Assembly (NCBI GenBank): GCA_017537345.1
Contig: JAFYKY010000017.1
Coordinates: 62,001-126,000, forward strand
Length of the DNA: 64,000 bases
Source of the DNA: Clostridia bacterium
GTDB lineage: Bacteria; Bacillota; Clostridia; Oscillospirales; CAG-382
Direction: 5' to 3'
Positions 1 to 64,000 of this stretch are shown here, piece by piece. A model generated the notes under the pieces. It made no database searches. It was not told the origin of the DNA and worked only from the letters and a program-made list of their open reading frames with translations. The position numbers and the translations under genes were made by a program. The first letter of the stretch is position 1, and every line of letters starts with the position of its first letter.

Positions 1-58
1 TCTTACCGTGGTCAACGTGGGCGATTATTGCAATGTTTCTCAGATCGTTTCTTACCAA
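1..58 (-). CDS. typA: GTP-binding protein TypA/BipA, N-terminal fragment
   Basis: Only the first 19 codons lie in the window; the gene runs off the left edge on the minus strand. The translation contains LRNIAIIAHVDHGKT-like sequence, the classic TypA/BipA N-terminus with the G1 P-loop (AHVDHGK). TypA is a ribosome-associated translational GTPase linked to stress adaptation and ribosome assembly. I chose the TTG start at 58 because AGAAGG sits about 7 bases upstream. An in-frame ATG at 97 would lie at or before the expected transcription start of the promoter at 101-130. LepA or another translational GTPase is possible but fits the LRNIAIIAHVDHGK stretch less well. Confidence 0.8.
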   Translation of the reverse strand, partial: MVRNDLRNIAIIAHVDHGK

Positions 59-100
59 AATATGACCTTCTTTTCTGTAATTTTCAAACAAAACCATATA

Positions 101-130
101 ATTATATCAAAACGTAGCGCTTTTTGTCAA
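101..130 (-). promoter_or_regulatory. SigA-type promoter for typA
   Basis: On the minus strand TTGACA (130-125) and TATAAT (106-101) are separated by 18 bases, directly upstream of typA. Both hexamers match the vegetative consensus exactly. Confidence 0.75.
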
Positions 131-191
131 TACTATTGCTTCACAAATTCAAAAAAACATAAATAAAATGCTTATAAAAGGAGGCATTTAT

Positions 192-1949
192 ATGGCAACA
201 ACAGGAGAATTACTGCTAAAAATACACAACAGCGAAGGCAATCCTATTCAAAACGCGTCTATCGCCGTTATAGGTGATAACCGCGCCTATACGGGCCGTA
301 CGGATTCTATGGGGGAAGCCCGTTTTACTCTGCCCACACCGCCGAAGGAGGCGGGGTACGATCCGTCATCGCCTTTAAGACCCTATTCGGTGTTCAGTGT
401 ACGTATCACTGCGGAAGGATACGTGCCCATTACCGTGCTGGGCGAGCAGATATTTCCCGATTCCGTAACCGTACACGATATCGAACTGCCCACTCCCGAG
501 GAATTCCCCGAAATGAGCGAAAGGCGTATAGTCATTCCCGAGCACGAAAGATACGTGGGGGGTATGACCGCCAACACTTCGGTTACCGCCGCAACCTATC
601 AACCGGAAATACGGTATCCCGTGGTGCCCGAAACCATTACCGTTCATTTGGGAACACCGAATTCAAACGCGGAAAATGTAACCGTGCCCTTTATAGATTA
701 TATCAAAAACGTGGCGTCCAGCGAAATATATCCTACCTGGCCCGAATCCTCGCTCCGCGCAAATATTATTGCCCAGATATCTCTTGCTTTAAACCGCATA
801 TACACGGAATGGTACCGTTCGCAAGGATATAATTTCGATATAACCTCCTCTACCGCATACGATCAGGCATTCGTGAAGGACAGGAATATTTTTGAAAACA
901 TTTCGGATATAGTGGATGAAATATTCACAAATTATCTTGCCCGCGAGGGAACGGTGGAGCCGCTGTTTACCGAATACTGCGACGGGTCTTCCGTAACCTG
1001 CGCAGGAATGAGCCAATGGGGTACGGTGACACTGGCAAGACGGGGATACGATCCTCTGGGAATACTTCGGTATTATTACGGTGACGATACCTTTATCGCC
1101 GAAGCGTCTGTGGCGGAAAGCGTACCCGAATCCTTTGCGGGTGATCTCCGTCCCGGCGACAGAAATGCATCCGTCGCCACACTTCAGCGCCGGCTTGACA
1201 GAATAGCCATAAATTACCCGCAGATACCGTTTATCTTAAAGGCAAACGGACTTTACGGCGACCGCACGGAAGCCTCCGTCCGCACCTTTCAACGGGTATT
1301 CGGACTTGATCAGACGGGAATAGTGGACAGAGAAACCTGGTACAGAATATTGTACGTATACAACGCGGTGAAAAAGCTGGCGGAACTGAACAGCGAAGGA
1401 GAACGGATAGAAAATGATTCCTTCCCGCGGGATCTTTCCTTTGGTGACAGAGGCACGGACGTGGTAAGAATTCAGTATTATCTGCTTGTTATCGCCGATG
1501 CTTTAAGCGATCTTTCCGTTCCCAGACCGGTAATCACCGGCATTTACGATACTTCCACACAAAACACGGTAAGGGGATTTCAGAAGTATTACGGGCTTCC
1601 CGTTACGGGCAATATAGACGAACAGACCTGGAACGCAATAGTTAAATATTATTACGATCTTGAAAATACTCTTTCCACAAGCAGAAAATATCCGGGTTAT
1701 CTTTTAAAAAACGGTTCCCGCGGAAGAAACGTAATATATATCCAGAACGCCCTTAACGCCATAGGCGGAAGAATACCCGGCTTTACCACTATCCGTGTTG
1801 ACGGCGCATTCGGCAACGGTACGGAAAGCGCTGTCCGTCTGTTCCAGACCTATTACGGTCTTACTCCCGATGGTATCGTAGGAGAGCAGACCTGGAATAA
1901 GCTGGTGCAGGAGTACAACGAATACGCTTATGACGATACAGTCGGGTAA
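192..1949 (+). CDS. SpoIID-domain, peptidoglycan-binding protein (SleC-like, spore cortex-lytic type)
   Basis: This 585-residue protein has three parts. Residues 1-110 form a carboxypeptidase-regulatory/transthyretin-like beta domain. Residues 160-305 resemble SpoIID lytic transglycosylases: a SSEIYPTWPESSLRA segment aligns with the SpoIID motif carrying the catalytic Glu (about E178), and YCDGSSVTCAGMSQWG is typical of clostridial SpoIID/SleC proteins. Residues 315-585 hold three PG_binding_1 repeats, each ending in a GxxGxxDxxTW-like motif. No signal peptide is visible, as in proteins loaded into spores from the mother cell. SleC in Clostridium is a spore cortex lytic transglycosylase, so a role in germination or spore wall turnover is likely. 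The ATG at 192 is preceded by AAAAGGAGG; the ATG at 168 lies upstream of that site and is less likely. Confidence 0.75.
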   Translation: MATTGELLLKIHNSEGNPIQNASIAVIGDNRAYTGRTDSMGEARFTLPTPPKEAGYDPSSPLRPYSVFSVRITAEGYVPITVLGEQIFPDSVTVHDIELPTPEEFPEMSERRIVIPEHERYVGGMTANTSVTAATYQPEIRYPVVPETITVHLGTPNSNAENVTVPFIDYIKNVASSEIYPTWPESSLRANIIAQISLALNRIYTEWYRSQGYNFDITSSTAYDQAFVKDRNIFENISDIVDEIFTNYLAREGTVEPLFTEYCDGSSVTCAGMSQWGTVTLARRGYDPLGILRYYYGDDTFIAEASVAESVPESFAGDLRPGDRNASVATLQRRLDRIAINYPQIPFILKANGLYGDRTEASVRTFQRVFGLDQTGIVDRETWYRILYVYNAVKKLAELNSEGERIENDSFPRDLSFGDRGTDVVRIQYYLLVIADALSDLSVPRPVITGIYDTSTQNTVRGFQKYYGLPVTGNIDEQTWNAIVKYYYDLENTLSTSRKYPGYLLKNGSRGRNVIYIQNALNAIGGRIPGFTTIRVDGAFGNGTESAVRLFQTYYGLTPDGIVGEQTWNKLVQEYNEYAYDDTVG

Positions 1950-1965
1950 ATAGTCATCCGTATAA

Positions 1966-1992
1966 AAAATATCCCACGCATAATGCGTGGGA
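1966..1992 (-). terminator. Rho-independent terminator of the 2001-2507 gene
   Basis: A perfect 9-bp stem (1972-1980 with 1984-1992) and TAA loop are followed on the minus strand by TATTTTTT. It sits between convergent genes; the plus-strand side lacks a T-run, so it mainly serves the minus-strand gene. Confidence 0.8.
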
Positions 1993-2000
1993 AAGGAAGT

Positions 2001-2507
2001 TTATTGCTTGTTGTGTTTGCAGTTTTCGATAGCGGCGCACAAGGCGTTTACAAAAGGCTCGTTAGGCTCAAAATCCACCGAATAAAGTTGATCGGAAAAC
2101 TCGAAAATATATATCATACCGTTTCCGAATGGGTTTTGGCGGTAGTTGAAATTACGGCCGATAGTACCGTACTTTTTCTTGTCTTTCTTAAACTCTTCCT
2201 TGCTTATCAAGGCAACGGACATAGAAAGATCCAAAGCGCCCATAACGGTGCGCTTTCTTCCCACCGTTTTTACAATGGAAAGCGTGTCTGCGGTAAGCTC
2301 ATATTCGTAGTCTGCCAGAGTGTATTTGATCATATAATAAAGGGCTACGGAAAGCACTACTCCGAATCCCAGCCTTCCGAAAATGGCGGGAATGCCGAGC
2401 TCAACGCTGTACACGGACAGAATTCCCGTAGACAAAGCTAGAAGGGCGAAGGTCAGCATAAGCAATGCTGTTTGTTTTCCGTTACGTATAGGCTTACATT
2501 TAATCAT
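2001..2507 (-). CDS. Two-TM membrane protein of unknown function, possible PH-like fold
   Basis: I do not recognise this 168-residue protein. Two adjacent hydrophobic segments lie near residues 13-35 and 40-62, followed by a soluble part beginning YEYELTADTLSI. Two helices followed by a beta-rich segment of this kind occurs in small bacterial membrane proteins with a PH-like domain, but that is only an analogy. The start at 2507 has AAAAGGA about 10 bases upstream; earlier in-frame ATGs have no better site. It diverges from the small-protein operon at 2561 and ends in its own terminator at 1966-1992. Confidence 0.55.
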   Translation of the reverse strand: MIKCKPIRNGKQTALLMLTFALLALSTGILSVYSVELGIPAIFGRLGFGVVLSVALYYMIKYTLADYEYELTADTLSIVKTVGRKRTVMGALDLSMSVALISKEEFKKDKKKYGTIGRNFNYRQNPFGNGMIYIFEFSDQLYSVDFEPNEPFVNALCAAIENCKHNKQ

Positions 2508-2560
2508 AAAACTATTGTCCTTTTGCATAAAATTAATGCGACAGAATGGGGGTATATACA

Positions 2561-2803
2561 ATGCTCGATGAAAAAAGTATGGAAAATCTCAAAAATATGT
2601 CCGATACACAGCTTCGTGAGCTTATAACAGTCATAGCTCAGGCGGCAGGGGCGGACGGAGGAAAAGCCGCGGCGCTTTTATCCAATACGGAAGTCTTAAG
2701 GCGTACCATAGCCACAATGTCTCCAGCCCAGGCGGAGGGATTTATAAAAGCCGCAGGAAAGGATAAAAGCGAAGAGATATACAGAATTATTATGGGAAGG
2801 TGA
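2561..2803 (+). CDS. Small soluble protein, first gene of a three-gene unknown operon
   Basis: This 80-residue protein is helical and charged, with the repeated theme of counting or packing helices (LKNMSDTQLRELITVIAQAAG, then TMSPAQAEGFIKAAG). No catalytic motif is visible. The ATG at 2561 follows GGGGGT; an ATG at 2546 lies upstream of that site. The next gene starts 5 bases after the stop, and the third overlaps the second, so the three are probably co-transcribed and translationally coupled. Similar small-protein triads occur in Clostridia, to my recollection, without an assigned function. Confidence 0.6.
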   Translation: MLDEKSMENLKNMSDTQLRELITVIAQAAGADGGKAAALLSNTEVLRRTIATMSPAQAEGFIKAAGKDKSEEIYRIIMGR

Positions 2804-2808
2804 AATGA

Positions 2809-3138
2809 ATGGCAGATGAGCTTTCCGAAAAAATAAAGGCTCTGCTTTCCGATCCGGAATCTCTTAAAAAGGTTACAGCCATAGCGTCATCTCTGGGAAT
2901 GACAGATAACAGCACACCGCCTCCCACAGAAGAAAAAGCAAATTCGCCTGCTTCCGTGCCTGCTTTGTCCATTCCTTCTCTGCCTGCTTTTAACAGCGGA
3001 GGAAACCGTAATACCGCACTTTTACATGCAATAAAACCCTTTTTAAGAGGGGAAAAACAAAGTAAGCTTGAATCTCTTATAACTGCAATGACAGTAGCGG
3101 AGATCATATCCGGCATGAAGAAAGGAGGGGGAATATAA
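2809..3138 (+). CDS. Small protein with N- and C-terminal helical motifs joined by a Pro-rich linker
   Basis: This is a 109-residue protein. Residues 1-32 form a helical segment (ELSEKIKALLSDPESLKKV), residues 33-64 a Pro/Ser-rich linker, and residues 68-105 a basic helical segment (LLHAIKPFLRGEKQSKLESL). There is no signal peptide or membrane span. GGAAGG lies 8 bases upstream of the ATG. The stop codon overlaps the next gene's start as TAATG. Function unknown; it may form a complex with its neighbours. Confidence 0.6.
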   Translation: MADELSEKIKALLSDPESLKKVTAIASSLGMTDNSTPPPTEEKANSPASVPALSIPSLPAFNSGGNRNTALLHAIKPFLRGEKQSKLESLITAMTVAEIISGMKKGGGI

Positions 3139-3443
3139 TGTATTCCCGTGAATTTGGCGAAGGTATACGCTCCGAAGGTAATCTCCGCGATTATATGCGT
3201 TCATCGCTTCCTTCTGAACAAAAAGGGGGAGAACCGGAAGCACCGCCGCAGGAAAACGAATCTGTTTCCGCGTTCGGACAATGCAAAAAAGGAGAAGGTA
3301 TCACGGGCGGGCTTAAAAGACTTTTGCAAAACGTAGAGATAGACGATCTTATACTTATCGCCATAGGTGTTTTGCTTTTGCTGGATTCGGATACGGATAA
3401 CGATACGCTTATAATACTTATATTGATTTTGTTATTTTTCTGA
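3138..3443 (+). CDS. Small C-terminally membrane-anchored protein, third gene of the unknown operon
   Basis: This 101-residue protein has a polar N-terminal half and a C-terminal block with two short hydrophobic runs (LILIAIGVLLLLDS and LIILILILLFF) split by an acidic turn, so it is probably a tail-anchored hairpin. GGAGGGGG precedes its start, which overlaps the preceding stop by one base. It converges with and overlaps by 12 bases the HTH gene on the minus strand. With its two upstream partners it may form a small membrane-associated module; no function can be assigned. Confidence 0.6.
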   Translation: MYSREFGEGIRSEGNLRDYMRSSLPSEQKGGEPEAPPQENESVSAFGQCKKGEGITGGLKRLLQNVEIDDLILIAIGVLLLLDSDTDNDTLIILILILLFF

Positions 3444-3809
3444 TTCCTTGCAAAGAAGATAATTTATGTAATCTTCTGCGCTTTTTCTGCTTTTTGGTGA
3501 TAAACTGCGCACTTTTTCCGCAATACCTGCAGGGGAAGATTCGTCTTCGTCCCGTACGCGGGCGTCTGCGGGGAATATGCCCGCCGCATAAAGCAGATCT
3601 TCCAGATCCACCTCGTTCCAGGCGGCGTTTGCAATCTTTTTAATAAGCTTGGGGCGGGGCGGATTTTCCTGCACCATATACACAAGCTTACGCATCTGAA
3701 CGTAAGATATATCGCAATCAAAGGCGAACTGTCGTAAAGAACGGTCGCCTTTTGCTTTTTCCAAAAGAAGAGAGAATATTTTTTTGTTCCAGCGTGTACT
3801 AATTTCCAT
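3432..3809 (-). CDS. HTH (XRE-like) regulatory protein
   Basis: This 125-residue protein has an N-terminal region (about 15-65) that reads as a Cro/C1-type helix-turn-helix: LLLEKAKGDRSLRQFAFDCD then ISYVQMRKLVYM and PRPKLIKKIANAA. The C-terminus (85-125) is a charged tail similar to the tails of small XRE proteins. It is the last gene of coaW-DUF4358-xre, its start overlapping the lipoprotein stop as TAATG. A local or stress regulator is likely; the target is unknown. Confidence 0.65.
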   Translation of the reverse strand: MEISTRWNKKIFSLLLEKAKGDRSLRQFAFDCDISYVQMRKLVYMVQENPPRPKLIKKIANAAWNEVDLEDLLYAAGIFPADARVRDEDESSPAGIAEKVRSLSPKSRKSAEDYINYLLCKESEK

Positions 3810-4339
3810 TAATCAAGGTTATCCTTTATAAATTCAGAAATATCTTTTGCGTCGCTCTTAACAACAACGTATACTACGTAATTGCCTTCTACGAAAAACT
3901 GCGCGTTTTTAAGCGGCTCTGTGTCTACAGAGGGATAGTTCTTTGCGTTTTCAAGCATTGCGGCAATACGGGATCTCATAAAAGATAAAAACAGTTCGGT
4001 ATCCGTGCCGTCCTTGGTTTTAAAAACGCCAAGCTCTTTTTGCAAATTGGGGTCGGTTCCATCTACGTAAACGCAGTATTCCTCTACTGCCTCCATATCG
4101 GGTACTTCGCCCATATCGCCGTAAAGGGAAAGGAGCATATCGGGATCAAGATATTCGCCGTAAACCTCACTGAAGGAAGAAAAATATGTACCGCCGGAAA
4201 GAGAGTAATCCGCAGTAATCTTTTCCACAAGCTGTTTTGTAGTATAGCTTTGCTTGGGCGTTTCGGAATTACCGGAACCGCCTCCGCAGGAAACCAAAAG
4301 CATAGCTGCGAGAAGTACCATAATAATTAATTTTTTCAT
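3809..4339 (-). CDS. DUF4358 lipoprotein
   Basis: This 176-residue protein has a type II signal peptide with lipobox LVSC (Cys18), so it should be anchored outside the membrane. The rest matches my knowledge of the clostridial DUF4358 family: a conserved ELGVFKTKDG segment, a central helix (MRSRIAAMLENAKNYPSV) and a C-terminal GNYVVYVVVKSD strand. The family's function is unknown. It overlaps coaW by 4 bases and the HTH gene by 1 base, so the three are translationally coupled. Confidence 0.75.
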   Translation of the reverse strand: MKKLIIMVLLAAMLLVSCGGGSGNSETPKQSYTTKQLVEKITADYSLSGGTYFSSFSEVYGEYLDPDMLLSLYGDMGEVPDMEAVEEYCVYVDGTDPNLQKELGVFKTKDGTDTELFLSFMRSRIAAMLENAKNYPSVDTEPLKNAQFFVEGNYVVYVVVKSDAKDISEFIKDNLD

Positions 4340-5169
4340 AAATTTTCCTCCGTTATCATTGATTTAGCCGCACCGATTACGGTAGCGTACTGAGAAAGTC
4401 TGGGTATAATAAAATTAACGTCAAACATAGCGGAAAGGGATTCAAACTTTTCTTTTGTCTGGGGAAGTACGGATAAATTGCCGGTAAGCACTATATCCTT
4501 AACGTTTTTCTGGCGGGAACAGAATACCGCCATCATTCCCGTGGTTTCAAAAACCATATTTATAATTCCCAAAGCAACGTCCGCTTTTGTTGCGGTATCT
4601 GTAAGGTTACCGAAATTAGATGCGGTGGTTTTTGCGGTAAGGGTAGGGGAAATGTCTTTTTTTGTCATAGCTTCAACGGTAAGGTCGATATTTGAAAGCG
4701 CGCCCTGCTTTGCCAGTTCCGCAACCTCTTCGGCGCAGGTCATACCCAGCATCTGCTTGGAAAGACCCACAAGCGTTCCTCCGCCCACGCCGGTTCCTCC
4801 CAGGTGGGAAGAACTTTTGCCTTTTGCGTGCATTATAGCCGTGCCCGTGCCCATACTTACGATTATCGCTTCATTCTTTTCGGATAAAAACAATCCGCCT
4901 TTTCCGGTAGCGGAAAATTCGCTTATATGCTTTGTGGGCAGACCGTAAATATCGTTTTCAAGAAAAGCGCTTCCCACACCGGTAACCGCAACGCAGTCTA
5001 TTCCGGAAAGGGATATTTTATTTTCTGCGGTATATTTGCCGAAAGCGCCGTACACCGAAGCCAAAGGGTCGGTAGCCGTAACGGAATCGGGAGGTAAAAG
5101 CACCCCGTCCTTTATAGCGCATATCTTGGTCGTACTGCCGCCAACGTCTATTCCGATAATAACACTCAT
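4336..5169 (-). CDS. coaW: Type II pantothenate kinase
   Basis: This 277-residue protein of the acetate kinase/hexokinase (ASKHA) fold has phosphate-1 motif GIDVGGSTTK (6-15), phosphate-2 region IIVSMGTGTAI followed by HLGGTGVGGGTLVGLS, and C-terminal adenosine motif (IVLTGNLS then ATVIGAA). These are diagnostic of the eukaryote-like type II enzyme found in staphylococci and many Clostridia. It phosphorylates pantothenate, the first step of coenzyme A synthesis. Length is normal. It heads the coaW-DUF4358-xre operon behind the promoter at 5193-5221, with AAGGA upstream of the ATG. Confidence 0.85.
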   Translation of the reverse strand: MSVIIGIDVGGSTTKICAIKDGVLLPPDSVTATDPLASVYGAFGKYTAENKISLSGIDCVAVTGVGSAFLENDIYGLPTKHISEFSATGKGGLFLSEKNEAIIVSMGTGTAIMHAKGKSSSHLGGTGVGGGTLVGLSKQMLGMTCAEEVAELAKQGALSNIDLTVEAMTKKDISPTLTAKTTASNFGNLTDTATKADVALGIINMVFETTGMMAVFCSRQKNVKDIVLTGNLSVLPQTKEKFESLSAMFDVNFIIPRLSQYATVIGAAKSMITEENL

Positions 5170-5192
5170 TAATAATCACATCCTTACCCTTT

Positions 5193-5221
5193 ATTTTAAC
5201 CTTTACCAAAGAAAAAGTCAA
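5193..5221 (-). promoter_or_regulatory. SigA-type promoter for the coaW operon
   Basis: On the minus strand TTGACT (5221-5216), a 17-base spacer and TAAAAT (5198-5193) lie about 25 bases upstream of the coaW start. Confidence 0.65.
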
Positions 5222-5283
5222 TACACCCTATTAAACCGAGATGTAAAAAATTGCTTAACTTCAATCTTTTTAATAAAAAACTC

Positions 5284-5312
5284 TTTTCATTTACAGCGTT
5301 TTGTGGTATAGT
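5284..5312 (+). promoter_or_regulatory. SigA-type promoter for holB-ricT
   Basis: TTTTCA (5284-5289), a 17-base spacer and TATAGT (5307-5312) lie 33 bases upstream of the holB start, which has TAGGAGG. Confidence 0.55.
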
Positions 5313-5345
5313 TATTATGAGAATTTATGTTAGGAGGAAAAGAAT

Positions 5346-6308
5346 ATGATATATAACCAAAAAGAAAAGCTTGTTTTTTCCTCCGAATACAATAAAGGCG
5401 CCGTTTCCCACGCATATATCGTTGAAGGCGCAAAAGGCGTCGGAAAACTGGATTTTGCTCTGTACGCCGCTTCCGTGCTTATGTGCGAGAGGGAGGACAA
5501 GCCCTGCGGCGTGTGCCCGCAGTGCCGTAAGGTTTCGGAAAAAGCCCACCCCGATATGTGGATATTGGGTGTTGAGAAGGCTTGCGTGGTGGCAGATGCA
5601 AGAAGGATAATAAAGGATGCTCATCTCGTGCCTAATGATGGGGAGAAAAAAGTATATATTATCGCAAACGCAGACAAAATGAACAGGCAGACACAAAACG
5701 CTATGCTCAAAATTCTGGAAGAACCTCCCGCTCCCGTGGTGTTCTTTTTGCTTACCGAGCGTAAGGATATGCTGCTTGCCACCGTAAGGTCCCGTTGCCG
5801 CACCGTTTCTCTGGCAGGGATGGAGGAAAGCGAGATACTCGAGGTGCTTCGCCAAAAATATCCCCGCAAATCTGAGCAGACCTTGGCAGAGGTCACCCGC
5901 CTTTGCGGAAGAAGCATAGGCGAAGCAGAGGAGCTTTTGGGCAAGGACAGTATTGCGGAAATGAACCGTGCTTCCGAATTCATTAAAAGCTATTTCGGCG
6001 ATACGGACAGATATTCGCTGTACGTTTCCGTGTTAAAGGGAAAGCAAAAGAGAGAAAGCAACCAGCTGTTTCTGGCACTTCTGCACGGCGCTTTTGCGGA
6101 TATACTGCGTGTAAAGTGCGGAGTCGCCCGTTGCAACGTGTTGTCTGTGCAGGATGCGGCGGTGTATGCCCGTAAAAAAACACGCCGTTCCATTGCCAAC
6201 TGTATTAAAACCGTGGAAAACGCCTGCGTTGCTATCGGCGCAAACGGAAACTATACTGCCGTAATGAGCGAAATGCTTATCAAACTGGGAACTGAAAGGA
6301 ATAATTGA
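5346..6308 (+). CDS. holB: DNA polymerase III delta-prime subunit
   Basis: This 320-residue AAA+ clamp-loader subunit has a P-loop (EGAKGVGK, 27-34) that lacks the usual Ser/Thr after Lys, consistent with delta-prime not hydrolysing ATP. A zinc module has cysteines 47, 54, 57 and 60. Further motifs are NADKMNRQTQNAMLKILEEPP and the SRC trigger (SRCRTVSL). It loads the beta clamp as part of the replicative holoenzyme. The downstream gene is ricT 3 bases after the stop, the same holB-yaaT order as in Bacillus subtilis, though tmk is not adjacent here. Confidence 0.9.
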   Translation: MIYNQKEKLVFSSEYNKGAVSHAYIVEGAKGVGKLDFALYAASVLMCEREDKPCGVCPQCRKVSEKAHPDMWILGVEKACVVADARRIIKDAHLVPNDGEKKVYIIANADKMNRQTQNAMLKILEEPPAPVVFFLLTERKDMLLATVRSRCRTVSLAGMEESEILEVLRQKYPRKSEQTLAEVTRLCGRSIGEAEELLGKDSIAEMNRASEFIKSYFGDTDRYSLYVSVLKGKQKRESNQLFLALLHGAFADILRVKCGVARCNVLSVQDAAVYARKKTRRSIANCIKTVENACVAIGANGNYTAVMSEMLIKLGTERNN

Positions 6309-6311
6309 TAT

Positions 6312-7220
6312 ATGGAAAACCAAAAGAATAATATAACCGAAAACAACACAGAAGCTTTGGAAACCGTAGAGGTTGTGGGAATAAAGTTTAGAGAGGGCGG
6401 AAAGACTTATTATTTTTCTCCCGGAAAAATAGTTTTAAATAAAGATGACCACGCTATAGTAGAGACCGCCCGCGGAATTGAATTCGGCGTTTGCGCTCTC
6501 GGCAACCGCAAGGTAAAGCCTTCGGAAATCGTTTCTCCCCTTAAGCCTGTTGTACGTGTGGCTACCGAGGAGGACGAAAGATGTCACGAGCAAAACAAGG
6601 CTATGGAAGAAAAGGCCAGACAGATATTCCTTGAAAAAGTCCGTAAAAACGGTTTGGAAATGCAGCTTGTTGACGTTGAATATACCTTTGATAACTCCAA
6701 GCTTATATTCTATTTCACCGCAGACGGAAGAGTGGATTTCCGTGAGCTGGTAAAGGATCTGGCTTCTGTTTTCCGTACCCGTATCGAGCTTCGTCAGATA
6801 GGTGTGCGTGATGAAGCAAAACTTATCGGCGGTCTTGGCGTTTGCGGAAGACCCTTCTGCTGCAAGGAATTCCTGCCCGATTTCGCTCAGGTTTCCATTA
6901 AAATGGCAAAAGAGCAAAACCTTTCACTTTCCAGCACAAAAATTTCAGGCTCCTGCGGCAGACTTATGTGCTGTTTGCGCTTTGAGCAGGAGGTATACGA
7001 AACCGAATACGCAACCTTTCCCAAGGTGGATTCAATAGTTGAAACCCCTGCGGGCAAGGGTGTTATTATCGAAAGCAGCTTTTTGACCGGCAAGATAAAG
7101 GTAAAGCTTAACGGCGATCAGAACGCTCCCGCAAAGTTTTACACCAAGGATGATATAAAGGTCATCGGTATGATAAAGCGTAATGACGAGGGCGAAGAGC
7201 TTAAGAAGCTTGAAGAGTAA
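6312..7220 (+). CDS. ricT: PSP1-domain protein RicT (YaaT)
   Basis: This 302-residue protein carries the PSP1 domain with two conserved cysteine clusters, GVCGRPFCCKEF and SGSCGRLMCCLRFE. In B. subtilis RicT works with RicA and RicF as an iron-sulphur complex that stimulates RNase Y mRNA maturation and affects sporulation and competence. The cysteines are those known to be conserved in the family. ricA and ricF are not in this window. It follows holB closely and precedes the MBOAT gene by 16 bases. Confidence 0.88.
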   Translation: MENQKNNITENNTEALETVEVVGIKFREGGKTYYFSPGKIVLNKDDHAIVETARGIEFGVCALGNRKVKPSEIVSPLKPVVRVATEEDERCHEQNKAMEEKARQIFLEKVRKNGLEMQLVDVEYTFDNSKLIFYFTADGRVDFRELVKDLASVFRTRIELRQIGVRDEAKLIGGLGVCGRPFCCKEFLPDFAQVSIKMAKEQNLSLSSTKISGSCGRLMCCLRFEQEVYETEYATFPKVDSIVETPAGKGVIIESSFLTGKIKVKLNGDQNAPAKFYTKDDIKVIGMIKRNDEGEELKKLEE

Positions 7221-7236
7221 GAAAGGTAGATAAAAC

Positions 7237-8649
7237 GTGGTATTTTCATCCCTTATATTCCTTTTTTCATATTTGACTGTAACGCTGCTTCTTTATTTTA
7301 CGTTACCTAAAAAGTGGAGAAATGCCGTACTGTTTACAGTTTCTCTCATTTTCTACGGATGGGGCGAGCCTGCATATATTCTGGTAATGCTCGTATCTAT
7401 TCTTGCGGCTTACCTATTTGGATTTTTGATAGACAAGAATCGCGAGAGCAATAAACGGAAAGCAAAGCTGTATATGGTGCTTTCTCTGTGCTCCAATCTG
7501 GTATTTTTGCTGTTTTTCAAATATTGTAACTTTTTTATAGAAAACCTCTCTCTTATCCCGTTTTTATCTTCTCTTGAACCTATCAAGGGATTGGTACTGC
7601 CTGTTGGTATATCCTTTTATACCTTCCAGATAATGTCATATACCATAGATCTGTACAGAGGACACACCGCAGTTCAGCGTAATTTCGTGGCGTTTGGCAC
7701 CTACGTAACCCTTTTCCCTCAGCTTATCGCAGGTCCTATCGTAAGATACAGAGATATAGACGATCAGCTTATCACCCGTGAACATAGTGTAGAAAAGTTT
7801 TCAGAGGGTATCCGCCGTTTTTGCGCCGGACTTGCAAAGAAAGTTCTGCTGGCAGACACTATATTTGCCGTAGCGGAATATTTTCAGTCCCTTCACGGTA
7901 TACAGCCCACCGTTGCGGGAAGCTGGATGATAGTTATATGCTATACCTTCCAGATATATTTTGATTTCTCCGGTTATTCCGATATGGCTATCGGCTTGGG
8001 TAAGATGATCGGATTTGAATTTTTGGAAAACTTTAACTATCCCTATATGGCGGGCAGTATTACAGATTTCTGGCGCCGTTGGCATATGTCGCTTTCCACT
8101 TGGTTCAAGGAATACGTGTATATTCCCCTCGGCGGAAACAGAAAGGGCCTTTTAAAGCAGTACCGCAATATAGCCATAGTATGGCTTCTCACCGGCTTTT
8201 GGCACGGAGCAAACTGGAATTTTATCCTTTGGGGCGTGTATTTCGGCGCTCTGCTAATGCTGGAGAAGACCTTTATACTTAAGGTGCTCAATAAAATTCC
8301 CAAGGTGTTCAGCCATATATACGCATTGTTGTTTATAGCAATAGGTTGGCTCATATTCTTCTTTACGGATATGTCTGCCGGTTGGAGCGTATTTACCACA
8401 ATGTTTGGATTTGGAAATGCAGATTTTACCACCGCTACCGTAAATTACGATATTCTCCGTAACCTTGCTCTTATTGTTATCTGCATTATCGGCAGTACGC
8501 CTTATCCCAAGAAGCTGTATTACTATCTTGTAAAACGGTTCCGCACCATTGAATACCTTTCGCCCGTCCTCACCTGCGGCTCTTTCTTGCTGTGCGTCGC
8601 TTATATGGTGGACAGCACCTTCAGCCCGTTTTTGTATTACAATTTCTAA
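7237..8649 (+). CDS. MBOAT family O-acyltransferase (AlgI/PatA-like)
   Basis: This 470-residue polytopic membrane protein has the MBOAT signature: DFWRRWHMSLSTWFKEYVYIP with His283, and FWHGANWNFILWG with the expected catalytic His323. AlgI-type proteins move acetyl groups across the membrane to a periplasmic or extracellular partner that modifies polysaccharide. The start is GTG at 7237 with GAAAGG upstream. The partner is the DHHW protein encoded 15 bases downstream. The target polymer cannot be read from the sequence. Confidence 0.88.
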   Translation: MVFSSLIFLFSYLTVTLLLYFTLPKKWRNAVLFTVSLIFYGWGEPAYILVMLVSILAAYLFGFLIDKNRESNKRKAKLYMVLSLCSNLVFLLFFKYCNFFIENLSLIPFLSSLEPIKGLVLPVGISFYTFQIMSYTIDLYRGHTAVQRNFVAFGTYVTLFPQLIAGPIVRYRDIDDQLITREHSVEKFSEGIRRFCAGLAKKVLLADTIFAVAEYFQSLHGIQPTVAGSWMIVICYTFQIYFDFSGYSDMAIGLGKMIGFEFLENFNYPYMAGSITDFWRRWHMSLSTWFKEYVYIPLGGNRKGLLKQYRNIAIVWLLTGFWHGANWNFILWGVYFGALLMLEKTFILKVLNKIPKVFSHIYALLFIAIGWLIFFFTDMSAGWSVFTTMFGFGNADFTTATVNYDILRNLALIVICIIGSTPYPKKLYYYLVKRFRTIEYLSPVLTCGSFLLCVAYMVDSTFSPFLYYNF

Positions 8650-8664
8650 AGGGAGGGAAAGACT

Positions 8665-9831
8665 ATGAAAAAAATAACGAATATTATCACCATCGTTTTG
8701 TTTTTGGCAATTTTGTTCGGTCTTTCCGTCGCCTTTGTTGCTATGCCGGATAAAAGCTATTCCGAAAACGAAAAACGCAACCTGCAGACCTTCCCGGAAT
8801 TTTCTCTTGAATCTCTTATGGACGGCAAGTTTTCTTCCGAAATAAACGAGTATTTTGCAGACCAGTTTCCTCTGCGCGATGCTTTTGTAAGCATAAAAGC
8901 CCTTGCGGAGCTTTCATTGTTAAAGGGCGAAAACAACGGTGTTTTGCTGGGCGAAAACGAAACTCTTGCGGTGCGTACCTTCTCCATCTTCAAGGACAGG
9001 CTCAACCGTACCGAGGGTATGGATCATTTTTACGAAAACAGCGTTGAAAAACAGCTTGAAGCACTTAATAAATTCGCTTCCGAAAAGGCGTCCGTTCCCG
9101 TTCACGTAATTATTCCTCCCAGAGTAATAGACGTGGCTTCGGAGAGCTTTGATTACCCCTCCAACGTTTCCGTTTCTTTGGATGCGCTTATATCCGAAAC
9201 CATTTCGGAAGATATATACATCCCCCTTTCTTCCGTGTTAAAGGAAAAATATTCGGAAGGGGAGTACGTTTATTACCGTACCGACCATCATTGGACAACT
9301 CTCGGCGCGTACTACGCTTACGTAGAGATAATGCGCTCCTTCGGTATGGAGGAGGATATTATCCCCCGCGATAAATTTACGGTAAACGTTGCGGCAGATG
9401 ATTTTTACGGAACAACCTGGTCCAAATGCGGTTTTTCCTTCGTTTCTCCCGATACAATGGAATTCTGGTCCCTTGGCAACGAGGATGAATTTACCACTAC
9501 CATAGGCGAAAGATCCTTTAGCGGATTTTACGATATGTCCTATCTTGAAACCATGGATAAGTATTCCGCATTCATCAGCGGTACGAACGATATTACTCTG
9601 GTAACGAATAATACAAAAACCGACCGTCCCGTACTGCTTTTACCCAAGGATTCCTTTGCAAACAGCCTTGTGCCTTTCCTTGCACAGCACTTTGATCTGG
9701 TGCTGGTAAATATGGCAAACCGTATGACAAATATTTCCGCTTATACAGAACAGTATTCCGCCGACCGTATCCTTTTCGTATGGAACGCAGAAAACCTGAT
9801 CACAAGCGGTAATTTAGGAAATATCAATTAA
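8665..9831 (+). CDS. DHHW-motif SGNH-like acyltransferase (AlgJ/AlgX type), partner of the MBOAT protein
   Basis: This 388-residue protein has one N-terminal membrane anchor (about 7-27) and an extracytoplasmic domain with YYRTDHHWTTLGAYYAY; DHHW is at 207-210 and names the clostridial DHHW family. Such proteins accept acetyl groups from the MBOAT partner and esterify cell-surface glycans. GGGAGG precedes the ATG. The pair is closed by the terminator at 9844-9871. A second AlgX-like protein, a lipoprotein, is encoded alone at 38124-39533. Confidence 0.85.
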   Translation: MKKITNIITIVLFLAILFGLSVAFVAMPDKSYSENEKRNLQTFPEFSLESLMDGKFSSEINEYFADQFPLRDAFVSIKALAELSLLKGENNGVLLGENETLAVRTFSIFKDRLNRTEGMDHFYENSVEKQLEALNKFASEKASVPVHVIIPPRVIDVASESFDYPSNVSVSLDALISETISEDIYIPLSSVLKEKYSEGEYVYYRTDHHWTTLGAYYAYVEIMRSFGMEEDIIPRDKFTVNVAADDFYGTTWSKCGFSFVSPDTMEFWSLGNEDEFTTTIGERSFSGFYDMSYLETMDKYSAFISGTNDITLVTNNTKTDRPVLLLPKDSFANSLVPFLAQHFDLVLVNMANRMTNISAYTEQYSADRILFVWNAENLITSGNLGNIN

Positions 9832-9843
9832 ATATAAGCAACA

Positions 9844-9871
9844 AAAAGGACGGAGTTTTCTCCGTCCTTTT
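9844..9871. terminator. Bidirectional rho-independent terminator
   Basis: A 12-bp stem (9844-9855 with 9860-9871), TTTT loop and T-rich tails on both strands lie between the convergent DHHW and thrS genes. Confidence 0.9.
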
Positions 9872-9888
9872 AATTTTTAGGTGTGAAA

Positions 9889-11619
9889 TTATACTATTCT
9901 GCTTCTATCCTTGATTTCGGTGGTAACTCTGTCGTAGAATTCCTGCGCGGTCATAACGCCACCGGTCTCGCCGGTACGGGTACGCAAAGAAACCGTGCCT
10001 TCTTCAACTTCGCGGTCGCCGACAACAAGCATATAAGGTACCTTCTGGAGCTGATGCTCGCGGATCTTGTAGTTAACCTTTTCGTTGCGGTGGTCTGCTT
10101 TACATCTTACGCCTGCGGCGGTAAGGTCAGCCACCAGCTTATCCGCATATTCAGCGGCTCTGTCGGTAATGGGAAGCACCGCTACCTGCAGAGGAGCTAA
10201 CCACAGAGGGAACGCGCCTGCGAAATGCTCGGTAATAACGCCGATAAATCTTTCGATACTGCCGAATACAACTCTGTGTATCATAACGGGACGGTGCTTT
10301 TCGCCGTCTGCGCCGGTGTACTCAAGCTCAAATCTTTCGGGAAGCTGGAAGTCAAGCTGAATAGTACCGCACTGCCAGGTTCTTCCGATACTGTCGCGGA
10401 GATGGAAGTCCAACTTGGGACCGTAGAATGCGCCGTCACCCTCGTTAAGTATATAATCCTTGCCCATATCGGTAATAGCAGCTTTAAGAGTTTCTTCTGC
10501 ATGAGCCCACACAGCCTCGTCACCCATGTGATCCTCGGGCATAGTGGAAAGCTCTATCTGGTAGGTGAGACCGAAGAGGGAATATACCTCATCAAAGAGA
10601 GAAACAACGTTCTTTATCTCGTCACGCATCTGCTCTTTTGTCATAAAGATGTGAGCATCATCCTGAGTAAAGCATCTTACGCGGAACAATCCGTGCAAAG
10701 CACCGGAAAGCTCGTGTCTGTGTACCAGACCGAGTTCGCCTGCGCGCAGGGGAAGATCGCGGTAGGAATGAGGCTCGTTCATATAAACCAACATACCGCC
10801 GGGGCAGTTCATAGGCTTGATTGCGAAATCCTCATCATCTATCTTGGTGGTGTACATATTCTGCTTGTAGTGTCCCCAATGTCCGCTTCTTTCCCACAGA
10901 CGGCGGTTAAGAATAACGGGGGAGGAAATTTCCACATAGCCGTATCTCTTATGTACTTCTCTCCAATAATCGATAAGGGTGTTCTTAAGCACCATACCGT
11001 TGGGAAGGAAGAAGGGGAAGCCGGGACCGTCATCTGTCATCATAAACAGACCAAGCTCCTTACCCAGCTTTCTGTGGTCGCGCTTCTTTGCTTCCTCAAG
11101 CATATTCAGGTATTCGTCAAGCTCTTCCTTGCTTGCAAAAGCAGTGCCGTAAATACGCTGAAGCATCTTGTTGTTGGAATCGCCTCTCCAATACGCACCG
11201 GTAACGGAAAGCAGCTTAAACGCCTTTACCTTCTTTGTGTAGGCAACGTGAGGGCCTGCGCAAAGGTCGGTGAATTCACCCTGCTTGTAGAAGGATATCT
11301 CTTCGCCTTCGTCAAGTCCGTCAATAAGCTCAAGCTTGTAGGGCTCGTCCGCCATAAGCTTTTTTGCTTCTTCGCGGGGGAGGGTAAAGCGCTCTATACG
11401 AAGATTTTCTTTAACAATTTTCTTCATTTCAGCTTCGATACTGTCAAGATCCTCGGTAGTAAAGGTTGTCTCGGTATCGAAATCGTAATAAAATCCGGTG
11501 TCGATAGCAGGGCCGATAGCCAGACGGGCATCGGGATAAAGTCTTTTTACTGCCTGCGCCAGAATATGAGACGCCGAGTGTCTCAGCGTTCTGAGTTCGT
11601 TAAGTTCTGTTTGATCCAT
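9889..11619 (-). CDS. thrS: Threonyl-tRNA synthetase without the TGS domain
   Basis: This 576-residue protein begins directly at the editing domain (HSASH near the N-terminus; DLCAGPH further on), followed by the class II catalytic core and anticodon domain. Zinc-site residues are visible in PMNCPGGM, in the RHELSG-LHGLFRVRCF segment, and in MIHRVVFGSIERF. The usual enzyme is about 640 residues and starts with a ~60-residue TGS domain, which is absent. In-frame stops upstream of the start show it is not mis-started. GGAGG is 8 bases before the chosen ATG; an ATG 15 bases further upstream overlaps it. No T-box leader fits in the 38-base gap to the upstream kinase gene, so expression probably depends on that operon or an internal promoter. 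Confidence 0.92.
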   Translation of the reverse strand: MDQTELNELRTLRHSASHILAQAVKRLYPDARLAIGPAIDTGFYYDFDTETTFTTEDLDSIEAEMKKIVKENLRIERFTLPREEAKKLMADEPYKLELIDGLDEGEEISFYKQGEFTDLCAGPHVAYTKKVKAFKLLSVTGAYWRGDSNNKMLQRIYGTAFASKEELDEYLNMLEEAKKRDHRKLGKELGLFMMTDDGPGFPFFLPNGMVLKNTLIDYWREVHKRYGYVEISSPVILNRRLWERSGHWGHYKQNMYTTKIDDEDFAIKPMNCPGGMLVYMNEPHSYRDLPLRAGELGLVHRHELSGALHGLFRVRCFTQDDAHIFMTKEQMRDEIKNVVSLFDEVYSLFGLTYQIELSTMPEDHMGDEAVWAHAEETLKAAITDMGKDYILNEGDGAFYGPKLDFHLRDSIGRTWQCGTIQLDFQLPERFELEYTGADGEKHRPVMIHRVVFGSIERFIGVITEHFAGAFPLWLAPLQVAVLPITDRAAEYADKLVADLTAAGVRCKADHRNEKVNYKIREHQLQKVPYMLVVGDREVEEGTVSLRTRTGETGGVMTAQEFYDRVTTEIKDRSRIV

Positions 11620-11657
11620 AGCATTGGCCTCCATAGATTATTACTGTAAATGATACA

Positions 11658-12542
11658 CTATTTTTGTTCTGCTGTCAATATCTCTTTCGCTTTTGCCACA
11701 GCGCCGTATACCGGCTCTGCTTTGATAACGGAAAGAGGGGTATCGTACTCAAGGTACTTTTTAATTATATTAACGGCGGTTTCCTGAGTTCCTATACCGC
11801 CTGCCATACATACGGGGACGCTTCCGCCGTATATTTCGCAGGCGCGGTTTATCAGCCCGCCGATATATTCAAGCTGATTTTCAAGTATCCACGCGGCGTG
11901 CATATCTCCCTTTTCGTACGCTTCAAATACTGTTTTAGCAAAGGAAGCGATATACTTTTTATCCGCGGCGATAAGGTCTGTAAGATTCGAAAGGGGATCT
12001 CCGCCTGTTTTTTCGGTTACAAGCGCGTAAAGCGCGCCCTTTTCATCCCGTCCGTCCACACACTTCAAAGCGTGGGCAATAGCGGATTTTCCTATTTCGT
12101 ATCCGTTTCCCGCGCAGTCGAACTTGCCATATCCGCCGATACGGATTATCTCTCTGCCCATTTTCATAAAGCAGGAAGAACCCGTTCCGCAAATAACAAT
12201 GGCGCCGTCGCTTTCGGGAAAAGCGGAATATATCACATTTATACCGTCGTGCAGAGCTTCCGACTTGGCGTTCGGAAACATTTCTTTTAACCGAACACCT
12301 GCTTTTTGGCTGTAGTCGGCGGCGGTTATACCGGCAATACCGCAAAATATTGCGGCAATGTCGTCTTTATCCGTATTCAAAGCCTGAACGGCGGAAAAAA
12401 TGTTTTCCATTGCGTTTTCAAAACCGATATCATTGGGGTTGGAACCCTTCCCGTATTCAACGCGAAGGACGTTCCCGTTGATATCGGCAAGGGCGGCGGC
12501 AGTTTTTGTTCCTCCGCCGTCCACACCGATAATGTATTTCAT
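11658..12542 (-). CDS. BadF/BadG-type ATPase, probable N-acetylglucosamine kinase
   Basis: This 294-residue ASKHA-fold protein has phosphate-1 motif GVDGGGTKT (5-13), the GTGSS phosphate-2 motif, GGYGK-GNGYEIG, and C-terminal AGGIG and PVYGAVA motifs. This matches the BadF/N-acetylglucosamine kinase family rather than the iron-sulphur dehydratase activators, since no CxxC cluster is present. It probably phosphorylates an amino sugar from cell wall turnover or uptake. It lies between mscL and thrS with short gaps. Confidence 0.75.
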   Translation of the reverse strand: MKYIIGVDGGGTKTAAALADINGNVLRVEYGKGSNPNDIGFENAMENIFSAVQALNTDKDDIAAIFCGIAGITAADYSQKAGVRLKEMFPNAKSEALHDGINVIYSAFPESDGAIVICGTGSSCFMKMGREIIRIGGYGKFDCAGNGYEIGKSAIAHALKCVDGRDEKGALYALVTEKTGGDPLSNLTDLIAADKKYIASFAKTVFEAYEKGDMHAAWILENQLEYIGGLINRACEIYGGSVPVCMAGGIGTQETAVNIIKKYLEYDTPLSVIKAEPVYGAVAKAKEILTAEQK

Positions 12543-12548
12543 AATTTT

Positions 12549-13061
12549 TTAGCCTTTAATGCCTTTTACGAAATCACGGATATCCTCAAGAGCCTTAAGT
12601 GTCTTTTCTTCAACAGTAGGTTCGGGAGGAATAGCAGCCTTTGCGGCTTCTTCTGCAGCCTTTGCCGCAGCTTCTTCTGCTTTTTTCTTTGCTTCCAGCT
12701 TGTTGCGTACGGACATAGCAACCTTTACAACGATAAACATAGCGAAAGCAATGATTACGAAATCAATTATGTACTGAATAAACTGACCGTACTTAACAGC
12801 TACCTCTGCAACTGCAGGGGTAATTACCGCGCCGGTTTCGTCAACCACCTCGGCAACAGACTCTACCAGCACCCATTTGAGTTCGGTGAAGTTAACATCA
12901 CCAAGCAGACAGCCGATAACGGGCATTATGATGTCTGCAACCAGGGAAGAAACGATAGCCTTGAAAGCGGTACCGACAACTACGCCGACTGCCATATCAA
13001 GGATATTACCCTGAGAAATAAACTTTTTAAAATCGTTTGCAAAATTTTTAACTTTTCCCAT
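12549..13061 (-). CDS. mscL: Large-conductance mechanosensitive channel MscL
   Basis: This 170-residue protein has the MscL N-terminal helix (KKFISQGNILDMAVGVVVGTAF), TM1, a periplasmic loop and TM2 (FIQYIIDFVIIAFAMFIVV), then a C-terminal Ala/Glu/Lys-rich helical bundle. The homopentamer opens on membrane stretch to release solutes during hypo-osmotic shock. The loop and cytoplasmic tail are somewhat longer than in the roughly 136-residue E. coli protein. The gene is 2 bases from the DUF1858 gene upstream and 6 bases from the BadF gene downstream. Confidence 0.93.
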   Translation of the reverse strand: MGKVKNFANDFKKFISQGNILDMAVGVVVGTAFKAIVSSLVADIIMPVIGCLLGDVNFTELKWVLVESVAEVVDETGAVITPAVAEVAVKYGQFIQYIIDFVIIAFAMFIVVKVAMSVRNKLEAKKKAEEAAAKAAEEAAKAAIPPEPTVEEKTLKALEDIRDFVKGIKG

Positions 13062-13063
13062 TT

Positions 13064-13252
13064 TTAGTCATCTCCATTCAATTTTTTAAGAAGTGCTTCA
13101 AGGTCTGCACCGTGAACTGCGCATGCCTGTTCGATGGTTTCGCCTCTGGAATGAGGGCAGCCAAGACAGTGCATACCGATTTCAAGGAAAAACTTTGCTT
13201 TTTCGGGAGCCTTATCAAGAACGTCGCCGATAATGGAATCCTTGGTGATCAT
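13064..13252 (-). CDS. DUF1858 domain protein
   Basis: This 62-residue protein matches DUF1858: an N-terminal ITKDSIIGDVLDKAPE segment, then FFLEIGMHCLGCP with the conserved CxxC, and a helical C-terminus. The family is small, often cysteine-containing, and linked to iron-sulphur or hybrid-cluster proteins in some genomes; its biochemical role is not settled. It begins at the base next to the end of the degenerate P-type ATPase gene and probably belongs to the same transcript. Confidence 0.82.
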   Translation of the reverse strand: MITKDSIIGDVLDKAPEKAKFFLEIGMHCLGCPHSRGETIEQACAVHGADLEALLKKLNGDD

Positions 13253-15964
13253 TTAATTTACCTCCTCGTCTTTCGCCAATTTGAATTTTGGTTTATTTTT
13301 ATTTTTAATTATTATTGCCTGAATAAGCTTTACTACCTGAGTAAATGCGTAATAACCCAGCGTTATTGCAGCAGTAATACCGTATGCAAAAGCAGAGGGC
13401 TGTACATACCCGAACAACTGCGCCAAAGGCGGCAGGTATACGATACAGGCGTAAAGCGCCGCTACTATGAAGGCGGACAAAACAAGTTTTCCTATTCCCA
13501 AGGGTGTTGTTGTGAATATGGGCTTTTTGGATACGTTTGTTATTCCGTAGGTAATAAGAAGCGCGGTCAGGGATAAAAGCGCGCAGGTGTTTCCGAACAA
13601 AACGTATACTGCGGTGACTGCGGCTCCCGCTCCCACGGCGTAGATGATAGGTTGAACAAAATCCAAAAGCTTGGGTTTCGTTCTGTATTTTTTCATTTTT
13701 TCCGCAAGAATGTTTTTGTTCGGCGCGGCAAATGCAAGTGAAGCCGCGATAATGAAATTGAAAATAATTCCGCCAAACAGCATATCCTGAAGTCTTAACG
13801 GAAAGTCGATACCGAAAGCCAGCGCGGCAACGGAAGCGGTAAGCACCGCCGAAAATCCCACAAACAGATATTCCGTTACGGCGTGTATTCGGGCAACGAT
13901 CGCCTTTGCGGCGCCTATAGCGTAGGTAATAACGTGGAAACCGCCTTCAAGCATAATAACGTCGCTTTCCTGCTTTAATGTATCCGGCGTTTCGGTGTCG
14001 CTTACAAAGGTTACGTCCGCTTCGTGAATAAGCGGCAGATCGTCCATACTGTTTGCGGTAACGGCAACGTAGCGTTTATCGCTGTGTCTGTATCCCAAAA
14101 CTTCCCGCCACTGTTCATCGTCAATTCCCACGTACAGCTTGTACAAGGGTTGGTTGGCGATATACAGACCGGGGTCGGTTTCACTTATATCCTCTGCGGA
14201 TATGGCTTGGGATTCATCGGTAATAATCCCGGCTTCCTTTGCAAGAGCAAGGGAAGGGTAGTAAGCATCGTTGCTTCTTAAAACCGCTTCTATTCCCGCT
14301 CTGCGGCATTTATATACCGCGGCGGCAGGGTCTACACGGAAAGCGGAACCCAGACCGATAAAACCGGAAAGTATAAGTCTGCTTTCCACGGAATAATCCT
14401 GCAACGAATCGGCGTCGGTACGTCCCGTGGCAACGGCTATGACCGTTTCTGCTTTTTTACGCATTTCCTCCAAAGCCGTCTGCATACGCGTTACTGCAGC
14501 GTCGTTCATACGGTAAACGGAACCGTTTTTGCGGTATCCAACGCAACGGCTCATTACGGATTCGGGGTTTCCGCGCACTATAACAAAGGTTTTTCCTTCG
14601 GAAAGTACAAGAGTCCGGGTAACTATATTGTCTGAAGATACCTCGGTATCTATACGGAAAAATTCGCCTTCAAGATTGGAAATATCCGCAAGCAGAAAAT
14701 CGCAGGCATCGGCAATAGCAATATCCTGCTTTCTGCCGGTGTATTTGTGTTGTCCCCGCTGACGGCCCTTTTCGTCGGCGTTTTTCTTGATATCCGAACA
14801 AACCAAAGCGTATTTCAGCAGTTTTTTGTTGTTTTCGTTTTCTTCGGCTTCTCGGATATCTTTGACTTTGCCGTCGATATACAGTTCGGTAACAAACATT
14901 TTTTTAGGCGGGAAGGCTTGTCCTTTTGCGCACATTACCGTGTCCACGTTGCCAAGCTTGCCTATACTGTTCAGGTTTCCCACGGCGGCGTTGTTTTCAA
15001 GCATTTTTTCAACACCGTAGCCAAGGGAAATAAAGGCAAGGGCTTTACAACTGTCATACATAGATATGTAGCCCAGCGTAAGGGAGAGAATAAACATATC
15101 CGTAATGCTTCTTCCCGCGGCAACGCCCAGTATCAATAATATAAAGCATATTATTACCGAAACGAAGGACATTGCTTTTCCCACGTGGGAAGCGTATTTA
15201 AGCAGACCGGGGGTATAATCCTGTGAATGCTTTGTGTTCATTTTACGGGTAAGCACGTTTTTACCCGTTTCGCATACGATAGCGATACCGCTTCCTCCCG
15301 TAACAACGGTTCCCGCATATACCATGTTGGTATGGCACAGCATATCGGGGCGGTTATATTCGATAGCCGAAGATTTGTACACCGCTTCATTCTTTCCGTT
15401 AATGGATGCTTCCAAAACGGAAAGGTGGGCGCAGGAGATAATTCGGGCGTCGGCAGGGACAATATTTCCCGTTTCCAGCGTTATAATATCTCCCGGCACA
15501 AGACCGCGGCTGTCTATAACGAATCGTCTTCCGTTTCTCGTAACGGTAGCGCGTATGGCAGAATAGTTTCGTATCTTTTCCAAAGAATGGGAAGCGGATG
15601 CCTCAAGTACCGCATTTATAAACATAATTATAATAACGGTAACTCCCAGCACGATAAGTTCATGCCTTTCGGGCTGAAACACGTACATCAAAAAGGCAAC
15701 GGCGGCAAGGAAAATTCCCATGAGTCCCTGAAGCTGATTTTTGAAGCTGGAGGTAAAGCCTGTCTTTATCTCATCGTAAAGAGCATTTGAACCCTTTTCA
15801 CGTCTTATCCTCTTTACGTCTTCATCACTTAAGCCGTCCCCAAGATTACTGCCAAGCTTTATGGCAAGCTCCTCTATATCCATGGATTCCGGTTCGAACC
15901 TATCCTCCGCCTGCTTACGGCTGTTAGAGGTTATTGTTCTTATTTTCTCGGAATAATCCGGCAT
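13253..15964 (-). CDS. P-type ATPase-like membrane protein lacking all catalytic motifs (pseudoenzyme)
   Basis: This 903-residue protein follows the P2 (Ca2+-type) ATPase plan: N-terminal cation-ATPase domain, TM1-2 (about 75-120), actuator domain, TM3-4 (265-315), P and N domains (340-690) and six C-terminal TMs. Each signature is altered. TGES reads NGKN (189-192). PEGL reads YDSC (303-306). The DKTGT phosphorylation site reads AKGQAF (346-351), with no Asp. TGDH reads RSND (563-566). TGDGVND reads TANSMDD (635-641). KGxPE survives as RGNPE (464-468), and DP at 545-546 is kept. The reading frame is intact, with AAAGGAG before the ATG, so this is not simple decay. A sensor, scaffold or regulatory role is inferred, not ATP-driven transport. 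It lies between the clpE-like gene and DUF1858. Confidence 0.85.
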   Translation of the reverse strand: MPDYSEKIRTITSNSRKQAEDRFEPESMDIEELAIKLGSNLGDGLSDEDVKRIRREKGSNALYDEIKTGFTSSFKNQLQGLMGIFLAAVAFLMYVFQPERHELIVLGVTVIIIMFINAVLEASASHSLEKIRNYSAIRATVTRNGRRFVIDSRGLVPGDIITLETGNIVPADARIISCAHLSVLEASINGKNEAVYKSSAIEYNRPDMLCHTNMVYAGTVVTGGSGIAIVCETGKNVLTRKMNTKHSQDYTPGLLKYASHVGKAMSFVSVIICFILLILGVAAGRSITDMFILSLTLGYISMYDSCKALAFISLGYGVEKMLENNAAVGNLNSIGKLGNVDTVMCAKGQAFPPKKMFVTELYIDGKVKDIREAEENENNKKLLKYALVCSDIKKNADEKGRQRGQHKYTGRKQDIAIADACDFLLADISNLEGEFFRIDTEVSSDNIVTRTLVLSEGKTFVIVRGNPESVMSRCVGYRKNGSVYRMNDAAVTRMQTALEEMRKKAETVIAVATGRTDADSLQDYSVESRLILSGFIGLGSAFRVDPAAAVYKCRRAGIEAVLRSNDAYYPSLALAKEAGIITDESQAISAEDISETDPGLYIANQPLYKLYVGIDDEQWREVLGYRHSDKRYVAVTANSMDDLPLIHEADVTFVSDTETPDTLKQESDVIMLEGGFHVITYAIGAAKAIVARIHAVTEYLFVGFSAVLTASVAALAFGIDFPLRLQDMLFGGIIFNFIIAASLAFAAPNKNILAEKMKKYRTKPKLLDFVQPIIYAVGAGAAVTAVYVLFGNTCALLSLTALLITYGITNVSKKPIFTTTPLGIGKLVLSAFIVAALYACIVYLPPLAQLFGYVQPSAFAYGITAAITLGYYAFTQVVKLIQAIIIKNKNKPKFKLAKDEEVN

Positions 15965-16003
15965 TTGTACTGTTTTCTCCTTTCGGATAAACTTTAAAAG
16001 CTG

Positions 16004-18289
16004 TTAAAAGGTGGTTATGGTTATGCCGTTTTGATCGGCAGATAACGCAACTGCGGTTATCTTTAAAGAGGTGTCCTCGATAATTGCAGTGGCAACCGCA
16101 TCTTCAATATCCGTCTGTATAAGACGGCGGAGATTACGGGCACCGTATTTTTCGGAATAACCCTTTTCAACCAAAGCGTTAACAGCCGCCTCATCATAGG
16201 TGAGGGTAATATTCTTTTCTGCCAATACCTTTTCAAGATCACCGAGCATTATACGGCAGATAGAAGCAAAATTATCTTTGGAAAGTCTGTTGAATACAAC
16301 AATCTCGTCCACGCGGTTAATGAACTCGGGACGTAAGAATTGCTCAAGTGCTTTTTTAACCTTTGCTTCGTCTGAAGCTTTTGCGGTGGTCGTGAATCCT
16401 GCAGAGGCGGAAATATCCGTACTGCCCGCATTGGTGGTCATAACGATAACCGTATTTTCAAAGTTTACTGTCTTTCCGTGGGAATCGGTAATTCTGCCAT
16501 CATCAAGTATCTGCAAAAGAATATTCAATACGTCGGGATGCGCTTTTTCTATCTCGTCAAAGAGAATTACGGAATAAGGCTTGCGGCGTATTTTTTCGGT
16601 AAGCTGTCCCGCATCGTCGTAGCCCACGTAACCGGGAGGGGAGCCGATAATTCTGGAAACGGAATATTTTTCCATATATTCCGACATATCCAGACGTATA
16701 AGGGATTCGGGGGAATCGAACAAATAGTTTGCCAGCACCTTTACAAGCTCGGTCTTTCCTATACCGGTAGGACCTGCAAATATAAAGGAAACGGGCTTCT
16801 TTTTATAGGAAATTCCCGCACGGGAGCGGCGAACAGCCTTTGCAACCTTTTCCACCGCTTCGTCCTGACCCACAATACGGTCCTTTATGGAAGGAACCAG
16901 CTTTTGGATTTTTTCGAATTCGTTTTCGCTTATGCTGGAAGCGGGGATACCCGTCCATATTTCGATAACCTTTGCAAGGTCTTTTTCGGTTACGGTAAGA
17001 GTATCTCTCTGTGCGGAGAGGGAATCAAAGGATTCGTTCTTTTGCAAAAGAACGGTACGGTTTTGAGCAATAGCCGCAAAATCCTCGTCTGTTTTTTCCG
17101 CCTTTGCTTCCAATGCAGCTTGCTTTTCGTTAAGCTCTTTTATCTCGTCTGCCAAAGCGTTGATTTGGTTTACTATATCCGAATTCATAGAAAGATTTGC
17201 GCAGGCTTCGTCCATAAGGTCTATCGCCTTGTCGGGCAGGTATCTGTCTGTAATATATCTTTCGGAAAGCACAACCATTCTGCGGCACATTTCATCGGAA
17301 ATATGGATACCGTGGTACTTTTCGTAGTTATCCTTAATACCCTGAAGTATCTTTACGCTGTCTTCAATGGAAGGCTCGTTTATCATGACAGGCTGGAATC
17401 TGCGTTCCAACGCCGCGTCTTTTTCAATATACTTTCTGTATTCGGTAAGGGTGGTTGCGCCTATAAGCTGAATTTCTCCTCTGGAAAGTGCAGGCTTAAG
17501 AATGTTTGCGGCGTTCATACCGCCTTCCGCATCGCCTGCTCCCACAATGGAGTGGACTTCATCTATAACCAGTATAATATTTCCGTTTTGCTTTACCTCG
17601 TCTATAAGCCCTTTCATACGGCTTTCGAACTGACCTCTGAACTGGGTGCCCGCAACCATGGCGGTCATATCAACCAGCATAACTTCCTTGCTCTTAAGCT
17701 TGTAAGGTACGTCGCCCTTTACTATTCTGGCGGCAAGGGCTTCCGCAACTGCGGTCTTACCTACACCCGGCTCACCTATAAGGCAAGGGTTGTTCTTCTG
17801 GCGGCGGCAGAGTATCTGCATAACGCGCTCTAATTCTTCGTTTCTGCCGATAACCTTATCCAGCTTGCCTTCTTTTGCTCTGCCGGTAAGGTCTATACAG
17901 TACTGCTCGAGATATTTTCTGTTTTTTTGCTTTTTGTTTTCCTGCTTGTTTTCCTTGCTTTGCTGCTTGTCTTTTCTGATATTATCGGGAAGATTGAGCC
18001 CTTCCTGAGAAGCAAATAAGGGACCGAGATTCAGAGAGGGCGCTCTGCCTTCGTTTTCTGTGCTGTCACCGCCTTCGGTGGGTACAAGACCTGAAATCTC
18101 ATCGGACATCGCGTCAAATTCCTCGGGGGTTATGCCCATACGCTCAAGAATATCGTCAACGGGCTTTAATCCCATTTCACGCGCGCATTTAAGACACAAT
18201 CCTTCGTTTGTGGTATTACCGTTTTCTATACGCTGCATATATATTACAGCCACACGCTTTTTACAGCGGGAACATAATTTCAAAACCAT
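16004..18289 (-). CDS. Clp/Hsp100 ATPase with N-terminal zinc finger (ClpE-like)
   Basis: This 761-residue protein has an N-terminal C4 zinc finger (C6, C9, C32, C35) instead of the Clp_N repeat, a charged linker (about 75-130), AAA-1 with Walker A GEPGVGKT, a short coiled middle region (about 370-430) and AAA-2 with Walker A GPTGIGKT and Walker B ILFDEIEKAHPD. The zinc finger at the N-terminus is a ClpE hallmark. It should unfold substrates for ClpP; an AGF tripeptide after TNAGSTD could be the ClpP-binding loop. AAGGAG precedes the ATG. cvpA ends 18 bases upstream. Confidence 0.85.
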   Translation of the reverse strand: MVLKLCSRCKKRVAVIYMQRIENGNTTNEGLCLKCAREMGLKPVDDILERMGITPEEFDAMSDEISGLVPTEGGDSTENEGRAPSLNLGPLFASQEGLNLPDNIRKDKQQSKENKQENKKQKNRKYLEQYCIDLTGRAKEGKLDKVIGRNEELERVMQILCRRQKNNPCLIGEPGVGKTAVAEALAARIVKGDVPYKLKSKEVMLVDMTAMVAGTQFRGQFESRMKGLIDEVKQNGNIILVIDEVHSIVGAGDAEGGMNAANILKPALSRGEIQLIGATTLTEYRKYIEKDAALERRFQPVMINEPSIEDSVKILQGIKDNYEKYHGIHISDEMCRRMVVLSERYITDRYLPDKAIDLMDEACANLSMNSDIVNQINALADEIKELNEKQAALEAKAEKTDEDFAAIAQNRTVLLQKNESFDSLSAQRDTLTVTEKDLAKVIEIWTGIPASSISENEFEKIQKLVPSIKDRIVGQDEAVEKVAKAVRRSRAGISYKKKPVSFIFAGPTGIGKTELVKVLANYLFDSPESLIRLDMSEYMEKYSVSRIIGSPPGYVGYDDAGQLTEKIRRKPYSVILFDEIEKAHPDVLNILLQILDDGRITDSHGKTVNFENTVIVMTTNAGSTDISASAGFTTTAKASDEAKVKKALEQFLRPEFINRVDEIVVFNRLSKDNFASICRIMLGDLEKVLAEKNITLTYDEAAVNALVEKGYSEKYGARNLRRLIQTDIEDAVATAIIEDTSLKITAVALSADQNGITITTF

Positions 18290-18307
18290 TGTTTACTCCT
18301 TAAAGGG

Positions 18308-19018
18308 TTAAAATAACATACGAAAAATATTAAAACTTCCGAAGAACTTAAAAAGGAAAGTGTTCTCGGGTGTAAAGCTTGCAAAGATACCGCTGAGCGC
18401 GTTTACGGGAAGGAGTAATTGCACCAGCGAAACGAACACGCATGCTTCCGCAATCGCCAGAACGATACCCACAACTATTCCCAAAACGGTGTTTGCCTGT
18501 TTCAGGACGGGAAGCTTGGTAAACTTATCCAAAAGGAACACAGCCACAGCGGATATTATATAAACGATAAGAAAGATGGCTATGAACGAACAGAAGGTAA
18601 CCGCCGCTTTCAAAAGCATAGGCGATATTTTTGCGGCAATGGATTCTTTAATCTCGTCGCTTTTGGATTCCTTCCATTTTTCAATGTCTGTTTTCAACTC
18701 CTCGGTTTCAACACCCAGCGAGGAAAGCAGACCTTCGATCTGCGGAAGCACATCGTTTTCCTCTTTTACATCTTCCGTATCGCTTCCCATTCTGTCCAGA
18801 ACGGTTTCTACGGATTGGTGTATCTTGATCTCCCAGGTGAAAGCGTCGTTGGTGCTTAAAACGTAATCTCTTACGGGATTAACAAAGGAAAACGCCGCAA
18901 TAAGCGCCACCACGAGAACGAGGGATTTTAAAGCCATTTTCACAAAGCCCTGCTTCCAACCCAAAATAACGTTGAAAGCAATTATAGCCAAAATAATTAT
19001 ATCAACAGCAATATTCAT
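18308..19018 (-). CDS. CvpA family membrane protein
   Basis: This 236-residue protein has four hydrophobic segments (about 3-20, 28-48, 135-165, 175-205) and the CvpA start pattern (DIIILAIIAFNVILGWKQGFVK). A long hydrophilic, Glu/Lys-rich loop sits between TM2 and TM3. CvpA proteins are linked to colicin V export and to envelope integrity; their exact activity is not known. The start overlaps the DUF5711 stop by 4 bases, so the two are translationally coupled. Confidence 0.82.
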   Translation of the reverse strand: MNIAVDIIILAIIAFNVILGWKQGFVKMALKSLVLVVALIAAFSFVNPVRDYVLSTNDAFTWEIKIHQSVETVLDRMGSDTEDVKEENDVLPQIEGLLSSLGVETEELKTDIEKWKESKSDEIKESIAAKISPMLLKAAVTFCSFIAIFLIVYIISAVAVFLLDKFTKLPVLKQANTVLGIVVGIVLAIAEACVFVSLVQLLLPVNALSGIFASFTPENTFLFKFFGSFNIFRMLF

Positions 19019-20283
19019 TCACTGACCTCCGTAAAAGAAGCATCTTCGGGCTGTATCTCTGTTTCATCAAGAGTATTTGCATCGTATACAGTAACGCCGG
19101 AATAGGTGAAAACCAACAGCTTATCGTCGGAGATCAGCATATCCACACCGTCGTTACCGGTTTGAATATCATAAATCTTCTTATCTTCGTTGAAATCGTA
19201 TACGGTAAGATCTCCTGCGGAAAGCATATAGAGTCTGTTTCCGTAAAGCAAAACGTCATCCGGTCTGGAAACCGCTTCGGTACGGTAAACGTTATTTCCG
19301 TTGGAATCGTAAACCATCATTTCCTTGCTTTCGGAAAGACCGGAGTTATCAAAGGTAAGCATTACGTGGTTTCCGCCGAAATCGCAGTTGAGCAGATTGC
19401 CGGAAACCGCAACTTCTTTTATCAAAACGTTATCTCTGCCGTAAAAGCGAAGCGCCTTGTCTGTCAGCACGATATATCCGCCGTTATCTGTAAAACAGCA
19501 GTTGAGGGGAAGCTCGCCCACGTATCTGAAGTTTGCCAAAGGCTCTTCCGCAGTAGTGCTGAACAAGGATGCGGAGCCGAGATAATCGCCGTTTTCGCTA
19601 ATATGTGAAAGCACCAAGACCTTTTGTCCGTCTTTGCTGATCTGCATTGCGGTGGAATATTCGGTAGGGAAGTAATGGGAAAAGGTAAGGCGGTAGTTAG
19701 CGTCGTAAACGTATACGGCGCTTCTGTAATTCTTTGCGCCGGAAAGCACGGCGTAGCTGCCGTTTTCCGCGGCGGAAACTCCCAGCACGGGATACCCGAA
19801 GTTTTCGGAATAAACGTGTGAGAAGGAGTTGTAAACGTCAAGCTGTTTTCCGCCCAGATCGTATATTATCATATTCTTTCCCGCAGTAAGCAAAACGGGG
19901 TTATCGTTTTTCACGGGAGTTCTCTGCAAAAGCTGTCCCGAAGTGTCGTAAACGGTGAGCTGTGTTTTGCTTAACACCGCAATATCACCGCGGACAATGG
20001 CAAATCTGTTTGTGGGATCCGCATCGAAAATTATTTCCGAACCCACCACTACCTGCTCGTTCTGCTCAAAGGAAATGAATTTAAGCAGATATTTGAAATT
20101 TTCCGCCGTAAGCTCATCGGGGAAAAAGGAATATGCAAACAAACAGAATATGATCAAAGCTATTATTACCGAAAACATACCTATTTTTGCACGGTTCGCC
20201 AAACGGGTATAATAAGCCTGCGCCGTAGGAGTCTGCTGTTTATTCTGTTTTCTTTTATCTTTAAAAATAGAAAAAGCGCTCAT
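19015..20283 (-). CDS. DUF5711 family membrane-anchored beta-propeller protein
   Basis: This 422-residue protein has a basic cytoplasmic N-terminus, one TM (about 33-53) and an extracellular region of repeated four-stranded units with VYD-type turns (LTVYDTSGQLL, YVYDANYRL, MVYDSNGNNVY, LTVYDFNEDKK, VTVYDANTLDE), typical of a PQQ/WD-like propeller. I recognise this as DUF5711, common in Oscillospiraceae, function unknown. Coupling to cvpA suggests a joint envelope function. Confidence 0.75.
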   Translation of the reverse strand: MSAFSIFKDKRKQNKQQTPTAQAYYTRLANRAKIGMFSVIIALIIFCLFAYSFFPDELTAENFKYLLKFISFEQNEQVVVGSEIIFDADPTNRFAIVRGDIAVLSKTQLTVYDTSGQLLQRTPVKNDNPVLLTAGKNMIIYDLGGKQLDVYNSFSHVYSENFGYPVLGVSAAENGSYAVLSGAKNYRSAVYVYDANYRLTFSHYFPTEYSTAMQISKDGQKVLVLSHISENGDYLGSASLFSTTAEEPLANFRYVGELPLNCCFTDNGGYIVLTDKALRFYGRDNVLIKEVAVSGNLLNCDFGGNHVMLTFDNSGLSESKEMMVYDSNGNNVYRTEAVSRPDDVLLYGNRLYMLSAGDLTVYDFNEDKKIYDIQTGNDGVDMLISDDKLLVFTYSGVTVYDANTLDETEIQPEDASFTEVSE

Positions 20284-20285
20284 CT

Positions 20286-21017
20286 TTACCTCGTATAAAC
20301 AAGCTTGTTCAAAAATAATCCTTTCGCAGGAGCGGTAATACCTGCTTTATTTCTGTCAAGTGCGGCTGTAACGGCGGGAATATCCGTGCATTTGCTGCCA
20401 TAAGCGGCTTCAACCAGAGTACCCGTCATTATTCTCACCATATTATACAAAAATCCGTCTGCCGCCACGTTTATTCTTATGTAATCTCCGTCGCGGGTAA
20501 CGTTCATATATTTTACGGTGCGCACCGTATCGGTTATCTTACTTCCTGCGGACATATAGGATCTGAAATCCTTTTTGCCCACAAAGTTCTGAGCAAGCAA
20601 AGCCATTTTATCCGCATCCAGCGGACGGGGGCAGTGCCACACTCTGTTATCAAATACGTTTTTTATTCTTGAATTCCATATTACGTATTCGTATTCCTTT
20701 TCTATACAGCTGTATCTGGGGTGAAAATCCTCGGGTACGGCTTTCGCTTTAAGGGCGCAGATATCGGACGGCAGTATGGAATTAAGGGCAAGGGGAAGAC
20801 CGGTTTCGGATATCTCCGCAACGTCGGAAATAACGCAAACGTATTCACGGGCGTGAACACCGGAATCCGTGCGGGAGCATCCGGTCACGTTGGGACGGAT
20901 ACCGAAAACCTTTTCGGCGGCGTCCTGCACTGTCTGCTGTATGCTTATTGCATTGTTCTGAACCTGCCATCCGCAGTATGCGGTGCCGTCAAAGGCTAAA
21001 GTTACGGCGTAATTCAC
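20286..21017 (-). CDS. truA: tRNA pseudouridine synthase A
   Basis: This 243-residue protein begins LAFDGTAYCGWQVQ and has GCSRTDSGVHA with the catalytic Asp, and LYNMVRIMTGTLVEA. It isomerises U38-U40 in the anticodon arm of many tRNAs. Length is normal. The start overlaps the ecfT stop by 4 bases, matching the common clostridial and bacillar order ecfA-ecfA2-ecfT-truA. Confidence 0.93.
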   Translation of the reverse strand: MNYAVTLAFDGTAYCGWQVQNNAISIQQTVQDAAEKVFGIRPNVTGCSRTDSGVHAREYVCVISDVAEISETGLPLALNSILPSDICALKAKAVPEDFHPRYSCIEKEYEYVIWNSRIKNVFDNRVWHCPRPLDADKMALLAQNFVGKKDFRSYMSAGSKITDTVRTVKYMNVTRDGDYIRINVAADGFLYNMVRIMTGTLVEAAYGSKCTDIPAVTAALDRNKAGITAPAKGLFLNKLVYTR

Positions 21018-21829
21018 AGAGGTATCACCACCTGATTAAGGAAAAATATACCTGCGCAGGCAATAATGGACATTCCAAGAAAAATATAGTCTGCAGGGCG
21101 TGTTTTTATAACCTTCATTCTGGTTTTTCCCACACCGCTTCTGTAACAGCGGCATTCCATTGCTTCTGCCAGTTCGAAAGCACGTCTGTATGCGGAAACG
21201 AACAGGGGAACCAGAATAGGAATCAGCGCTTTTGCTCTTGCAAATATGTTGCCCGATTCAAAATCTGCACCTCTTGCCTTTTGTGCGGAGATAATTTTGT
21301 CCGTTTCCTCAATAAGGGTGGGAATAAATCTCAGCGCAATAGACATCATCATAGCGAAATCGTGAACGGGAACGCCGATCTTCTTCAAAGGACCCAGCAG
21401 ACGTTCAATTCCGTCGGTAAGATCCAGCGGGGAAGTGGTGTAGGTAAGCAATACGCTGGTGCCGGATACAAGGCTGGTAAGACGGATCACCATTTTTACC
21501 GCATTTTCAATACCTTCACGGTATATCTTTATAAATTTCCATTGCCAGAGTATATCTTCGCCGTTGGCAAAAAACAGATTTATTACCGCAGTGAACAGCA
21601 AAATGAACAACAGCGGCTTTAAGGATTTCAGTACCGTTTTCAAGGGGATTTCGGATATTATCACAAGCAATCCCGTGGCTATTACCACAAAGCCGAAGGC
21701 GAAAGCGGTTTTTGCGCACAGCACGAACACCAGATACACAATAAGCATCAGTATCTTTATACGGGCGTCCGTACGGTGCAAAATGGAATCTCCCGGGAAA
21801 TACTGTCCCAGGGTTATATCTTTAAGCAT
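21014..21829 (-). CDS. ecfT: ECF transporter transmembrane (T) component
   Basis: This 271-residue integral membrane protein begins GQYFPGDSILHRTDARIK, the EcfT start, has TMs near 25-45, 70-90, 110-130 and 240-262, and contains the coupling-helix signature with small residues (AQKARGADFESG and RAFELAEAMECRCY). It couples the two ATPases to interchangeable vitamin-binding S components. It overlaps ecfA2 by 8 bases and truA by 4. Confidence 0.9.
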   Translation of the reverse strand: MLKDITLGQYFPGDSILHRTDARIKILMLIVYLVFVLCAKTAFAFGFVVIATGLLVIISEIPLKTVLKSLKPLLFILLFTAVINLFFANGEDILWQWKFIKIYREGIENAVKMVIRLTSLVSGTSVLLTYTTSPLDLTDGIERLLGPLKKIGVPVHDFAMMMSIALRFIPTLIEETDKIISAQKARGADFESGNIFARAKALIPILVPLFVSAYRRAFELAEAMECRCYRSGVGKTRMKVIKTRPADYIFLGMSIIACAGIFFLNQVVIPL

Positions 21830-22676
21830 TAAATATACCTTTTTCTCTTAGTAATTTTTCTCCGAACTTTACAGTGTAAACGTCGTCTCTTTCGGAAAGA
21901 CCGCGTTTTTTAAGTTCGTGAAACAGTCTTGTTATCTGAGGCAGGTCCAAGGATGAATTTGCCAGAGAATCGATATCGGAAAATATCTCTTCAACGCTTC
22001 CGTGGGCAAATACCTTACCTTCTTTAAGAACCAGAATCATATCGGAATACTTGGCAACGTCCTCCATGCTGTGGGAAATAAGTATCACCGTGCCGTCGGT
22101 TTCGTTTTTGTAGTTAATTATTCCGCTCAGAATATCGGTTTTTCCCACGGGGTCAAGTCCTGCCGCAGGCTCGTCAAGCACCAGATATTCGGGACGCATA
22201 GCCATGACTCCCGCAATGGCAACTCTCCGCTTTTGTCCGCCGGAAAGCTCAAAAGGGGAACGGTTCAGAGAATCTTCGGGAATACCGCACAGCTTTGCCG
22301 CTTCCGCAACCCGCAAAGCAATTTCGTTTTCGTTAAGTCCCATGTTTTTGGGCCCGAATGCAATATCCTTGCCCACGGTCTCCTCAAAAAGCTGGTATTC
22401 GGGATACTGGAACGCAAGTCCCACCTTAAAGCGGATCTTGGATATTTCCTTGGGCTTTTCCCATATATCCGTTCCGTCAAGATATATGTTTCCCGAAGTT
22501 GGCTTGTTAAGTCCGTTAAGAAGCTGTGCAAGGGTGGATTTTCCGCTTCCCGTATGACCTATGATTCCCGTTATCTTTCCTTTGGGGAATTCAATGTTGA
22601 TATTATCCAGAGCGATCTTTCGGAAAGGGGTTCCCTCGCCGTAGACCACCGATACGTTTTCAAGTTTTAAAGACAT
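21822..22676 (-). CDS. ecfA2: ECF transporter ATPase EcfA2
   Basis: This 284-residue ABC ATPase has Walker A GHTGSGKS, Q-loop FQYPEYQLFEETVGKDIAFGP, signature LSGGQKRRVAIAGV, Walker B YLVLDEPAAGLDP and the H-loop His in ISHSMED. The FPEYQLF-type Q-loop and position after ecfA1 identify it as EcfA2. It powers group II energy-coupling-factor uptake of vitamins and trace nutrients. Its start overlaps the end of ecfA1 by 10 bases. Confidence 0.9.
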   Translation of the reverse strand: MSLKLENVSVVYGEGTPFRKIALDNINIEFPKGKITGIIGHTGSGKSTLAQLLNGLNKPTSGNIYLDGTDIWEKPKEISKIRFKVGLAFQYPEYQLFEETVGKDIAFGPKNMGLNENEIALRVAEAAKLCGIPEDSLNRSPFELSGGQKRRVAIAGVMAMRPEYLVLDEPAAGLDPVGKTDILSGIINYKNETDGTVILISHSMEDVAKYSDMILVLKEGKVFAHGSVEEIFSDIDSLANSSLDLPQITRLFHELKKRGLSERDDVYTVKFGEKLLREKGIFNA

Positions 22677-23488
22677 TTCTTTTTAATTTCCTCTTCGATA
22701 ACGTCTGCGGCTTCCTTTGCGTGCAACGCGGCGGGAAGTCCCAGATCATATAAAAGCTCGGTTACCTGAGGCACCGCAAGAGAAAGCTTTCTTAAATCGT
22801 CAACTCTTGCGAATATCTCGCGGGGGGTGCCGTCCATAGCCACCTCGCCCTTGTTCATAACCACGATACGGTCTGCCATAGCCGCCTCGTTCATGTGGTG
22901 TGTAACGGTAATAACCGTAATACCGCGGTCGTTGAGCTTACGCATAGTATCGGATATCTCCCGTCTTCCCGCAGGGTCAAGCATTGCGGTGGCTTCGTCA
23001 AAAACAATACACTCCGGATTCATGGCAAGAATACCTGCAATAGCTATTCTTTGCTTTTGCCCGCCGGAAAGCTTGTAGGTAGAATGGTGGGCATATTCCG
23101 TCATTCCCACGGCGGCAAGGGCTTCATCAACCGCTTTTCGTATCTGTGCAGGCTCCACGCCCAGATTTTCCGGCGCAAAGGCAACGTCTTCCTCTACCAC
23201 CGAAGAAACTATCTGGTTATCGGGGTTTTGAAAAACCATTCCGCACTTTTCACGTATGGGTGCCTGATTATCCTCGTCGGCTGTGTCCATTCCGTCGATC
23301 AGCACTTTGCCGCCGGTAGGGATAAAAATACCGCACAAAAGCTTTGCCAGGGTGGATTTTCCGCTTCCGTTGTGACCTATAATTGCGGTATAACTGCCTT
23401 TTTTAAAGGAAAGGGAAACCTCCTTAACCGCAGGCACCAAATTTCCTTCATAGGTGTAGGTCAGTTTATCTGCTTGTATAAATCCCAT
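22667..23488 (-). CDS. ecfA1: ECF transporter ATPase EcfA1
   Basis: This 273-residue ABC ATPase has Walker A GHNGSGKS, Q-loop VFQNPDNQIVSSVVEEDVAF, signature LSGGQKQRIAIAGI, Walker B CIVFDEATAMLDP and H-loop VTHHM. FQNPDNQ is typical of EcfA1. I chose the ATG at 23488, five bases after the preceding stop region with GAGG at the right distance; the ATG at 23506 would lie inside the upstream methyltransferase gene. No S component is encoded nearby, as expected for a shared group II module. Confidence 0.9.
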   Translation of the reverse strand: MGFIQADKLTYTYEGNLVPAVKEVSLSFKKGSYTAIIGHNGSGKSTLAKLLCGIFIPTGGKVLIDGMDTADEDNQAPIREKCGMVFQNPDNQIVSSVVEEDVAFAPENLGVEPAQIRKAVDEALAAVGMTEYAHHSTYKLSGGQKQRIAIAGILAMNPECIVFDEATAMLDPAGRREISDTMRKLNDRGITVITVTHHMNEAAMADRIVVMNKGEVAMDGTPREIFARVDDLRKLSLAVPQVTELLYDLGLPAALHAKEAADVIEEEIKKKCL

Positions 23489-23490
23489 AT

Positions 23491-24351
23491 CTACCTCGCC
23501 GTCCATCTGCTTGCGGCACCGCAGGGAAGATACATTCCGCTTGCTTCTACGGGCAGACCGATCTCGTCGCTTTCCACTTTTCCGCCGAATTTTTCACACA
23601 GGTGTCTGCCCAGAATATATCCGCAGGTGGAAGCGGACAGACCCGTGGTATAGGAATTAAGCAAAACGAACAGAGGATCATCGGAAATAACACCGGTAAT
23701 AAGGCCGATAAGATTATCCAGAGATTGCTCAAGCATCCATCTTTCTCCCTTGGGACCTCTTCCGAAGGAAGGAGGGTCCAAGATAACCGCATCGTATCTG
23801 TTGCCGCGCTTTATCTCTCTTTCGACAAACTTTACGCAATCGTCAACTATATATCTTATTCCGTCCGCAGGTACGCCGGAAAGGGAAGCGTTTTGCTTTG
23901 CTTTAAGCACCATTCCCTTGGAAGCGTCCACGTGGCAAACAAATGCACCCGCTTTTGCGGCGGCAACGCTTGCTCCTCCCGTGTATGCAAACAGATTAAG
24001 CAGCTTTATTTTTCTGCCTGAATTTTTAATAAGCGGTGCAAACCAATCCCAGTTTGCCGCCTGCTCGGGAAAAAGTCCCGTGTGCTTGAAGCCCATAGGG
24101 GAAAGCACAAAGGTCATATCTCCGTAAGAAATATTCCATTCTTCGGGAATATCCTTTTTTATCCAGCTTCCTCCGCCTCCCTCGCGGCGGTAAACGCCGT
24201 CCGCCTTTTTCCAGAGAGGACTTTTTTTCGCACCGTTCCAGATAACCTGAGGGTCGGGACGTATCAGCAAATGACCGCTCCAGCTTTCAAGTCTTTCTCC
24301 GTCGGATGCATCTATAAGTCGGTATTCCTTCCAACCGTCTGCAGTAAACAT
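23491..24351 (-). CDS. SAM-dependent methyltransferase, RlmI-like (COG1092 type)
   Basis: This 286-residue Rossmann methyltransferase has motif I as LLNLFAYTGGASVAAAKAGA, an acidic motif II in HVDASKGMVLKAKQN, and motif IV DPPSFGRGPKGE. It resembles 23S rRNA cytosine-C5 methyltransferases of the RlmI/RlmK type but lacks an N-terminal PUA domain, as shorter Firmicute and proteobacterial relatives do. The substrate is probably rRNA but not proven. It lies between ruvB (4 bases upstream) and ecfA1. Confidence 0.75.
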   Translation of the reverse strand: MFTADGWKEYRLIDASDGERLESWSGHLLIRPDPQVIWNGAKKSPLWKKADGVYRREGGGGSWIKKDIPEEWNISYGDMTFVLSPMGFKHTGLFPEQAANWDWFAPLIKNSGRKIKLLNLFAYTGGASVAAAKAGAFVCHVDASKGMVLKAKQNASLSGVPADGIRYIVDDCVKFVEREIKRGNRYDAVILDPPSFGRGPKGERWMLEQSLDNLIGLITGVISDDPLFVLLNSYTTGLSASTCGYILGRHLCEKFGGKVESDEIGLPVEASGMYLPCGAASRWTAR

Positions 24352-24355
24352 ATTA

Positions 24356-25432
24356 TTACTCCATCAATAATTGTTGTGTGTCTTTTACTCCGGGAAGTGG
24401 CAGTCCCAGATGCTCGTAAGCGGCAGGTGTGGCGCATCTTCCTCGGGGTGTTCTGTTAATAAAGCCCAGCTGCATAAGATAGGGCTCGTATACGTCTTCC
24501 AGGGTAATGGATTCTTCTCCAATAACTGCGGAAAGGGTTTCCAGTCCCACAGGGCCGCCGCCGAAATTCTTAATTATGGCATTAAGCATGCGTCTGTCTA
24601 CCGAATCCAATCCTAAAGAATCAACATCAAGGGCGGAAAGGGCAATATCCGCAATCTCTTTATCTATGGTTCCGTCGCCCTTTACCTCGGCAAAGTCGCG
24701 GACACGCTTTAAAAATCTGTTTGCAAGTCTGGGTGTGCCTCTTGATCTTCTTGCGATCTCGTAAGCGCCCTCTTCGGTTATGGGGGTGCCCAGAATTCCC
24801 GCAGAGCGCATAACTATGCTTGCAAGCTCATCGGGTGTATACAGCTCAAGTCTGAACAGCATACCGAATCTGTCACGCAAAGGTCCGGTAAGCTGACCTG
24901 CTCTCGTGGTGGCGCCGATAAGGGTGAAGGGCTGCAGGGGGATACGTATGGATCTTGCGGAGGGGCCCTTGCCCATCATAAGATCAAGCACGTAATCCTC
25001 CATAGCGGGGTAAAGCACCTCTTCTATCGAACGGGAAAGACGGTGTATTTCGTCGATAAACAAAATATCTTTTCGTCCCAGAGTGGTAAGTATGGCAGCA
25101 AGATCACCCGGTTTTTCTATGGCGGGACCGGAGGTGACCTTAATGTTCACACCCAATTCTGCGGCAATTATGGTGGCCAGCGTGGTTTTTCCCAAGCCGG
25201 GAGGGCCGTGAAGAAGCACGTGGTCAAGATTATCATCTCTCGCCTTTGCGGCTTTCATAAAAACGGACAAGTTTTCTTTAACCGTTTCCTGACCAACGTA
25301 TTCCTCCAGCGTCTTGGGACGGAGAGAATTTTCGTTATCTCTGTCCTCGGGCACTTCGTTGGTGGCGGTAAGACGGTTTTCGATATCCAGAGCCGCGCCG
25401 GTATGGAAATTGTCGGATTGATTTATAGGCAT
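24356..25432 (-). CDS. ruvB: Holliday junction branch migration ATPase RuvB
   Basis: This 358-residue AAA+ protein has Walker A GPPGLGKT, Walker [11 protein letters not shown], the sensor 1 and arginine-finger region [21 protein letters not shown], and the C-terminal winged helix ([16 protein letters not shown]). It drives branch migration with RuvA. The N-terminal ~30 residues are the usual variable leader. GAGG precedes the start. It follows ruvA by 10 bases. Confidence 0.96.
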
Positions 25433-25442
25433 ATCGCACCTC

Positions 25443-26042
25443 TTACATGGAAGCTAACTTTTTAAGCGCTTCGCCGATTATGGTTTCAAGGGGGAGGGTG
25501 GGGTCAATACCCTTAAGGGCGGCAACCGCCTCTGCTCTGGTATAACCGAGCACGGCAAGCGTATCCACCGCATCGCTTCCTCCGCCGGAAGCCGCAGAAA
25601 CGAAAGAACTTTCTGCGGGAGAAGAGGAAACTATTTCTCCGCTTATCTTGTCTTTAAGCTCAAGTATTATCTTTTGCGCTGTTTTAAGTCCCACACCGGG
25701 AGTTTTTGAAAGTGTCTTTGCATCTCCGCTTGCAATTACGGAAGCAAGTCCGTCTGCGGTAAAGGTGGAAAGCACGTTTATAGCCGCCTTTGGTCCTACT
25801 CCCGAAACGGTTATCAGGTGTTTGAATGCGGAAAGCTCGTCCTCCGTTCCAAAACCGTAAAGCTCCACAGCGTCCTCGCGGACAGCCATGTGGGTAAACA
25901 GCATTGCAGTCTTTCCGTAGAGAGGGGAAAGATATGCAAAGGTGTTTTTGGAAACGGTCAATTTATATCCCACACCGCCTGCGTCTATAACGGCGAAATC
26001 GGGAAACAAAAACTGCAGATTGCCTTTAAGATAATAAAACAT
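25443..26042 (-). CDS. ruvA: Holliday junction DNA-binding protein RuvA
   Basis: This 199-residue protein has an N-terminal OB fold beginning MFYYLKGNL, then two helix-hairpin-helix motifs ([15 protein letters not shown] and [21 protein letters not shown]) and a C-terminal domain III that contacts RuvB. It binds four-way junctions as a tetramer. Length is normal. It sits between ruvC and ruvB, giving a complete ruvCAB resolvasome operon. Confidence 0.95.
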
Positions 26043-26045
26043 ATT

Positions 26046-26531
26046 CTAAACTCCAATTTTGTGCATATTACAGGTGCCGTGACATATTGCCGCCGCCAAT
26101 GCGTCCGCCGCATCATCGGGCTTGGGGGTTCTGTCCAGCTTAAGCAGCATTTTTACCATGTACTGAACCTGCTGTTTTTCCGCCCTGCCGTATCCCACCA
26201 CCGATTGCTTTATCTGTAAGGGAGTGTATTCAAAGGTGTTTATCCCTTTATTTTCCGCCGCAAGCAGCATAACTCCTCTTGCCTGGCAAACGTCCACCGC
26301 CGTGCGCTGGTTAGTGTTGAAAAACAATTCTTCTATCGCCATACAATCGGGCTTATAGGTGTCAATAAGCTGGCACATACAATCGTATATTTCTTTAAGT
26401 CTTTTTTCTATAAGAGTGTGAGGGGGCGTGGTTATCGCGCCGTATGAAATCGGTATAAAAATACCGTTTTCGCACCGTACTACACCGTACCCTACAGTGG
26501 CAAAACCCGGGTCGATGCCCAATACTACCAT
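26046..26531 (-). CDS. ruvC: Holliday junction resolvase RuvC
   Basis: This 161-residue RNase H-fold endonuclease shows its acidic residues in GIDPG, AIEELFF and the C-terminal DDAADALAAAICH. It makes paired nicks across Holliday junctions. The start at 26531 has AGGAGG 6 bases upstream; the ATG 6 bases earlier overlaps that site. It is the first gene of the long minus-strand run and has the promoter at 26566-26594. Confidence 0.95.
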   Translation of the reverse strand: MVVLGIDPGFATVGYGVVRCENGIFIPISYGAITTPPHTLIEKRLKEIYDCMCQLIDTYKPDCMAIEELFFNTNQRTAVDVCQARGVMLLAAENKGINTFEYTPLQIKQSVVGYGRAEKQQVQYMVKMLLKLDRTPKPDDAADALAAAICHGTCNMHKIGV

Positions 26532-26565
26532 AACCATCCTCCTGACGAAAAAATATAATCAGTAT

Positions 26566-26594
26566 ATTATATCATTAAAAGATGTTTTAGTCAA
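26566..26594 (-). promoter_or_regulatory. SigA-type promoter for ruvCAB
   Basis: On the minus strand TTGACT (26594-26589), a 17-base spacer and TATAAT (26571-26566) lie 34 bases upstream of ruvC. It may drive much of the co-directional run down to thrS. Confidence 0.75.
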
Positions 26595-26641
26595 CGAATC
26601 GGGGCAAAATAAATTATTTTTTTCTTTATTAATAAAAATGC

Positions 26642-26670
26642 TTGCTTTTTTAGCCGTTTTGATTTATTAT
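26642..26670 (+). promoter_or_regulatory. SigA-type promoter for acpP
   Basis: TTGCTT (26642-26647), 17 bases and TATTAT (26665-26670) lie 45 bases before the acpP start, divergent from the ruvC promoter. Confidence 0.55.
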
Positions 26671-26715
26671 ATCTCTGCGGTGTTTACACCGTACGAATTT
26701 CAGGAGGTCATTAAA

Positions 26716-26946
26716 ATGGATATGATTGAAAAGGTAAAGAGCATTGTTGCCGCACAGCTTCGTCTGGAGCCGGAAAGTATAGCGGATGATGCATCTCTCA
26801 TAGAGGATCTCGGCGCAGATTCGTTGGATCTGGTTGATATCGTAATGGCGTTTGAAAGCGAGTTTGATACAACTGTACCCGAAGAAGATTTTTCTGAACT
26901 TCGCACAATCAAGGATCTTGCGGATTACATAAGCGCACGCATTTAA
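26716..26946 (+). CDS. acpP: Acyl carrier protein
   Basis: This 76-residue acidic helical protein has the phosphopantetheine attachment motif LGADSLDLVDIVMAFESEF, with Ser in DSL. It carries acyl chains in fatty acid synthesis after CoA-derived modification. CAGGAGG is 8 bases upstream of the ATG; the open frame continues upstream but without a plausible start. No fab genes are adjacent, so this may be the sole or a secondary copy. Confidence 0.93.
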   Translation: MDMIEKVKSIVAAQLRLEPESIADDASLIEDLGADSLDLVDIVMAFESEFDTTVPEEDFSELRTIKDLADYISARI

Positions 26947-26961
26947 TCGTACTATCAAAAA

Positions 26962-26992
26962 CGGCAGACTTTTCTTTTGGAACGGTCTGCTG
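26962..26992 (+). terminator. Possible weak terminator after acpP
   Basis: An 8-bp stem (26962-26969 with 26985-26992, one G-U pair) and 15-base loop are followed only by TATTTGTG. The T-run is poor, so termination may be partial. Confidence 0.35.
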
Positions 26993-27030
26993 TATTTGTG
27001 TCTGCAGGTTGTTTCGAAGGAGTGAAAATA

Positions 27031-27684
27031 ATGAGATACGACGCCGTGTTTTTCGATTTGGACGGAACTCTTCTGGATACTCTCGGAGATCTGTCCTCCG
27101 CAGTAAACCACGTGCTTGAAAAAAGAGGCTTTCCCACCCGAACAAAGGAAGAGATAAGGTCATTTATAGGCGATGGATTCGCTATGCTTATCCGCCGCGC
27201 CTGCCCTCCTTACGCAGAGGAAAAGGATCTTGAAACCGCATTTGATGATTTTTCCGAATATTACTCGGCGCATATTGCGGATACCACCGTGCCCTACGAG
27301 GGTATATGCGGTTTGGTGAAGCGGCTTTACGAAAGCGGAATAAAAATGGCAGTGGTTTCAAATAAGCGGGATGCTGCCGTGAAATATCTTGTCGAACGTT
27401 TCTTTGGCGAACATATAAAGATCGCTCTGGGAGAAAGGGGAGGGAATACCCGCAAGCCCTCGCCCACGCTGTGCTTGGAAGCGGCGGCAGAGGCAGGCGT
27501 TTCGTGCGGAAAAACGCTTTATATAGGTGATTCTCCTTCGGATATAACCACCGCTTTCAACGCCGGTATGATACCCGTTGCGGTCACCTGGGGATTTCGC
27601 ACAAAAGAAGAGCTTTTAAGGGGCGGACAAGTGATTGTTGCCGAAAACGCAAAACAGCTCGAGGATATAATTTTCGGAAGATAA
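27031..27684 (+). CDS. HAD-superfamily phosphatase, phosphoglycolate phosphatase-like
   Basis: This 217-residue protein begins MRYDAVFFDLDGTLLDT with the HAD nucleophile DxD. Later come motif II in AVVSNKRD, the motif III Lys near KPSP and motif IV GDSPSDITTAFNAG. The helical cap follows the Gph/PpaX pattern. Substrate could be phosphoglycolate or pyrophosphate; sequence reading alone does not decide. GAAGGAG precedes the chosen ATG at 27031; an upstream in-frame ATG at 26977 would add 18 unlikely residues. Confidence 0.75.
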   Translation: MRYDAVFFDLDGTLLDTLGDLSSAVNHVLEKRGFPTRTKEEIRSFIGDGFAMLIRRACPPYAEEKDLETAFDDFSEYYSAHIADTTVPYEGICGLVKRLYESGIKMAVVSNKRDAAVKYLVERFFGEHIKIALGERGGNTRKPSPTLCLEAAAEAGVSCGKTLYIGDSPSDITTAFNAGMIPVAVTWGFRTKEELLRGGQVIVAENAKQLEDIIFGR

Positions 27685-27699
27685 TTTTTGCAAATATCG

Positions 27700-27728
27700 T
27701 TGCAATTTATAAATTAATATGTTATTAT
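27700..27728 (+). promoter_or_regulatory. Probable promoter of nagA and the ROK-like kinase gene
   Basis: TTGCAA (27700-27705), 17 bases and TATTAT (27723-27728) lie here, with an overlapping TATAAT at 27726-27731. Two TTGCAA copies (27688 and 27700) lie 12 bases apart and could instead be part of an operator. Confidence 0.5.
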
Positions 27729-27764
27729 AATTTCAAATGACAAAAAATGGAGGATATGTGCTTT

Positions 27765-28898
27765 ATGAAGGCTATTATCAACGGCAAAATAATTCTTAAA
27801 GACCGTATCGTAGAGGGCAAGGTTCTCGTTTACGACAGCGTTATCCGCGGCGTATGCGACAATGCTCCCGAAGGTGCGGAGATAATCGATGCAAAGGGCG
27901 GCTACGTAGCTCCCGGTCTTATCGACCTGCACATTCACGGATATCTCGGCAAGGACGTTTGTGACGGTGAACCCGAAAGCATCCGTACCATTGCGGAAGG
28001 TATCGTGGCAAACGGTGTTACCGGCTTCCTTCCCACCACTATGACAGTAGATATGAAGGTTATCCGCAAGGCTCTTGAATGTCTCCGTTCTCTCAAGGAA
28101 GAAAGCAAGACCTGGAACGGTACTGCCATTCTCGGCTGCCATGCAGAAGGTCCTTTTATAAATGCAAAGAAAAAGGGCGCGCAGGATGAGAAATACATAC
28201 TCAAGCCCGACGCAGCTTTTGTTAAGGAATATGCAGATATCATCAAGATAATCTCTCTCGCTCCCGAAATGGACGAGGATTTCGCCGCTATCCGTGAGAT
28301 AGTTGCGGATACCGACGTTGTTGTTTCTATGGGCCATACCGACGCGGATTACGATACTGCTTATAAGTCCACAGTAAACGGCGTTTCCCACGCAACCCAC
28401 CTTTTCAACGCTATGACAGCTCTCGCACACCGCAACCCCGGTGTTGTAGGTGCGGCTCTTAATTCCGACGTTACTACCGAGCTTATCGTGGACACCTTCC
28501 ACGTTAACCCCGCTTTGTATCCCATCGTTGCAAAGCTCAAGGGCGACAAGCTGTGCTTTATCACCGACTGTCTCCCCGCAGGCGGACTTCCCGAAGGTCA
28601 GTACACTCTCGGCGGCACTGCTTTCGTTTCCAAGGGTATCGAATGCAGACTGCTTGACGGCACTATCGCAGGCAGTATCCTTAAGTTGAACAAGGGCGTT
28701 TGGAACGTATATACCACCACCGATCTTCCTCTTTGGTATTGCGTAAACTGCGCATCTCTCAACCCCGCAAACGCTATCGGCATGGGCGCAACCAAGGGCT
28801 CTCTCGATATCGGCAAGGATGCGGATATTATTATTACCGACAACGAATTTAACGTAGAAAAAACTATTATCGGAGGCACAGTAAGATATGAAGCTTAA
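27765..28898 (+). CDS. nagA: N-acetylglucosamine-6-phosphate deacetylase
   Basis: This 377-residue amidohydrolase has metal ligands in GLIDLHIHGYLGKD, Glu in CHAEGPF, SMGHTDADYDTA, THLFNAMTALAHRNPG, and Asp in FITDCLPAGGLPEGQY. It converts GlcNAc-6-P to GlcN-6-P and acetate. I chose the third ATG (27765), since GGAGG at 27749-27753 lies 11 bases before it and too close to or inside the earlier ATGs. Codon use is strongly biased to AAG, TTC and CTC, suggesting high expression. It overlaps the next gene by 11 bases. Confidence 0.92.
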   Translation: MKAIINGKIILKDRIVEGKVLVYDSVIRGVCDNAPEGAEIIDAKGGYVAPGLIDLHIHGYLGKDVCDGEPESIRTIAEGIVANGVTGFLPTTMTVDMKVIRKALECLRSLKEESKTWNGTAILGCHAEGPFINAKKKGAQDEKYILKPDAAFVKEYADIIKIISLAPEMDEDFAAIREIVADTDVVVSMGHTDADYDTAYKSTVNGVSHATHLFNAMTALAHRNPGVVGAALNSDVTTELIVDTFHVNPALYPIVAKLKGDKLCFITDCLPAGGLPEGQYTLGGTAFVSKGIECRLLDGTIAGSILKLNKGVWNVYTTTDLPLWYCVNCASLNPANAIGMGATKGSLDIGKDADIIITDNEFNVEKTIIGGTVRYEA

Positions 28899-30267
28899 AG
28901 TAAATGCTGTTCTTGATCCCCAGTTCCAGCCCCTTTCTCTCCTTTGCCGCGAAATGCGCGAAGCTACCAAGGAAAACGGTCAGGATATCGTAATCGGTAT
29001 TCAGAGAAACAAGGGTTATATCACCACTTATAAAACCAGAATTTATCCTGATGGAATCGGCAAAGACGAAGAAAACATCAATTTTGTTGACCGTCTTGTA
29101 AAGAGCCTTCTCTGGGTAGCCGGCGGTTATAAGATCATTATCGCAGGATCCAAGGTTGTTGGCGCAAACATCAAGGCTGCTTACGCAAAGGGCGGCTCCC
29201 GTGATTTCGATAACGGATTTATGGCTCGCGTATATGAGACCGAATTCGAAGTAGAGCTCCGCGATATCGCAGACGCTCCCGTAGATTACAACTCTCCCGC
29301 TCCCGTTGGCAGACATCTCGAAGGCTGCCGTATCGGTTTTGACGCAGGCGGAAGTGACCGTAAGGTTTCCGCTGTTATCGACGGCGAAGCAGTTTACTCC
29401 GAAGAAGTTGTTTGGTTCCCCAAGATCAACTCCGATCCCAGCTATCACTACGAAGGCATTCTCAACGCTATGAAGACTGCCGCTTCTCATATGCCCAGAG
29501 TTGACGCTATCGGCGTTTCCTCCGCAGGTGTATATATCGACAACAAGATCATGGTTGCTTCTCTCTTCCTCAAGGTTCCCGATGATCAGTTCGATAAGTG
29601 CGTAAAGAATATGTATATCGACGTTGCAAAGGAACTTGGCGAAAACATTCCCATCGAAGTTGCAAACGACGGTGACGTTACTGCACTTGCAGGCGCTATG
29701 GATCTTGATGATACCAACGTTCTCGGCGTTGCTATGGGTACTTCCGAAGCAGGCGGTTATGTTGACGGTCAGGGTAATATCACCGGCTGGCTCAACGAGC
29801 TCGCTTTCGTTCCCGTTGATAATTGCAAGAATGCAATGGTAGACGAATGGTCCGGCGATTACGGATGCGGCGTTAAGTACTTCTCTCAGGACGGCGTTAT
29901 CAAGCTCGCTCCTTTTGCAGGTATTGAACTTGACGAAAACCTCTCTCCCGCAGAAAAGCTTAAGGTTGTTCAGAACCTTATGAAGGAAGGCGACGAAAGA
30001 GCTGCAAAGATTTACGAAACCATCGGTGTTTACTTCGGCTATGCTATCGCATACTACACCGAATTCTATGATATCAAGCACGTTCTCATTATGGGTCGTG
30101 TTACCAGCGGCGAAGGCGGAACCATCCTCCTTGCAAAGGCTCAGGAAGTTCTCGATGTTGAATTCCCCGAACTCGCAAAGAAGATCACTCTCCACATTCC
30201 CGATGAATCTTCCCGCCGTGTAGGCCAGTCTGTTGCAGCAGCAAGCCTTCCCGATCTCGGCAAATAA
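28888..30267 (+). CDS. ROK-like sugar kinase with a 145-residue N-terminal extension
   Basis: This is a 459-residue protein. The kinase part starts near residue 147 with the phosphate-1 motif GFDAGGSDRK; later come AIGVSSAGVYIDN, VANDGDVTALAGA, GVAMGTSEAGG and a C-terminal VLIMGRVTSGEGG. Typical ROK kinases are about 300 residues with a CxCGxxGC zinc motif; here only a lone DYGCG is seen. The N-terminal domain resembles nothing I recognise. Tight coupling to nagA points to phosphorylation of GlcNAc or another wall sugar. Codon bias matches nagA. A terminator follows at 30283. Confidence 0.7.
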   Translation: MKLKVNAVLDPQFQPLSLLCREMREATKENGQDIVIGIQRNKGYITTYKTRIYPDGIGKDEENINFVDRLVKSLLWVAGGYKIIIAGSKVVGANIKAAYAKGGSRDFDNGFMARVYETEFEVELRDIADAPVDYNSPAPVGRHLEGCRIGFDAGGSDRKVSAVIDGEAVYSEEVVWFPKINSDPSYHYEGILNAMKTAASHMPRVDAIGVSSAGVYIDNKIMVASLFLKVPDDQFDKCVKNMYIDVAKELGENIPIEVANDGDVTALAGAMDLDDTNVLGVAMGTSEAGGYVDGQGNITGWLNELAFVPVDNCKNAMVDEWSGDYGCGVKYFSQDGVIKLAPFAGIELDENLSPAEKLKVVQNLMKEGDERAAKIYETIGVYFGYAIAYYTEFYDIKHVLIMGRVTSGEGGTILLAKAQEVLDVEFPELAKKITLHIPDESSRRVGQSVAAASLPDLGK

Positions 30268-30282
30268 AAAATAAACACCATT

Positions 30283-30312
30283 AAGGCAGAAGCGAAAACT
30301 TCTGCCTTTTTT
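30283..30312 (+). terminator. Rho-independent terminator of the nagA operon
   Basis: A 10-bp stem (30283-30292 with 30299-30308), loop CGAAAA, then a T-run. Confidence 0.9.
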
Positions 30313-30313
30313 A

Positions 30314-30342
30314 TTGACAAAATATTCATAGTATGGTATCTT
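30314..30342 (+). promoter_or_regulatory. Promoter of the secreted SGNH protein gene
   Basis: A perfect TTGACA (30314-30319), 17 bases and a poorer TATCTT (30337-30342) lie here, packed against the preceding terminator. Confidence 0.5.
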
Positions 30343-30373
30343 TTCTTTAATAAAAATACACGGAGGTAGCGCT

Positions 30374-32413
30374 GTGAAAAAGAAAATAGCCATTTTACTC
30401 ACATCAGTTCTGCTGGGAACATCCCTTTGCACTATGGGAGCCTTTGCGGAGAATAAGACCTATGACGTTGATAAAACCTACGAAATTACAGGTTATGACC
30501 AAAAGACATCTTCCGGCGGAGTGTTCGTATATCCTAACGATACCAACAAAACTCGTGTTATCGGTTCCAGTGAATATAATTTCCGTTATTCGAAGATACT
30601 TATTTTCAATAAGGACGGCGTTCTTATCGAAGCGGGCGGCGATCTGCTTGCCAATGAAAACGGTGTAAACGGTTCTCCTCAGCTTACGGTAAACGTGCCT
30701 GCAGGCGGATTTCTGGTAGCCTTTAATTCCGGCGCTCCCGCAGGACTTACCCAATGCTACAATACGGTTATGGAAGGCGCTATGCTGTATAACGCCACTA
30801 TGTCGGTGATCTATCCCGCCTACGGCGAGTACAACAAGACCACCAATAAACTGCGTATTGCATACGATGATCCCGTTGCACCCTCCAAGGATGCCATTAA
30901 GTTCCTGTTTGTGGGTAACAGTACTACCTATTTCAATGGTATTCCCATTAAATTCAAGGGTCTGTGCGAAGCTGCCGGTATAGAAGTTGTTGTTGATTAC
31001 TGCACCAACGGAAGCGCGTTTTTATCCGAGTTTGCAGATGCAAACCACGAGCGCGGAAAGAAATTCCGCAATATGCTCAATGCAAAAGAGTACGATTACG
31101 TGGTACTGCAGGATGCGGCGGGCGCAGGATATAACGCTATGGAAAAAGCTGTCGGCACAATGCTTCCTCTTATAGAGAAGAACGGCGCAACTCCGCTTTT
31201 GTATATGCGCTATTCCAATGATCTCGATCCCGAAACCAGAGTGGATTCCTTCTACAAGCATTATCTCAACTACAGCCGCCTTTCCGCTAAATACGATATC
31301 GATTACGCTCCCGTATCCGGCGCATTTCTTAAGTGTATAGAGACTAATCCCGAAATAAATCTTTTCGCGGATGACGGCGGACACCACTCCTGGGAAGGAA
31401 GTTATCTTGCTGCTTGTACCTGGCTGTATTCTTATCTCGGAAAAGATCCCCGCGGAAATTCTTATACCGCAAATCTTCCTGCAGCAACCGCAACAGCTTT
31501 GCAGAATATAGCATACGAAATCGCAAAGAACGGATATCCTTTCCCCGGTTCCGACATTACCAAAAACGTAATAGACGGTGTTACATACGAAAACCTTTCG
31601 CTCAATAAACCTTATACCTCCACCGGTGGTGAATACACCGACGAAAGATGGACAGACGGTACCGGTTCCAAGCCCTTGGGCAAGTTCACCAATGGTTATG
31701 ATGCTCTCGGTGTTGCCGGCGATTCCGGTGAATGTGCTTGCTTCAAGGGTAAGGAAGTAAGTATCACCATAGATCTCGGTAAGCTGAGCAAAGTAAAGCA
31801 AATTTGCGCAGACCTTTACGGCAATACCGGATGGGGCATTCCTTCCACCAAAAAAGCATCACTCAAGGTTGCTTTTTCCGCAGACGGTAAAAACTTCACC
31901 GAAGCTGTTGCTGTTACAGATAGTACCACTCAAACCGAGGGTAACTGGGAAAGACGCGATTTTGTTATAACCTTTGCGGATATGACCGAAGCAAGATACG
32001 TAAGAGTTGTTTACGTTATCGACGGTAACTTCCTGTGGGGAAGTGAAATAAGCGTTTACGGTACCTCCGAGACCCAAAACGAGCCTGACGTTTCCGAACC
32101 CGACGTTTCCGAAGACGAGGTTTCCGAAGACGAAGTGTCTGAAGCTCCCGAGGTTTCCGAAGAGCAGGAAAGCTCCGAAACTCCCGAAGTTTCCGAAGAA
32201 AATTCCGATGTATCCGTTGCACCCGAAGCTTCCGAGCCTGCAGATGAAGATACCGATTCTTCTTCCGAAACAAGTGAACCTGCCGTAAGCGACGATTCCT
32301 CCGCAACATCCGGAGATAAAGGCAATACCGGCGTTATAGTAGCGTGCGTCGCTGTTGCCGTATGCGCCGTCGCCGCTGTGTGTGCGTTTGTTTTTTTCAA
32401 AAAGAAAAAATAA
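30374..32413 (+). CDS. Secreted SGNH-hydrolase-like protein with discoidin domain and C-terminal anchor
   Basis: This 679-residue protein has a signal peptide (1-25, ending AFA), an N-terminal beta region (about 30-155), an SGNH/DUF4886-like domain (about 175-385; start KFLFVGNSTTYFN, end DGGHHSWEGSYLAAC) and an F5/8-type carbohydrate-binding domain (about 400-565). A Ser/Glu-rich linker of about 80 residues is built on VSE repeats (570-650), followed by a TM helix and KKKK tail. No LPXTG is seen, so it is a TM-anchored surface protein. It may de-esterify or bind glycans. Start is GTG with GGAGG. Confidence 0.75.
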   Translation: MKKKIAILLTSVLLGTSLCTMGAFAENKTYDVDKTYEITGYDQKTSSGGVFVYPNDTNKTRVIGSSEYNFRYSKILIFNKDGVLIEAGGDLLANENGVNGSPQLTVNVPAGGFLVAFNSGAPAGLTQCYNTVMEGAMLYNATMSVIYPAYGEYNKTTNKLRIAYDDPVAPSKDAIKFLFVGNSTTYFNGIPIKFKGLCEAAGIEVVVDYCTNGSAFLSEFADANHERGKKFRNMLNAKEYDYVVLQDAAGAGYNAMEKAVGTMLPLIEKNGATPLLYMRYSNDLDPETRVDSFYKHYLNYSRLSAKYDIDYAPVSGAFLKCIETNPEINLFADDGGHHSWEGSYLAACTWLYSYLGKDPRGNSYTANLPAATATALQNIAYEIAKNGYPFPGSDITKNVIDGVTYENLSLNKPYTSTGGEYTDERWTDGTGSKPLGKFTNGYDALGVAGDSGECACFKGKEVSITIDLGKLSKVKQICADLYGNTGWGIPSTKKASLKVAFSADGKNFTEAVAVTDSTTQTEGNWERRDFVITFADMTEARYVRVVYVIDGNFLWGSEISVYGTSETQNEPDVSEPDVSEDEVSEDEVSEAPEVSEEQESSETPEVSEENSDVSVAPEASEPADEDTDSSSETSEPAVSDDSSATSGDKGNTGVIVACVAVAVCAVAAVCAFVFFKKKK

Positions 32414-32434
32414 ATAACGGCTTTTAAAATTCTT

Positions 32435-32467
32435 TCCGCCTTGCGTTAAGCAGGGCGGATTTTTTTG
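32435..32467 (+). terminator. Rho-independent terminator
   Basis: A 10-bp GC-rich stem with one T-G pair (32435-32444 with 32450-32459), loop GTTAA, then seven T. Confidence 0.9.
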
Positions 32468-32516
32468 TTTTTAAATAAAAATATAATATTATTTTATGAA
32501 AAAATAAAAATTAGTG

Positions 32517-32545
32517 TTGGCAAAATAAAATAAATGTGTTATAAT
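32517..32545 (+). promoter_or_regulatory. SigA-type promoter of rlmB and the downstream gene
   Basis: TTGGCA (32517-32522), 17 bases and TATAAT (32540-32545) lie 40 bases before the rlmB start. Confidence 0.75.
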
Positions 32546-32585
32546 TATTTGGAATAGGTATGCTTACCGAAAAGAGGTATTTGAT

Positions 32586-33359
32586 ATGCGTGATGATTCC
32601 GTGCGCAACAGCGGTAACGATAATATTTTCTGGGGCAGAAATTCCGTTCTGGAATTACTCGCTTCCGGAAGAGATATAGATAAGATATACGTTCAGAAGG
32701 GCGCAGCCGAGGGAAGCATAAAGGTTATTATCGGCAAAGCGGCGGCAAGAAAGATTCCCATTGTGGAGACCGATCGGGCAAAGCTGGATTCAATGTCCGG
32801 CGGCGCGGTGCATCAGGGTGTAGCCGCTTCCGTGCCCGAGACCGTGTATGCGGATATAGAAGATCTTTTTTCTGCCGCAGACAAAAAGGGAGAAAAACCG
32901 TTTTTCGTTATTTGCGATTGCATTAACGATCCCCATAATCTCGGCGCAATAATCCGTACTGCAGAGTGCGCAGGCGCCCACGGCGTTATAATTCCCAAGC
33001 ACCGTTCCGTATCGTTGACCTCTACAGTTGCAAAATCCTCTGCCGGCGCGGTATTCCGTCTGCCCGTTGCGAGAGTCGGTAACATCGCTTCCGTAATTTC
33101 GGAGCTTCAGTCAAGAGGCGTATGGGTATACGCTCTTGAAGCAAGCGGAACTCCTTATTTCGGTGAAAGATTTGATGACAGCGGTATCGCCTTCGTCCTC
33201 GGAAGCGAAGGGGAAGGGGTATCCAGAATAGTAAAAGAAAAAAGCGATTTCGTGCTTTCCATACCTATGTACGGCGAGCTTAATTCATTAAACGTGTCTG
33301 CCGCGGCAGCTGTAATGCTGTTTGAAGCGGCGCGCCAACGTCACGGAAAGGGGGAGTAA
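32586..33359 (+). CDS. rlmB: 23S rRNA (guanosine-2'-O-)-methyltransferase, TrmH/SPOUT family
   Basis: This 257-residue protein has an N-terminal substrate-binding domain (WGRNSVLELLASGRDIDKIYV) and the SpoU core: CDCINDPHNLGAIIRTAECAG, IIPKHRSVSLTSTVAKSSAGA, and motif 3 LGSEGEGVSRIV...IPMYGELNSLNVSAAAAVMLFE. It methylates a ribose in 23S rRNA, G2251 in E. coli. Length is normal. The next gene starts 6 bases later, so both share the promoter at 32517. Confidence 0.9.
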   Translation: MRDDSVRNSGNDNIFWGRNSVLELLASGRDIDKIYVQKGAAEGSIKVIIGKAAARKIPIVETDRAKLDSMSGGAVHQGVAASVPETVYADIEDLFSAADKKGEKPFFVICDCINDPHNLGAIIRTAECAGAHGVIIPKHRSVSLTSTVAKSSAGAVFRLPVARVGNIASVISELQSRGVWVYALEASGTPYFGERFDDSGIAFVLGSEGEGVSRIVKEKSDFVLSIPMYGELNSLNVSAAAAVMLFEAARQRHGKGE

Positions 33360-33365
33360 AGGCAT

Positions 33366-35870
33366 ATGAACGAAAGAAACGAATCCAGCGTTGAGGATAT
33401 ACTTAAACGTTTACAAAACGCTGCGGCGGAAAACGATTCCGCCCGCCATATACCTATGCCCAGCGGCAATTACAGAAATATCCCGAGCGAAACCACTTTG
33501 ATGGAAAAGACCAAATCCGTGGACGGAAATATTCCCACCAGAACCGAAACCGAAGATATTATAGATAAATATTCATCCCGAGTTAAGATTCAGGATTCCA
33601 AATCATCGACTCAGGGCTTGCGTGACGCATTGGAAGCCCGTATGGAAGATGATGCAGAGCTTAAAAATTATTATTACGGTAACAAGGACAAGCCTATGAA
33701 GAGCCGCAGAGCAGATGAACTGTTTGCTCTTCTTGAGCGGGCTACCGTAGATACTCTGGGACAGGCGGAGAGAAAACCTGCGGAAATAGATACCTCCCGC
33801 TTTATGGACCCCGAAACCGTGGAAAAGCCTGTGGAATACAAGCAGGAAGAACTTTTCCCTATGGGCGATACCATGCCTCCTCAGGAGGACGAACACGAAA
33901 CCGCCGTGTTTGATGATGAGTACGCAGAGCTTTCCGAAAAGGTCGTAAGCGGAAAAATAGGACTTGAGGAGGAAACTGACAGCGCACAGCTGAGCCTTGT
34001 TTCCGATGATACTGACGAAATATCCGACAATCCTTTCGCCGATGAAGACGATATCGAGCTTAAGCTCGCTTTGGGACAGCTTGATCTTGAAAGTGACGAT
34101 ATTCCCGATTATATCCGCGAAAAATACAAAAAAGCGGAAAAAGATGCCGATAAAGAGGACGGGGAATATGAATATACCGACAGAGCCCAGAACAACGAAG
34201 TAAACCGTCTTATGAAGCGGGGAATACGCCACGCTTTCAGACGTCTGGCGGTTGCAATTCTTTTTACGCTGGGAATCATATATCTTGAACTTGCCACCAA
34301 AAACGGGGCAGGGTATTCCATTTATTTAAGTCAGGGCAGATACGGCGTTTTGTATATACTTGCCGATCTTCAGCTTCTGTTCTTCCTCGGTATAACTCTT
34401 ATGCCTTCTCTTGCCAAGGGTGCAAAGGGATTATTTACCTTTAATCTTACCGCAGACAGCATATTCTTCTTTTCTTTTGCGGCGGCATCCGCATACAGCC
34501 TTGCCAGATTGTTTATGTCCCCTTCGGATCCCGATCTCAGGCTGTTCAACCTTACTCCCGCAGTTTGCGGTGTCTGTTCGGCGCTTATAAATTATCTCAC
34601 CGCCAAAAAGGATTACGCCTGCTTTAAGGTCATAGCATCCGCCCGCAGTAAATACGCCGCATCCCGCATAAGCGGCGCTTCCAAGGAATCTGATGAATTT
34701 TATTCCTATCTTCTGGAAGACAGCGACATATATACCGTTAAAAAGACAAAATTCGTAAGCGGATTTTTTGCAAGACTCAACAAACGTCCCAAGAGCGAGG
34801 ATCTGTTTAACTTCCTGCTCCCCTTGGTAATGGTAGCCGCTATCGCGGTGTTTGCCGCCAAGGCTGTAATGGGAGCAACGGGAACGGAAGCGCTGGTAAG
34901 CGCAATGTTCACTCTTTCTGTGAGCCTGCCGTTGTCTGCGTTCTTTATCATTGCAATGCCCCTGTGCACCGCAAACCGCAGAGCAAACCGTTCGTCTTCC
35001 TGCTTTATAGGTCCTGCGGTTGCAGAAGAATATGCCGATGCATCTGTGGTTTCTTTCGCAGATACAGAGGTATATCCTCCCCATCTCGTAAAGATCACCA
35101 GCTTCAGAACCTACGGCGATTTCCGTATAGACCGCGTTCTTATCGAGCTTTCAAAGATTTTCGGTTACGTGGGAGGTCCCTTGGAAAAGGTGCTTTCTTC
35201 CACCATAACCGAGCCGGTAGAACCTGCCCAGTATATCCGTGTGCTTGAATCCGCTTCCGACGGACTGCGTGTGGTTCTGGACGGAAAAGAGTATTTTATA
35301 GGAAAACGCGCTTATATGCGCCGCTACCGCTTTGAAGCTCCTAAGGACGAGATAGACGATATGTACGAAAACAGCGTCGGATCCGTAATGTTCGTTTCCG
35401 TAGGCGACCGTCTGGCTGTCAAACTGTACGTCAAGTATTCTATCAATCCGCTCTTTGACGAATTGCTTCGCGATATGAACAAATCCGGTCTTTGCGTGGG
35501 TATCAAAACCCTTGACCCAAATATAAACAACGAGCTTCTGGCAAACGGCATCAAATACAAAAAATGCCCTATCGCCATTCTCAAAGCCGGCAATCCAGAG
35601 GATATGACCAAGGTATCGAAGGAGATAGATTCCGGTATCGTTACCAATTCGGGACTCCACAATTTCTTAAGAGTTTTCGCCCTTTGCGATAAGACGCGCC
35701 ATATTATAAAGAGCAACGGAATGATATGCGTTATCGGCACGTTACTCTCTCTTGCGGCGGCGTGCTTTATCATCTTCTCCGGCGATACAAGCGCCATTCC
35801 TTCGCTGTATACGGCGCTCTTCCAGCTGGCTTGGGTGCTTCCTGTATGGCTTTTATCTATGATTTTGTGA
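33366..35870 (+). CDS. Membrane protein derived from a P-type ATPase, catalytic motifs lost (second pseudoenzyme)
   Basis: This is an 834-residue protein. Residues 1-280 are acidic and probably disordered. Hydrophobic segments follow near 290-310, 325-350, 360-384, 394-412, 484-503 and 510-534, then a cytoplasmic part and two final TMs (784-804, 812-832). After the sixth segment the order fits a P-type ATPase: SLPLSAFFIIAMP in place of the CPC/PEGL helix, then AEEYADASVVSFADTEVYP where DKTGT should be (Asp to Ala, 565). An N-domain-like GLRVVLDGKEYFIGKRAYM follows. The D-x-x-x-P segment reads KYSINPLFDELL, TGDN reads TLDPN (715-719), and GDGxNDxP is replaced by ILKAGNPEDM. The frame is intact. 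The homology is inferred from motif order. Transport activity is not expected. Confidence 0.7.
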   Translation: MNERNESSVEDILKRLQNAAAENDSARHIPMPSGNYRNIPSETTLMEKTKSVDGNIPTRTETEDIIDKYSSRVKIQDSKSSTQGLRDALEARMEDDAELKNYYYGNKDKPMKSRRADELFALLERATVDTLGQAERKPAEIDTSRFMDPETVEKPVEYKQEELFPMGDTMPPQEDEHETAVFDDEYAELSEKVVSGKIGLEEETDSAQLSLVSDDTDEISDNPFADEDDIELKLALGQLDLESDDIPDYIREKYKKAEKDADKEDGEYEYTDRAQNNEVNRLMKRGIRHAFRRLAVAILFTLGIIYLELATKNGAGYSIYLSQGRYGVLYILADLQLLFFLGITLMPSLAKGAKGLFTFNLTADSIFFFSFAAASAYSLARLFMSPSDPDLRLFNLTPAVCGVCSALINYLTAKKDYACFKVIASARSKYAASRISGASKESDEFYSYLLEDSDIYTVKKTKFVSGFFARLNKRPKSEDLFNFLLPLVMVAAIAVFAAKAVMGATGTEALVSAMFTLSVSLPLSAFFIIAMPLCTANRRANRSSSCFIGPAVAEEYADASVVSFADTEVYPPHLVKITSFRTYGDFRIDRVLIELSKIFGYVGGPLEKVLSSTITEPVEPAQYIRVLESASDGLRVVLDGKEYFIGKRAYMRRYRFEAPKDEIDDMYENSVGSVMFVSVGDRLAVKLYVKYSINPLFDELLRDMNKSGLCVGIKTLDPNINNELLANGIKYKKCPIAILKAGNPEDMTKVSKEIDSGIVTNSGLHNFLRVFALCDKTRHIIKSNGMICVIGTLLSLAAACFIIFSGDTSAIPSLYTALFQLAWVLPVWLLSMIL

Positions 35871-35934
35871 AAAGTGCACAAAAAGTATCGATATAAATTT
35901 ACATTCTCGACAGCTGAATGCTCAAAAAAGACTC

Positions 35935-35963
35935 TTGAATAATTTGAAAGATTATTATATAAT
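35935..35963 (+). promoter_or_regulatory. SigA-type promoter of the EF-G paralogue
   Basis: TTGAAT (35935-35940), 17 bases and TATAAT (35958-35963) lie 43 bases before a start with ATGGAGG. Confidence 0.75.
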
Positions 35964-36006
35964 AAATTGTTAGAATTTTAACGCAACATTATGGAGGAAA
36001 ATTTTA

Positions 36007-38085
36007 ATGGCAAAATATACTTCTGACAAAATTCGTAATATATGTTTGATGGGTCACGGCGGCGACGGTAAGACTTCTCTTGCCGAATCTATGCTTTACC
36101 TTGCAAAGGTAACCGACCGTCTCGGTAAGACCGTTGACGGAAACACCGTAATGGACTATGATCCCGAAGAAATCAAACGTACTATGTCCGTTTCCGCTTC
36201 TCTCGCTAACTTTGAGTGGCAGGGCGTAAAGATAAACCTCGTAGATACCCCGGGTACCTTCGATTTCGCAGGCGAAGTCAAGCAGGCGCTCCGCGTTGTC
36301 GGCACCGCAGTTCTCGTTGTAGACGGTAAGTCCGGTCCCAAGGTTGGTACTGAGCTTTGCTGGGATATGGCAGGCAAGCTTCCCAAGGCATTCTTCGTAA
36401 ACAAGATGGACGATGAAAACGCAAGCTTTGAAAGAGTATTCGGTCAGCTTCGCGATCTGTTCGGCAACACTGTATGTCCCGTTTTCGTTCCTTATCACGA
36501 AGGTAAGGCAGATATGGGCTTCTATAACCTTCTTACCGAAGAAGCTTTCGCCTTCGATAAGAGCGGCAAGCCCAACCCCGCAGCACTTCCCGCAGATATG
36601 CAGGATACTATGGACCGTTACAAGAAGATGCTGGACGAGTCCTTGGCAGAAACTTCCGATGAACTTATTGAAAAGGTTCTCTTCAACGAAGAATCCCTTA
36701 CAATAGATGAAAAGATCGTTGCTATGAACGCAGGTCTTATTACCGGTACCATCGCACCCGTATTCTCCGGTTCCGCTTTCACACTTGCAGGCGTAAGAAC
36801 TCTTATGAACATTATCGCCGCTTCCTTCTCTTCTCCCAAGGATCGTCATAACGAAACTATGATAGACAGCGAAGGAAACGAAAAGAAAGTTTCTTCTTCC
36901 GAAGAAGGCGATACTTCTATCTTCGTATTCAAGACCGTTGCAGACCAGTTCGGTAAAAAGAGCTATTTCAAGGTACTCAACGGTACTCTTAAAAAGGATA
37001 TGGTACTTACCAACCTTTCTACCGGTCAGTCCGAAAAGATCGCTCGTATCGTAACTATGGCAGGTAAAAAGGAAACCGACGTTGACGAACTCTCCTTCGG
37101 CGATATCGGTGTTACCGTTAAGCTTACCAACACCTGCACCAACAATACCCTTTCCTCTAACGCACAGCTTGGCGCGACCTACGCTCCCGTAGAGTTCCCC
37201 GTTCCTTACCTCAGCATGGCTCTCGTTCCCAAGGCAAAGGGCGATGAAGATAAGATTTCTTCCGGTATTTCCAAGCTTCTTGAAGAAGATCTCACCATTA
37301 AATACGTAAACAACGCCGAAACCAAGCAGATGTGCCTCTTCGGTCTTGGCGATATGCATCTTGACGTTGTTGTCAGCAAGCTTAAGAACCGCTTCGGCAC
37401 CAGTGTTGATCTTGCTACACCCAAGGTAGCATACAGAGAAACCATCAAGCGTTCCAAGTCCGTTCAGGGTAAACATAAGAAGCAGTCCGGCGGACACGGT
37501 CAGTACGGTGACGTTAAGATCGAATTCTCCCGTCACGATGAAGACGGACTCCTCTTTACCGAAACCGTTGTCGGCGGCGCAGTTCCCAAGAACTTCTTCC
37601 CCGCAATCGAAAAAGGACTTCAGGAATCCATGCAGAAGGGTGTTCTTGCAGGATATCCCGTTATCGGTCTTAAGGCAAACCTCTTTGACGGTTCTTACCA
37701 CGACGTTGACTCTTCCGAAATGTCCTTCAAACTTGCCGCAAACCTTGCGTTCAAGGAAGGTCTTAAGGATAACTCCGTTCTGCTTGAGCCCGTAGGTATG
37801 CTCAAGGTTCTCATCCCCGATAATATGATGGGTGATATCATCGGCGACCTTAACAAGCGCCGCGGCAGAATAGCCGGTACCGATCAATCTCCCGATCGCA
37901 AGGGATACACCGTTGTAGAAGCAGAAGTTCCCTCCGCTGAAATGAGCACCTACGCTATCCAGCTCCGTGCTATGACTCAGGGCAGAGGTACTTATACCTT
38001 TGAATTCCTCAGATACGAGGAAGCTCCTGCCAACATCGTACAGAAAGTAGTTGAAGAAGCAAAGAAGAATGCTTCCGACGAATAA
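36007..38085 (+). CDS. Elongation factor G-like translational GTPase (EF-G paralogue)
   Basis: This 692-residue protein has full EF-G domain order. G1 is GHGGDGKT (16-23) instead of the canonical AHIDAGKT; DTPG is at 80-83 and NKMD at 132-135. Domain II, III, IV (SGGHGQYGDVKIEF) and V (LIPDNMMGDIIGDLNKRRGRI) follow. The altered G1 and switch region (EEIKRTMSVSAS instead of EERGITI) mark the widespread clostridial second EF-G rather than the main translocase. It could act in ribosome recycling, stress or rescue. Codon bias is that of highly expressed genes. Confidence 0.82.
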   Translation: MAKYTSDKIRNICLMGHGGDGKTSLAESMLYLAKVTDRLGKTVDGNTVMDYDPEEIKRTMSVSASLANFEWQGVKINLVDTPGTFDFAGEVKQALRVVGTAVLVVDGKSGPKVGTELCWDMAGKLPKAFFVNKMDDENASFERVFGQLRDLFGNTVCPVFVPYHEGKADMGFYNLLTEEAFAFDKSGKPNPAALPADMQDTMDRYKKMLDESLAETSDELIEKVLFNEESLTIDEKIVAMNAGLITGTIAPVFSGSAFTLAGVRTLMNIIAASFSSPKDRHNETMIDSEGNEKKVSSSEEGDTSIFVFKTVADQFGKKSYFKVLNGTLKKDMVLTNLSTGQSEKIARIVTMAGKKETDVDELSFGDIGVTVKLTNTCTNNTLSSNAQLGATYAPVEFPVPYLSMALVPKAKGDEDKISSGISKLLEEDLTIKYVNNAETKQMCLFGLGDMHLDVVVSKLKNRFGTSVDLATPKVAYRETIKRSKSVQGKHKKQSGGHGQYGDVKIEFSRHDEDGLLFTETVVGGAVPKNFFPAIEKGLQESMQKGVLAGYPVIGLKANLFDGSYHDVDSSEMSFKLAANLAFKEGLKDNSVLLEPVGMLKVLIPDNMMGDIIGDLNKRRGRIAGTDQSPDRKGYTVVEAEVPSAEMSTYAIQLRAMTQGRGTYTFEFLRYEEAPANIVQKVVEEAKKNASDE

Positions 38086-38123
38086 TTCCACCAGCAATTA
38101 CCAAGAAATGAGGTTATTTTCAA

Positions 38124-39533
38124 ATGTCAAGCTTTAAGAGATGTTCATTGGCGGCATTGCTCGCGGCGCTTTTGCTTACCGCAGTTGTGCTGACCTCCTG
38201 CGTAAACTTCGATAATTCTTCTATTAACAATCTTCCTCCTCTTGATTTTTCAAAGGATGAACAGCAAGACGAGATCGAATCCGAACCCCCTACGGAGGAA
38301 GGATACACAGCACGTCCCACCGTTACCGCTATCGTTAACACTTCTCCCGAGATAGTAGTTATCAGCGGTTCCTGCGAAGAAGGCGCTGTTATCACCGCTA
38401 CCAGCCCCGTGGACTCCGTTTCCGTTAATTCTCTTAACGGTTATTACATACTTGAGTATGATCTTGACGGCAGAGATTCCCGTACTCTTTCCGTTACCGC
38501 GAAGGTAGACGGTAAGGAAACCAGCACCGCGCGTGAGATCGTTGTTAAACGTGACGCGATGGCTGAAACCCGTACGGATGAATTCGAAGTTGTTCTCGGT
38601 AAGGACGGTTATCTCTTCTTCCGCGAAACTATCGATAATTACTGCGGCAAGAACCTTGTTACCGTTTCTGCGGTAAACAACTTCCTCAGCAACACCCTTA
38701 ATGCACAGATAACAGCCCTTGAAAACCGTGCAGGCGGACACGAAGTAGAGCTTATCTACGTTCTTATCCCCAATGCATCTATGGTATACGGCGAATATCT
38801 GCCCGAAGACGCTAAAAAGGATACCTATAATACCCTTTACGATCAGGCAGCAGGCGCACTTAACAAGTCCAATGCTACTTTCATAGATATGAGAGTCGTT
38901 TTTGAGCAGCATAAGGACGATGGCTATCTCCTTTACAACAAGACCGACAGCCATATTACCGATTATGCAGGCTTCCTTGTTTATACTGAGCTTATGAACC
39001 ACATCGCTCAGAAGTTCCCCGCAGCAGCTCCTTACGGACTTGATCAGTTCACCGTTTCCGAAGAAACCACCGTTAAGGGCGGCAATCTTGCTACCTACGG
39101 TCAGTTGGATCCTTCTTCTCTGCTTGAGAATTACGTATCCGTTACTCCCAATTTCTCTTTGGATATGGGCGATTCCGCGCACCGTCTTAAGCTCACCACT
39201 ACCAATATCGGCGACCTTCAGAAGTATGCGGGCGACGGCAGCTGCCAGATAGTTTCCGGCACCGTTGAAGAAGGCAAGACAAACATTCTTAACCGTCTGT
39301 ACTTCTGTACCGAGCGTGAAGAGCTTCCTTCCGCTATGATCTATCGTGACGATAGCTCCGCTATGTTCGCAGATTACCTTGTAGAACGCTTTAACAACTG
39401 TATGCTGGGCGTTTCCGGCGACTACGTTGTAAACTTTACCGATGCGGGCAGACACGCTTCCACCGGTAAGTCTGTTGTTGATTACGTTATCGTTATCATC
39501 GACGAAAATAATCTCGATCAGCTTGTAAAATAA
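38124..39533 (+). CDS. AlgX-like SGNH-fold lipoprotein
   Basis: This 469-residue protein has a type II signal peptide with lipobox LTSC (Cys26), an acidic linker, an Ig-like beta domain (about 60-145) and an AlgX/DHHW-type domain with GKDGYLFF and the conserved NKTDSHITDYAGFLVYTELM region. This family works in O-acetylation of exported polysaccharide or has lost catalysis. It stands alone here, unlike the MBOAT-coupled copy at 8665, and probably acts on the outer face of the membrane. The start has a weak GAGG site. Codon bias matches the preceding EF-G-like gene. Confidence 0.7.
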   Translation: MSSFKRCSLAALLAALLLTAVVLTSCVNFDNSSINNLPPLDFSKDEQQDEIESEPPTEEGYTARPTVTAIVNTSPEIVVISGSCEEGAVITATSPVDSVSVNSLNGYYILEYDLDGRDSRTLSVTAKVDGKETSTAREIVVKRDAMAETRTDEFEVVLGKDGYLFFRETIDNYCGKNLVTVSAVNNFLSNTLNAQITALENRAGGHEVELIYVLIPNASMVYGEYLPEDAKKDTYNTLYDQAAGALNKSNATFIDMRVVFEQHKDDGYLLYNKTDSHITDYAGFLVYTELMNHIAQKFPAAAPYGLDQFTVSEETTVKGGNLATYGQLDPSSLLENYVSVTPNFSLDMGDSAHRLKLTTTNIGDLQKYAGDGSCQIVSGTVEEGKTNILNRLYFCTEREELPSAMIYRDDSSAMFADYLVERFNNCMLGVSGDYVVNFTDAGRHASTGKSVVDYVIVIIDENNLDQLVK

Positions 39534-39551
39534 TTTTCAATAATCAAAAAC

Positions 39552-39584
39552 GCTCCCGTTCTTGTTTCAAGAACGGGAGCTTTG
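39552..39584 (+). terminator. Rho-independent terminator after the AlgX-like gene
   Basis: A 13-bp perfect stem (39552-39564 with 39568-39580), loop TTT, then TTTGTTG. Confidence 0.85.
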
Positions 39585-39593
39585 TTGTGGGGT

Positions 39594-39621
39594 CCCCGAG
39601 AAGCCGTAAGGCTTCTTGGGG
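39594..39621. repeat. Second strong hairpin between convergent genes
   Basis: A 12-bp stem with one G-T pair (39594-39605 with 39610-39621) and loop GTAA, without a T-run on either strand. It sits at the left edge of the acetyltransferase/methyltransferase unit and could be an mRNA 3'-end stabiliser or boundary repeat. Confidence 0.5.
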
Positions 39622-39636
39622 TGATTACCGGGTGGT

Positions 39637-40215
39637 TTATAAATTAAAATGCTGATTTAATATTTTATTAACAATACGATAATCCAAATCTGGAAAAGGA
39701 ATGATAACAGAAGGTTGTTCCTCCGTACTTAACTGTTTTACGTACCACATTAAATCGTGCCACTTTCCGTTTTTATATCCAACAGAAGATAGTTTTCCTG
39801 AATAGATAAACCCCAGTTTTTCGTGCAAATATACACTGCGATCATTTGGGTATGTTATACCCGCGCATACTGTGCAAATATTTTGTTGTTTTAACAATTC
39901 CAGTAACGCTGAATACAAACAAGTACCAATACCTTTGCCTATATGTTCGTGTGCTACATATACAGATAATTCCGCAGTCCATTGATATGCGGCTCTGGTG
40001 CGATATTCGGATGCATAGGCGTATCCGGCTACGTCATTGTTATATTCTGCCACTAAAAACGGATATTTTATCATGGTTTTTCCAATTCTTTTTTTGAATT
40101 CGGATTCATTGGGTACCATGTTTTCAAACGAAACTGAAGTGTTGTTTACATAATGTCTGTAGATGGAAGACAAAGCGTCGCAATCATTTAAACGAGCTAT
40201 TCTTAGTTTTATCAT
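39637..40215 (-). CDS. GNAT acetyltransferase, phosphinothricin acetyltransferase-like
   Basis: This 192-residue protein has the GNAT fold. Acetyl-CoA binding is shown by LSVYVAHEHIGKGIGTCLYSALL, and the overall pattern (IRHYVNNTSVSFE near the N-terminus; ITYPNDRSVYLHEKLGFIYSG at the C-terminus) is that of Pat/Bar-type enzymes that acetylate small amines. The substrate is unknown; antibiotic or amino-acid analogue modification is possible. I chose the ATG at 40215 with AGAGGA upstream; it overlaps the methyltransferase stop by 4 bases. Codon use is more A/T-rich than neighbours, hinting at transfer. Confidence 0.82.
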   Translation of the reverse strand: MIKLRIARLNDCDALSSIYRHYVNNTSVSFENMVPNESEFKKRIGKTMIKYPFLVAEYNNDVAGYAYASEYRTRAAYQWTAELSVYVAHEHIGKGIGTCLYSALLELLKQQNICTVCAGITYPNDRSVYLHEKLGFIYSGKLSSVGYKNGKWHDLMWYVKQLSTEEQPSVIIPFPDLDYRIVNKILNQHFNL

Positions 40216-41036
40216 CTTGCGTTCCTCTTTTTTGATATAGTAATAAAGTGGGTGGAGAGTCCCATAAGACTTTCTTCTTTTTCGAGCAGGCGAACTACGC
40301 GCATTATGCTCTCTCTTTTTATTTCGTTCTTCCAAGCCTCTTCGAGATTACGTAACATCCAGCAGGGACCGATAACGCCGCGCAGATCAATATCAGTAAA
40401 GCCTGCCAAGGTCAGTTCGGACCGTATTTCATCGGGCTTGTGAAAATATGCAAGTCCCATCGGCTTTTTTGTGTGAATACCGGTTTCTACCGTCGATACA
40501 AGTGAATTGTAAAAATCATCATCGTCAAGCTTCGGCTCCAAATCATATCGCGCTACGTACTTTAAAGTAGTGGCGAAAGCGGTAATATTGGCAGTATAAA
40601 GAATACCGTCTTTTTTAAGCAGACGTTTGCACTCTTTTAGACACTCGGCTCTTTCTACGTATTCGGTAATATGATACAGCGGTCCGAATAAAATCACGGC
40701 ATCCGCCATACCGTCGGGGCGGGGAATACTGCGTGCGTCTGCCACCGAGGCTGTCTTAAGCACACATCCGGTTTCTTTTTCAAGCTCGCGAGCCATTTCA
40801 ATATGCTTTTCTGCAATATCATATAGATATACTTCGTATCCCAACGATGCAAGCCAACAAGAATATTCCCCGTAACCTCCGCCTATATCGTATATTACTG
40901 CAGGGGTGGGAGGTAGGGTTTCAAGTAATATTTCTTTGGTTCGTTCAAATTCGATAAGTCCCAAGCCTTTGTGTAAACGTCCTTTTTCAATTCCGGCGTT
41001 GTATCCTGCCAGAACGTCTTTGTCGATAGTTTTCAT
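40212..41036 (-). CDS. Class I SAM-dependent methyltransferase (small-molecule or RNA target)
   Basis: This 274-residue Rossmann methyltransferase has motif I VIYDIGGGYGEYSCWLASLG, motif II EVYLYDIAEKHIEMA, and a motif IV region AVILFGPLYHITE, as in UbiE/ubiquinone-type small-molecule methyltransferases. The LFGPLYH motif is common in uncharacterised clostridial family members. AAAGGAG precedes the ATG. It is coupled to the GNAT gene and lies behind the leader at 41137-41342. Confidence 0.78.
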   Translation of the reverse strand: MKTIDKDVLAGYNAGIEKGRLHKGLGLIEFERTKEILLETLPPTPAVIYDIGGGYGEYSCWLASLGYEVYLYDIAEKHIEMARELEKETGCVLKTASVADARSIPRPDGMADAVILFGPLYHITEYVERAECLKECKRLLKKDGILYTANITAFATTLKYVARYDLEPKLDDDDFYNSLVSTVETGIHTKKPMGLAYFHKPDEIRSELTLAGFTDIDLRGVIGPCWMLRNLEEAWKNEIKRESIMRVVRLLEKEESLMGLSTHFITISKKRNAR

Positions 41037-41136
41037 TTTTTTCTCCTTTAAAATCTTTGTTTGTTTTTATTATAACGTAGATTTGGGGGCGGTCTTGCTG
41101 TTCCGGCACGGTAATCACTCCTTAAATAAAAAAATA

Positions 41137-41171
41137 AACGGTTAAAGACTTACAGCGAGCCTTTAACCGTT
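41137..41171 (-). terminator. Intrinsic terminator/attenuator between leader ORF and methyltransferase gene
   Basis: An 11-bp perfect stem (41137-41147 with 41161-41171) and 13-base loop are followed on the minus strand by TATTTTTTT. It lies after the 26-codon ORF and before the methyltransferase gene, the arrangement of a transcription attenuator. The plus strand also has a T-run, so it can act in both directions. Confidence 0.8.
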
Positions 41172-41204
41172 TTTTGTTCAAATACAGATTCTTTTTACAG
41201 AGAA

Positions 41205-41285
41205 TTATGAACGCAACAAAACAAGCCCGTTGTCTTTTTCGACCGCAAGCTGCATTTGCTGTTTGTTTGCCATATATACAAACAT
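41205..41285 (-). CDS. 26-residue leader peptide
   Basis: The ATG at 41285 has GAGGAG 7 bases upstream and a consensus promoter 29 bases before it. The product starts MFVYMANKQQMQLAVEKD and ends LVLLRS. It is too short for a domain and shows no signal peptide. Its place between a strong promoter and a terminator, upstream of a methyltransferase-acetyltransferase pair, suggests a regulatory leader sensed by stalled ribosomes, as in inducible resistance operons. A second possible short ORF with a good site (GTG at 41109, 40 codons to 40987) starts after the terminator and overlaps the methyltransferase start out of frame. Confidence 0.55.
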   Translation of the reverse strand: MFVYMANKQQMQLAVEKDNGLVLLRS

Positions 41286-41313
41286 GTTCGTTCTCCTCAA
41301 AAAAGTTTTTCAC

Positions 41314-41342
41314 AGTATAGCACTGTAGGGTTTGATTGTCAA
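41314..41342 (-). promoter_or_regulatory. Consensus SigA promoter of the leader/methyltransferase unit
   Basis: TTGACA (41342-41337), 17 bases and TATACT (41319-41314) on the minus strand. It is among the strongest promoters in the window. The divergent dacF gene starts 85 bases away; I see no clear promoter for dacF between them. Confidence 0.85.
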
Positions 41343-41426
41343 CATAATTTGGTAATTAAATAAGCAATTTGAATATATTATTCTATTCTTTTGCATATAT
41401 TTTACGCGAAAGGAGAAATAGTAAAA

Positions 41427-42614
41427 ATGAAAAGAATTTTAGTGTTTGCTTTAATAGCATTGTTTTTACTGCCCGTAAAAGTATACGCCACCGAAGAAAA
41501 TACGGTGTTTGACGATATCGAGGCAGAGGATTTCTGGTTTAAAGAAGCTGCCGCTTTTACGGGTGATTTCAAGGTCAAAAGCGCGTATCTCACGGATTAT
41601 CTTACGGGGACGGTGCTGTACGCAAAAAACGAGCTGGAAAAACTTCCTATTGCTTCTGTTACGAAGATAATGACTTCTCTTTTGGTCTTTGAAGCCTTGG
41701 AAGCAGGGAAAATATCTTATGAAGAAATGGTAACCGTAAGCGACCACGCGGCTTCAATGGGAGGAAGTCAGGTCTATCTTGAGCCGGGGGAACAAATGTC
41801 GGTACGGGATCTTATGAAGGCGATGATGATATCCTCGGCAAACGACGCCACCGTAGCTCTCGCGGAGCATATAGCAGGCTCGGTGGAAACCTTTGTGGGA
41901 ATGATGAATAACCGCGCCGCCGCTTTGGGAATGAACAATACCGCATTTAAAAACCCTCACGGTCTGGACGAGGAGGGGCATTACAGCTGCGCAAAAGACG
42001 TTGCGGTAATGACGCGGGAACTGCTTTCCCACGAAGACGTTACCGAATTCACAACTGTTTGGATGGACACCATCCGTGACGGAGCCTTCGGGTTATCCAA
42101 TACAAACAAGCTTATACGCTATTACAGCGGCGCCACCGGAATGAAGACCGGCTTTACAAACGCCGCGGGCTTTTGCCTTTCCGGTACCGCTATGCGTGAC
42201 GGTCTGCATCTTATTGCAGTAGTGCTTGGGGGAGAAACCAGTAACGAACGCTTCGGAACAGTAAAAAAGATGCTGGATTACGGGTTTGCAAACTATGCGG
42301 TGCTTACACCCGAACATCTTAAGGTTGAGGATATCTTCGTGCCCGGCGGCAGAGATAATTATCTTTCTGCAGATTACACACCGCCTTCAATGCTTACGGA
42401 AAAAGGACTGGGCGGCGAGATCACACAGCGCATATCTGTTTTCGAGGATATTTGCGCTCCCGTTGCCAAAGGCGATAAGGTTGGCAGGGTAGACGTGTAC
42501 CGTGACGGAGAGCTTATAGCCACTGCAGACCTGTTGGCAACGGAGAGTATCGATCGTATCGGCTTCGGAGAACTGTTTTTGCGAATATTAAAAACAGCAG
42601 TTGGATTTATTTGA
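41427..42614 (+). CDS. dacF: D-alanyl-D-alanine carboxypeptidase, DacF/PBP5 family
   Basis: This 395-residue protein has a signal peptide (1-22), then the serine-type peptidase S11 motifs: SVTK (SxxK), SSAND (SxN) and MKTGF (KTG). A C-terminal PBP5-like beta domain (about 300-380) and a weakly hydrophobic end follow. It trims the terminal D-Ala of peptidoglycan stem peptides. The ATG at 41427 has AAAGGAG; an ATG 36 bases upstream precedes that site. The name DacF is by similarity; DacA or DacB paralogues are not excluded. Confidence 0.87.
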   Translation: MKRILVFALIALFLLPVKVYATEENTVFDDIEAEDFWFKEAAAFTGDFKVKSAYLTDYLTGTVLYAKNELEKLPIASVTKIMTSLLVFEALEAGKISYEEMVTVSDHAASMGGSQVYLEPGEQMSVRDLMKAMMISSANDATVALAEHIAGSVETFVGMMNNRAAALGMNNTAFKNPHGLDEEGHYSCAKDVAVMTRELLSHEDVTEFTTVWMDTIRDGAFGLSNTNKLIRYYSGATGMKTGFTNAAGFCLSGTAMRDGLHLIAVVLGGETSNERFGTVKKMLDYGFANYAVLTPEHLKVEDIFVPGGRDNYLSADYTPPSMLTEKGLGGEITQRISVFEDICAPVAKGDKVGRVDVYRDGELIATADLLATESIDRIGFGELFLRILKTAVGFI

Positions 42615-42643
42615 TTGACAAAAGGCGTAATATAGTATATAAT
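42615..42643 (+). promoter_or_regulatory. Consensus SigA promoter of pgi
   Basis: TTGACA (42615-42620), 17 bases and TATAAT (42638-42643), both perfect, begin at the dacF stop and lie 34 bases before pgi. Confidence 0.88.
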
Positions 42644-42677
42644 ATTTTGAAAATCTAAAAAGGAAGTTTTTTTAATT

Positions 42678-44012
42678 ATGATACGTTTAGAAGATAAATA
42701 CGCATTGTCGTTTTTAAAGGAAGAAGATATTTCTTCTCTCGCTCCCGCGCTTGAAAAGGCAGACGGCTATATCCGCAACCGCAACGGCGCAGGAAACGAT
42801 TTTACCGGTTGGATAGATCTTCCCGTAAATTACGATAAAGAAGAATTTGCACGCATTAAAGCGGCTGCAAAGCGCATTTGCGAAACCAGCGACGCTCTTA
42901 TCGTTATCGGTATCGGCGGCAGTTATCTGGGTGCAAAGGCTGCAATAGATTTCCTTCGCTCTCCCAATTACAACAGCATCAAAAAGGATACTCCCGATAT
43001 TTACTTTACCGGTAATTCTTTCTCCGGTGACGACCTTAAAGAGGTTCTGGATGCCTGCGAAGGCAAGCGAGTTTCCGTTAACGTTATAAGCAAATCCGGC
43101 ACCACTACCGAAAGCGCGCTGGCGTTCAGATTTATAAGAAACGAGCTTGAAAAGCGTTATACCCGCGAAGAGCTTAAGGAAAGAATTTACTGCACCACCG
43201 ATAAGGCAAGAGGCGCTCTTAAGAATTTTGCGGATGCGGAAGGTTACGAAACCTTCGTTATTCCCGATGATATCGGCGGAAGATTTTCCGTACTCACAGC
43301 TGTGGGACTTCTTCCCATCGCCGTTGCGGGCTGTGATATAGACAGCCTTATGCAGGGTGCTGCTGCTATGCGTGAGCAGTGCTTTACAGACGGACTTAAT
43401 AACGTTGCATACAGATACGCTGTTCTCCGTAACGCATTTTATAATCAGGGCAAGCGTATAGAAATTCTCGCTTCTTACGAAGGTGCTTTCCGTTCTATGG
43501 CAGAATGGTGGAAGCAGCTTTACGGTGAAAGCGAAGGAAAAGACGGCAAGGGTATTTTCCCCGCATCCGTTGCTTTCTCTACCGACCTTCATTCCTTGGG
43601 TCAGTTTATTCAGGACGGTTCCCGTACTATGTTCGAAACCGTGGTAAGACAGGAAAAGCCTTTAAACACCCTTACCGTTCCTTTTGATGAGCTTAATACC
43701 GATACCCTCAATTATCTTGCGGGTATGACAATGAACGAAATAAACGATAACGCTATGACAGGCACACTTCTTGCCCATCTTGATGGCGGCGTTCCCAATC
43801 TTATGCTCACTTATGACAGCAGATGTGAGTATACCCTCGGTGAAATGGTTTATTTCTTCGAACTCGCCTGCGCCGCAAGCGGATATATTCTCGGTGTAAA
43901 CCCCTTCGACCAGCCCGGCGTAGAGGATTACAAGCGCAATATGTTTGCGCTTTTGGGTAAGCCCGGCTATGAAAGCAGAAAAGAAGAACTGGAAAACAAG
44001 ATGAAATTATAA
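42678..44012 (+). CDS. pgi: Glucose-6-phosphate isomerase
   Basis: This 444-residue SIS-domain enzyme has IGIGGSYLGAKAAIDF, the phosphate-binding SKSGTTTES, catalytic Glu in the QLYGESEGKDGKGIFP region, and GVNPFDQPGVEDYK near the C-terminus. It interconverts glucose-6-P and fructose-6-P. Length matches the short Gram-positive type (about 450 residues). It has its own strong promoter; the next gene has a separate one. Confidence 0.96.
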   Translation: MIRLEDKYALSFLKEEDISSLAPALEKADGYIRNRNGAGNDFTGWIDLPVNYDKEEFARIKAAAKRICETSDALIVIGIGGSYLGAKAAIDFLRSPNYNSIKKDTPDIYFTGNSFSGDDLKEVLDACEGKRVSVNVISKSGTTTESALAFRFIRNELEKRYTREELKERIYCTTDKARGALKNFADAEGYETFVIPDDIGGRFSVLTAVGLLPIAVAGCDIDSLMQGAAAMREQCFTDGLNNVAYRYAVLRNAFYNQGKRIEILASYEGAFRSMAEWWKQLYGESEGKDGKGIFPASVAFSTDLHSLGQFIQDGSRTMFETVVRQEKPLNTLTVPFDELNTDTLNYLAGMTMNEINDNAMTGTLLAHLDGGVPNLMLTYDSRCEYTLGEMVYFFELACAASGYILGVNPFDQPGVEDYKRNMFALLGKPGYESRKEELENKMKL

Positions 44013-44020
44013 AAAAACTC

Positions 44021-44049
44021 TTGCTTTTTCCGTTAATATCAAGTAAAAT
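44021..44049 (+). promoter_or_regulatory. Probable promoter of the small P-loop gene
   Basis: TTGCTT (44021-44026), 17 bases and TAAAAT (44044-44049) lie 41 bases before a start with GGAGG. Confidence 0.55.
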
Positions 44050-44090
44050 AAGTATGGACACAAAAAGTCACAGACAGGAGGCATATCAAT

Positions 44091-44495
44091 ATGATAAAAA
44101 TGTTGGTCGGACTCAAAGGCTCCGGCAAAACCAAAACTCTCATTGACGAAGTAAAAAAAGCTTCTGAGGCTTCTACCGGTTCGGTAGTATGCGTTGAATA
44201 CGGCAGAAACCTTTCTTATAATATAGGTTATGACGTACGTCTTGTAGACGCAAAGGAATATGCGGTTAAAGATGCAACCACCCTTTACGGTTTCGTTTGC
44301 GGTCTTCTCGCAAGCAATCACGACGTTACCGATCTTTTTATAGACAGCGCTCTTAAGATCTGCGGTGAGGATGTTCCCGCTTTTGCAGAATTTCTTGATA
44401 AATTCGATGCAATTCTTGGTGACGTTAACTGTATGATCACCGCTTCCGTAGAGGAAGAAAACCTTCCCGAAAGCGCAAAGAAATACATAGGCTAA
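44091..44495 (+). CDS. Small P-loop protein of unknown function
   Basis: This 134-residue protein has an N-terminal Walker A (GLKGSGKT, about 7-14) and a probable Walker B (VTDLFIDSA, about 80-88), but nothing beyond a minimal nucleotide-binding core; no helicase, kinase or ABC motif is seen. Similar clostridial proteins are sometimes named after PilT without functional evidence. It overlaps the following membrane protein gene as TAATG, so the two are translationally coupled. Confidence 0.65.
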   Translation: MIKMLVGLKGSGKTKTLIDEVKKASEASTGSVVCVEYGRNLSYNIGYDVRLVDAKEYAVKDATTLYGFVCGLLASNHDVTDLFIDSALKICGEDVPAFAEFLDKFDAILGDVNCMITASVEEENLPESAKKYIG

Positions 44496-44893
44496 TGAAA
44501 AAAAGTATTAAAGACATCGCGCTTATCGGTTTGGGCGCTTACGCGGTCTTATCGGTAGGATATATGCTGTTGGTGCTTTCGGGCATCAGTGATGAAGGTG
44601 TAAAAACAATAGCCCTCCTTTTTGGTAAACAGCTTTTGTTTTTGCTCATCTATAGTATCGTTCTGGGCGCATCTTTTACGGTCTTCCGCTTTAAGCTTTC
44701 TCCTATCGGAGCAAGACTTATTCACATAGCGGTTACCTATGCGGCTACGGTGGGCATCGTTTTACTGCTGGTTTCTTCCGCCGCAAACGCCGCTCAAAAG
44801 CTTATATACGTCGTTATAACCACCGTTATGTTCGCGCTGGTATACGGCGTTACCGCTTTGTTTGTCTATCTATTTAAAAAATACAAAAATTAA
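44495..44893 (+). CDS. Four-TM membrane protein of unknown function
   Basis: This 132-residue protein has four hydrophobic segments (about 8-30, 40-62, 73-95, 103-126), short polar loops and a Lys-rich C-terminus. The layout resembles DUF3021-type small membrane proteins, but no signature is clear. It is coupled to the small P-loop gene and followed by a hairpin at 44898-44928. Confidence 0.6.
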   Translation: MKKSIKDIALIGLGAYAVLSVGYMLLVLSGISDEGVKTIALLFGKQLLFLLIYSIVLGASFTVFRFKLSPIGARLIHIAVTYAATVGIVLLLVSSAANAAQKLIYVVITTVMFALVYGVTALFVYLFKKYKN

Positions 44894-44897
44894 AGCT

Positions 44898-44928
44898 TTA
44901 AGCACCTTCAAAAAACGAAGGTGCTTAA
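44898..44928 (+). terminator. Hairpin terminator after the membrane protein gene
   Basis: A 12-bp perfect stem (44898-44909 with 44917-44928) and loop AAAAAAC. Only a weak T-tail follows, so it could stabilise the mRNA end or terminate partly. Confidence 0.6.
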
Positions 44929-44944
44929 GTTATAAAGGCATATT

Positions 44945-45358
44945 ATGAAAAGTTTGAATATTATCGCTGTTTTTAATAAAGATCACACCCACGTTCTTAT
45001 GTGTTACAGAAGAAAAGAACCGTATAAGGGCAAATATAATTTCGTTGGCGGCAAGATTAAAGAAGGGGAGGAAAGCCTTTCCGCCGCATACCGCGAACTG
45101 CGGGAAGAAACGGGATTAACCCCCGCGGATATAACTATCAAGCATTTTATCGATTTTTCTTATTATCATTATAATATAAAGCTTGAATTTTTCGTAGGAA
45201 GGCTTGATAAGGATATATCCGTTTACGGTGAAGAAAACGAGCTTTTCTGGATACCGCTCACAGAAAACTTCTTCGATCTGAACCGCTTCGCCGGCGAAGG
45301 CAATATCGGCCACATGATGCTCCTCGTTGATATGGAAAAAGACAAAATATTTGCATAA
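44945..45358 (+). CDS. Nudix hydrolase (MutT-like)
   Basis: This 137-residue protein has the complete Nudix box, GGKIKEGEESLSAAYREL followed by REETGL, with all catalytic glutamates. The N-terminal strand LNIIAVFNKDHTHVLMCYRR is as in 8-oxo-dGTP diphosphatase-like members. Substrate not determined; nucleoside diphosphate derivatives such as oxidised dGTP or ADP-ribose are candidates. The ADP-ribosylglycohydrolase gene converges on it across a shared terminator. No good ribosome binding site is visible near the ATG. Confidence 0.82.
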   Translation: MKSLNIIAVFNKDHTHVLMCYRRKEPYKGKYNFVGGKIKEGEESLSAAYRELREETGLTPADITIKHFIDFSYYHYNIKLEFFVGRLDKDISVYGEENELFWIPLTENFFDLNRFAGEGNIGHMMLLVDMEKDKIFA

Positions 45359-45360
45359 TC

Positions 45361-45390
45361 AAAGGCTGTCCACGGACAGCCTTTTAATGT
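45361..45390. terminator. Bidirectional terminator
   Basis: A 10-bp stem (45361-45370 with 45375-45384) and 4-base loop are flanked by T- and A-rich sequence, between the convergent Nudix and ADP-ribosylglycohydrolase genes. Confidence 0.85.
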
Positions 45391-45392
45391 TT

Positions 45393-46448
45393 TTATTCAC
45401 TTAATGCCAATTTTTCGTATCTTTGAAGAATATCCTCAAGGCTGTAGCTTTCGGGACCGTTGAAGTAAGAGCCGATCTTATCTCCAAAGCATTCGTACCA
45501 CTTTTTGTCCAAAGCCTTCATTCCGTAGCAAGCTCCTGCAATAGAGCCTGCAGTAGCGGCTGTGCAATCGCAATCGTACGCCATAGAAACAGCGTTTGCA
45601 AACACCTTTCCGATATCCTTTCCGCCCAGATACAAAGCAAATACCGTAAGACAAGCGTTGTTTATGGTGTGTACGTTGTGCATTCCGGGGTAACGCTTTG
45701 CAACCAGCTCGTTTGCGTGTTCGGCATCCTTTACGGTGGGAGCAATATTCATAGCCCAGCGTATGCCTTCTGCAAGAGAGCAGTCTGCGGGGATGTATTC
45801 AAGCCCTTTTTCAAGCGCTTCCCATACGGTTTCGCATTCAAATGCAAGGGCTATAACAGCGGCAAAATACATAGAACCGTATACGCCGTTTCCGCGGTGG
45901 GAAATAAGCGCGTCCGTCTTTGCCATCTCGGCAGCTTTTTTGGGATCGCCGGGAGCCATATAACCGTATCCGTCGCAGCGGATGTCTGCTCCTATCCATT
46001 CCTGATAGGGGTTATCCACAACAGCCGCTTTTTCGGGCGGGATACCCTTTTGCAGATTTTTTAGCGCAATATCCTCCGCCGTCCAGGCGAGAGTGATATA
46101 TTTTAACCACGCATCCGCTACGTCCTGCAGGGTGAAATTCTTTCCGTTTCCTTCTTCCGCAATAAAAAGGGAAAGGAGGGTGTATGCAATATCGTCGTCA
46201 CCGGGAAAACCGTCAAAGCAGGGCTTGGTGTAATCCTTGAAGGTGAATTTTATGTATCTCGGCAGATCGGGCTCGGGTACCTTGGGCCAGAAATCCTCGG
46301 GCGGGAAGCCGATACCGCTTTCCAGAGCGTATTTTTTTATACTTTCAATGTTCCAGCCTTCTACGGGGCAACCCAGAACGCAGCCGGCAAATCTGCCCAG
46401 CACAGCCGCGCGGAGCTTATCTCTGTAGGTTTCAACGGAAATGTTCAT
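45393..46448 (-). CDS. ADP-ribosylglycohydrolase family protein
   Basis: This 351-residue protein has family features: GRFAGCVLGCPVEGW at the N-terminus, the metal-binding FPGDDDIAYTLLSLF, and a C-terminal DCDCTAATAGSIAGACYG with paired Asp ligands. Family members remove ADP-ribose from proteins or DNA, or hydrolyse related compounds. Start chosen at 46448 with AAAGGAG; the ATG at 46490 lies upstream of that site. No ADP-ribosyltransferase or toxin is nearby, so housekeeping or metabolite roles are as likely as toxin control. Confidence 0.82.
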   Translation of the reverse strand: MNISVETYRDKLRAAVLGRFAGCVLGCPVEGWNIESIKKYALESGIGFPPEDFWPKVPEPDLPRYIKFTFKDYTKPCFDGFPGDDDIAYTLLSLFIAEEGNGKNFTLQDVADAWLKYITLAWTAEDIALKNLQKGIPPEKAAVVDNPYQEWIGADIRCDGYGYMAPGDPKKAAEMAKTDALISHRGNGVYGSMYFAAVIALAFECETVWEALEKGLEYIPADCSLAEGIRWAMNIAPTVKDAEHANELVAKRYPGMHNVHTINNACLTVFALYLGGKDIGKVFANAVSMAYDCDCTAATAGSIAGACYGMKALDKKWYECFGDKIGSYFNGPESYSLEDILQRYEKLALSE

Positions 46449-46558
46449 AGTGTTATCTCCTTTTGGTAGATTGCGAATATATTCTAACATTATTTTTAAT
46501 AAAATACTACCCTTTTTTATAAAAATGTGTTAAAATACCGTAAACGGAGGTGGCAAAG

Positions 46559-47596
46559 GTGAAAGACGTATTTGATCTGCCCGACGGAATTGAATATCTG
46601 CATACCTCCGGTAAAAAGGTGCTTCTTTACGGAATGGGCAACGGCGCGGAAAAAGCTCACGCTTTGCTTAATTCCCAAGGAATAGAGGTATCCGGTGTCT
46701 TCGCTTCGGACGGGTTTGTGCGCGGACATTCCTTTATGGGATATCCCGTTTTGTCAATGTCTGCGGCGGAGGAGATATACGGCGATTTTATTGCCGTTTT
46801 AAGCTTCGGCTTGGAGGGCAGAAAGGCGGATATACTGCAAAACGTATCCTCCCGCCATCATCTGTACGTTCCCTATATGGCAGTGTGCGGGGAAGGTGTT
46901 ACCGATAAAGACCTTATTACCGCTCACCGCGAGGATATAGAAAAGGTATATTCCTTGCTCGGGGACGAACGCTCAAAGCGCCTTTATAAAAACGCCATAT
47001 CTTATTGTATTACCGGTGATATATCCTATCTTACTCACGTTGAAGGGGACGATACTCCGCCGGAGGGATATTTTAATTCAAAGGGCGCGTATATAGACGT
47101 GGGCGCATATAACGGCGATACTGCGGAGGAATATTACCGCGCCGTACCTGATATAAAGAATATCATCTGTTTTGAACCGGATAAACGCTCCCACAAAAAA
47201 ATGCTTGAAAGAAATATACCCTGCCTTACCGCATTCAACGCCGCGGCAGGCAGTCGGGATGGAGAAACTCTGTTTTCCGGCGGGGGAGGCAGAAACTCGT
47301 CTACCGGCAGGGGAAACACCGTAATACCCGTAAAAAGTATTGATTCCGCCGTGGAAAATATGCAGGTAGGCTGTATAAAGATCGATGCGGAGGGGGATGA
47401 AAGGGAAGTGCTTGCGGGCGCAAAGGAAACTATTTGGAAAAACCGCCCCGCGCTCAACGTATCCCTTTATCACCGCGCAGGCGACCTTTGGGAGCTTCCA
47501 CTGCTTTTACACCGTACAGACGGTAAATATAAATTATATATCCGCAAAAAAGAATACGTTCCCATGTGGGATATTTCTGTATTTTGTATGCCTTGA
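46559..47596 (+). CDS. FkbM family methyltransferase
   Basis: This is a 345-residue protein. The N-terminal half (about 20-110) reads as a nucleotide-binding-like fold (KKVLLYGMGNGAEKAHALL), and the C-terminal half is an FkbM methyltransferase: GAYIDVGAYNGDTAEEYY (motif I), CFEPDKRSHKK, and VGCIKIDAEGDEREVLAGA. It may methylate a surface sugar. Start is GTG at 46559, 8 bases after GGAGG; an earlier GTG at 46550 overlaps that site. galK follows 16 bases later. Confidence 0.8.
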   Translation: MKDVFDLPDGIEYLHTSGKKVLLYGMGNGAEKAHALLNSQGIEVSGVFASDGFVRGHSFMGYPVLSMSAAEEIYGDFIAVLSFGLEGRKADILQNVSSRHHLYVPYMAVCGEGVTDKDLITAHREDIEKVYSLLGDERSKRLYKNAISYCITGDISYLTHVEGDDTPPEGYFNSKGAYIDVGAYNGDTAEEYYRAVPDIKNIICFEPDKRSHKKMLERNIPCLTAFNAAAGSRDGETLFSGGGGRNSSTGRGNTVIPVKSIDSAVENMQVGCIKIDAEGDEREVLAGAKETIWKNRPALNVSLYHRAGDLWELPLLLHRTDGKYKLYIRKKEYVPMWDISVFCMP

Positions 47597-47612
47597 TCGG
47601 AGGTTTTTTAAT

Positions 47613-48893
47613 ATGACAGTTACACAGACAATCAATCTTATCACTTCGGGCGGGTGCGACAATGCTTTCGCATCTCTTTACGGCAAGGAAAGAGTGTCCG
47701 TTCAGCGTGAGCGCTGGATAAAACTGGCGAGTTCTTTTCTTAGTCTTTACGGCGACAGCGACGTTTGTATGCTTTCCGTGCCGGGAAGAACAGAGCTTTT
47801 GGGCAACCATACCGACCATAACAACGGCAAAGTTTTAGCCGCCGCTGTGGATATCGATATTATCGCAATAGCTTCCAAAGCGGATGACGGATATATCCGT
47901 ATCAAATCCGAAGGCTACCGCGAGGACGTGGTTTCGGTAAACGATATCTCTCCCGAAAAAGCAAAAAAAGGCAGTTCTTCTTCTGTAATTGCCGGCGTTT
48001 GCGATTATTTTCTGGCAAACGGCGGTAAGGTAGGCGGTATCCGCGCCTGCACTACCAGCGACGTGCTTACGGGAAGCGGTATTTCTTCCTCCGCCGCATT
48101 TGAAGTTATGTGCGGAAATATGCTCAATAATATGTATAACGATAATAAATTTGCCCCTCTGTTTCTTGCAATGGCGGGCAAGTATGCGGAAAACGTGTAC
48201 TTCGGCAAGCCCTGCGGACTTATGGACCAGACAGCCTGCGCCTCCGGCGGATGCTCTTTTATAGATTTCGGCAGTGAGATAGCAACACTCCGAAAGATCA
48301 CGCCCGATCTTGGGGATATGATCTTATGTATCGTGAACACCGGCGGCAACCACGCAGATCTTACGGATGATTACGCTTCCGTCCCTTCGGAAATGCATTC
48401 CTGCGCCGCACTTATGGGCAAAAAGACACTGCGTGAGGTGGATGAAGACGAATTTATCTCCCGCATTTCCGTTCTCCGCGCAAACGTGGGCGACAGAGCA
48501 ATAATGCGCGCTATGCACTATTTTGCGGAAAACCGCCGTGTTGATAAAGCGGTAAAATGCCTTGAAAACGGCGATACTGCGGGATATTTCCTTTGTGTTA
48601 CCGAATCCGGCAACTCGTCTTTCCGCTTCCTGCAGAACGTATATACAAACAAAAACGTATCCGAGCAGGGACTTTCTCTGGCACTTGCCCTTACGGAGCG
48701 TATGGGGCTGACCTGCCGTGTTCACGGCGGCGGCTTTGCGGGTACTATACAGACCTACCTTCCCGTTTCCCGCAAGGAAGAATACCGCGCCAAGATGGAG
48801 CGCGTGTTCGGAGAGGGAAGCTGTATGTTCCTTAATATCCGTCCCTACGGCGCCGCTTTGATAGACTGCGGTAATATTATCGAGGCAAACTGA
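47613..48893 (+). CDS. galK: Galactokinase, GHMP family
   Basis: This 426-residue GHMP kinase has signature SVPGRTELLGNHTDHNNG, ATP-binding DVLTGSGISSSAAFEV and C-terminal RVHGGGFAGTIQTYLP. The signature has GNHTDHN where the classic E. coli enzyme has GEHTDYN; clostridial galactokinases often show this. It phosphorylates galactose in the Leloir pathway. GGAGG precedes the ATG at 47613. galT and galE are not adjacent. walJ follows after 3 bases. Confidence 0.85.
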   Translation: MTVTQTINLITSGGCDNAFASLYGKERVSVQRERWIKLASSFLSLYGDSDVCMLSVPGRTELLGNHTDHNNGKVLAAAVDIDIIAIASKADDGYIRIKSEGYREDVVSVNDISPEKAKKGSSSSVIAGVCDYFLANGGKVGGIRACTTSDVLTGSGISSSAAFEVMCGNMLNNMYNDNKFAPLFLAMAGKYAENVYFGKPCGLMDQTACASGGCSFIDFGSEIATLRKITPDLGDMILCIVNTGGNHADLTDDYASVPSEMHSCAALMGKKTLREVDEDEFISRISVLRANVGDRAIMRAMHYFAENRRVDKAVKCLENGDTAGYFLCVTESGNSSFRFLQNVYTNKNVSEQGLSLALALTERMGLTCRVHGGGFAGTIQTYLPVSRKEEYRAKMERVFGEGSCMFLNIRPYGAALIDCGNIIEAN

Positions 48894-48896
48894 ATT

Positions 48897-49688
48897 ATGG
48901 TTTTTGCTTGCACCCTTTTTTCATCCTCCAAGGGAAATTGTACTTATATCCGCTCCGGCAGCGATGAGTTTTTGATAGACGCAGGCGTTTCCGCCAAGCG
49001 TATAAGCGACGCTTTGCTGGGAATAGGTACGGATATTAAAAATATTTCCGCAATCTTTATCACCCACGAGCACAGCGACCATATAAAAGGACTTTCCGTA
49101 ATAACCAAAAAGTACGGAATTCCCGTTTACGCGCCCTATCTGTGTAAAAATTACATAAACGCAAATTATCCCGAGGTCTCTCCGTTTATTGTGGAAAATA
49201 ACCCCGGCAATACCGTGGTTCTTTCCGATACCTCGGTTACGGCATACGCCACCCCTCACGATAGTCAGGGCTCGGTTTGCTACCGTATCACCACGCCCGA
49301 CGGTGTTATAGGCTATGCAACGGATATCGGCCATATAAGCGAAACGGTGTGGGAAGCCCTCTGCGGCGCGGACAGCGTGGTTATCGAATCCAATCACGAT
49401 CTTGAATTGCTTGAAAACGGCCCGTACCCCCGCATACTTAAAAACCGCATCCTTTCGGATTACGGTCATCTTTCCAACTGCGATTGCGGTGAGGTTTTGT
49501 GCAGGCTTGCCTGCTGCGGAACGAAGCATATAGTACTTGCCCATCTCAGCGAAGAGAATAACCGTCCGCCCCTTGCCCTTGCCGCCGCCCGAGGCACCCT
49601 TGTGGGAAGCGGTATCAGGGTAGGCGAGCAGGTCACCCTCCGTGTCGCGCCACCCGACGGTGTCTGCGAGATAATGAACGTAAAATAG
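48897..49688 (+). CDS. walJ: MBL-fold hydrolase WalJ (YycJ)
   Basis: This 263-residue metallo-beta-lactamase-fold protein opens CTLFSSSKGNCTYI, the WalJ/YycJ hallmark. It has metal motif THEHSDHIKG, Asp in GYATDIGH, His in YGHLSNCDCG, and AHLSEENN. In Bacillus WalJ is linked to the WalRK two-component system and to coordination of replication and cell division; the biochemical substrate may be DNA. WalRK genes are not in this window. Confidence 0.87.
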   Translation: MVFACTLFSSSKGNCTYIRSGSDEFLIDAGVSAKRISDALLGIGTDIKNISAIFITHEHSDHIKGLSVITKKYGIPVYAPYLCKNYINANYPEVSPFIVENNPGNTVVLSDTSVTAYATPHDSQGSVCYRITTPDGVIGYATDIGHISETVWEALCGADSVVIESNHDLELLENGPYPRILKNRILSDYGHLSNCDCGEVLCRLACCGTKHIVLAHLSEENNRPPLALAAARGTLVGSGIRVGEQVTLRVAPPDGVCEIMNVK

Positions 49689-49697
49689 CAAACACAA

Positions 49698-49720
49698 AAC
49701 CGCCGATATTTTCGGCGGTT
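49698..49720 (+). terminator. Hairpin terminator, copy 1 of a repeated hairpin
   Basis: A 9-bp stem (49698-49706 with 49712-49720) and loop TATTT. A T-rich stretch comes only a few bases later. The hairpin and its 5' flank are repeated identically at 51457-51483. Confidence 0.65.
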
Positions 49721-49751
49721 AGCTTTTATAAAAGTTTTTTATAATATTTCC

Positions 49752-49798
49752 AACCTTTTTCCCGTTTCGGTTACTCAATATACGAAACAACATGTTGT
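49752..49798 (+). promoter_or_regulatory. Possible ECF-type promoter and palindrome upstream of the sigma-factor gene
   Basis: AACC followed by T-rich sequence (49752-49755) and TACT (49772-49775), 16 bases apart, resemble ECF promoter elements. No good SigA promoter is seen. A perfect 12-base palindrome, ACAACATGTTGT, lies at 49787-49798 and may be an operator. Autoregulation by the encoded sigma factor is a guess from these elements. Confidence 0.3.
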
Positions 49799-49829
49799 AA
49801 ACACGAAAAGAAAGCGAGGTGAAGCCAAA

Positions 49830-51440
49830 ATGACAGAAAAAGAATACCTTTTGCACGCCTTTGAAAAAGAAATGCTGCCCAAAATATACGGATTTTGCAG
49901 GCTGAAAACGAATGACGTGTCCGAAGCCGAGGATCTTTCACAGGATATATGTCTTGAGGTACTGAAATCCATAAATTCGGGCAAGCGGATCGAAAATCTC
50001 AATGCGTTCGTATGGAGCATCTCCAACCATATGTTTTTTAATATGCTTCGCAAAAAGAAGCACGGAGATACTCTTTATCTTCCCGAAAACTCGGTTGCGC
50101 CGGACGATCCGGAGGCGGAGTATATTCTGGAAGAGCAAAAGCGGCTTTTGCGGCGGGAGCTTTCTCTTATGTCCGGAAACTACAGAAAAGCTGTGGTAAT
50201 GCATTATTTTGATGAAATGTCCTGCGAAGAGATCGCAAACAAGCTGGGTAAAAGCGTGGGTACTGTCAAATGGTGGCTTCACGATGCGAGAACAGCTATG
50301 GAGAAAGGAATAAATACAATGAGAGATTACGGCGAAAAAAGCTACCGTCCCGGTAAACTGTTTATGTCCTGCACGGGACAGTTCGGCGCTGACCGCGAGC
50401 CTATGTCCTGCGCAAAAAGAGCATCAGCGCAAAACATTCTGCTTGCCGCATACAAACAGCCTCTTACAATAACCGAACTTTGCGAAGAGCTTGGTATATC
50501 CGCCCCGTATATCGAGGACGAGGTGGAGTACCTTGTGGAAAATCAGCTTATGAAAGAGGTTTCAAAGGGAAAATATCAAACGGATTTCGTTATCCTTCCC
50601 GGAAACAATTTGGCTCTTGCGAACAAAATATACGAAGAATGTTTCCCCGAATTTTTCGAAAAGCTTATGGCTTTTCTTGAATCCAAAAAGGAAGTCCTTA
50701 CCGAAAAACGCTTTAACACCGCAGGTTTTGACTGGAGCCGCCTGCTTTGGGTATATCTCCACATCTTTCCCGAAATACAGATAGGATTTTATACCTACGC
50801 CAATAAAATAACCGTAAGATATGATGATATCCCGCTGCGTCCCAACGGCGGAAAATGGATCGCCTTGGGATATGACAACGGTATGTGTATGCCCGAAAAA
50901 ATGCAGAGAGAAAAATACCATGCGTTTGACGGGCCCGTGCATAAAAACTCAATGGCTAACGTTCAGGGCTTTTACCATTGGTGGAATAACGCGGACAGCT
51001 CGGTGTTTTTCGAAACACCCGTAGAGGTGTTTGAGCTTTGCAGAGAGATTATAAAAGGAAACGTAAATATTTCCGATCTGAACGATGAGCAAAAATATCT
51101 GTTCAGTATAGCTCTTGAGAAAAAGCTGTTTGTTAAAACCGAGGACGGTTACACCCACAACTATTATTATATAAACCGCGCCGAATACCGTGAAATGCTT
51201 TCTATGAGCGAGGAAATATGCAGAGAACTGCTTCCTCTCGTTCATAAAGCATATAGTATCATCTGCGCAGAATACGAAAAGGCCGTTCCCGCCCACCTTC
51301 ATTGGCAGATGGGAAACTTCCTCACCAACGGACTCAATTTTCTCGTTACCTGCAGTTTGTTTGAAGCGGAAAAACGTGATCTTCTTTCCGTCCCCGAAGA
51401 AAGCAACAAGACTTGGCTCAGCCTTTTCGCAACGGAATAA
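49830..51440 (+). CDS. ECF sigma factor with a 360-residue C-terminal extension
   Basis: This is a 536-residue protein. Residues 10-75 form sigma region 2 (AEDLSQDICLEVLKS, NLNAFVWSISNHMFFNMLRKK), and 110-155 region 4 (YRKAVVMHYFDEMSCEEIAN, LGKSVGTVKWWLHDAR). Residues 195-255 look like a winged helix (LTITELCEELGISAPYIED), and 256-536 are an unrecognised domain rich in aromatic residues. Usual ECF sigma factors are about 180 residues. No anti-sigma gene is adjacent, so the extension may itself sense a signal. Start has GCGAGG upstream. The gene is isolated between identical hairpins. Confidence 0.75.
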   Translation: MTEKEYLLHAFEKEMLPKIYGFCRLKTNDVSEAEDLSQDICLEVLKSINSGKRIENLNAFVWSISNHMFFNMLRKKKHGDTLYLPENSVAPDDPEAEYILEEQKRLLRRELSLMSGNYRKAVVMHYFDEMSCEEIANKLGKSVGTVKWWLHDARTAMEKGINTMRDYGEKSYRPGKLFMSCTGQFGADREPMSCAKRASAQNILLAAYKQPLTITELCEELGISAPYIEDEVEYLVENQLMKEVSKGKYQTDFVILPGNNLALANKIYEECFPEFFEKLMAFLESKKEVLTEKRFNTAGFDWSRLLWVYLHIFPEIQIGFYTYANKITVRYDDIPLRPNGGKWIALGYDNGMCMPEKMQREKYHAFDGPVHKNSMANVQGFYHWWNNADSSVFFETPVEVFELCREIIKGNVNISDLNDEQKYLFSIALEKKLFVKTEDGYTHNYYYINRAEYREMLSMSEEICRELLPLVHKAYSIICAEYEKAVPAHLHWQMGNFLTNGLNFLVTCSLFEAEKRDLLSVPEESNKTWLSLFATE

Positions 51441-51460
51441 CAATTTCGACCAACAACAAA

Positions 51461-51486
51461 ACCGCCGATATTTTCGGCGGTTTTTG
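51461..51486 (+). terminator. Rho-independent terminator, copy 2 of the repeated hairpin
   Basis: A 9-bp stem (51461-51469 with 51475-51483) and loop TATTT are followed by T-rich sequence to 51486. It ends the sigma-factor gene, just before the convergent aldolase gene's stop. Confidence 0.85.
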
Positions 51487-51489
51487 ATG

Positions 51490-52515
51490 TTATATAACGG
51501 CTTCTTTTATATCTTTTATAAGCATATCGATCTGTTCTTCCTTGGTGGACCAGCCGGTGCAGATACGCATTGCCTTTTTGTTCCCAAGATCCGCAATGAA
51601 TTCAAAGGAATAGGTCTTTTGCAGTTTTTCAAGCGCTTCGTTTTCAAATACGGGGAATATCTGGTTGGTGGGGGAATCGTAATACAATTCCACGTTTGCT
51701 TCCTTCAGGCCTTGCTTTATCCTTTCTGCAAGCGCCATTGCTCTCTTGCCCAGCCTTGTATACAGATCATCTGTAAACAAGGTTTCAAATTGCACGCCCA
51801 GAAGTCTGCCCTTTGCAAGAAGAGCTCCGTGCCGCTTTATCATATGGCGTATATTATGAGCAAGGGCGGGGTTTGTAAACACCATCGCTTCGCCGAACAA
51901 CGCTCCGCATTTGGTGCCGCCGATATAGAAAATATCACAGTTTTTGGCAAGGAAGGGAAGAGATATATCGTTTGCCTTTGCCCCCAGAGCATAAGCAAGG
52001 CGGGCTCCGTCCACAAACAAGGGCACTGAATTCTTTTTGCACACCGCGTATATATCCTCAAGCTCCTTTGCGCTGTAAAGGGTTCCCGTTTCGGTAGGTT
52101 GGGAAATATACACCATACCCGGCTTTACCTCGTGCTCATTGGTGGGAATGGAAAGGTATTTTTCAAGCGCCGTTGCGGTAAGCTTTCCGTTTACTGCGGG
52201 CAAAGCAAGTACCTTGTGTCCCGTTGCTTCAATAGCTCCCGTTTCGTGCACGTTAATATGGCCGCTTTCACAGCATACAACCCCTTCGTAGGGACGAAGT
52301 ATCGAAGATATTATAATAGTATTCGCCTGCGTGCCTCCCACTGCGAAATGGATTTCCGCCTGCGGACACTTGCAGACCGTTTTTATCTTCTCCTTTGCCG
52401 CGGCGCAAAACTCATCGTTTCCGTAGCCTATGGTGTTAAGTCCGTTGGTACGTATAAGCGCTTCCAATACCTCGGGAGCGCATCCGTCTGTGTAATCGCA
52501 TTCAAAGCGTATCAT
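51490..52515 (-). CDS. ltaE: Low-specificity L-threonine aldolase family PLP enzyme
   Basis: This 341-residue fold-type I PLP enzyme has GYGNDEFC near the N-terminus, HFAVGGTQANTI, HINVHETGAIEATGHK, FVDGARLAYALGA (Asp-Arg pair), FYIGGTKCGALFGE (PLP Lys) and a C-terminal RICTGWSTK. These enzymes cleave L-threonine and L-allo-threonine to glycine and acetaldehyde. Length is normal. A promoter lies upstream at 52560-52588 on the minus strand. Confidence 0.82.
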   Translation of the reverse strand: MIRFECDYTDGCAPEVLEALIRTNGLNTIGYGNDEFCAAAKEKIKTVCKCPQAEIHFAVGGTQANTIIISSILRPYEGVVCCESGHINVHETGAIEATGHKVLALPAVNGKLTATALEKYLSIPTNEHEVKPGMVYISQPTETGTLYSAKELEDIYAVCKKNSVPLFVDGARLAYALGAKANDISLPFLAKNCDIFYIGGTKCGALFGEAMVFTNPALAHNIRHMIKRHGALLAKGRLLGVQFETLFTDDLYTRLGKRAMALAERIKQGLKEANVELYYDSPTNQIFPVFENEALEKLQKTYSFEFIADLGNKKAMRICTGWSTKEEQIDMLIKDIKEAVI

Positions 52516-52559
52516 AACATCGTTTTCCTTTCAAGACCGTAAAGTTAACTACCGCGGAT

Positions 52560-52588
52560 ATTATATCATATTGTAATTTTTCTTGCAA
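52560..52588 (-). promoter_or_regulatory. SigA-type promoter of the threonine aldolase gene
   Basis: On the minus strand TTGCAA (52588-52583), 17 bases and TATAAT (52565-52560), about 45 bases before the ATG. Confidence 0.7.
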
Positions 52589-52626
52589 TAGCAGATAAAA
52601 AAGAAAACATCCGAACACAGTAAAAA

Positions 52627-52676
52627 GCCCCGCATAGTGCGGCATAAAAAAATCCAAGTCTTTCGACTTGGATTTT
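52627..52676 (-). terminator. Tandem terminators of the tRNA operon
   Basis: The first hairpin (52649-52660 with 52665-52676, 12 bp) follows the tRNA-Glu CCA end by one base and has a T-run on the minus strand. A second short GC hairpin (52630-52634 with 52638-52642) is followed by TTTTT. Confidence 0.85.
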
Positions 52677-52677
52677 T

Positions 52678-52752
52678 TGGTGACCCGTAGGAGAATCGAA
52701 CTCCTGTTACCGCCGTGAAAGGGCGGTGTCTTAACCGCTTGACCAACGGGCC
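52678..52752 (-). tRNA. tRNA-Glu (UUC anticodon)
   Basis: This 75-base RNA includes an encoded CCA. The acceptor stem is GGCCCGU/ACGGGUC with one G-U pair, the anticodon loop CUUUCAC gives UUC, and a full T-arm contains GTTCGATTC. It is cotranscribed with tRNA-Met, which lies 6 bases upstream. Confidence 0.95.
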
Positions 52753-52758
52753 ATGGAA

Positions 52759-52835
52759 TGGTAGCGGAAGTGGGACTTGAACCTACGACCTGCCGGGTAT
52801 GAACCGGATGCTCTGGCCAACTGAGCTATTCCGCC
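52759..52835 (-). tRNA. tRNA with CAU anticodon (elongator Met)
   Basis: This 77-base RNA includes an encoded CCA. The acceptor is GGCGGAA/UUCCGCU, the D-stem GCUC/GAGC, and the anticodon loop UUCAUAC gives CAU. The T-stem GUAGG/CCCAC has one A-C mismatch and the top anticodon pair is U-C. The acceptor and the AUCCGGUUCAUACCCGGC core are as in clostridial elongator tRNA-Met; an Ile2 tRNA modified at C34 is not excluded. It is first in the tRNA transcript. Confidence 0.85.
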
Positions 52836-52877
52836 ATTTTATTCCGCTTTTCTTGCCATCTCGCTGACAGCTTGCTT

Positions 52878-52906
52878 ATTATAGCAGGCTTTTATCCATT
52901 TGTCAA
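52878..52906 (-). promoter_or_regulatory. Consensus SigA promoter of the tRNA operon
   Basis: On the minus strand TTGACA (52906-52901), 17 bases and TATAAT (52883-52878) lie 42 bases before tRNA-Met. Confidence 0.9.
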
Positions 52907-52939
52907 TAGTTTTTTTCATTAAATTAAAAATAATGTTTC

Positions 52940-52968
52940 TTGAAATGTTAATAAGTATATGATATAAT
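52940..52968 (+). promoter_or_regulatory. SigA-type promoter of pgeF and following genes
   Basis: TTGAAA (52940-52945), 17 bases and TATAAT (52963-52968) lie 19 bases before the start codon, so the 5' leader is very short. Confidence 0.75.
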
Positions 52969-52987
52969 TTTTATGAGGTGATAACGG

Positions 52988-53824
52988 TTGAACAAAGGGT
53001 TCGTTTTACACAATGACAAAGCGTTGTATTATACCTCTCCGCTTTTGGATTCATATAATATTCCCCACGCATTTTTTACACGTCACGGCGGGGTAAGCGC
53101 CCCTCCTTTCGATACACTTAATTTTGCGGTGGGAACGGGTGATATTAAAGATACCGAAGAAAACGTTTTGCAAAACCACCGTATTGCCGCTTCCATATTC
53201 GGACTCGACGAAAATTACGTCTGCCGCACTTATCAGACACACAGCACCACCGTTGTTTTCGCTTCGGAGGAAGACCGCGGCAGAGGCACAGTAAAGCCTC
53301 CTTATGATTTTGACGTGGACGGTCTTGTTACCTCCTGTGAAGATACCGTTCTTTCCGTTAGAAGCGCAGATTGCGTTCCTATTCTTTTTTACGATATTAA
53401 AAAAGATATTTGCGCCGCAGTTCATTCCGGTTGGCGCGGTACGGCAGGGGAGATATCCGGTGTCGCCATTAACAAAATGTGCGAACTGGGAAGTAATAGA
53501 TATGATATCGTTGCCGCTATCGGACCTTGCGCGGGAGTATGCTGTTACGAGGTAGGGAGCGAGCTTTACGATATCTTTACACAGTCCGATCTTAATAATT
53601 CAAAATATTTTGTACCCAAAGAAAACGGGAAATATTTTCTCGATCTTACCGGTTTGAATACAGCGGTGCTTTTAAAGCACGGTATTTTGCGGGAAAACAT
53701 TTCCGCTTGCAATATATGCACCTGCTGTAATACGGATATGTTCTTTTCCCATCGTATGCAGGGAAAAGAGCGCGGCACCATGGCATCGTTCATAATGAAA
53801 AGGAGAAAATCTGATGAGCGTTAG
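52988..53824 (+). CDS. pgeF: Purine nucleoside phosphorylase / peptidoglycan editing factor (YfiH/YlmD family)
   Basis: This 278-residue protein has FFTRHGGVSAPPFDTLNF at the N-terminus, the zinc and copper ligands TYQTHSTTV, SVRSADCVPI and AAVHSGWRGT, then GPCAGVCCYEV. Family members (LACC1/YlmD) act on purine nucleosides and limit misincorporation into peptidoglycan in E. coli. The start is TTG with GAGGTG at good distance. It overlaps yhaO by 11 bases, so the gene group pgeF-yhaO-yhaN-recG-dusB is probably one operon. Confidence 0.85.
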   Translation: MNKGFVLHNDKALYYTSPLLDSYNIPHAFFTRHGGVSAPPFDTLNFAVGTGDIKDTEENVLQNHRIAASIFGLDENYVCRTYQTHSTTVVFASEEDRGRGTVKPPYDFDVDGLVTSCEDTVLSVRSADCVPILFYDIKKDICAAVHSGWRGTAGEISGVAINKMCELGSNRYDIVAAIGPCAGVCCYEVGSELYDIFTQSDLNNSKYFVPKENGKYFLDLTGLNTAVLLKHGILRENISACNICTCCNTDMFFSHRMQGKERGTMASFIMKRRKSDER

Positions 53825-54938
53825 AATTATACATACTGCGGATGTCCATTTGGATTCTCCATTTACCGCTTTCACTCCCTCGGGAGCTGAAAAACGCAGA
53901 GAAAACATACGCAAGAGCTTTCTTGCACTTATAGAAAAAGCCCGTGAGGAAAAAACACAGCTTTTCTTCATTTCCGGCGATCTGTTCGATACCGAATTCG
54001 CTACCAGAGATACGGCGCTTATGCTTAAAAACGCCTTTCTTTCCTTGCCGGAATGCAAATTCTTTATATCTCCGGGCAACCACGATCCGTTTACCGGCGG
54101 TTCTGTATACGCAACGGTTGAATTTCCCCAAAACGTTCGCGTTTTCCGTGAAAGAGAGTGCGTTGAATTACCCGAACTCGGTGTCCGAGTGTTCGGATAC
54201 GGCTTCACGTCGTCTATTTGCAACGAAAGCACCGTTCTGGGTTACGAAGTACCCGATGACGATATGATAAATATCCTCGTCTGCCACGGAGATATGTCGG
54301 GCGCCCTTTCAAACAACGGTCCCGTCACCAAAAGAGATATAGGTGACAGCGGCTTTGATTATATTGCTCTCGGTCATATACACAAAGGCACGGGAGTATG
54401 CGCCGAAAACGGCGTTCATTACGCATATCCGGGCTGTCTTTGCGGCAGAAGCTTTGACGAAACGGGTGTTAAAACCGCCCTTATAGGCGAAATTGAAAAG
54501 AATAATATAAAGCTTGATACGGTTTCCGTTGCGTTTATGCAGTACGAAAGCATTGTGTGCGACGTTTCCGAAACTGTAAGCAGAAGAAACGCGCTGGAAA
54601 GTATACGAAACGCAGTTTCGGTATTTCCTGCCGGTACGGCTGTACGCGTTACCGCAGAGGGAAGCACGGCGGAGGAGTATCTGATCTCTCCCAACGAGCT
54701 TGACGGACAGACCGAATGCGAGGTTTATATAATCGATAACACCAGACCGATAATCAGCTTTACGGATATAGAAAGCGAAAACACCTTACGCGGCGCATTT
54801 TATCGGATAATGGAAAAACGCATCTCTTCTGTCAGAAGCGGAAGCGAAGAGTACAATACGCTGGTAAAGGCGCTTAAATACGGTCTTACCGTGCTTGATG
54901 AAAAAAATATTTCGGATTTCGGGGAGGATGAAAGATGA
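53814..54938 (+). CDS. yhaO: DNA repair exonuclease-like metallophosphoesterase YhaO (SbcD-like)
   Basis: This 374-residue calcineurin-type phosphoesterase has motifs in order: HTADVHLDSP, ISGDLFDTE, SPGNHDP, LVCHGD and ALGHIHKG. This is the SbcD/Mre11 pattern. It should work with the SMC-like ATPase YhaN, whose start overlaps by 4 bases. Together they are expected to process DNA ends, as an alternative to SbcCD in Firmicutes. Confidence 0.85.
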   Translation: MSVRIIHTADVHLDSPFTAFTPSGAEKRRENIRKSFLALIEKAREEKTQLFFISGDLFDTEFATRDTALMLKNAFLSLPECKFFISPGNHDPFTGGSVYATVEFPQNVRVFRERECVELPELGVRVFGYGFTSSICNESTVLGYEVPDDDMINILVCHGDMSGALSNNGPVTKRDIGDSGFDYIALGHIHKGTGVCAENGVHYAYPGCLCGRSFDETGVKTALIGEIEKNNIKLDTVSVAFMQYESIVCDVSETVSRRNALESIRNAVSVFPAGTAVRVTAEGSTAEEYLISPNELDGQTECEVYIIDNTRPIISFTDIESENTLRGAFYRIMEKRISSVRSGSEEYNTLVKALKYGLTVLDEKNISDFGEDER

Positions 54939-57157
54939 ACGCAGTCGTTATAGAAAAATGTGAAATAGTTTCATTCGGCTGTATTTCCAATACCGTCATA
55001 ACCCCGACATCGGGAATAAATCTGATCACCGCCCCCAATGAAAGCGGAAAAACAACACTTGCTCATTTTATAAAGTTCGTGTTTTACGGCTTTTCGGGAC
55101 AGCGTGTTTCCACCGTTTCGGATAACGAAAAAAAGCATTACGTTCCCTGGAATAATCCCCGCACGGCAGGCGCTGTGGAATTTTCTCTCGGAAACACCGG
55201 ATACCGCGTTGAACGCGAGTTTTTGGCAGGGAAAGACATCTGCACCGTTACGGAAAAACTTACGGGAAAAGAGATTTTAAAGGGGCTTGTGCCCGGTGAA
55301 TGCTTTTTCGGCGTAAAGGAAGAAATATTCACAAAGACCGCGTTTTTCCGCCAGCTTTCTTCTCCCGGTAAAAAGGATGATGAGCTTGCGGAGCAGCTCA
55401 GAAATCTTGTGGCATCCGCAGACGAAACGGTTAGCGCCGCAGATGCCTTGAAGCGTCTTTCCGACGCAAAGAACCGTCTTCGCAGCCGAGTAAAGGGCGG
55501 GGGATTGATACCTGCTCTGGAAGAAAAACGGAGCGAGCTGGATAAAACTCTGGGCGCCGCCGTTTCGCTTTCCGGCGAATTGGGAAAGGTAGAAGCGGAT
55601 ATAAAAGAAACCGAAAAAGCGTTAAGCGCAAACAAACTGCTTCGCGTTCAGGTGACAGAAGAACTGAACGGTATCGAAAAATACGAAGCATCCTTAAAAT
55701 ACGAAGAGCTTAAAGAACACGCCCGCAAGGTTACCGAAGCGGAAGAGGAATACAACAGTTTTGTTGAATGTTTCGGCGGTAAGGAGCCCGATAAAGACGC
55801 GGTTTCCGCGGCGCTTAAGCTCGTTTCAAAAAGAAACGCATATATCGTAAAAAGGGACGAGCGTAAGACTGCATACGAAAACGCGGAAAAAGACGTGGAC
55901 AACGCCCGTAAGGAAAGCTTGTTTGACGGAAGAAATGTCATTACTATCCGTAAAAAGATTAAAGCCATTACCTCCGCAAAGGCGCTTATGGTGTTTCTTA
56001 TAACCCTTATGCTTCTTGCGGCGGGAGCGACAGCGTTGTTTAATTTTACGGATCTGTTCGGCAACGTGGAATTTCTGCCTTGGCAGTACATAGGTGTATT
56101 CGGCGGGGCGGCGCTCGTTATCGGGATCATACTTTTGATCTTAAACGCCGCGTCCAATCATTTTGCAACCAAAAACGGTTTTTCTTCTATTATCGAAATG
56201 AAATATATGCTGGGTCAGTATCCTGCGGCGCAGCAGGAAATTGCCGAGCTTGAGCTAAAGGCTTTCGGCGCAAAGACACTTTTTGAACGTGCCGATGAGG
56301 AGTTAAAAGCGCTGGATAAAGAGATTTTCACTATAACCGAAGGTATGCCCGGCGATACCGAGGACGTGGAAAAGCGAGTGGCAGATATAGCCGCCGCAAC
56401 GGAAAATGTTCTTAATGCCCGCTCCAGACTTGATACCGCAAAGGCGGTGCAGGAAGCGGCGTTCGCAGGCAGCGATCTTAAGAAGATAAGCGAGCTGGCG
56501 GAAAACGCAACCCAACCCTTGCATACCCGCGAGGAGTTGGAAAAAGCCCTTGGCTTTTTAAAGGATGAGGATGAAAAGCTTTTAAGCCTCTTGCGTGAAA
56601 GAGAAGGGGAACGAGGCAGAATTATCGGCGCAGGGGGCGATCCCGCTCTCATTCAGGCGCAAAGAGATTCCGTTGCCGCCCGTATCCGTTATCTTGAGCA
56701 ATCGTACAATGCTGTGAATATTGCGTCAGAGGTTCTTAACGAAGCAGATAAATATATGCGAAGCATAGTTTCTCCCGCCCTTTCCCGTCTTGCAGGCAAA
56801 TATATGTCTGCGGTTACCAAGGGAAAGTACGACAGAGTTTCTTTTGATACCTCTCTTATAATGTCTTACGAAACCGATTCCGGAACAAAGCATTCCGATT
56901 ATATGTCCGCAGGTACGAGAGACAGCGCGTATATGTGTCTTCGTCTTGCTCTTATAGACCTTGTATTCTCCGAAACCCGTCCGCCTTTGGTGCTTGACGA
57001 TGCGTTTGTCCGTCTTGACGGCGACAGGCTTTTGAATATGCTTGAGCTTGTTAAAACGGTTTCATCAAAAGGACAGGTGTTTATCTTCTCCTGCCACGAC
57101 CGCGAAGAACAGATATTGGAGTCTACGGGTACCGAATATAACAGGATAGTGATCTGA
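54935..57157 (+). CDS. yhaN: SMC/Rad50-like ATPase YhaN with internal membrane segments
   Basis: This 740-residue protein has Walker A APNESGKTT (33-41), a coiled-coil arm, two hydrophobic segments (about 350-370 and 385-405) at the arm tip where Rad50 has its zinc hook, a second coiled coil, and a C-terminal ABC-type head with signature MSAGTRDSAYMCLRLA and Walker B PPLVLDDAF. This is the YhaN plan; the TMs would tether the complex to the membrane. It is translationally coupled to yhaO and, by TGATG, to recG. Confidence 0.87.
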   Translation: MNAVVIEKCEIVSFGCISNTVITPTSGINLITAPNESGKTTLAHFIKFVFYGFSGQRVSTVSDNEKKHYVPWNNPRTAGAVEFSLGNTGYRVEREFLAGKDICTVTEKLTGKEILKGLVPGECFFGVKEEIFTKTAFFRQLSSPGKKDDELAEQLRNLVASADETVSAADALKRLSDAKNRLRSRVKGGGLIPALEEKRSELDKTLGAAVSLSGELGKVEADIKETEKALSANKLLRVQVTEELNGIEKYEASLKYEELKEHARKVTEAEEEYNSFVECFGGKEPDKDAVSAALKLVSKRNAYIVKRDERKTAYENAEKDVDNARKESLFDGRNVITIRKKIKAITSAKALMVFLITLMLLAAGATALFNFTDLFGNVEFLPWQYIGVFGGAALVIGIILLILNAASNHFATKNGFSSIIEMKYMLGQYPAAQQEIAELELKAFGAKTLFERADEELKALDKEIFTITEGMPGDTEDVEKRVADIAAATENVLNARSRLDTAKAVQEAAFAGSDLKKISELAENATQPLHTREELEKALGFLKDEDEKLLSLLREREGERGRIIGAGGDPALIQAQRDSVAARIRYLEQSYNAVNIASEVLNEADKYMRSIVSPALSRLAGKYMSAVTKGKYDRVSFDTSLIMSYETDSGTKHSDYMSAGTRDSAYMCLRLALIDLVFSETRPPLVLDDAFVRLDGDRLLNMLELVKTVSSKGQVFIFSCHDREEQILESTGTEYNRIVI

Positions 57158-59202
57158 TGGATTTTAAAACACCGTTACAATACGTAAAAGGTATAGGCGA
57201 AGCACGAAGCAAGTGCTTCGCCAAACTTGGTTTATACACGGCAGGCGACCTTGTGTCCTTTTATCCCCGTACATACCAGTACAGAGGGGAAACCAAAAAG
57301 GTTTCCGACGTTATTGACGGTGAAGTGTGTTCAATGGTGCTTACCGTGGATTCCCCTATAAAAAGCGGCGGCGGAAAGGTACAGTATATCAAATTTTCCG
57401 CAGGGGACGATACCGGTACCGTAAATATAACCTTTTTTAACCAAAAATGGCTTTTAAAGGTGTTTTCCCAAGGGCGTGCTTTTCGTTTTTACGGTAAAGT
57501 AACCTTTGGCTTTTACGGAAAAGAAATGGTCTCTCCCGAGGTGGAACCCGTTCTCCACGGAAAAAAATTAAAAGACGTAATTCCCGTGTACCCGCTCACA
57601 AAAGGGCTTACGCAAAAAACGGTGTCTTCCGCGGTAAATAACGTACTTTATTTGTCCGAAGATATAAAAGACGTTCTTCCCGAAGATATACGTAAAAGAT
57701 ACGCGCTTCTTTCCGTGAAAGAAGCGGTAAAGCTTATGCACGCTCCCGGCAGCAGGGATGACGTTGCCAAGGCGCGCCGCACTCTTGCCTTTGAAGAACT
57801 TATAGTTTTTCAGACAGCGCTTCGTATTTCCCGCAGAGGTGTTTCTGCTTCAAAAGGGATAAAAATGTCCTTCAAAAACAGCGGTGTAAAATCCTTTTTT
57901 GAATCTCTGCCGTATTCCCTTACTTCTGCTCAGGAAAGAAGCGTTAAGGAAATACTGGGCGATATGTGCAAGGATACCCCCATGACCCGCCTTTTGCAAG
58001 GCGACGTTGGCAGCGGAAAAACCGCAGTAGCCGCGGCGGCTGTATATTTTGCCGCGAAAAACGGATATCAATCGGCATTTATGGCTCCTACCGAGATACT
58101 TGCTGCCCAGCACGCGAAAACGCTGGATAAAATGCTGGCGCCCTTCGGAATACGGGTAGGTCTGCTTACGGGCGGAATTACAAAAAAACAAAAAACAGCT
58201 TTGCGGGAAAATATCAAAAACGGCGCAGTTGACGTTATAGTCGGCACCAACGCGCTCATTCAGGACGCGGTGGAGTATCAGGCGCTGGGACTTGTTATAA
58301 CCGATGAACAGCACCGCTTCGGAGTTATGCAGAGAGCGCGTCTTACGGAAAAGGGCGGAATAGGGGATATAAAACCTCATATGCTGGTAATGTCCGCCAC
58401 TCCAATACCCAGAACCCTTTCGCTTATCGTATACGGCGATCTTGATATAAGCGTGCTTGATGAACTGCCTCCCGGAAGACAGAAGGTGGATACCTATCTG
58501 GTGGGAAGCGACAAACGCGAGCGGGTGTTCAGAATGATACGTTCCCGCATAGACGAAGGGAATCAGGCGTATATAATATGTCCTTTGGTGGAAGAAAACG
58601 AAGAAAGCGATAAACAAAGCGCAGAGGGCTATGCGGAAGCCTTGCGGAGAGGCAATTTTTCGGATATACATATCGGTATGCTTCACGGAAGAATGTCACC
58701 TGCGGAAAAAGACGAAGTAATGCGCGGATTTTCCAAGGGCGATATAAAAATACTCGTATCCACCACCGTTGTGGAGGTGGGTGTTGACGTGCCCAACGCA
58801 ACTGTAATACTTATAGAAAACGCAGAATGCTTCGGTCTTTCCCAGCTTCACCAGTTGAGAGGGCGGGTAGGCAGGGGCAAGGATAAGAGTATGTGCGTGC
58901 TTTTATCCGACCACGCACAAGGCAAAACGGAAAACCGCCTTAAAATTATGTGCGAAACCAATGATGGATTTAAGATAGCCTCCGCAGACCTCGAGCAGAG
59001 AGGCCCCGGCGATTTCTTCGGCGAAAAGCAATCCGGCGAACTTGTCTTCCGCGTTGCGTCCGCGGCGGATATGAAAATGCTGGAGGAAGCGAAAAAGCTT
59101 TCCGAAGAGCTGTTTTCGGGAGGGCAGGCAAAATACCCCGAACTGTTTGCAAAGGCAAAGGATTTCGCTTCGGGAAACGAAAGAGGTAACAAGATCAGTT
59201 AA
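57157..59202 (+). CDS. recG: ATP-dependent DNA helicase RecG
   Basis: This 681-residue protein has an N-terminal wedge and OB domain (HhH-like YVKGIGEARSKCFAKLG; FYPRTYQYRG), Walker A QGDVGSGKT, then DEQHRFG (DExH), SATPIPRTL, and C-terminal QLRGRVGRGK with the TRG motif region. It remodels stalled forks and branched DNA. Length is normal. It overlaps yhaN and dusB each by one base. Confidence 0.95.
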   Translation: MDFKTPLQYVKGIGEARSKCFAKLGLYTAGDLVSFYPRTYQYRGETKKVSDVIDGEVCSMVLTVDSPIKSGGGKVQYIKFSAGDDTGTVNITFFNQKWLLKVFSQGRAFRFYGKVTFGFYGKEMVSPEVEPVLHGKKLKDVIPVYPLTKGLTQKTVSSAVNNVLYLSEDIKDVLPEDIRKRYALLSVKEAVKLMHAPGSRDDVAKARRTLAFEELIVFQTALRISRRGVSASKGIKMSFKNSGVKSFFESLPYSLTSAQERSVKEILGDMCKDTPMTRLLQGDVGSGKTAVAAAAVYFAAKNGYQSAFMAPTEILAAQHAKTLDKMLAPFGIRVGLLTGGITKKQKTALRENIKNGAVDVIVGTNALIQDAVEYQALGLVITDEQHRFGVMQRARLTEKGGIGDIKPHMLVMSATPIPRTLSLIVYGDLDISVLDELPPGRQKVDTYLVGSDKRERVFRMIRSRIDEGNQAYIICPLVEENEESDKQSAEGYAEALRRGNFSDIHIGMLHGRMSPAEKDEVMRGFSKGDIKILVSTTVVEVGVDVPNATVILIENAECFGLSQLHQLRGRVGRGKDKSMCVLLSDHAQGKTENRLKIMCETNDGFKIASADLEQRGPGDFFGEKQSGELVFRVASAADMKMLEEAKKLSEELFSGGQAKYPELFAKAKDFASGNERGNKIS

Positions 59203-60152
59203 TGAAAATAAATAACCACGATTTCAGATACGGGCTGTTTCTTGCGCCGATGGCAGGGGTTACGGATCGCGCATACCGCGCCCTTTGCGTGCGTTACGGA
59301 GCAGAACTGGTGACCACCGAATTGGTTTCCGCAAAGGCTGTGACTATGGGGGATGAGCGTACTTTCAGGCTGGCGTCCCTTACCGAAGACGAGCATCCTG
59401 CGGCAATACAGATATTCGGCTCCGACCCTTCGGTAATGGGAGAGGCGGCGTATAAGCTTATGAAGCTTTCTCCCGATATGATCGATATAAATATGGGCTG
59501 TCCTGTCCCCAAGATCGTCCGCAACGGTGAAGGATGCGCCTTGATGCAGGACGTTGAAAAAGCGGGCAGGATAGTAGAAAGCGTAGTCAAGAGCGTATCC
59601 GTACCGGTTACCGTAAAAATGCGCATAGGCATGGACGAAAACAGCCTTAACGCTCCGGAGCTTGCAAAAGTGTGCGAAGAAGCGGGAGCTTTGATGATAA
59701 CCGTTCACGGCAGAACGCGAAATAAAATGTATTCCGGCACTTCCGATTGCGATGAAATACGCAGAGTAAAGAACGCCGTTTCAGTTCCTGTTATAGCTTC
59801 CGGTGACGTAGGGCTTACCCTCAAAGGCGATGAAGCGTATTCTCTTACCGGCGCAGACGGACTTGCCGTAGGCAGAGCCGCTATGGGCGCTCCCTGGATA
59901 TTTGCGTATCTTAAGGACGATATTGACGGCGTGCCCCGCCGCGTTATCACCGACACGGAAAAGCTCTCCATAATAAAAGAGCATATAGACAGGCTGTTGT
60001 TTTTTGAGGGGGAACGGGCGCTTTGCCAGATGCGCATACATCTTGCCTGGTATACTAAGGGATTAAAAGGCAGTGCCGCTTTGCGCAGGAATATTAACAC
60101 CGCGGTTACGAAAAATGATTTTTATTCTCTTGCGGAAAGTATTTTCGGGTAG
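59202..60152 (+). CDS. dusB: tRNA-dihydrouridine synthase B
   Basis: This 316-residue FMN TIM-barrel enzyme has LAPMAGVTDRAYRALC, INMGCPVPKIVRNGEGCALM with the catalytic Cys, VKMRIGMD, TVHGRTRNKMYSG, and ASGDVG for phosphate binding. It reduces uridine to dihydrouridine in the D-loop. GRTR and the GCP-PKI spacing fit DusB. It is coupled to recG as TAATG. Confidence 0.92.
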   Translation: MKINNHDFRYGLFLAPMAGVTDRAYRALCVRYGAELVTTELVSAKAVTMGDERTFRLASLTEDEHPAAIQIFGSDPSVMGEAAYKLMKLSPDMIDINMGCPVPKIVRNGEGCALMQDVEKAGRIVESVVKSVSVPVTVKMRIGMDENSLNAPELAKVCEEAGALMITVHGRTRNKMYSGTSDCDEIRRVKNAVSVPVIASGDVGLTLKGDEAYSLTGADGLAVGRAAMGAPWIFAYLKDDIDGVPRRVITDTEKLSIIKEHIDRLLFFEGERALCQMRIHLAWYTKGLKGSAALRRNINTAVTKNDFYSLAESIFG

Positions 60153-60240
60153 TGTTGACATAACATTCGGCATATTACACTACACTTCATTTCAAGCTTT
60201 GTGCAGAGTGCTAAAATGCGTTTGCCGCAGTCGAAAAATG

Positions 60241-60308
60241 TTGACAAACAATTAATAAACCGTTAAAATACCGTTATGAGTGATTATACACTCGGGCGGT
60301 ATTTTTTA
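60241..60308 (+). promoter_or_regulatory. Promoter of the permease gene overlapping a terminator-like hairpin
   Basis: TTGACA (60241-60246), 17 bases and TAAAAT (60264-60269). The -10 box touches the left arm of a hairpin (ATACCG at 60268-60273 with CGGTAT at 60297-60302, inner stem GAGTG/CACTC) followed by TTTTTATT. Read-through from dusB would include the whole hairpin; transcripts starting at this promoter lose its left arm. Confidence 0.6.
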
Positions 60309-60339
60309 TTCCGCCTTAATTTAATTCAGGAGGTCTTTT

Positions 60340-61764
60340 ATGGACAAGTTCTTCAAAATCTCTGAACGCGGTTCAAACGTGAGAACAGAGATAATTGCAG
60401 GCCTTACTACCTTCTTCGCAATGGCATACATTGTAGTTACCAATCCTAATCAGGTAGTTGGCTTTACCTTTGGCGGCCCTTACGATACTATTTGGAACGC
60501 TGTTTATATTGCATCCATACTCGTAGCGGTTGTCGGTACTTTGCTTTACGCACTCTATGCAAAACTTCCTTACGCACAGGCGTGCGGAATGGGTCTTAAC
60601 TCGTTCTTCTTCGTTTCCTTTATTCTTCCCGCACTTCTTTCCGAAGGCGACCCTATAAAGGGATATCAGGAAGGTCTGTTTATTATTCTCCTTTCCGGTT
60701 TTGTGTTCCTTATACTCTCAGTTACCGGTGCAAGAGAATACATTGCAAAAGCACTGCCCGATTGTCTTAAAAAGGCTATCCCCGCAGGTATCGGTCTGTT
60801 TATCGCCTTCATCGGCTTCAAGAATGTTGGCATTATTCAGGAAAACCAGTATACTTTCGTTCAGCTTTTCGATTTCCACGGCGCTATGTACAACGAAGCA
60901 GGCGAATTTCTCGGCGCTTTCGAAGCGTGGAAGGTTATGGCACCCGTTGTACTCGCTCTTCTCGGCTTGTTCCTTATAGCTGTTCTTGATAAAAAGAAGG
61001 TTAAGGGTTCCGTTATTATTACCATAGTTGCCGTTACCGTTCTTTACTATCTCACCACCTGGACCGCTCCCTCCTTTGACCTTGGCAAGATCGGTCAGTC
61101 CTTCAAGGATTTCGGCGAAATCGGTATTATCGGCGCATTCAAGGGTTATACCATCTTCTCCGGCGGCGCAAGCGCAATTATAAACGCTATCGTTCTCGTT
61201 GTTACCTTTACTCTCGTAGATATGTTCGATACTATCGGCACTCTTTACGGTACCGCTTCCCAGGCAAATATGCTTGACGAAAACGGCGACCCTATCGACG
61301 TTAACAAGGCTATGGCTTGCGACTCTATCGCAACCTGCGCAGGTGCAGTATTCGGAACCTCTACTTGTACCACCTTCGTTGAATCCGCAGCAGGCGTTGC
61401 AGCAGGCGGCAGATCCGGTCTTACTTCTCTCGTAACCTCCATCTGCTTCTTCGTATGCTTGTTCCTCACTCCTCTTGCAGCTATCGTTCCCACATGTGCA
61501 ACCGCACCCGCTCTTATCTACGTTGGCGTTCTTATGCTCAAGAACTTCTCCAAGGTTGATATGGACGATATCGCATCTGCAGTGCCCGCATTTATGGCAC
61601 TCATTATGATGCCTCTTACTTACTCTATCTCCAACGGTATCGCAGTAGGCGCTATCTCTTACGTTCTTATCCGTCTCTTCACCGGTAAGTTCACCAAGAA
61701 GGATATAGTAGTTACCATCATCGGCATCCTCTTCCTTGCAAGATTCTTCCTTGTAACGATGTAA
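60340..61764 (+). CDS. NCS2-family purine (adenine/guanine/hypoxanthine) permease, AzgA/PbuG-like
   Basis: This is a 474-residue, roughly 12-14 TM protein. The start FKISERGSNVRTEIIAGLTTFFAMAYI and the motifs GMGLNSFF, FVDMFDTIGTLYG and CAGAVFGTSTCTTFVESAAGVAAGGRSGLTS are typical of the AzgA/PbuG/PbuO proton-coupled purine transporters. Codon bias suggests strong expression. CAGGAGG is well placed. No purine riboswitch core is found in the leader. A strong terminator follows at 61777. Confidence 0.9.
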   Translation: MDKFFKISERGSNVRTEIIAGLTTFFAMAYIVVTNPNQVVGFTFGGPYDTIWNAVYIASILVAVVGTLLYALYAKLPYAQACGMGLNSFFFVSFILPALLSEGDPIKGYQEGLFIILLSGFVFLILSVTGAREYIAKALPDCLKKAIPAGIGLFIAFIGFKNVGIIQENQYTFVQLFDFHGAMYNEAGEFLGAFEAWKVMAPVVLALLGLFLIAVLDKKKVKGSVIITIVAVTVLYYLTTWTAPSFDLGKIGQSFKDFGEIGIIGAFKGYTIFSGGASAIINAIVLVVTFTLVDMFDTIGTLYGTASQANMLDENGDPIDVNKAMACDSIATCAGAVFGTSTCTTFVESAAGVAAGGRSGLTSLVTSICFFVCLFLTPLAAIVPTCATAPALIYVGVLMLKNFSKVDMDDIASAVPAFMALIMMPLTYSISNGIAVGAISYVLIRLFTGKFTKKDIVVTIIGILFLARFFLVTM

Positions 61765-61776
61765 AACCGTTTTTTC

Positions 61777-61819
61777 ATATCCCGTTTGGTGAAAAAATCC
61801 CAAACGGGATATTTTTTTG
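61777..61819 (+). terminator. Rho-independent terminator after the permease
   Basis: A 13-bp perfect stem (61777-61789 with 61800-61812), then a T-run to 61818. Confidence 0.92.
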
Positions 61820-61848
61820 TTTACTTTTGGCATTATTTTTGGTATAAT
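61820..61848 (+). promoter_or_regulatory. SigA-type promoter of tex with extended -10
   Basis: TTTACT (61820-61825), 17 bases and TATAAT (61843-61848) preceded by TGG, an extended -10. It starts right after the permease terminator. Confidence 0.65.
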
Positions 61849-61879
61849 ATACCTATCAATTTCCAAAGGGGAAAAACAA

Positions 61880-64000
61880 ATGGATATTATTGCAAGAATA
61901 GCCGAAGAGCTCCGCATAAAAGCAACTCAGGCGGAGGCGGCTGTAAAGCTTATTGACGAAGGAAACACCATTCCTTTTATAGCTCGTTACCGTAAAGAAG
62001 CCACCGGCTCTCTTGACGATACCGTGCTTCGTGATCTTGATGAAAAGCTCCGTGCATACCGCGCAGTAGAGCAGAGACGAGAAGAAGTCCGCCGTCTTAT
62101 AACCGAGCAGGAAAAAATGACGGATGAAATAAACGCAGCTTTGGATAAAGCAGTGACCGTTGCGGAAATAGACGATATTTACTGTCCTTACCGTCCCAAG
62201 CGCAAGACCCGCGCTTCCGTTGCGGCAGATGCAGGGCTCACACCTCTTTCCGAGCTTATGCTGGCGCAGGAAAAGGATGTGGATATCGTTGCGGAAGCGG
62301 AAAAATATCTTAATCCGGAAAAGAAAATAAACACCGCAGAAGACGCGCTTCACGGTGCTATGGATATTATTGCCGAAGGCGTTTCTGATAACGCATCCTT
62401 CCGTAAATGGATACGTGAATATACTATGAAAAACGGCTTCCTCGCCACAAAGGCAAAGACGGAGGAGGACAGCGTTTACCGTATGTATTACGACAGAAGC
62501 GAGCCTCTTAAAAAGCTGGTTTCCCACCGTATTCTGGCTATTGACCGCGGAGAAAAAGAAGGTTTTCTTTCTGTCAAGGTGGATGTAGATAAGGATTATA
62601 TCGAAGGATATCTTATAGGACAGACCGTTTCCAAGCAGGTATGCTCCTCTACCCAGTATGTGAAAGACGCAGTTATAGACGGTTATGAAAGACTTATCGC
62701 CCCCTCTATTCAGAACGAAGTGAGAAGCGATATCACCGCATCCGCCCAGGAGCAGGCGATAAAGGTGTTTGGAGAAAACCTGCGCAATCTTTTGATGCAG
62801 GCTCCCGTAAAGGGCAAGGTAGTAATGGGCTTTGACCCTGCGTACAGAACCGGCTGTAAAATCGCTGTTGTTGGTGAAAACGGCGAGGTTCTGGATACCA
62901 CCGTGGTATATCCCACTCCTCCCCAGAACCGTACCGAGGACGCAGAGCGTGTTCTTTCCGCTTTGGTAAAGAAATACGGTATTGATATAATTTCTATCGG
63001 TAACGGTACTGCAAGCAAGGAAAGCGAAATTTTCGTTTCTTCGCTTCTTCCCAAGCTCAACCGTCCCGTAAGCTATATTATGACTAACGAAGCAGGTGCT
63101 TCCGTTTATTCCGCATCCAAACTGGGCGCAGAAGAATTCCCGCAGTTTGACGTTTCCTTGCGCAGCGCCGTATCTATCGCCCGCCGTGTGCAGGACCCTC
63201 TTGCGGAGCTTGTAAAGATCGACCCCAAAGCTATCGGCGTGGGACAGTATCAGCATGATATGAACCCCAAGGAGCTTTCCGCTTCTCTTGACGGCGTGGT
63301 GGAGGATGCTGTTTCCTCTGTTGGTGTAGACCTTAACTCCGCTTCAGTTTCTCTCCTTTCCCGTGTTGCGGGTATTTCCTCCAAAACGGCAAAGGCTATA
63401 TACGATTACAGAAATGAAAACCGCCTTTTTAATTCCCGTGAAGAATTAAAAAAAGTAAAGGGAATAGGTGATAAGGCCTTTACCCAGTGCGCAGGCTTTT
63501 TGCGTGTTTCCGAAAGCGCAGAGGTGCTGGATAATACCGCCGTCCACCCCGAAAGCTATGAATCTGCCCGTGCGCTTCTTAAAAAGCTGGGCTACAGCGA
63601 GCAGGATGTAAGAGAGCGCAAGCTTGAGGATATTAAAGCAAAGGCTAACCTTGTAGGTCTGGATTCTTTGGCAGAGTCTATCGGTGTAGGCGTACCTACG
63701 CTTACTGATATGATGAACGAGCTTACTAAGCCGGGACGCGATCCCCGTGATGAACTTCCCAAGCCTATCCTTCGTACCGACGCTATGGATATTTCCTCCC
63801 TTAAGCCCGGTATGGAATTTGTGGGTACGGTACGTAACGTTGCGGATTTCGGCGCATTCGTGGATATCGGCGTGCATCAGGACGGTCTGGTTCATATTTC
63901 CAAGCTGGCAAAAGGCTTCGTGCGCAGAGCGCAGGATGCCACTAAGGTAGGGGAGATAATCAAGGTCCGCGTTATCGAAGTGGACGTTGCCAAAAAACGC
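61880..64000 (+). CDS. tex: Tex family S1 RNA-binding protein, C-terminally cut by the window edge
   Basis: The frame is open for 707 codons to the window end. It starts MDIIARIAEELRI with AAAGGGG upstream. Visible parts are the Tex N-terminal domain (GNTIPFIARYRKEATGSLDD), the YqgF-like region (VMGFDPAYRTGCKIAVVGENG), a helix-hairpin-helix (LKKVKGIGDKAFTQCAGFLR), and the start of an S1 domain near the edge (GMEFVGTVRNVADFGAFVD). Tex proteins bind nucleic acid and affect transcription. Only about the last 15-40 residues should be missing. Confidence 0.92.
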   Translation, partial: MDIIARIAEELRIKATQAEAAVKLIDEGNTIPFIARYRKEATGSLDDTVLRDLDEKLRAYRAVEQRREEVRRLITEQEKMTDEINAALDKAVTVAEIDDIYCPYRPKRKTRASVAADAGLTPLSELMLAQEKDVDIVAEAEKYLNPEKKINTAEDALHGAMDIIAEGVSDNASFRKWIREYTMKNGFLATKAKTEEDSVYRMYYDRSEPLKKLVSHRILAIDRGEKEGFLSVKVDVDKDYIEGYLIGQTVSKQVCSSTQYVKDAVIDGYERLIAPSIQNEVRSDITASAQEQAIKVFGENLRNLLMQAPVKGKVVMGFDPAYRTGCKIAVVGENGEVLDTTVVYPTPPQNRTEDAERVLSALVKKYGIDIISIGNGTASKESEIFVSSLLPKLNRPVSYIMTNEAGASVYSASKLGAEEFPQFDVSLRSAVSIARRVQDPLAELVKIDPKAIGVGQYQHDMNPKELSASLDGVVEDAVSSVGVDLNSASVSLLSRVAGISSKTAKAIYDYRNENRLFNSREELKKVKGIGDKAFTQCAGFLRVSESAEVLDNTAVHPESYESARALLKKLGYSEQDVRERKLEDIKAKANLVGLDSLAESIGVGVPTLTDMMNELTKPGRDPRDELPKPILRTDAMDISSLKPGMEFVGTVRNVADFGAFVDIGVHQDGLVHISKLAKGFVRRAQDATKVGEIIKVRVIEVDVAKKR

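Follow-up and report, generated by a model that had tools for sequence, protein, structure and literature searches.

A probable pseudoenzyme of the P2-type ATPase lineage encoded beside clpE in one clostridial order

The phosphorylated aspartate is the defining feature of P-type ATPases. Dead P-type ATPase-like proteins are already known in eukaryotes, namely human TMEM94 (ERMA) and PfGC-beta, a guanylate cyclase of Plasmodium. TMEM94 has ten helices, lacks TGES and had no ATPase activity when measured, and it retains affinity for adenine nucleotides (PMC12134183). Whether it is a Mg2+ ATPase is contested between two papers (PMC12134183 and PMC13322241). For bacteria, we found no description of a dead P-type ATPase family in the open-access literature, which is the literature covered. 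The available parts of a review of P-type ATPase enigmas (PMC10654040) hold no bacterial example, and those of a pseudoenzyme review (PMC10211241) no bacterial dead P-type ATPase. Working relatives include LMCA1, the P2A-type Ca2+-ATPase of Listeria (lmo0841; PDB 6zhf, 9euq). From an unrelated fold, the membrane protein YqgP acts as an adaptor of FtsH independently of its own catalysis (PMC7231995). Here we describe a gene for a P-type ATPase-like protein in a 64,000-nucleotide stretch of a Clostridia bacterium genome (the window) and its relatives in the same order.

The gene and its catalytic motifs

The gene lies on the minus strand at 13253–15964, reading from an ATG at 15964 down to 13253, and its 903 codons form an intact open frame, as the original prediction had it. 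A Shine-Dalgarno-like AAAGGAG precedes the start. All five genomes of the window's genus carry an ortholog at 79–93% identity, one of them truncated by a contig end; those records that bear a name are 'Clostridia bacterium' MAGs from the ruminant gut. Because these orthologs are independent, a sequencing or assembly artefact of the MAG was rejected.

Pfam matches to the protein are E1-E2_ATPase (2.4e-25), Cation_ATPase_N (1.9e-8) and Cation_ATPase_C (1.3e-6). Pfam and NCBIfam together assign it to the P2-type cation ATPases, but it falls far short of the scores that the curated models of working subfamilies demand (205 bits for TIGR01522, cut-off 798 bits). A profile of the family aligns with LMCA1 over profile positions 41–891 (E 1.9e-100). 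The homology is full-length, with actuator (A), P, N and membrane domains present, and the profile matches and the LMCA1 alignment bear out the P2-type domain order that had been proposed. By homology, membership of the P-type ATPase superfamily and its P2 lineage is certain. The A domain (residues ~136–250, 15215–15559, minus strand; Pfam PF00122 at 135–320) is the best-conserved part, with a dN/dS of 0.01–0.09, and retains LVPGDxIxLExGxxVPADAR. AlphaFold2, run on an alignment of only five sequences, gave a pLDDT of 31 and a pTM of 0.22, values too low for the model to be used.

We read off 14 catalytic positions (SERCA numbering) in an alignment that also included 40 active relatives. The window protein retains three, K352, D627 and D707, and has lost E183, D351, T353, G354, T355, T625 (now Ser), G626, K684 (now Trp), G702, D703 and N706. 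All 40 active relatives keep 14 of 14, a difference far beyond chance. Hallmarks of a functional P-type ATPase are replaced, all on the minus strand: the DKTGT loop with its phosphorylated Asp (CSDKTGTLTQ) reads MCAKGQAFPP (D351 to Ala; residues 344–353, 14906–14935), the dephosphorylation motif TGES reads NGKN (E183 to Lys; residues 189–192, 15389–15400), and at the GDGxND Mg2+ site TGDGVND reads TANSMDD (D703 to Asn, D707 kept; residues 636–642, 14039–14059), with Trp619 in place of the catalytic Lys684 (14108–14110). The nucleotide-site motif KGAPE is RGNPE (residues 464–468, 14561–14575), and the equivalent of TGD is SND, with its Asp retained (residues 564–566, 14267–14275). In the membrane, PEGL of M4 is YDSC (E309 to Asp; residues 303–306, 15047–15058); most relatives have CDS there, so that the acid stays as Asp. 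M6 carries GIIFN (residues 732–736, 13757–13771), in which the cation ligands N796, T799 and D800 read G, F and N. The P2A Ca2+-ATPase ligands E309, N796 and D800 are accordingly D, G and N in this protein. We infer from these replacements that pump activity is absent.

The original prediction had named the changes at TGES, PEGL, DKTGT and TGDGVND and the missing phosphorylated Asp, and the alignment agrees on each. Its reading of TGDH as RSND was one residue out of register: the true equivalent is SNDA, which keeps D627. Its wider statement that every catalytic signature is replaced holds for most sites but not for the TGD Asp or the second Asp of GDGVND. The retained K352 and the change of K684 to W619 were not on its list. 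That the motifs might be present but misaligned was rejected, as the blocks flanking them align well; moreover, once the window's own locus is set aside, the best 29 class-level matches are active proteins that all carry DKTGT and GDGxND.

Relatives, ancestry and selection

We searched for orthologs among MAGs of the order, using coded taxonomy in which family 1 is the family of the window genome and families 17 and 20 belong to the same order. At a presence threshold of E ≤ 1e-60, the dead pump is found in 48 of 63 family-1 genomes: nine genera have it in every genome, 48 in all, and four other genera lack it throughout. In those four genera active P2-type ATPases have also mostly been lost (present in 2 of 15 genomes). 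Searching the order with a profile turned up orthologs in 20 family-17 genomes. Inspecting the gene after clpE in 38 genomes or loci across the order added six copies at the same locus in family 20, more degraded than the others, and a dead pump in no other family beyond 1 and 17. Other long ORFs after clpE, of 766, 865, 663 and 655 aa in families 18, 24, 7 and 8, had no profile match and by eye seem unrelated. Family 20 includes a 689-residue P-type ATPase-like protein apparently without most of its P and N region (L205:1317-3383) and a 1160-residue one with big low-complexity insertions (L176:3343-6822); Pfam still detects the A domain in those family-20 copies examined. Since those best 29 class-level matches are all active, dead pumps seem, to the depth of this search, to be restricted to the one order.

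We built a tree from 84 proteins (IQ-TREE, LG+C20, quick search). In it a single branch with SH-aLRT 100% separates 61 dead from 23 active proteins, with active P2-type proteins from the same class as the only outgroup. Each of the three families (1, 17 and 20) is a single group, although the exact placement of family 20, whose branches are long, is unsure. The common place of the genes after clpE is evidence of orthology that does not depend on the tree.

Loss of the active site varies in degree. Counted over 66 dead and 40 active proteins, family-1 members retain 1–5 of the 14 catalytic residues (median 3) and family-17 members 1–5 (median 4). An intact DKTGT was sought in the 68 dead proteins of the two families and found in none. 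Some relatives keep the phosphorylation Asp, the TGES Glu or the TGD Asp: Asp occupies position 351 in 7 of 48 proteins from family 1 (genus g5, CDKxxxAF) and in 9 of 20 from family 17, the TGES Glu is present in 7/48 and 0/20, and D627 is retained in 41 of 46 family-1 proteins. The genus g5 proteins (L049, L051, L060, L061, L064, L065 and L050) have Asp-Lys at the phosphorylation site without the TGT loop, and are candidates for residual chemistry. Replacements in family 1 are consistent. The consensus at the DKTGT loop is MCxKxxAFPP, with P352 (of protein residues 344–353) invariant, and 45 of 46 proteins have Trp in place of K684, the W619 of the window protein; in family 17 this position is still Lys in 13 of 20. 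This consistency suggests an active site in family 1 that has been remodelled rather than one that is decaying.

Between members of the genus, dN/dS of the dead pump (Nei-Gojobori) is 0.074–0.102; active paralogs of the same genomes have 0.046–0.167, ClpE has 0.03–0.06 and the kinase downstream about 0.24. Values from comparisons with G003, where dS exceeds 1, are rough. Per-domain values are given here for the two comparisons with unsaturated dS (window versus G004 and G002) and are 0.01–0.03 for A, 0.04 for P2, 0.06 for N and 0.13–0.15 for M5-10, which places the strongest constraint on the cytosolic side. Between genera the dead pump is more variable than active pumps (mean column entropy 2.0–2.6 versus 0.9–2.1), as expected where catalysis is no longer a constraint. 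A few matches read through a stop in the C-terminal region, and the main frame is clearly broken in none of more than 70 copies. The original prediction of selection on a non-catalytic role gains support from the absence of an intact-DKTGT ortholog, of clear frameshifts and of relaxed selection in close relatives, where dN/dS is like that of active paralogs. Combining enzyme-family homology, lost catalytic motifs and maintenance by selection, the 903-residue protein is, with high confidence from sequence comparison, a pseudoenzyme kept by selection.

The clpE locus and possible roles

Directly upstream of the dead pump, 39 nt away, is a ClpE-type AAA+ unfoldase (16004–18289), preceded in the same run by a CvpA family membrane protein (18308–19018), a DUF5711 protein (19015–20283) and truA-, ecfT- and ecfA-like genes (20286–22676), a conserved upstream block. 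MscL (12549–13061) follows downstream, a neighbour in most family-1 loci only. All are on the minus strand. The ClpE-like unfoldase and the channel had been named as neighbours beforehand; a DUF1858 protein, also named, had no match among the five neighbours scanned (ClpE, CvpA, DUF5711, MscL and a BadF/NagK-type kinase). Across relatives the co-directional run before the dead pump is ecfA-ecfT-truA-DUF5711-cvpA-(pgsA)-clpE. The pgsA-like CDP-alcohol phosphatidyltransferase stands between cvpA and clpE in many relatives (L123:12152-12742), including the genus member G002, and is absent there in the window genome (18289–18308). Elsewhere in the window, at 7237–9831, an MBOAT-type O-acyltransferase is followed by an AlgX-like protein (by eye), which suggests a pair for acetylating an exopolysaccharide or the cell wall.

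As a sign of a ClpE adaptor or partner, we looked for a conserved genetic link to clpE, which is present in 66 of the 67 loci of families 1 and 17 with enough flanking sequence to be testable. Of the testable family-1 loci, 47/47 have a ClpE-type gene immediately before the dead pump in the same orientation, as do 19/20 from family 17, with an alignment gap of 2–202 nt; the six family-20 loci are arranged likewise. In one family-17 genome the dead pump is away from clpE, which is on another contig. No ClpE-type gene was seen upstream of the active relatives at their loci, a few of which have little flank. The upstream block is conserved between families and the downstream genes differ, being mscL-nagK-thrS in most of family 1 and genes for TrmK-, Nif3- and RqcH-like products (by eye) in family 17. 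No minus-strand terminator-like site was seen between clpE and the dead pump; together with the good ribosome-binding site, this fits co-expression of the two genes.

We read the protein as the descendant of a P2-type, Ca2+-ATPase-like pump that keeps the cytosolic A, P and N domains and the membrane part, has lost the chemistry of the phosphorylation cycle, and has passed down vertically as a pseudoenzyme within three families of a single clostridial order. Our tentative best guess for its job is that of a membrane adaptor or receptor of ClpE. It is probably produced along with this Hsp100 unfoldase encoded next to it; anchored in the membrane, it could use its A, P and N domains to recruit or regulate ClpE or to present clients to it, and might bind a nucleotide or cation as a non-hydrolysed signal. 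Two observations favour this guess: adjacency to clpE recurs in each of the three families, and the cytosolic domains are the most constrained. We hold the physical partnership and any ligand sensing less firmly. Against a ClpE adaptor, ClpE is kept in families without the pseudo-ATPase, the strong divergence of orthologs between families is loose for a conserved interface, and the adjacency, lying within a longer conserved block, may reflect operon inheritance rather than partnership. Family-1 carriers have one ClpC/E-type unfoldase match (48/48). Two are seen in 11 of 15 non-carriers, the extra one presumably being ClpC. Co-loss with ClpC was rejected as a general signature of a partner, since several family-17 and family-20 carriers have two matches. 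That the bacterial family as a whole forms a ligand-responsive quality-control platform at the membrane, as receptor or adaptor of ClpE-type Hsp100 proteins, is possible, though we would lean against it.

Dead paralogs regulate an active partner in several enzymes. The pseudo-ATPase could likewise be a regulatory subunit that tunes an active P2-type Ca2+-ATPase, for which the prozyme that activates AdoMetDC offers a precedent (PMC5201418), and an active P2 ATPase is indeed present in 47/48 family-1 carriers versus 2/15 non-carriers. However, the baseline for the order is 137 of 157 genomes, dead pump present or not, and four family-17 carriers have no active P2 match, one of them in a genome 94% complete (G169); co-occurrence was rejected as a general rule on these grounds. 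The dead pump genes are also not adjacent to active pumps, and both family-1 contrasts, in unfoldase number and in active P2 pumps, may rest on few genus-level events. We consider this role unlikely. A passive or gated ion or lipid pathway, or a cation sensor with M4 binding uncoupled from ATP, would account for the M4 acid (D or E, mostly Asp) in 41/48 family-1 and 17/20 family-17 proteins, and TMEM94, which is P-type-like without measurable ATPase activity, carries lipid near M4 (PMC12134183). In M6, however, family 1 has GxxxN in place of NxxTD (N796 to Gly in 44/46, D800 to Asn in 43/46), these positions are not conserved in family 17, and M5-10 is the least constrained part of the protein, which leaves such a pathway or sensor rather unlikely.

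The remaining explanations are less probable still. An enzyme still active on ATP or phosphoryl groups, with altered chemistry through the retained Asp627 and Asp707 (and in some lineages Asp351, Lys352 and Lys684), would be in keeping with the 9 of 20 family-17 proteins that hold three of the core residues D351, K684, D703 and D707, with the basic residue and Gly kept at the KGAPE site in 46/46 family-1 proteins, and with the migration of catalytic residues that pseudoenzymes can show (PMC10211241). Family-1 proteins keep none or one of those four, with K684 almost always Trp and D703 lost in 46/46 (kept in 4/20 of family 17), and we regard a divergent enzyme as improbable. The greater column entropy and the strongly degraded family-20 copies, one of them without most of the P and N region, would suit a relic decaying slowly within a housekeeping operon. 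The selection data largely refute this: with dN/dS at 0.07–0.10, no clearly broken copy and presence throughout the nine carrying genera, a relic is very improbable. The ClpE adaptor or receptor remains our preferred reading.

Comparison with known systems

The gene has stayed intact beside one AAA+ unfoldase across three families while its catalytic set was lost, which suggests that the pump scaffold is valuable without pumping and that the pump body has been reused for another job. The families offer successive stages of active-site loss, with family 17 less degraded and family 20 more, and let one ask directly whether a transporter fold can be put to use as an adaptor for proteolysis.

Among described proteins, LMCA1 shares the full-length alignment, the domain order and the core motifs of the A domain, but the dead pump is without its phosphorylation, dephosphorylation, Mg-binding and cation-binding residues. 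TMEM94 is likewise built as a P-type protein, with domains resembling A, P and N (PMC12134183). It differs in being a eukaryotic ER protein, and the likeness is one of description that does not imply common descent with the dead pump. To our knowledge, no AAA+ linkage is known for TMEM94. PfGC-beta also has a P-type ATPase body that has lost most signature residues (PMC6592433), but it is eukaryotic, and its degenerate domain is P4-ATPase-like, of the P4 rather than the P2 lineage, and fused to cyclase domains. The rhomboid YqgP of B. subtilis resembles the proposed role as a membrane protein that serves an AAA+ machine with no need of its own catalysis (PMC7231995); its fold is unrelated and its partner is FtsH, so the parallel is a functional analogy only.
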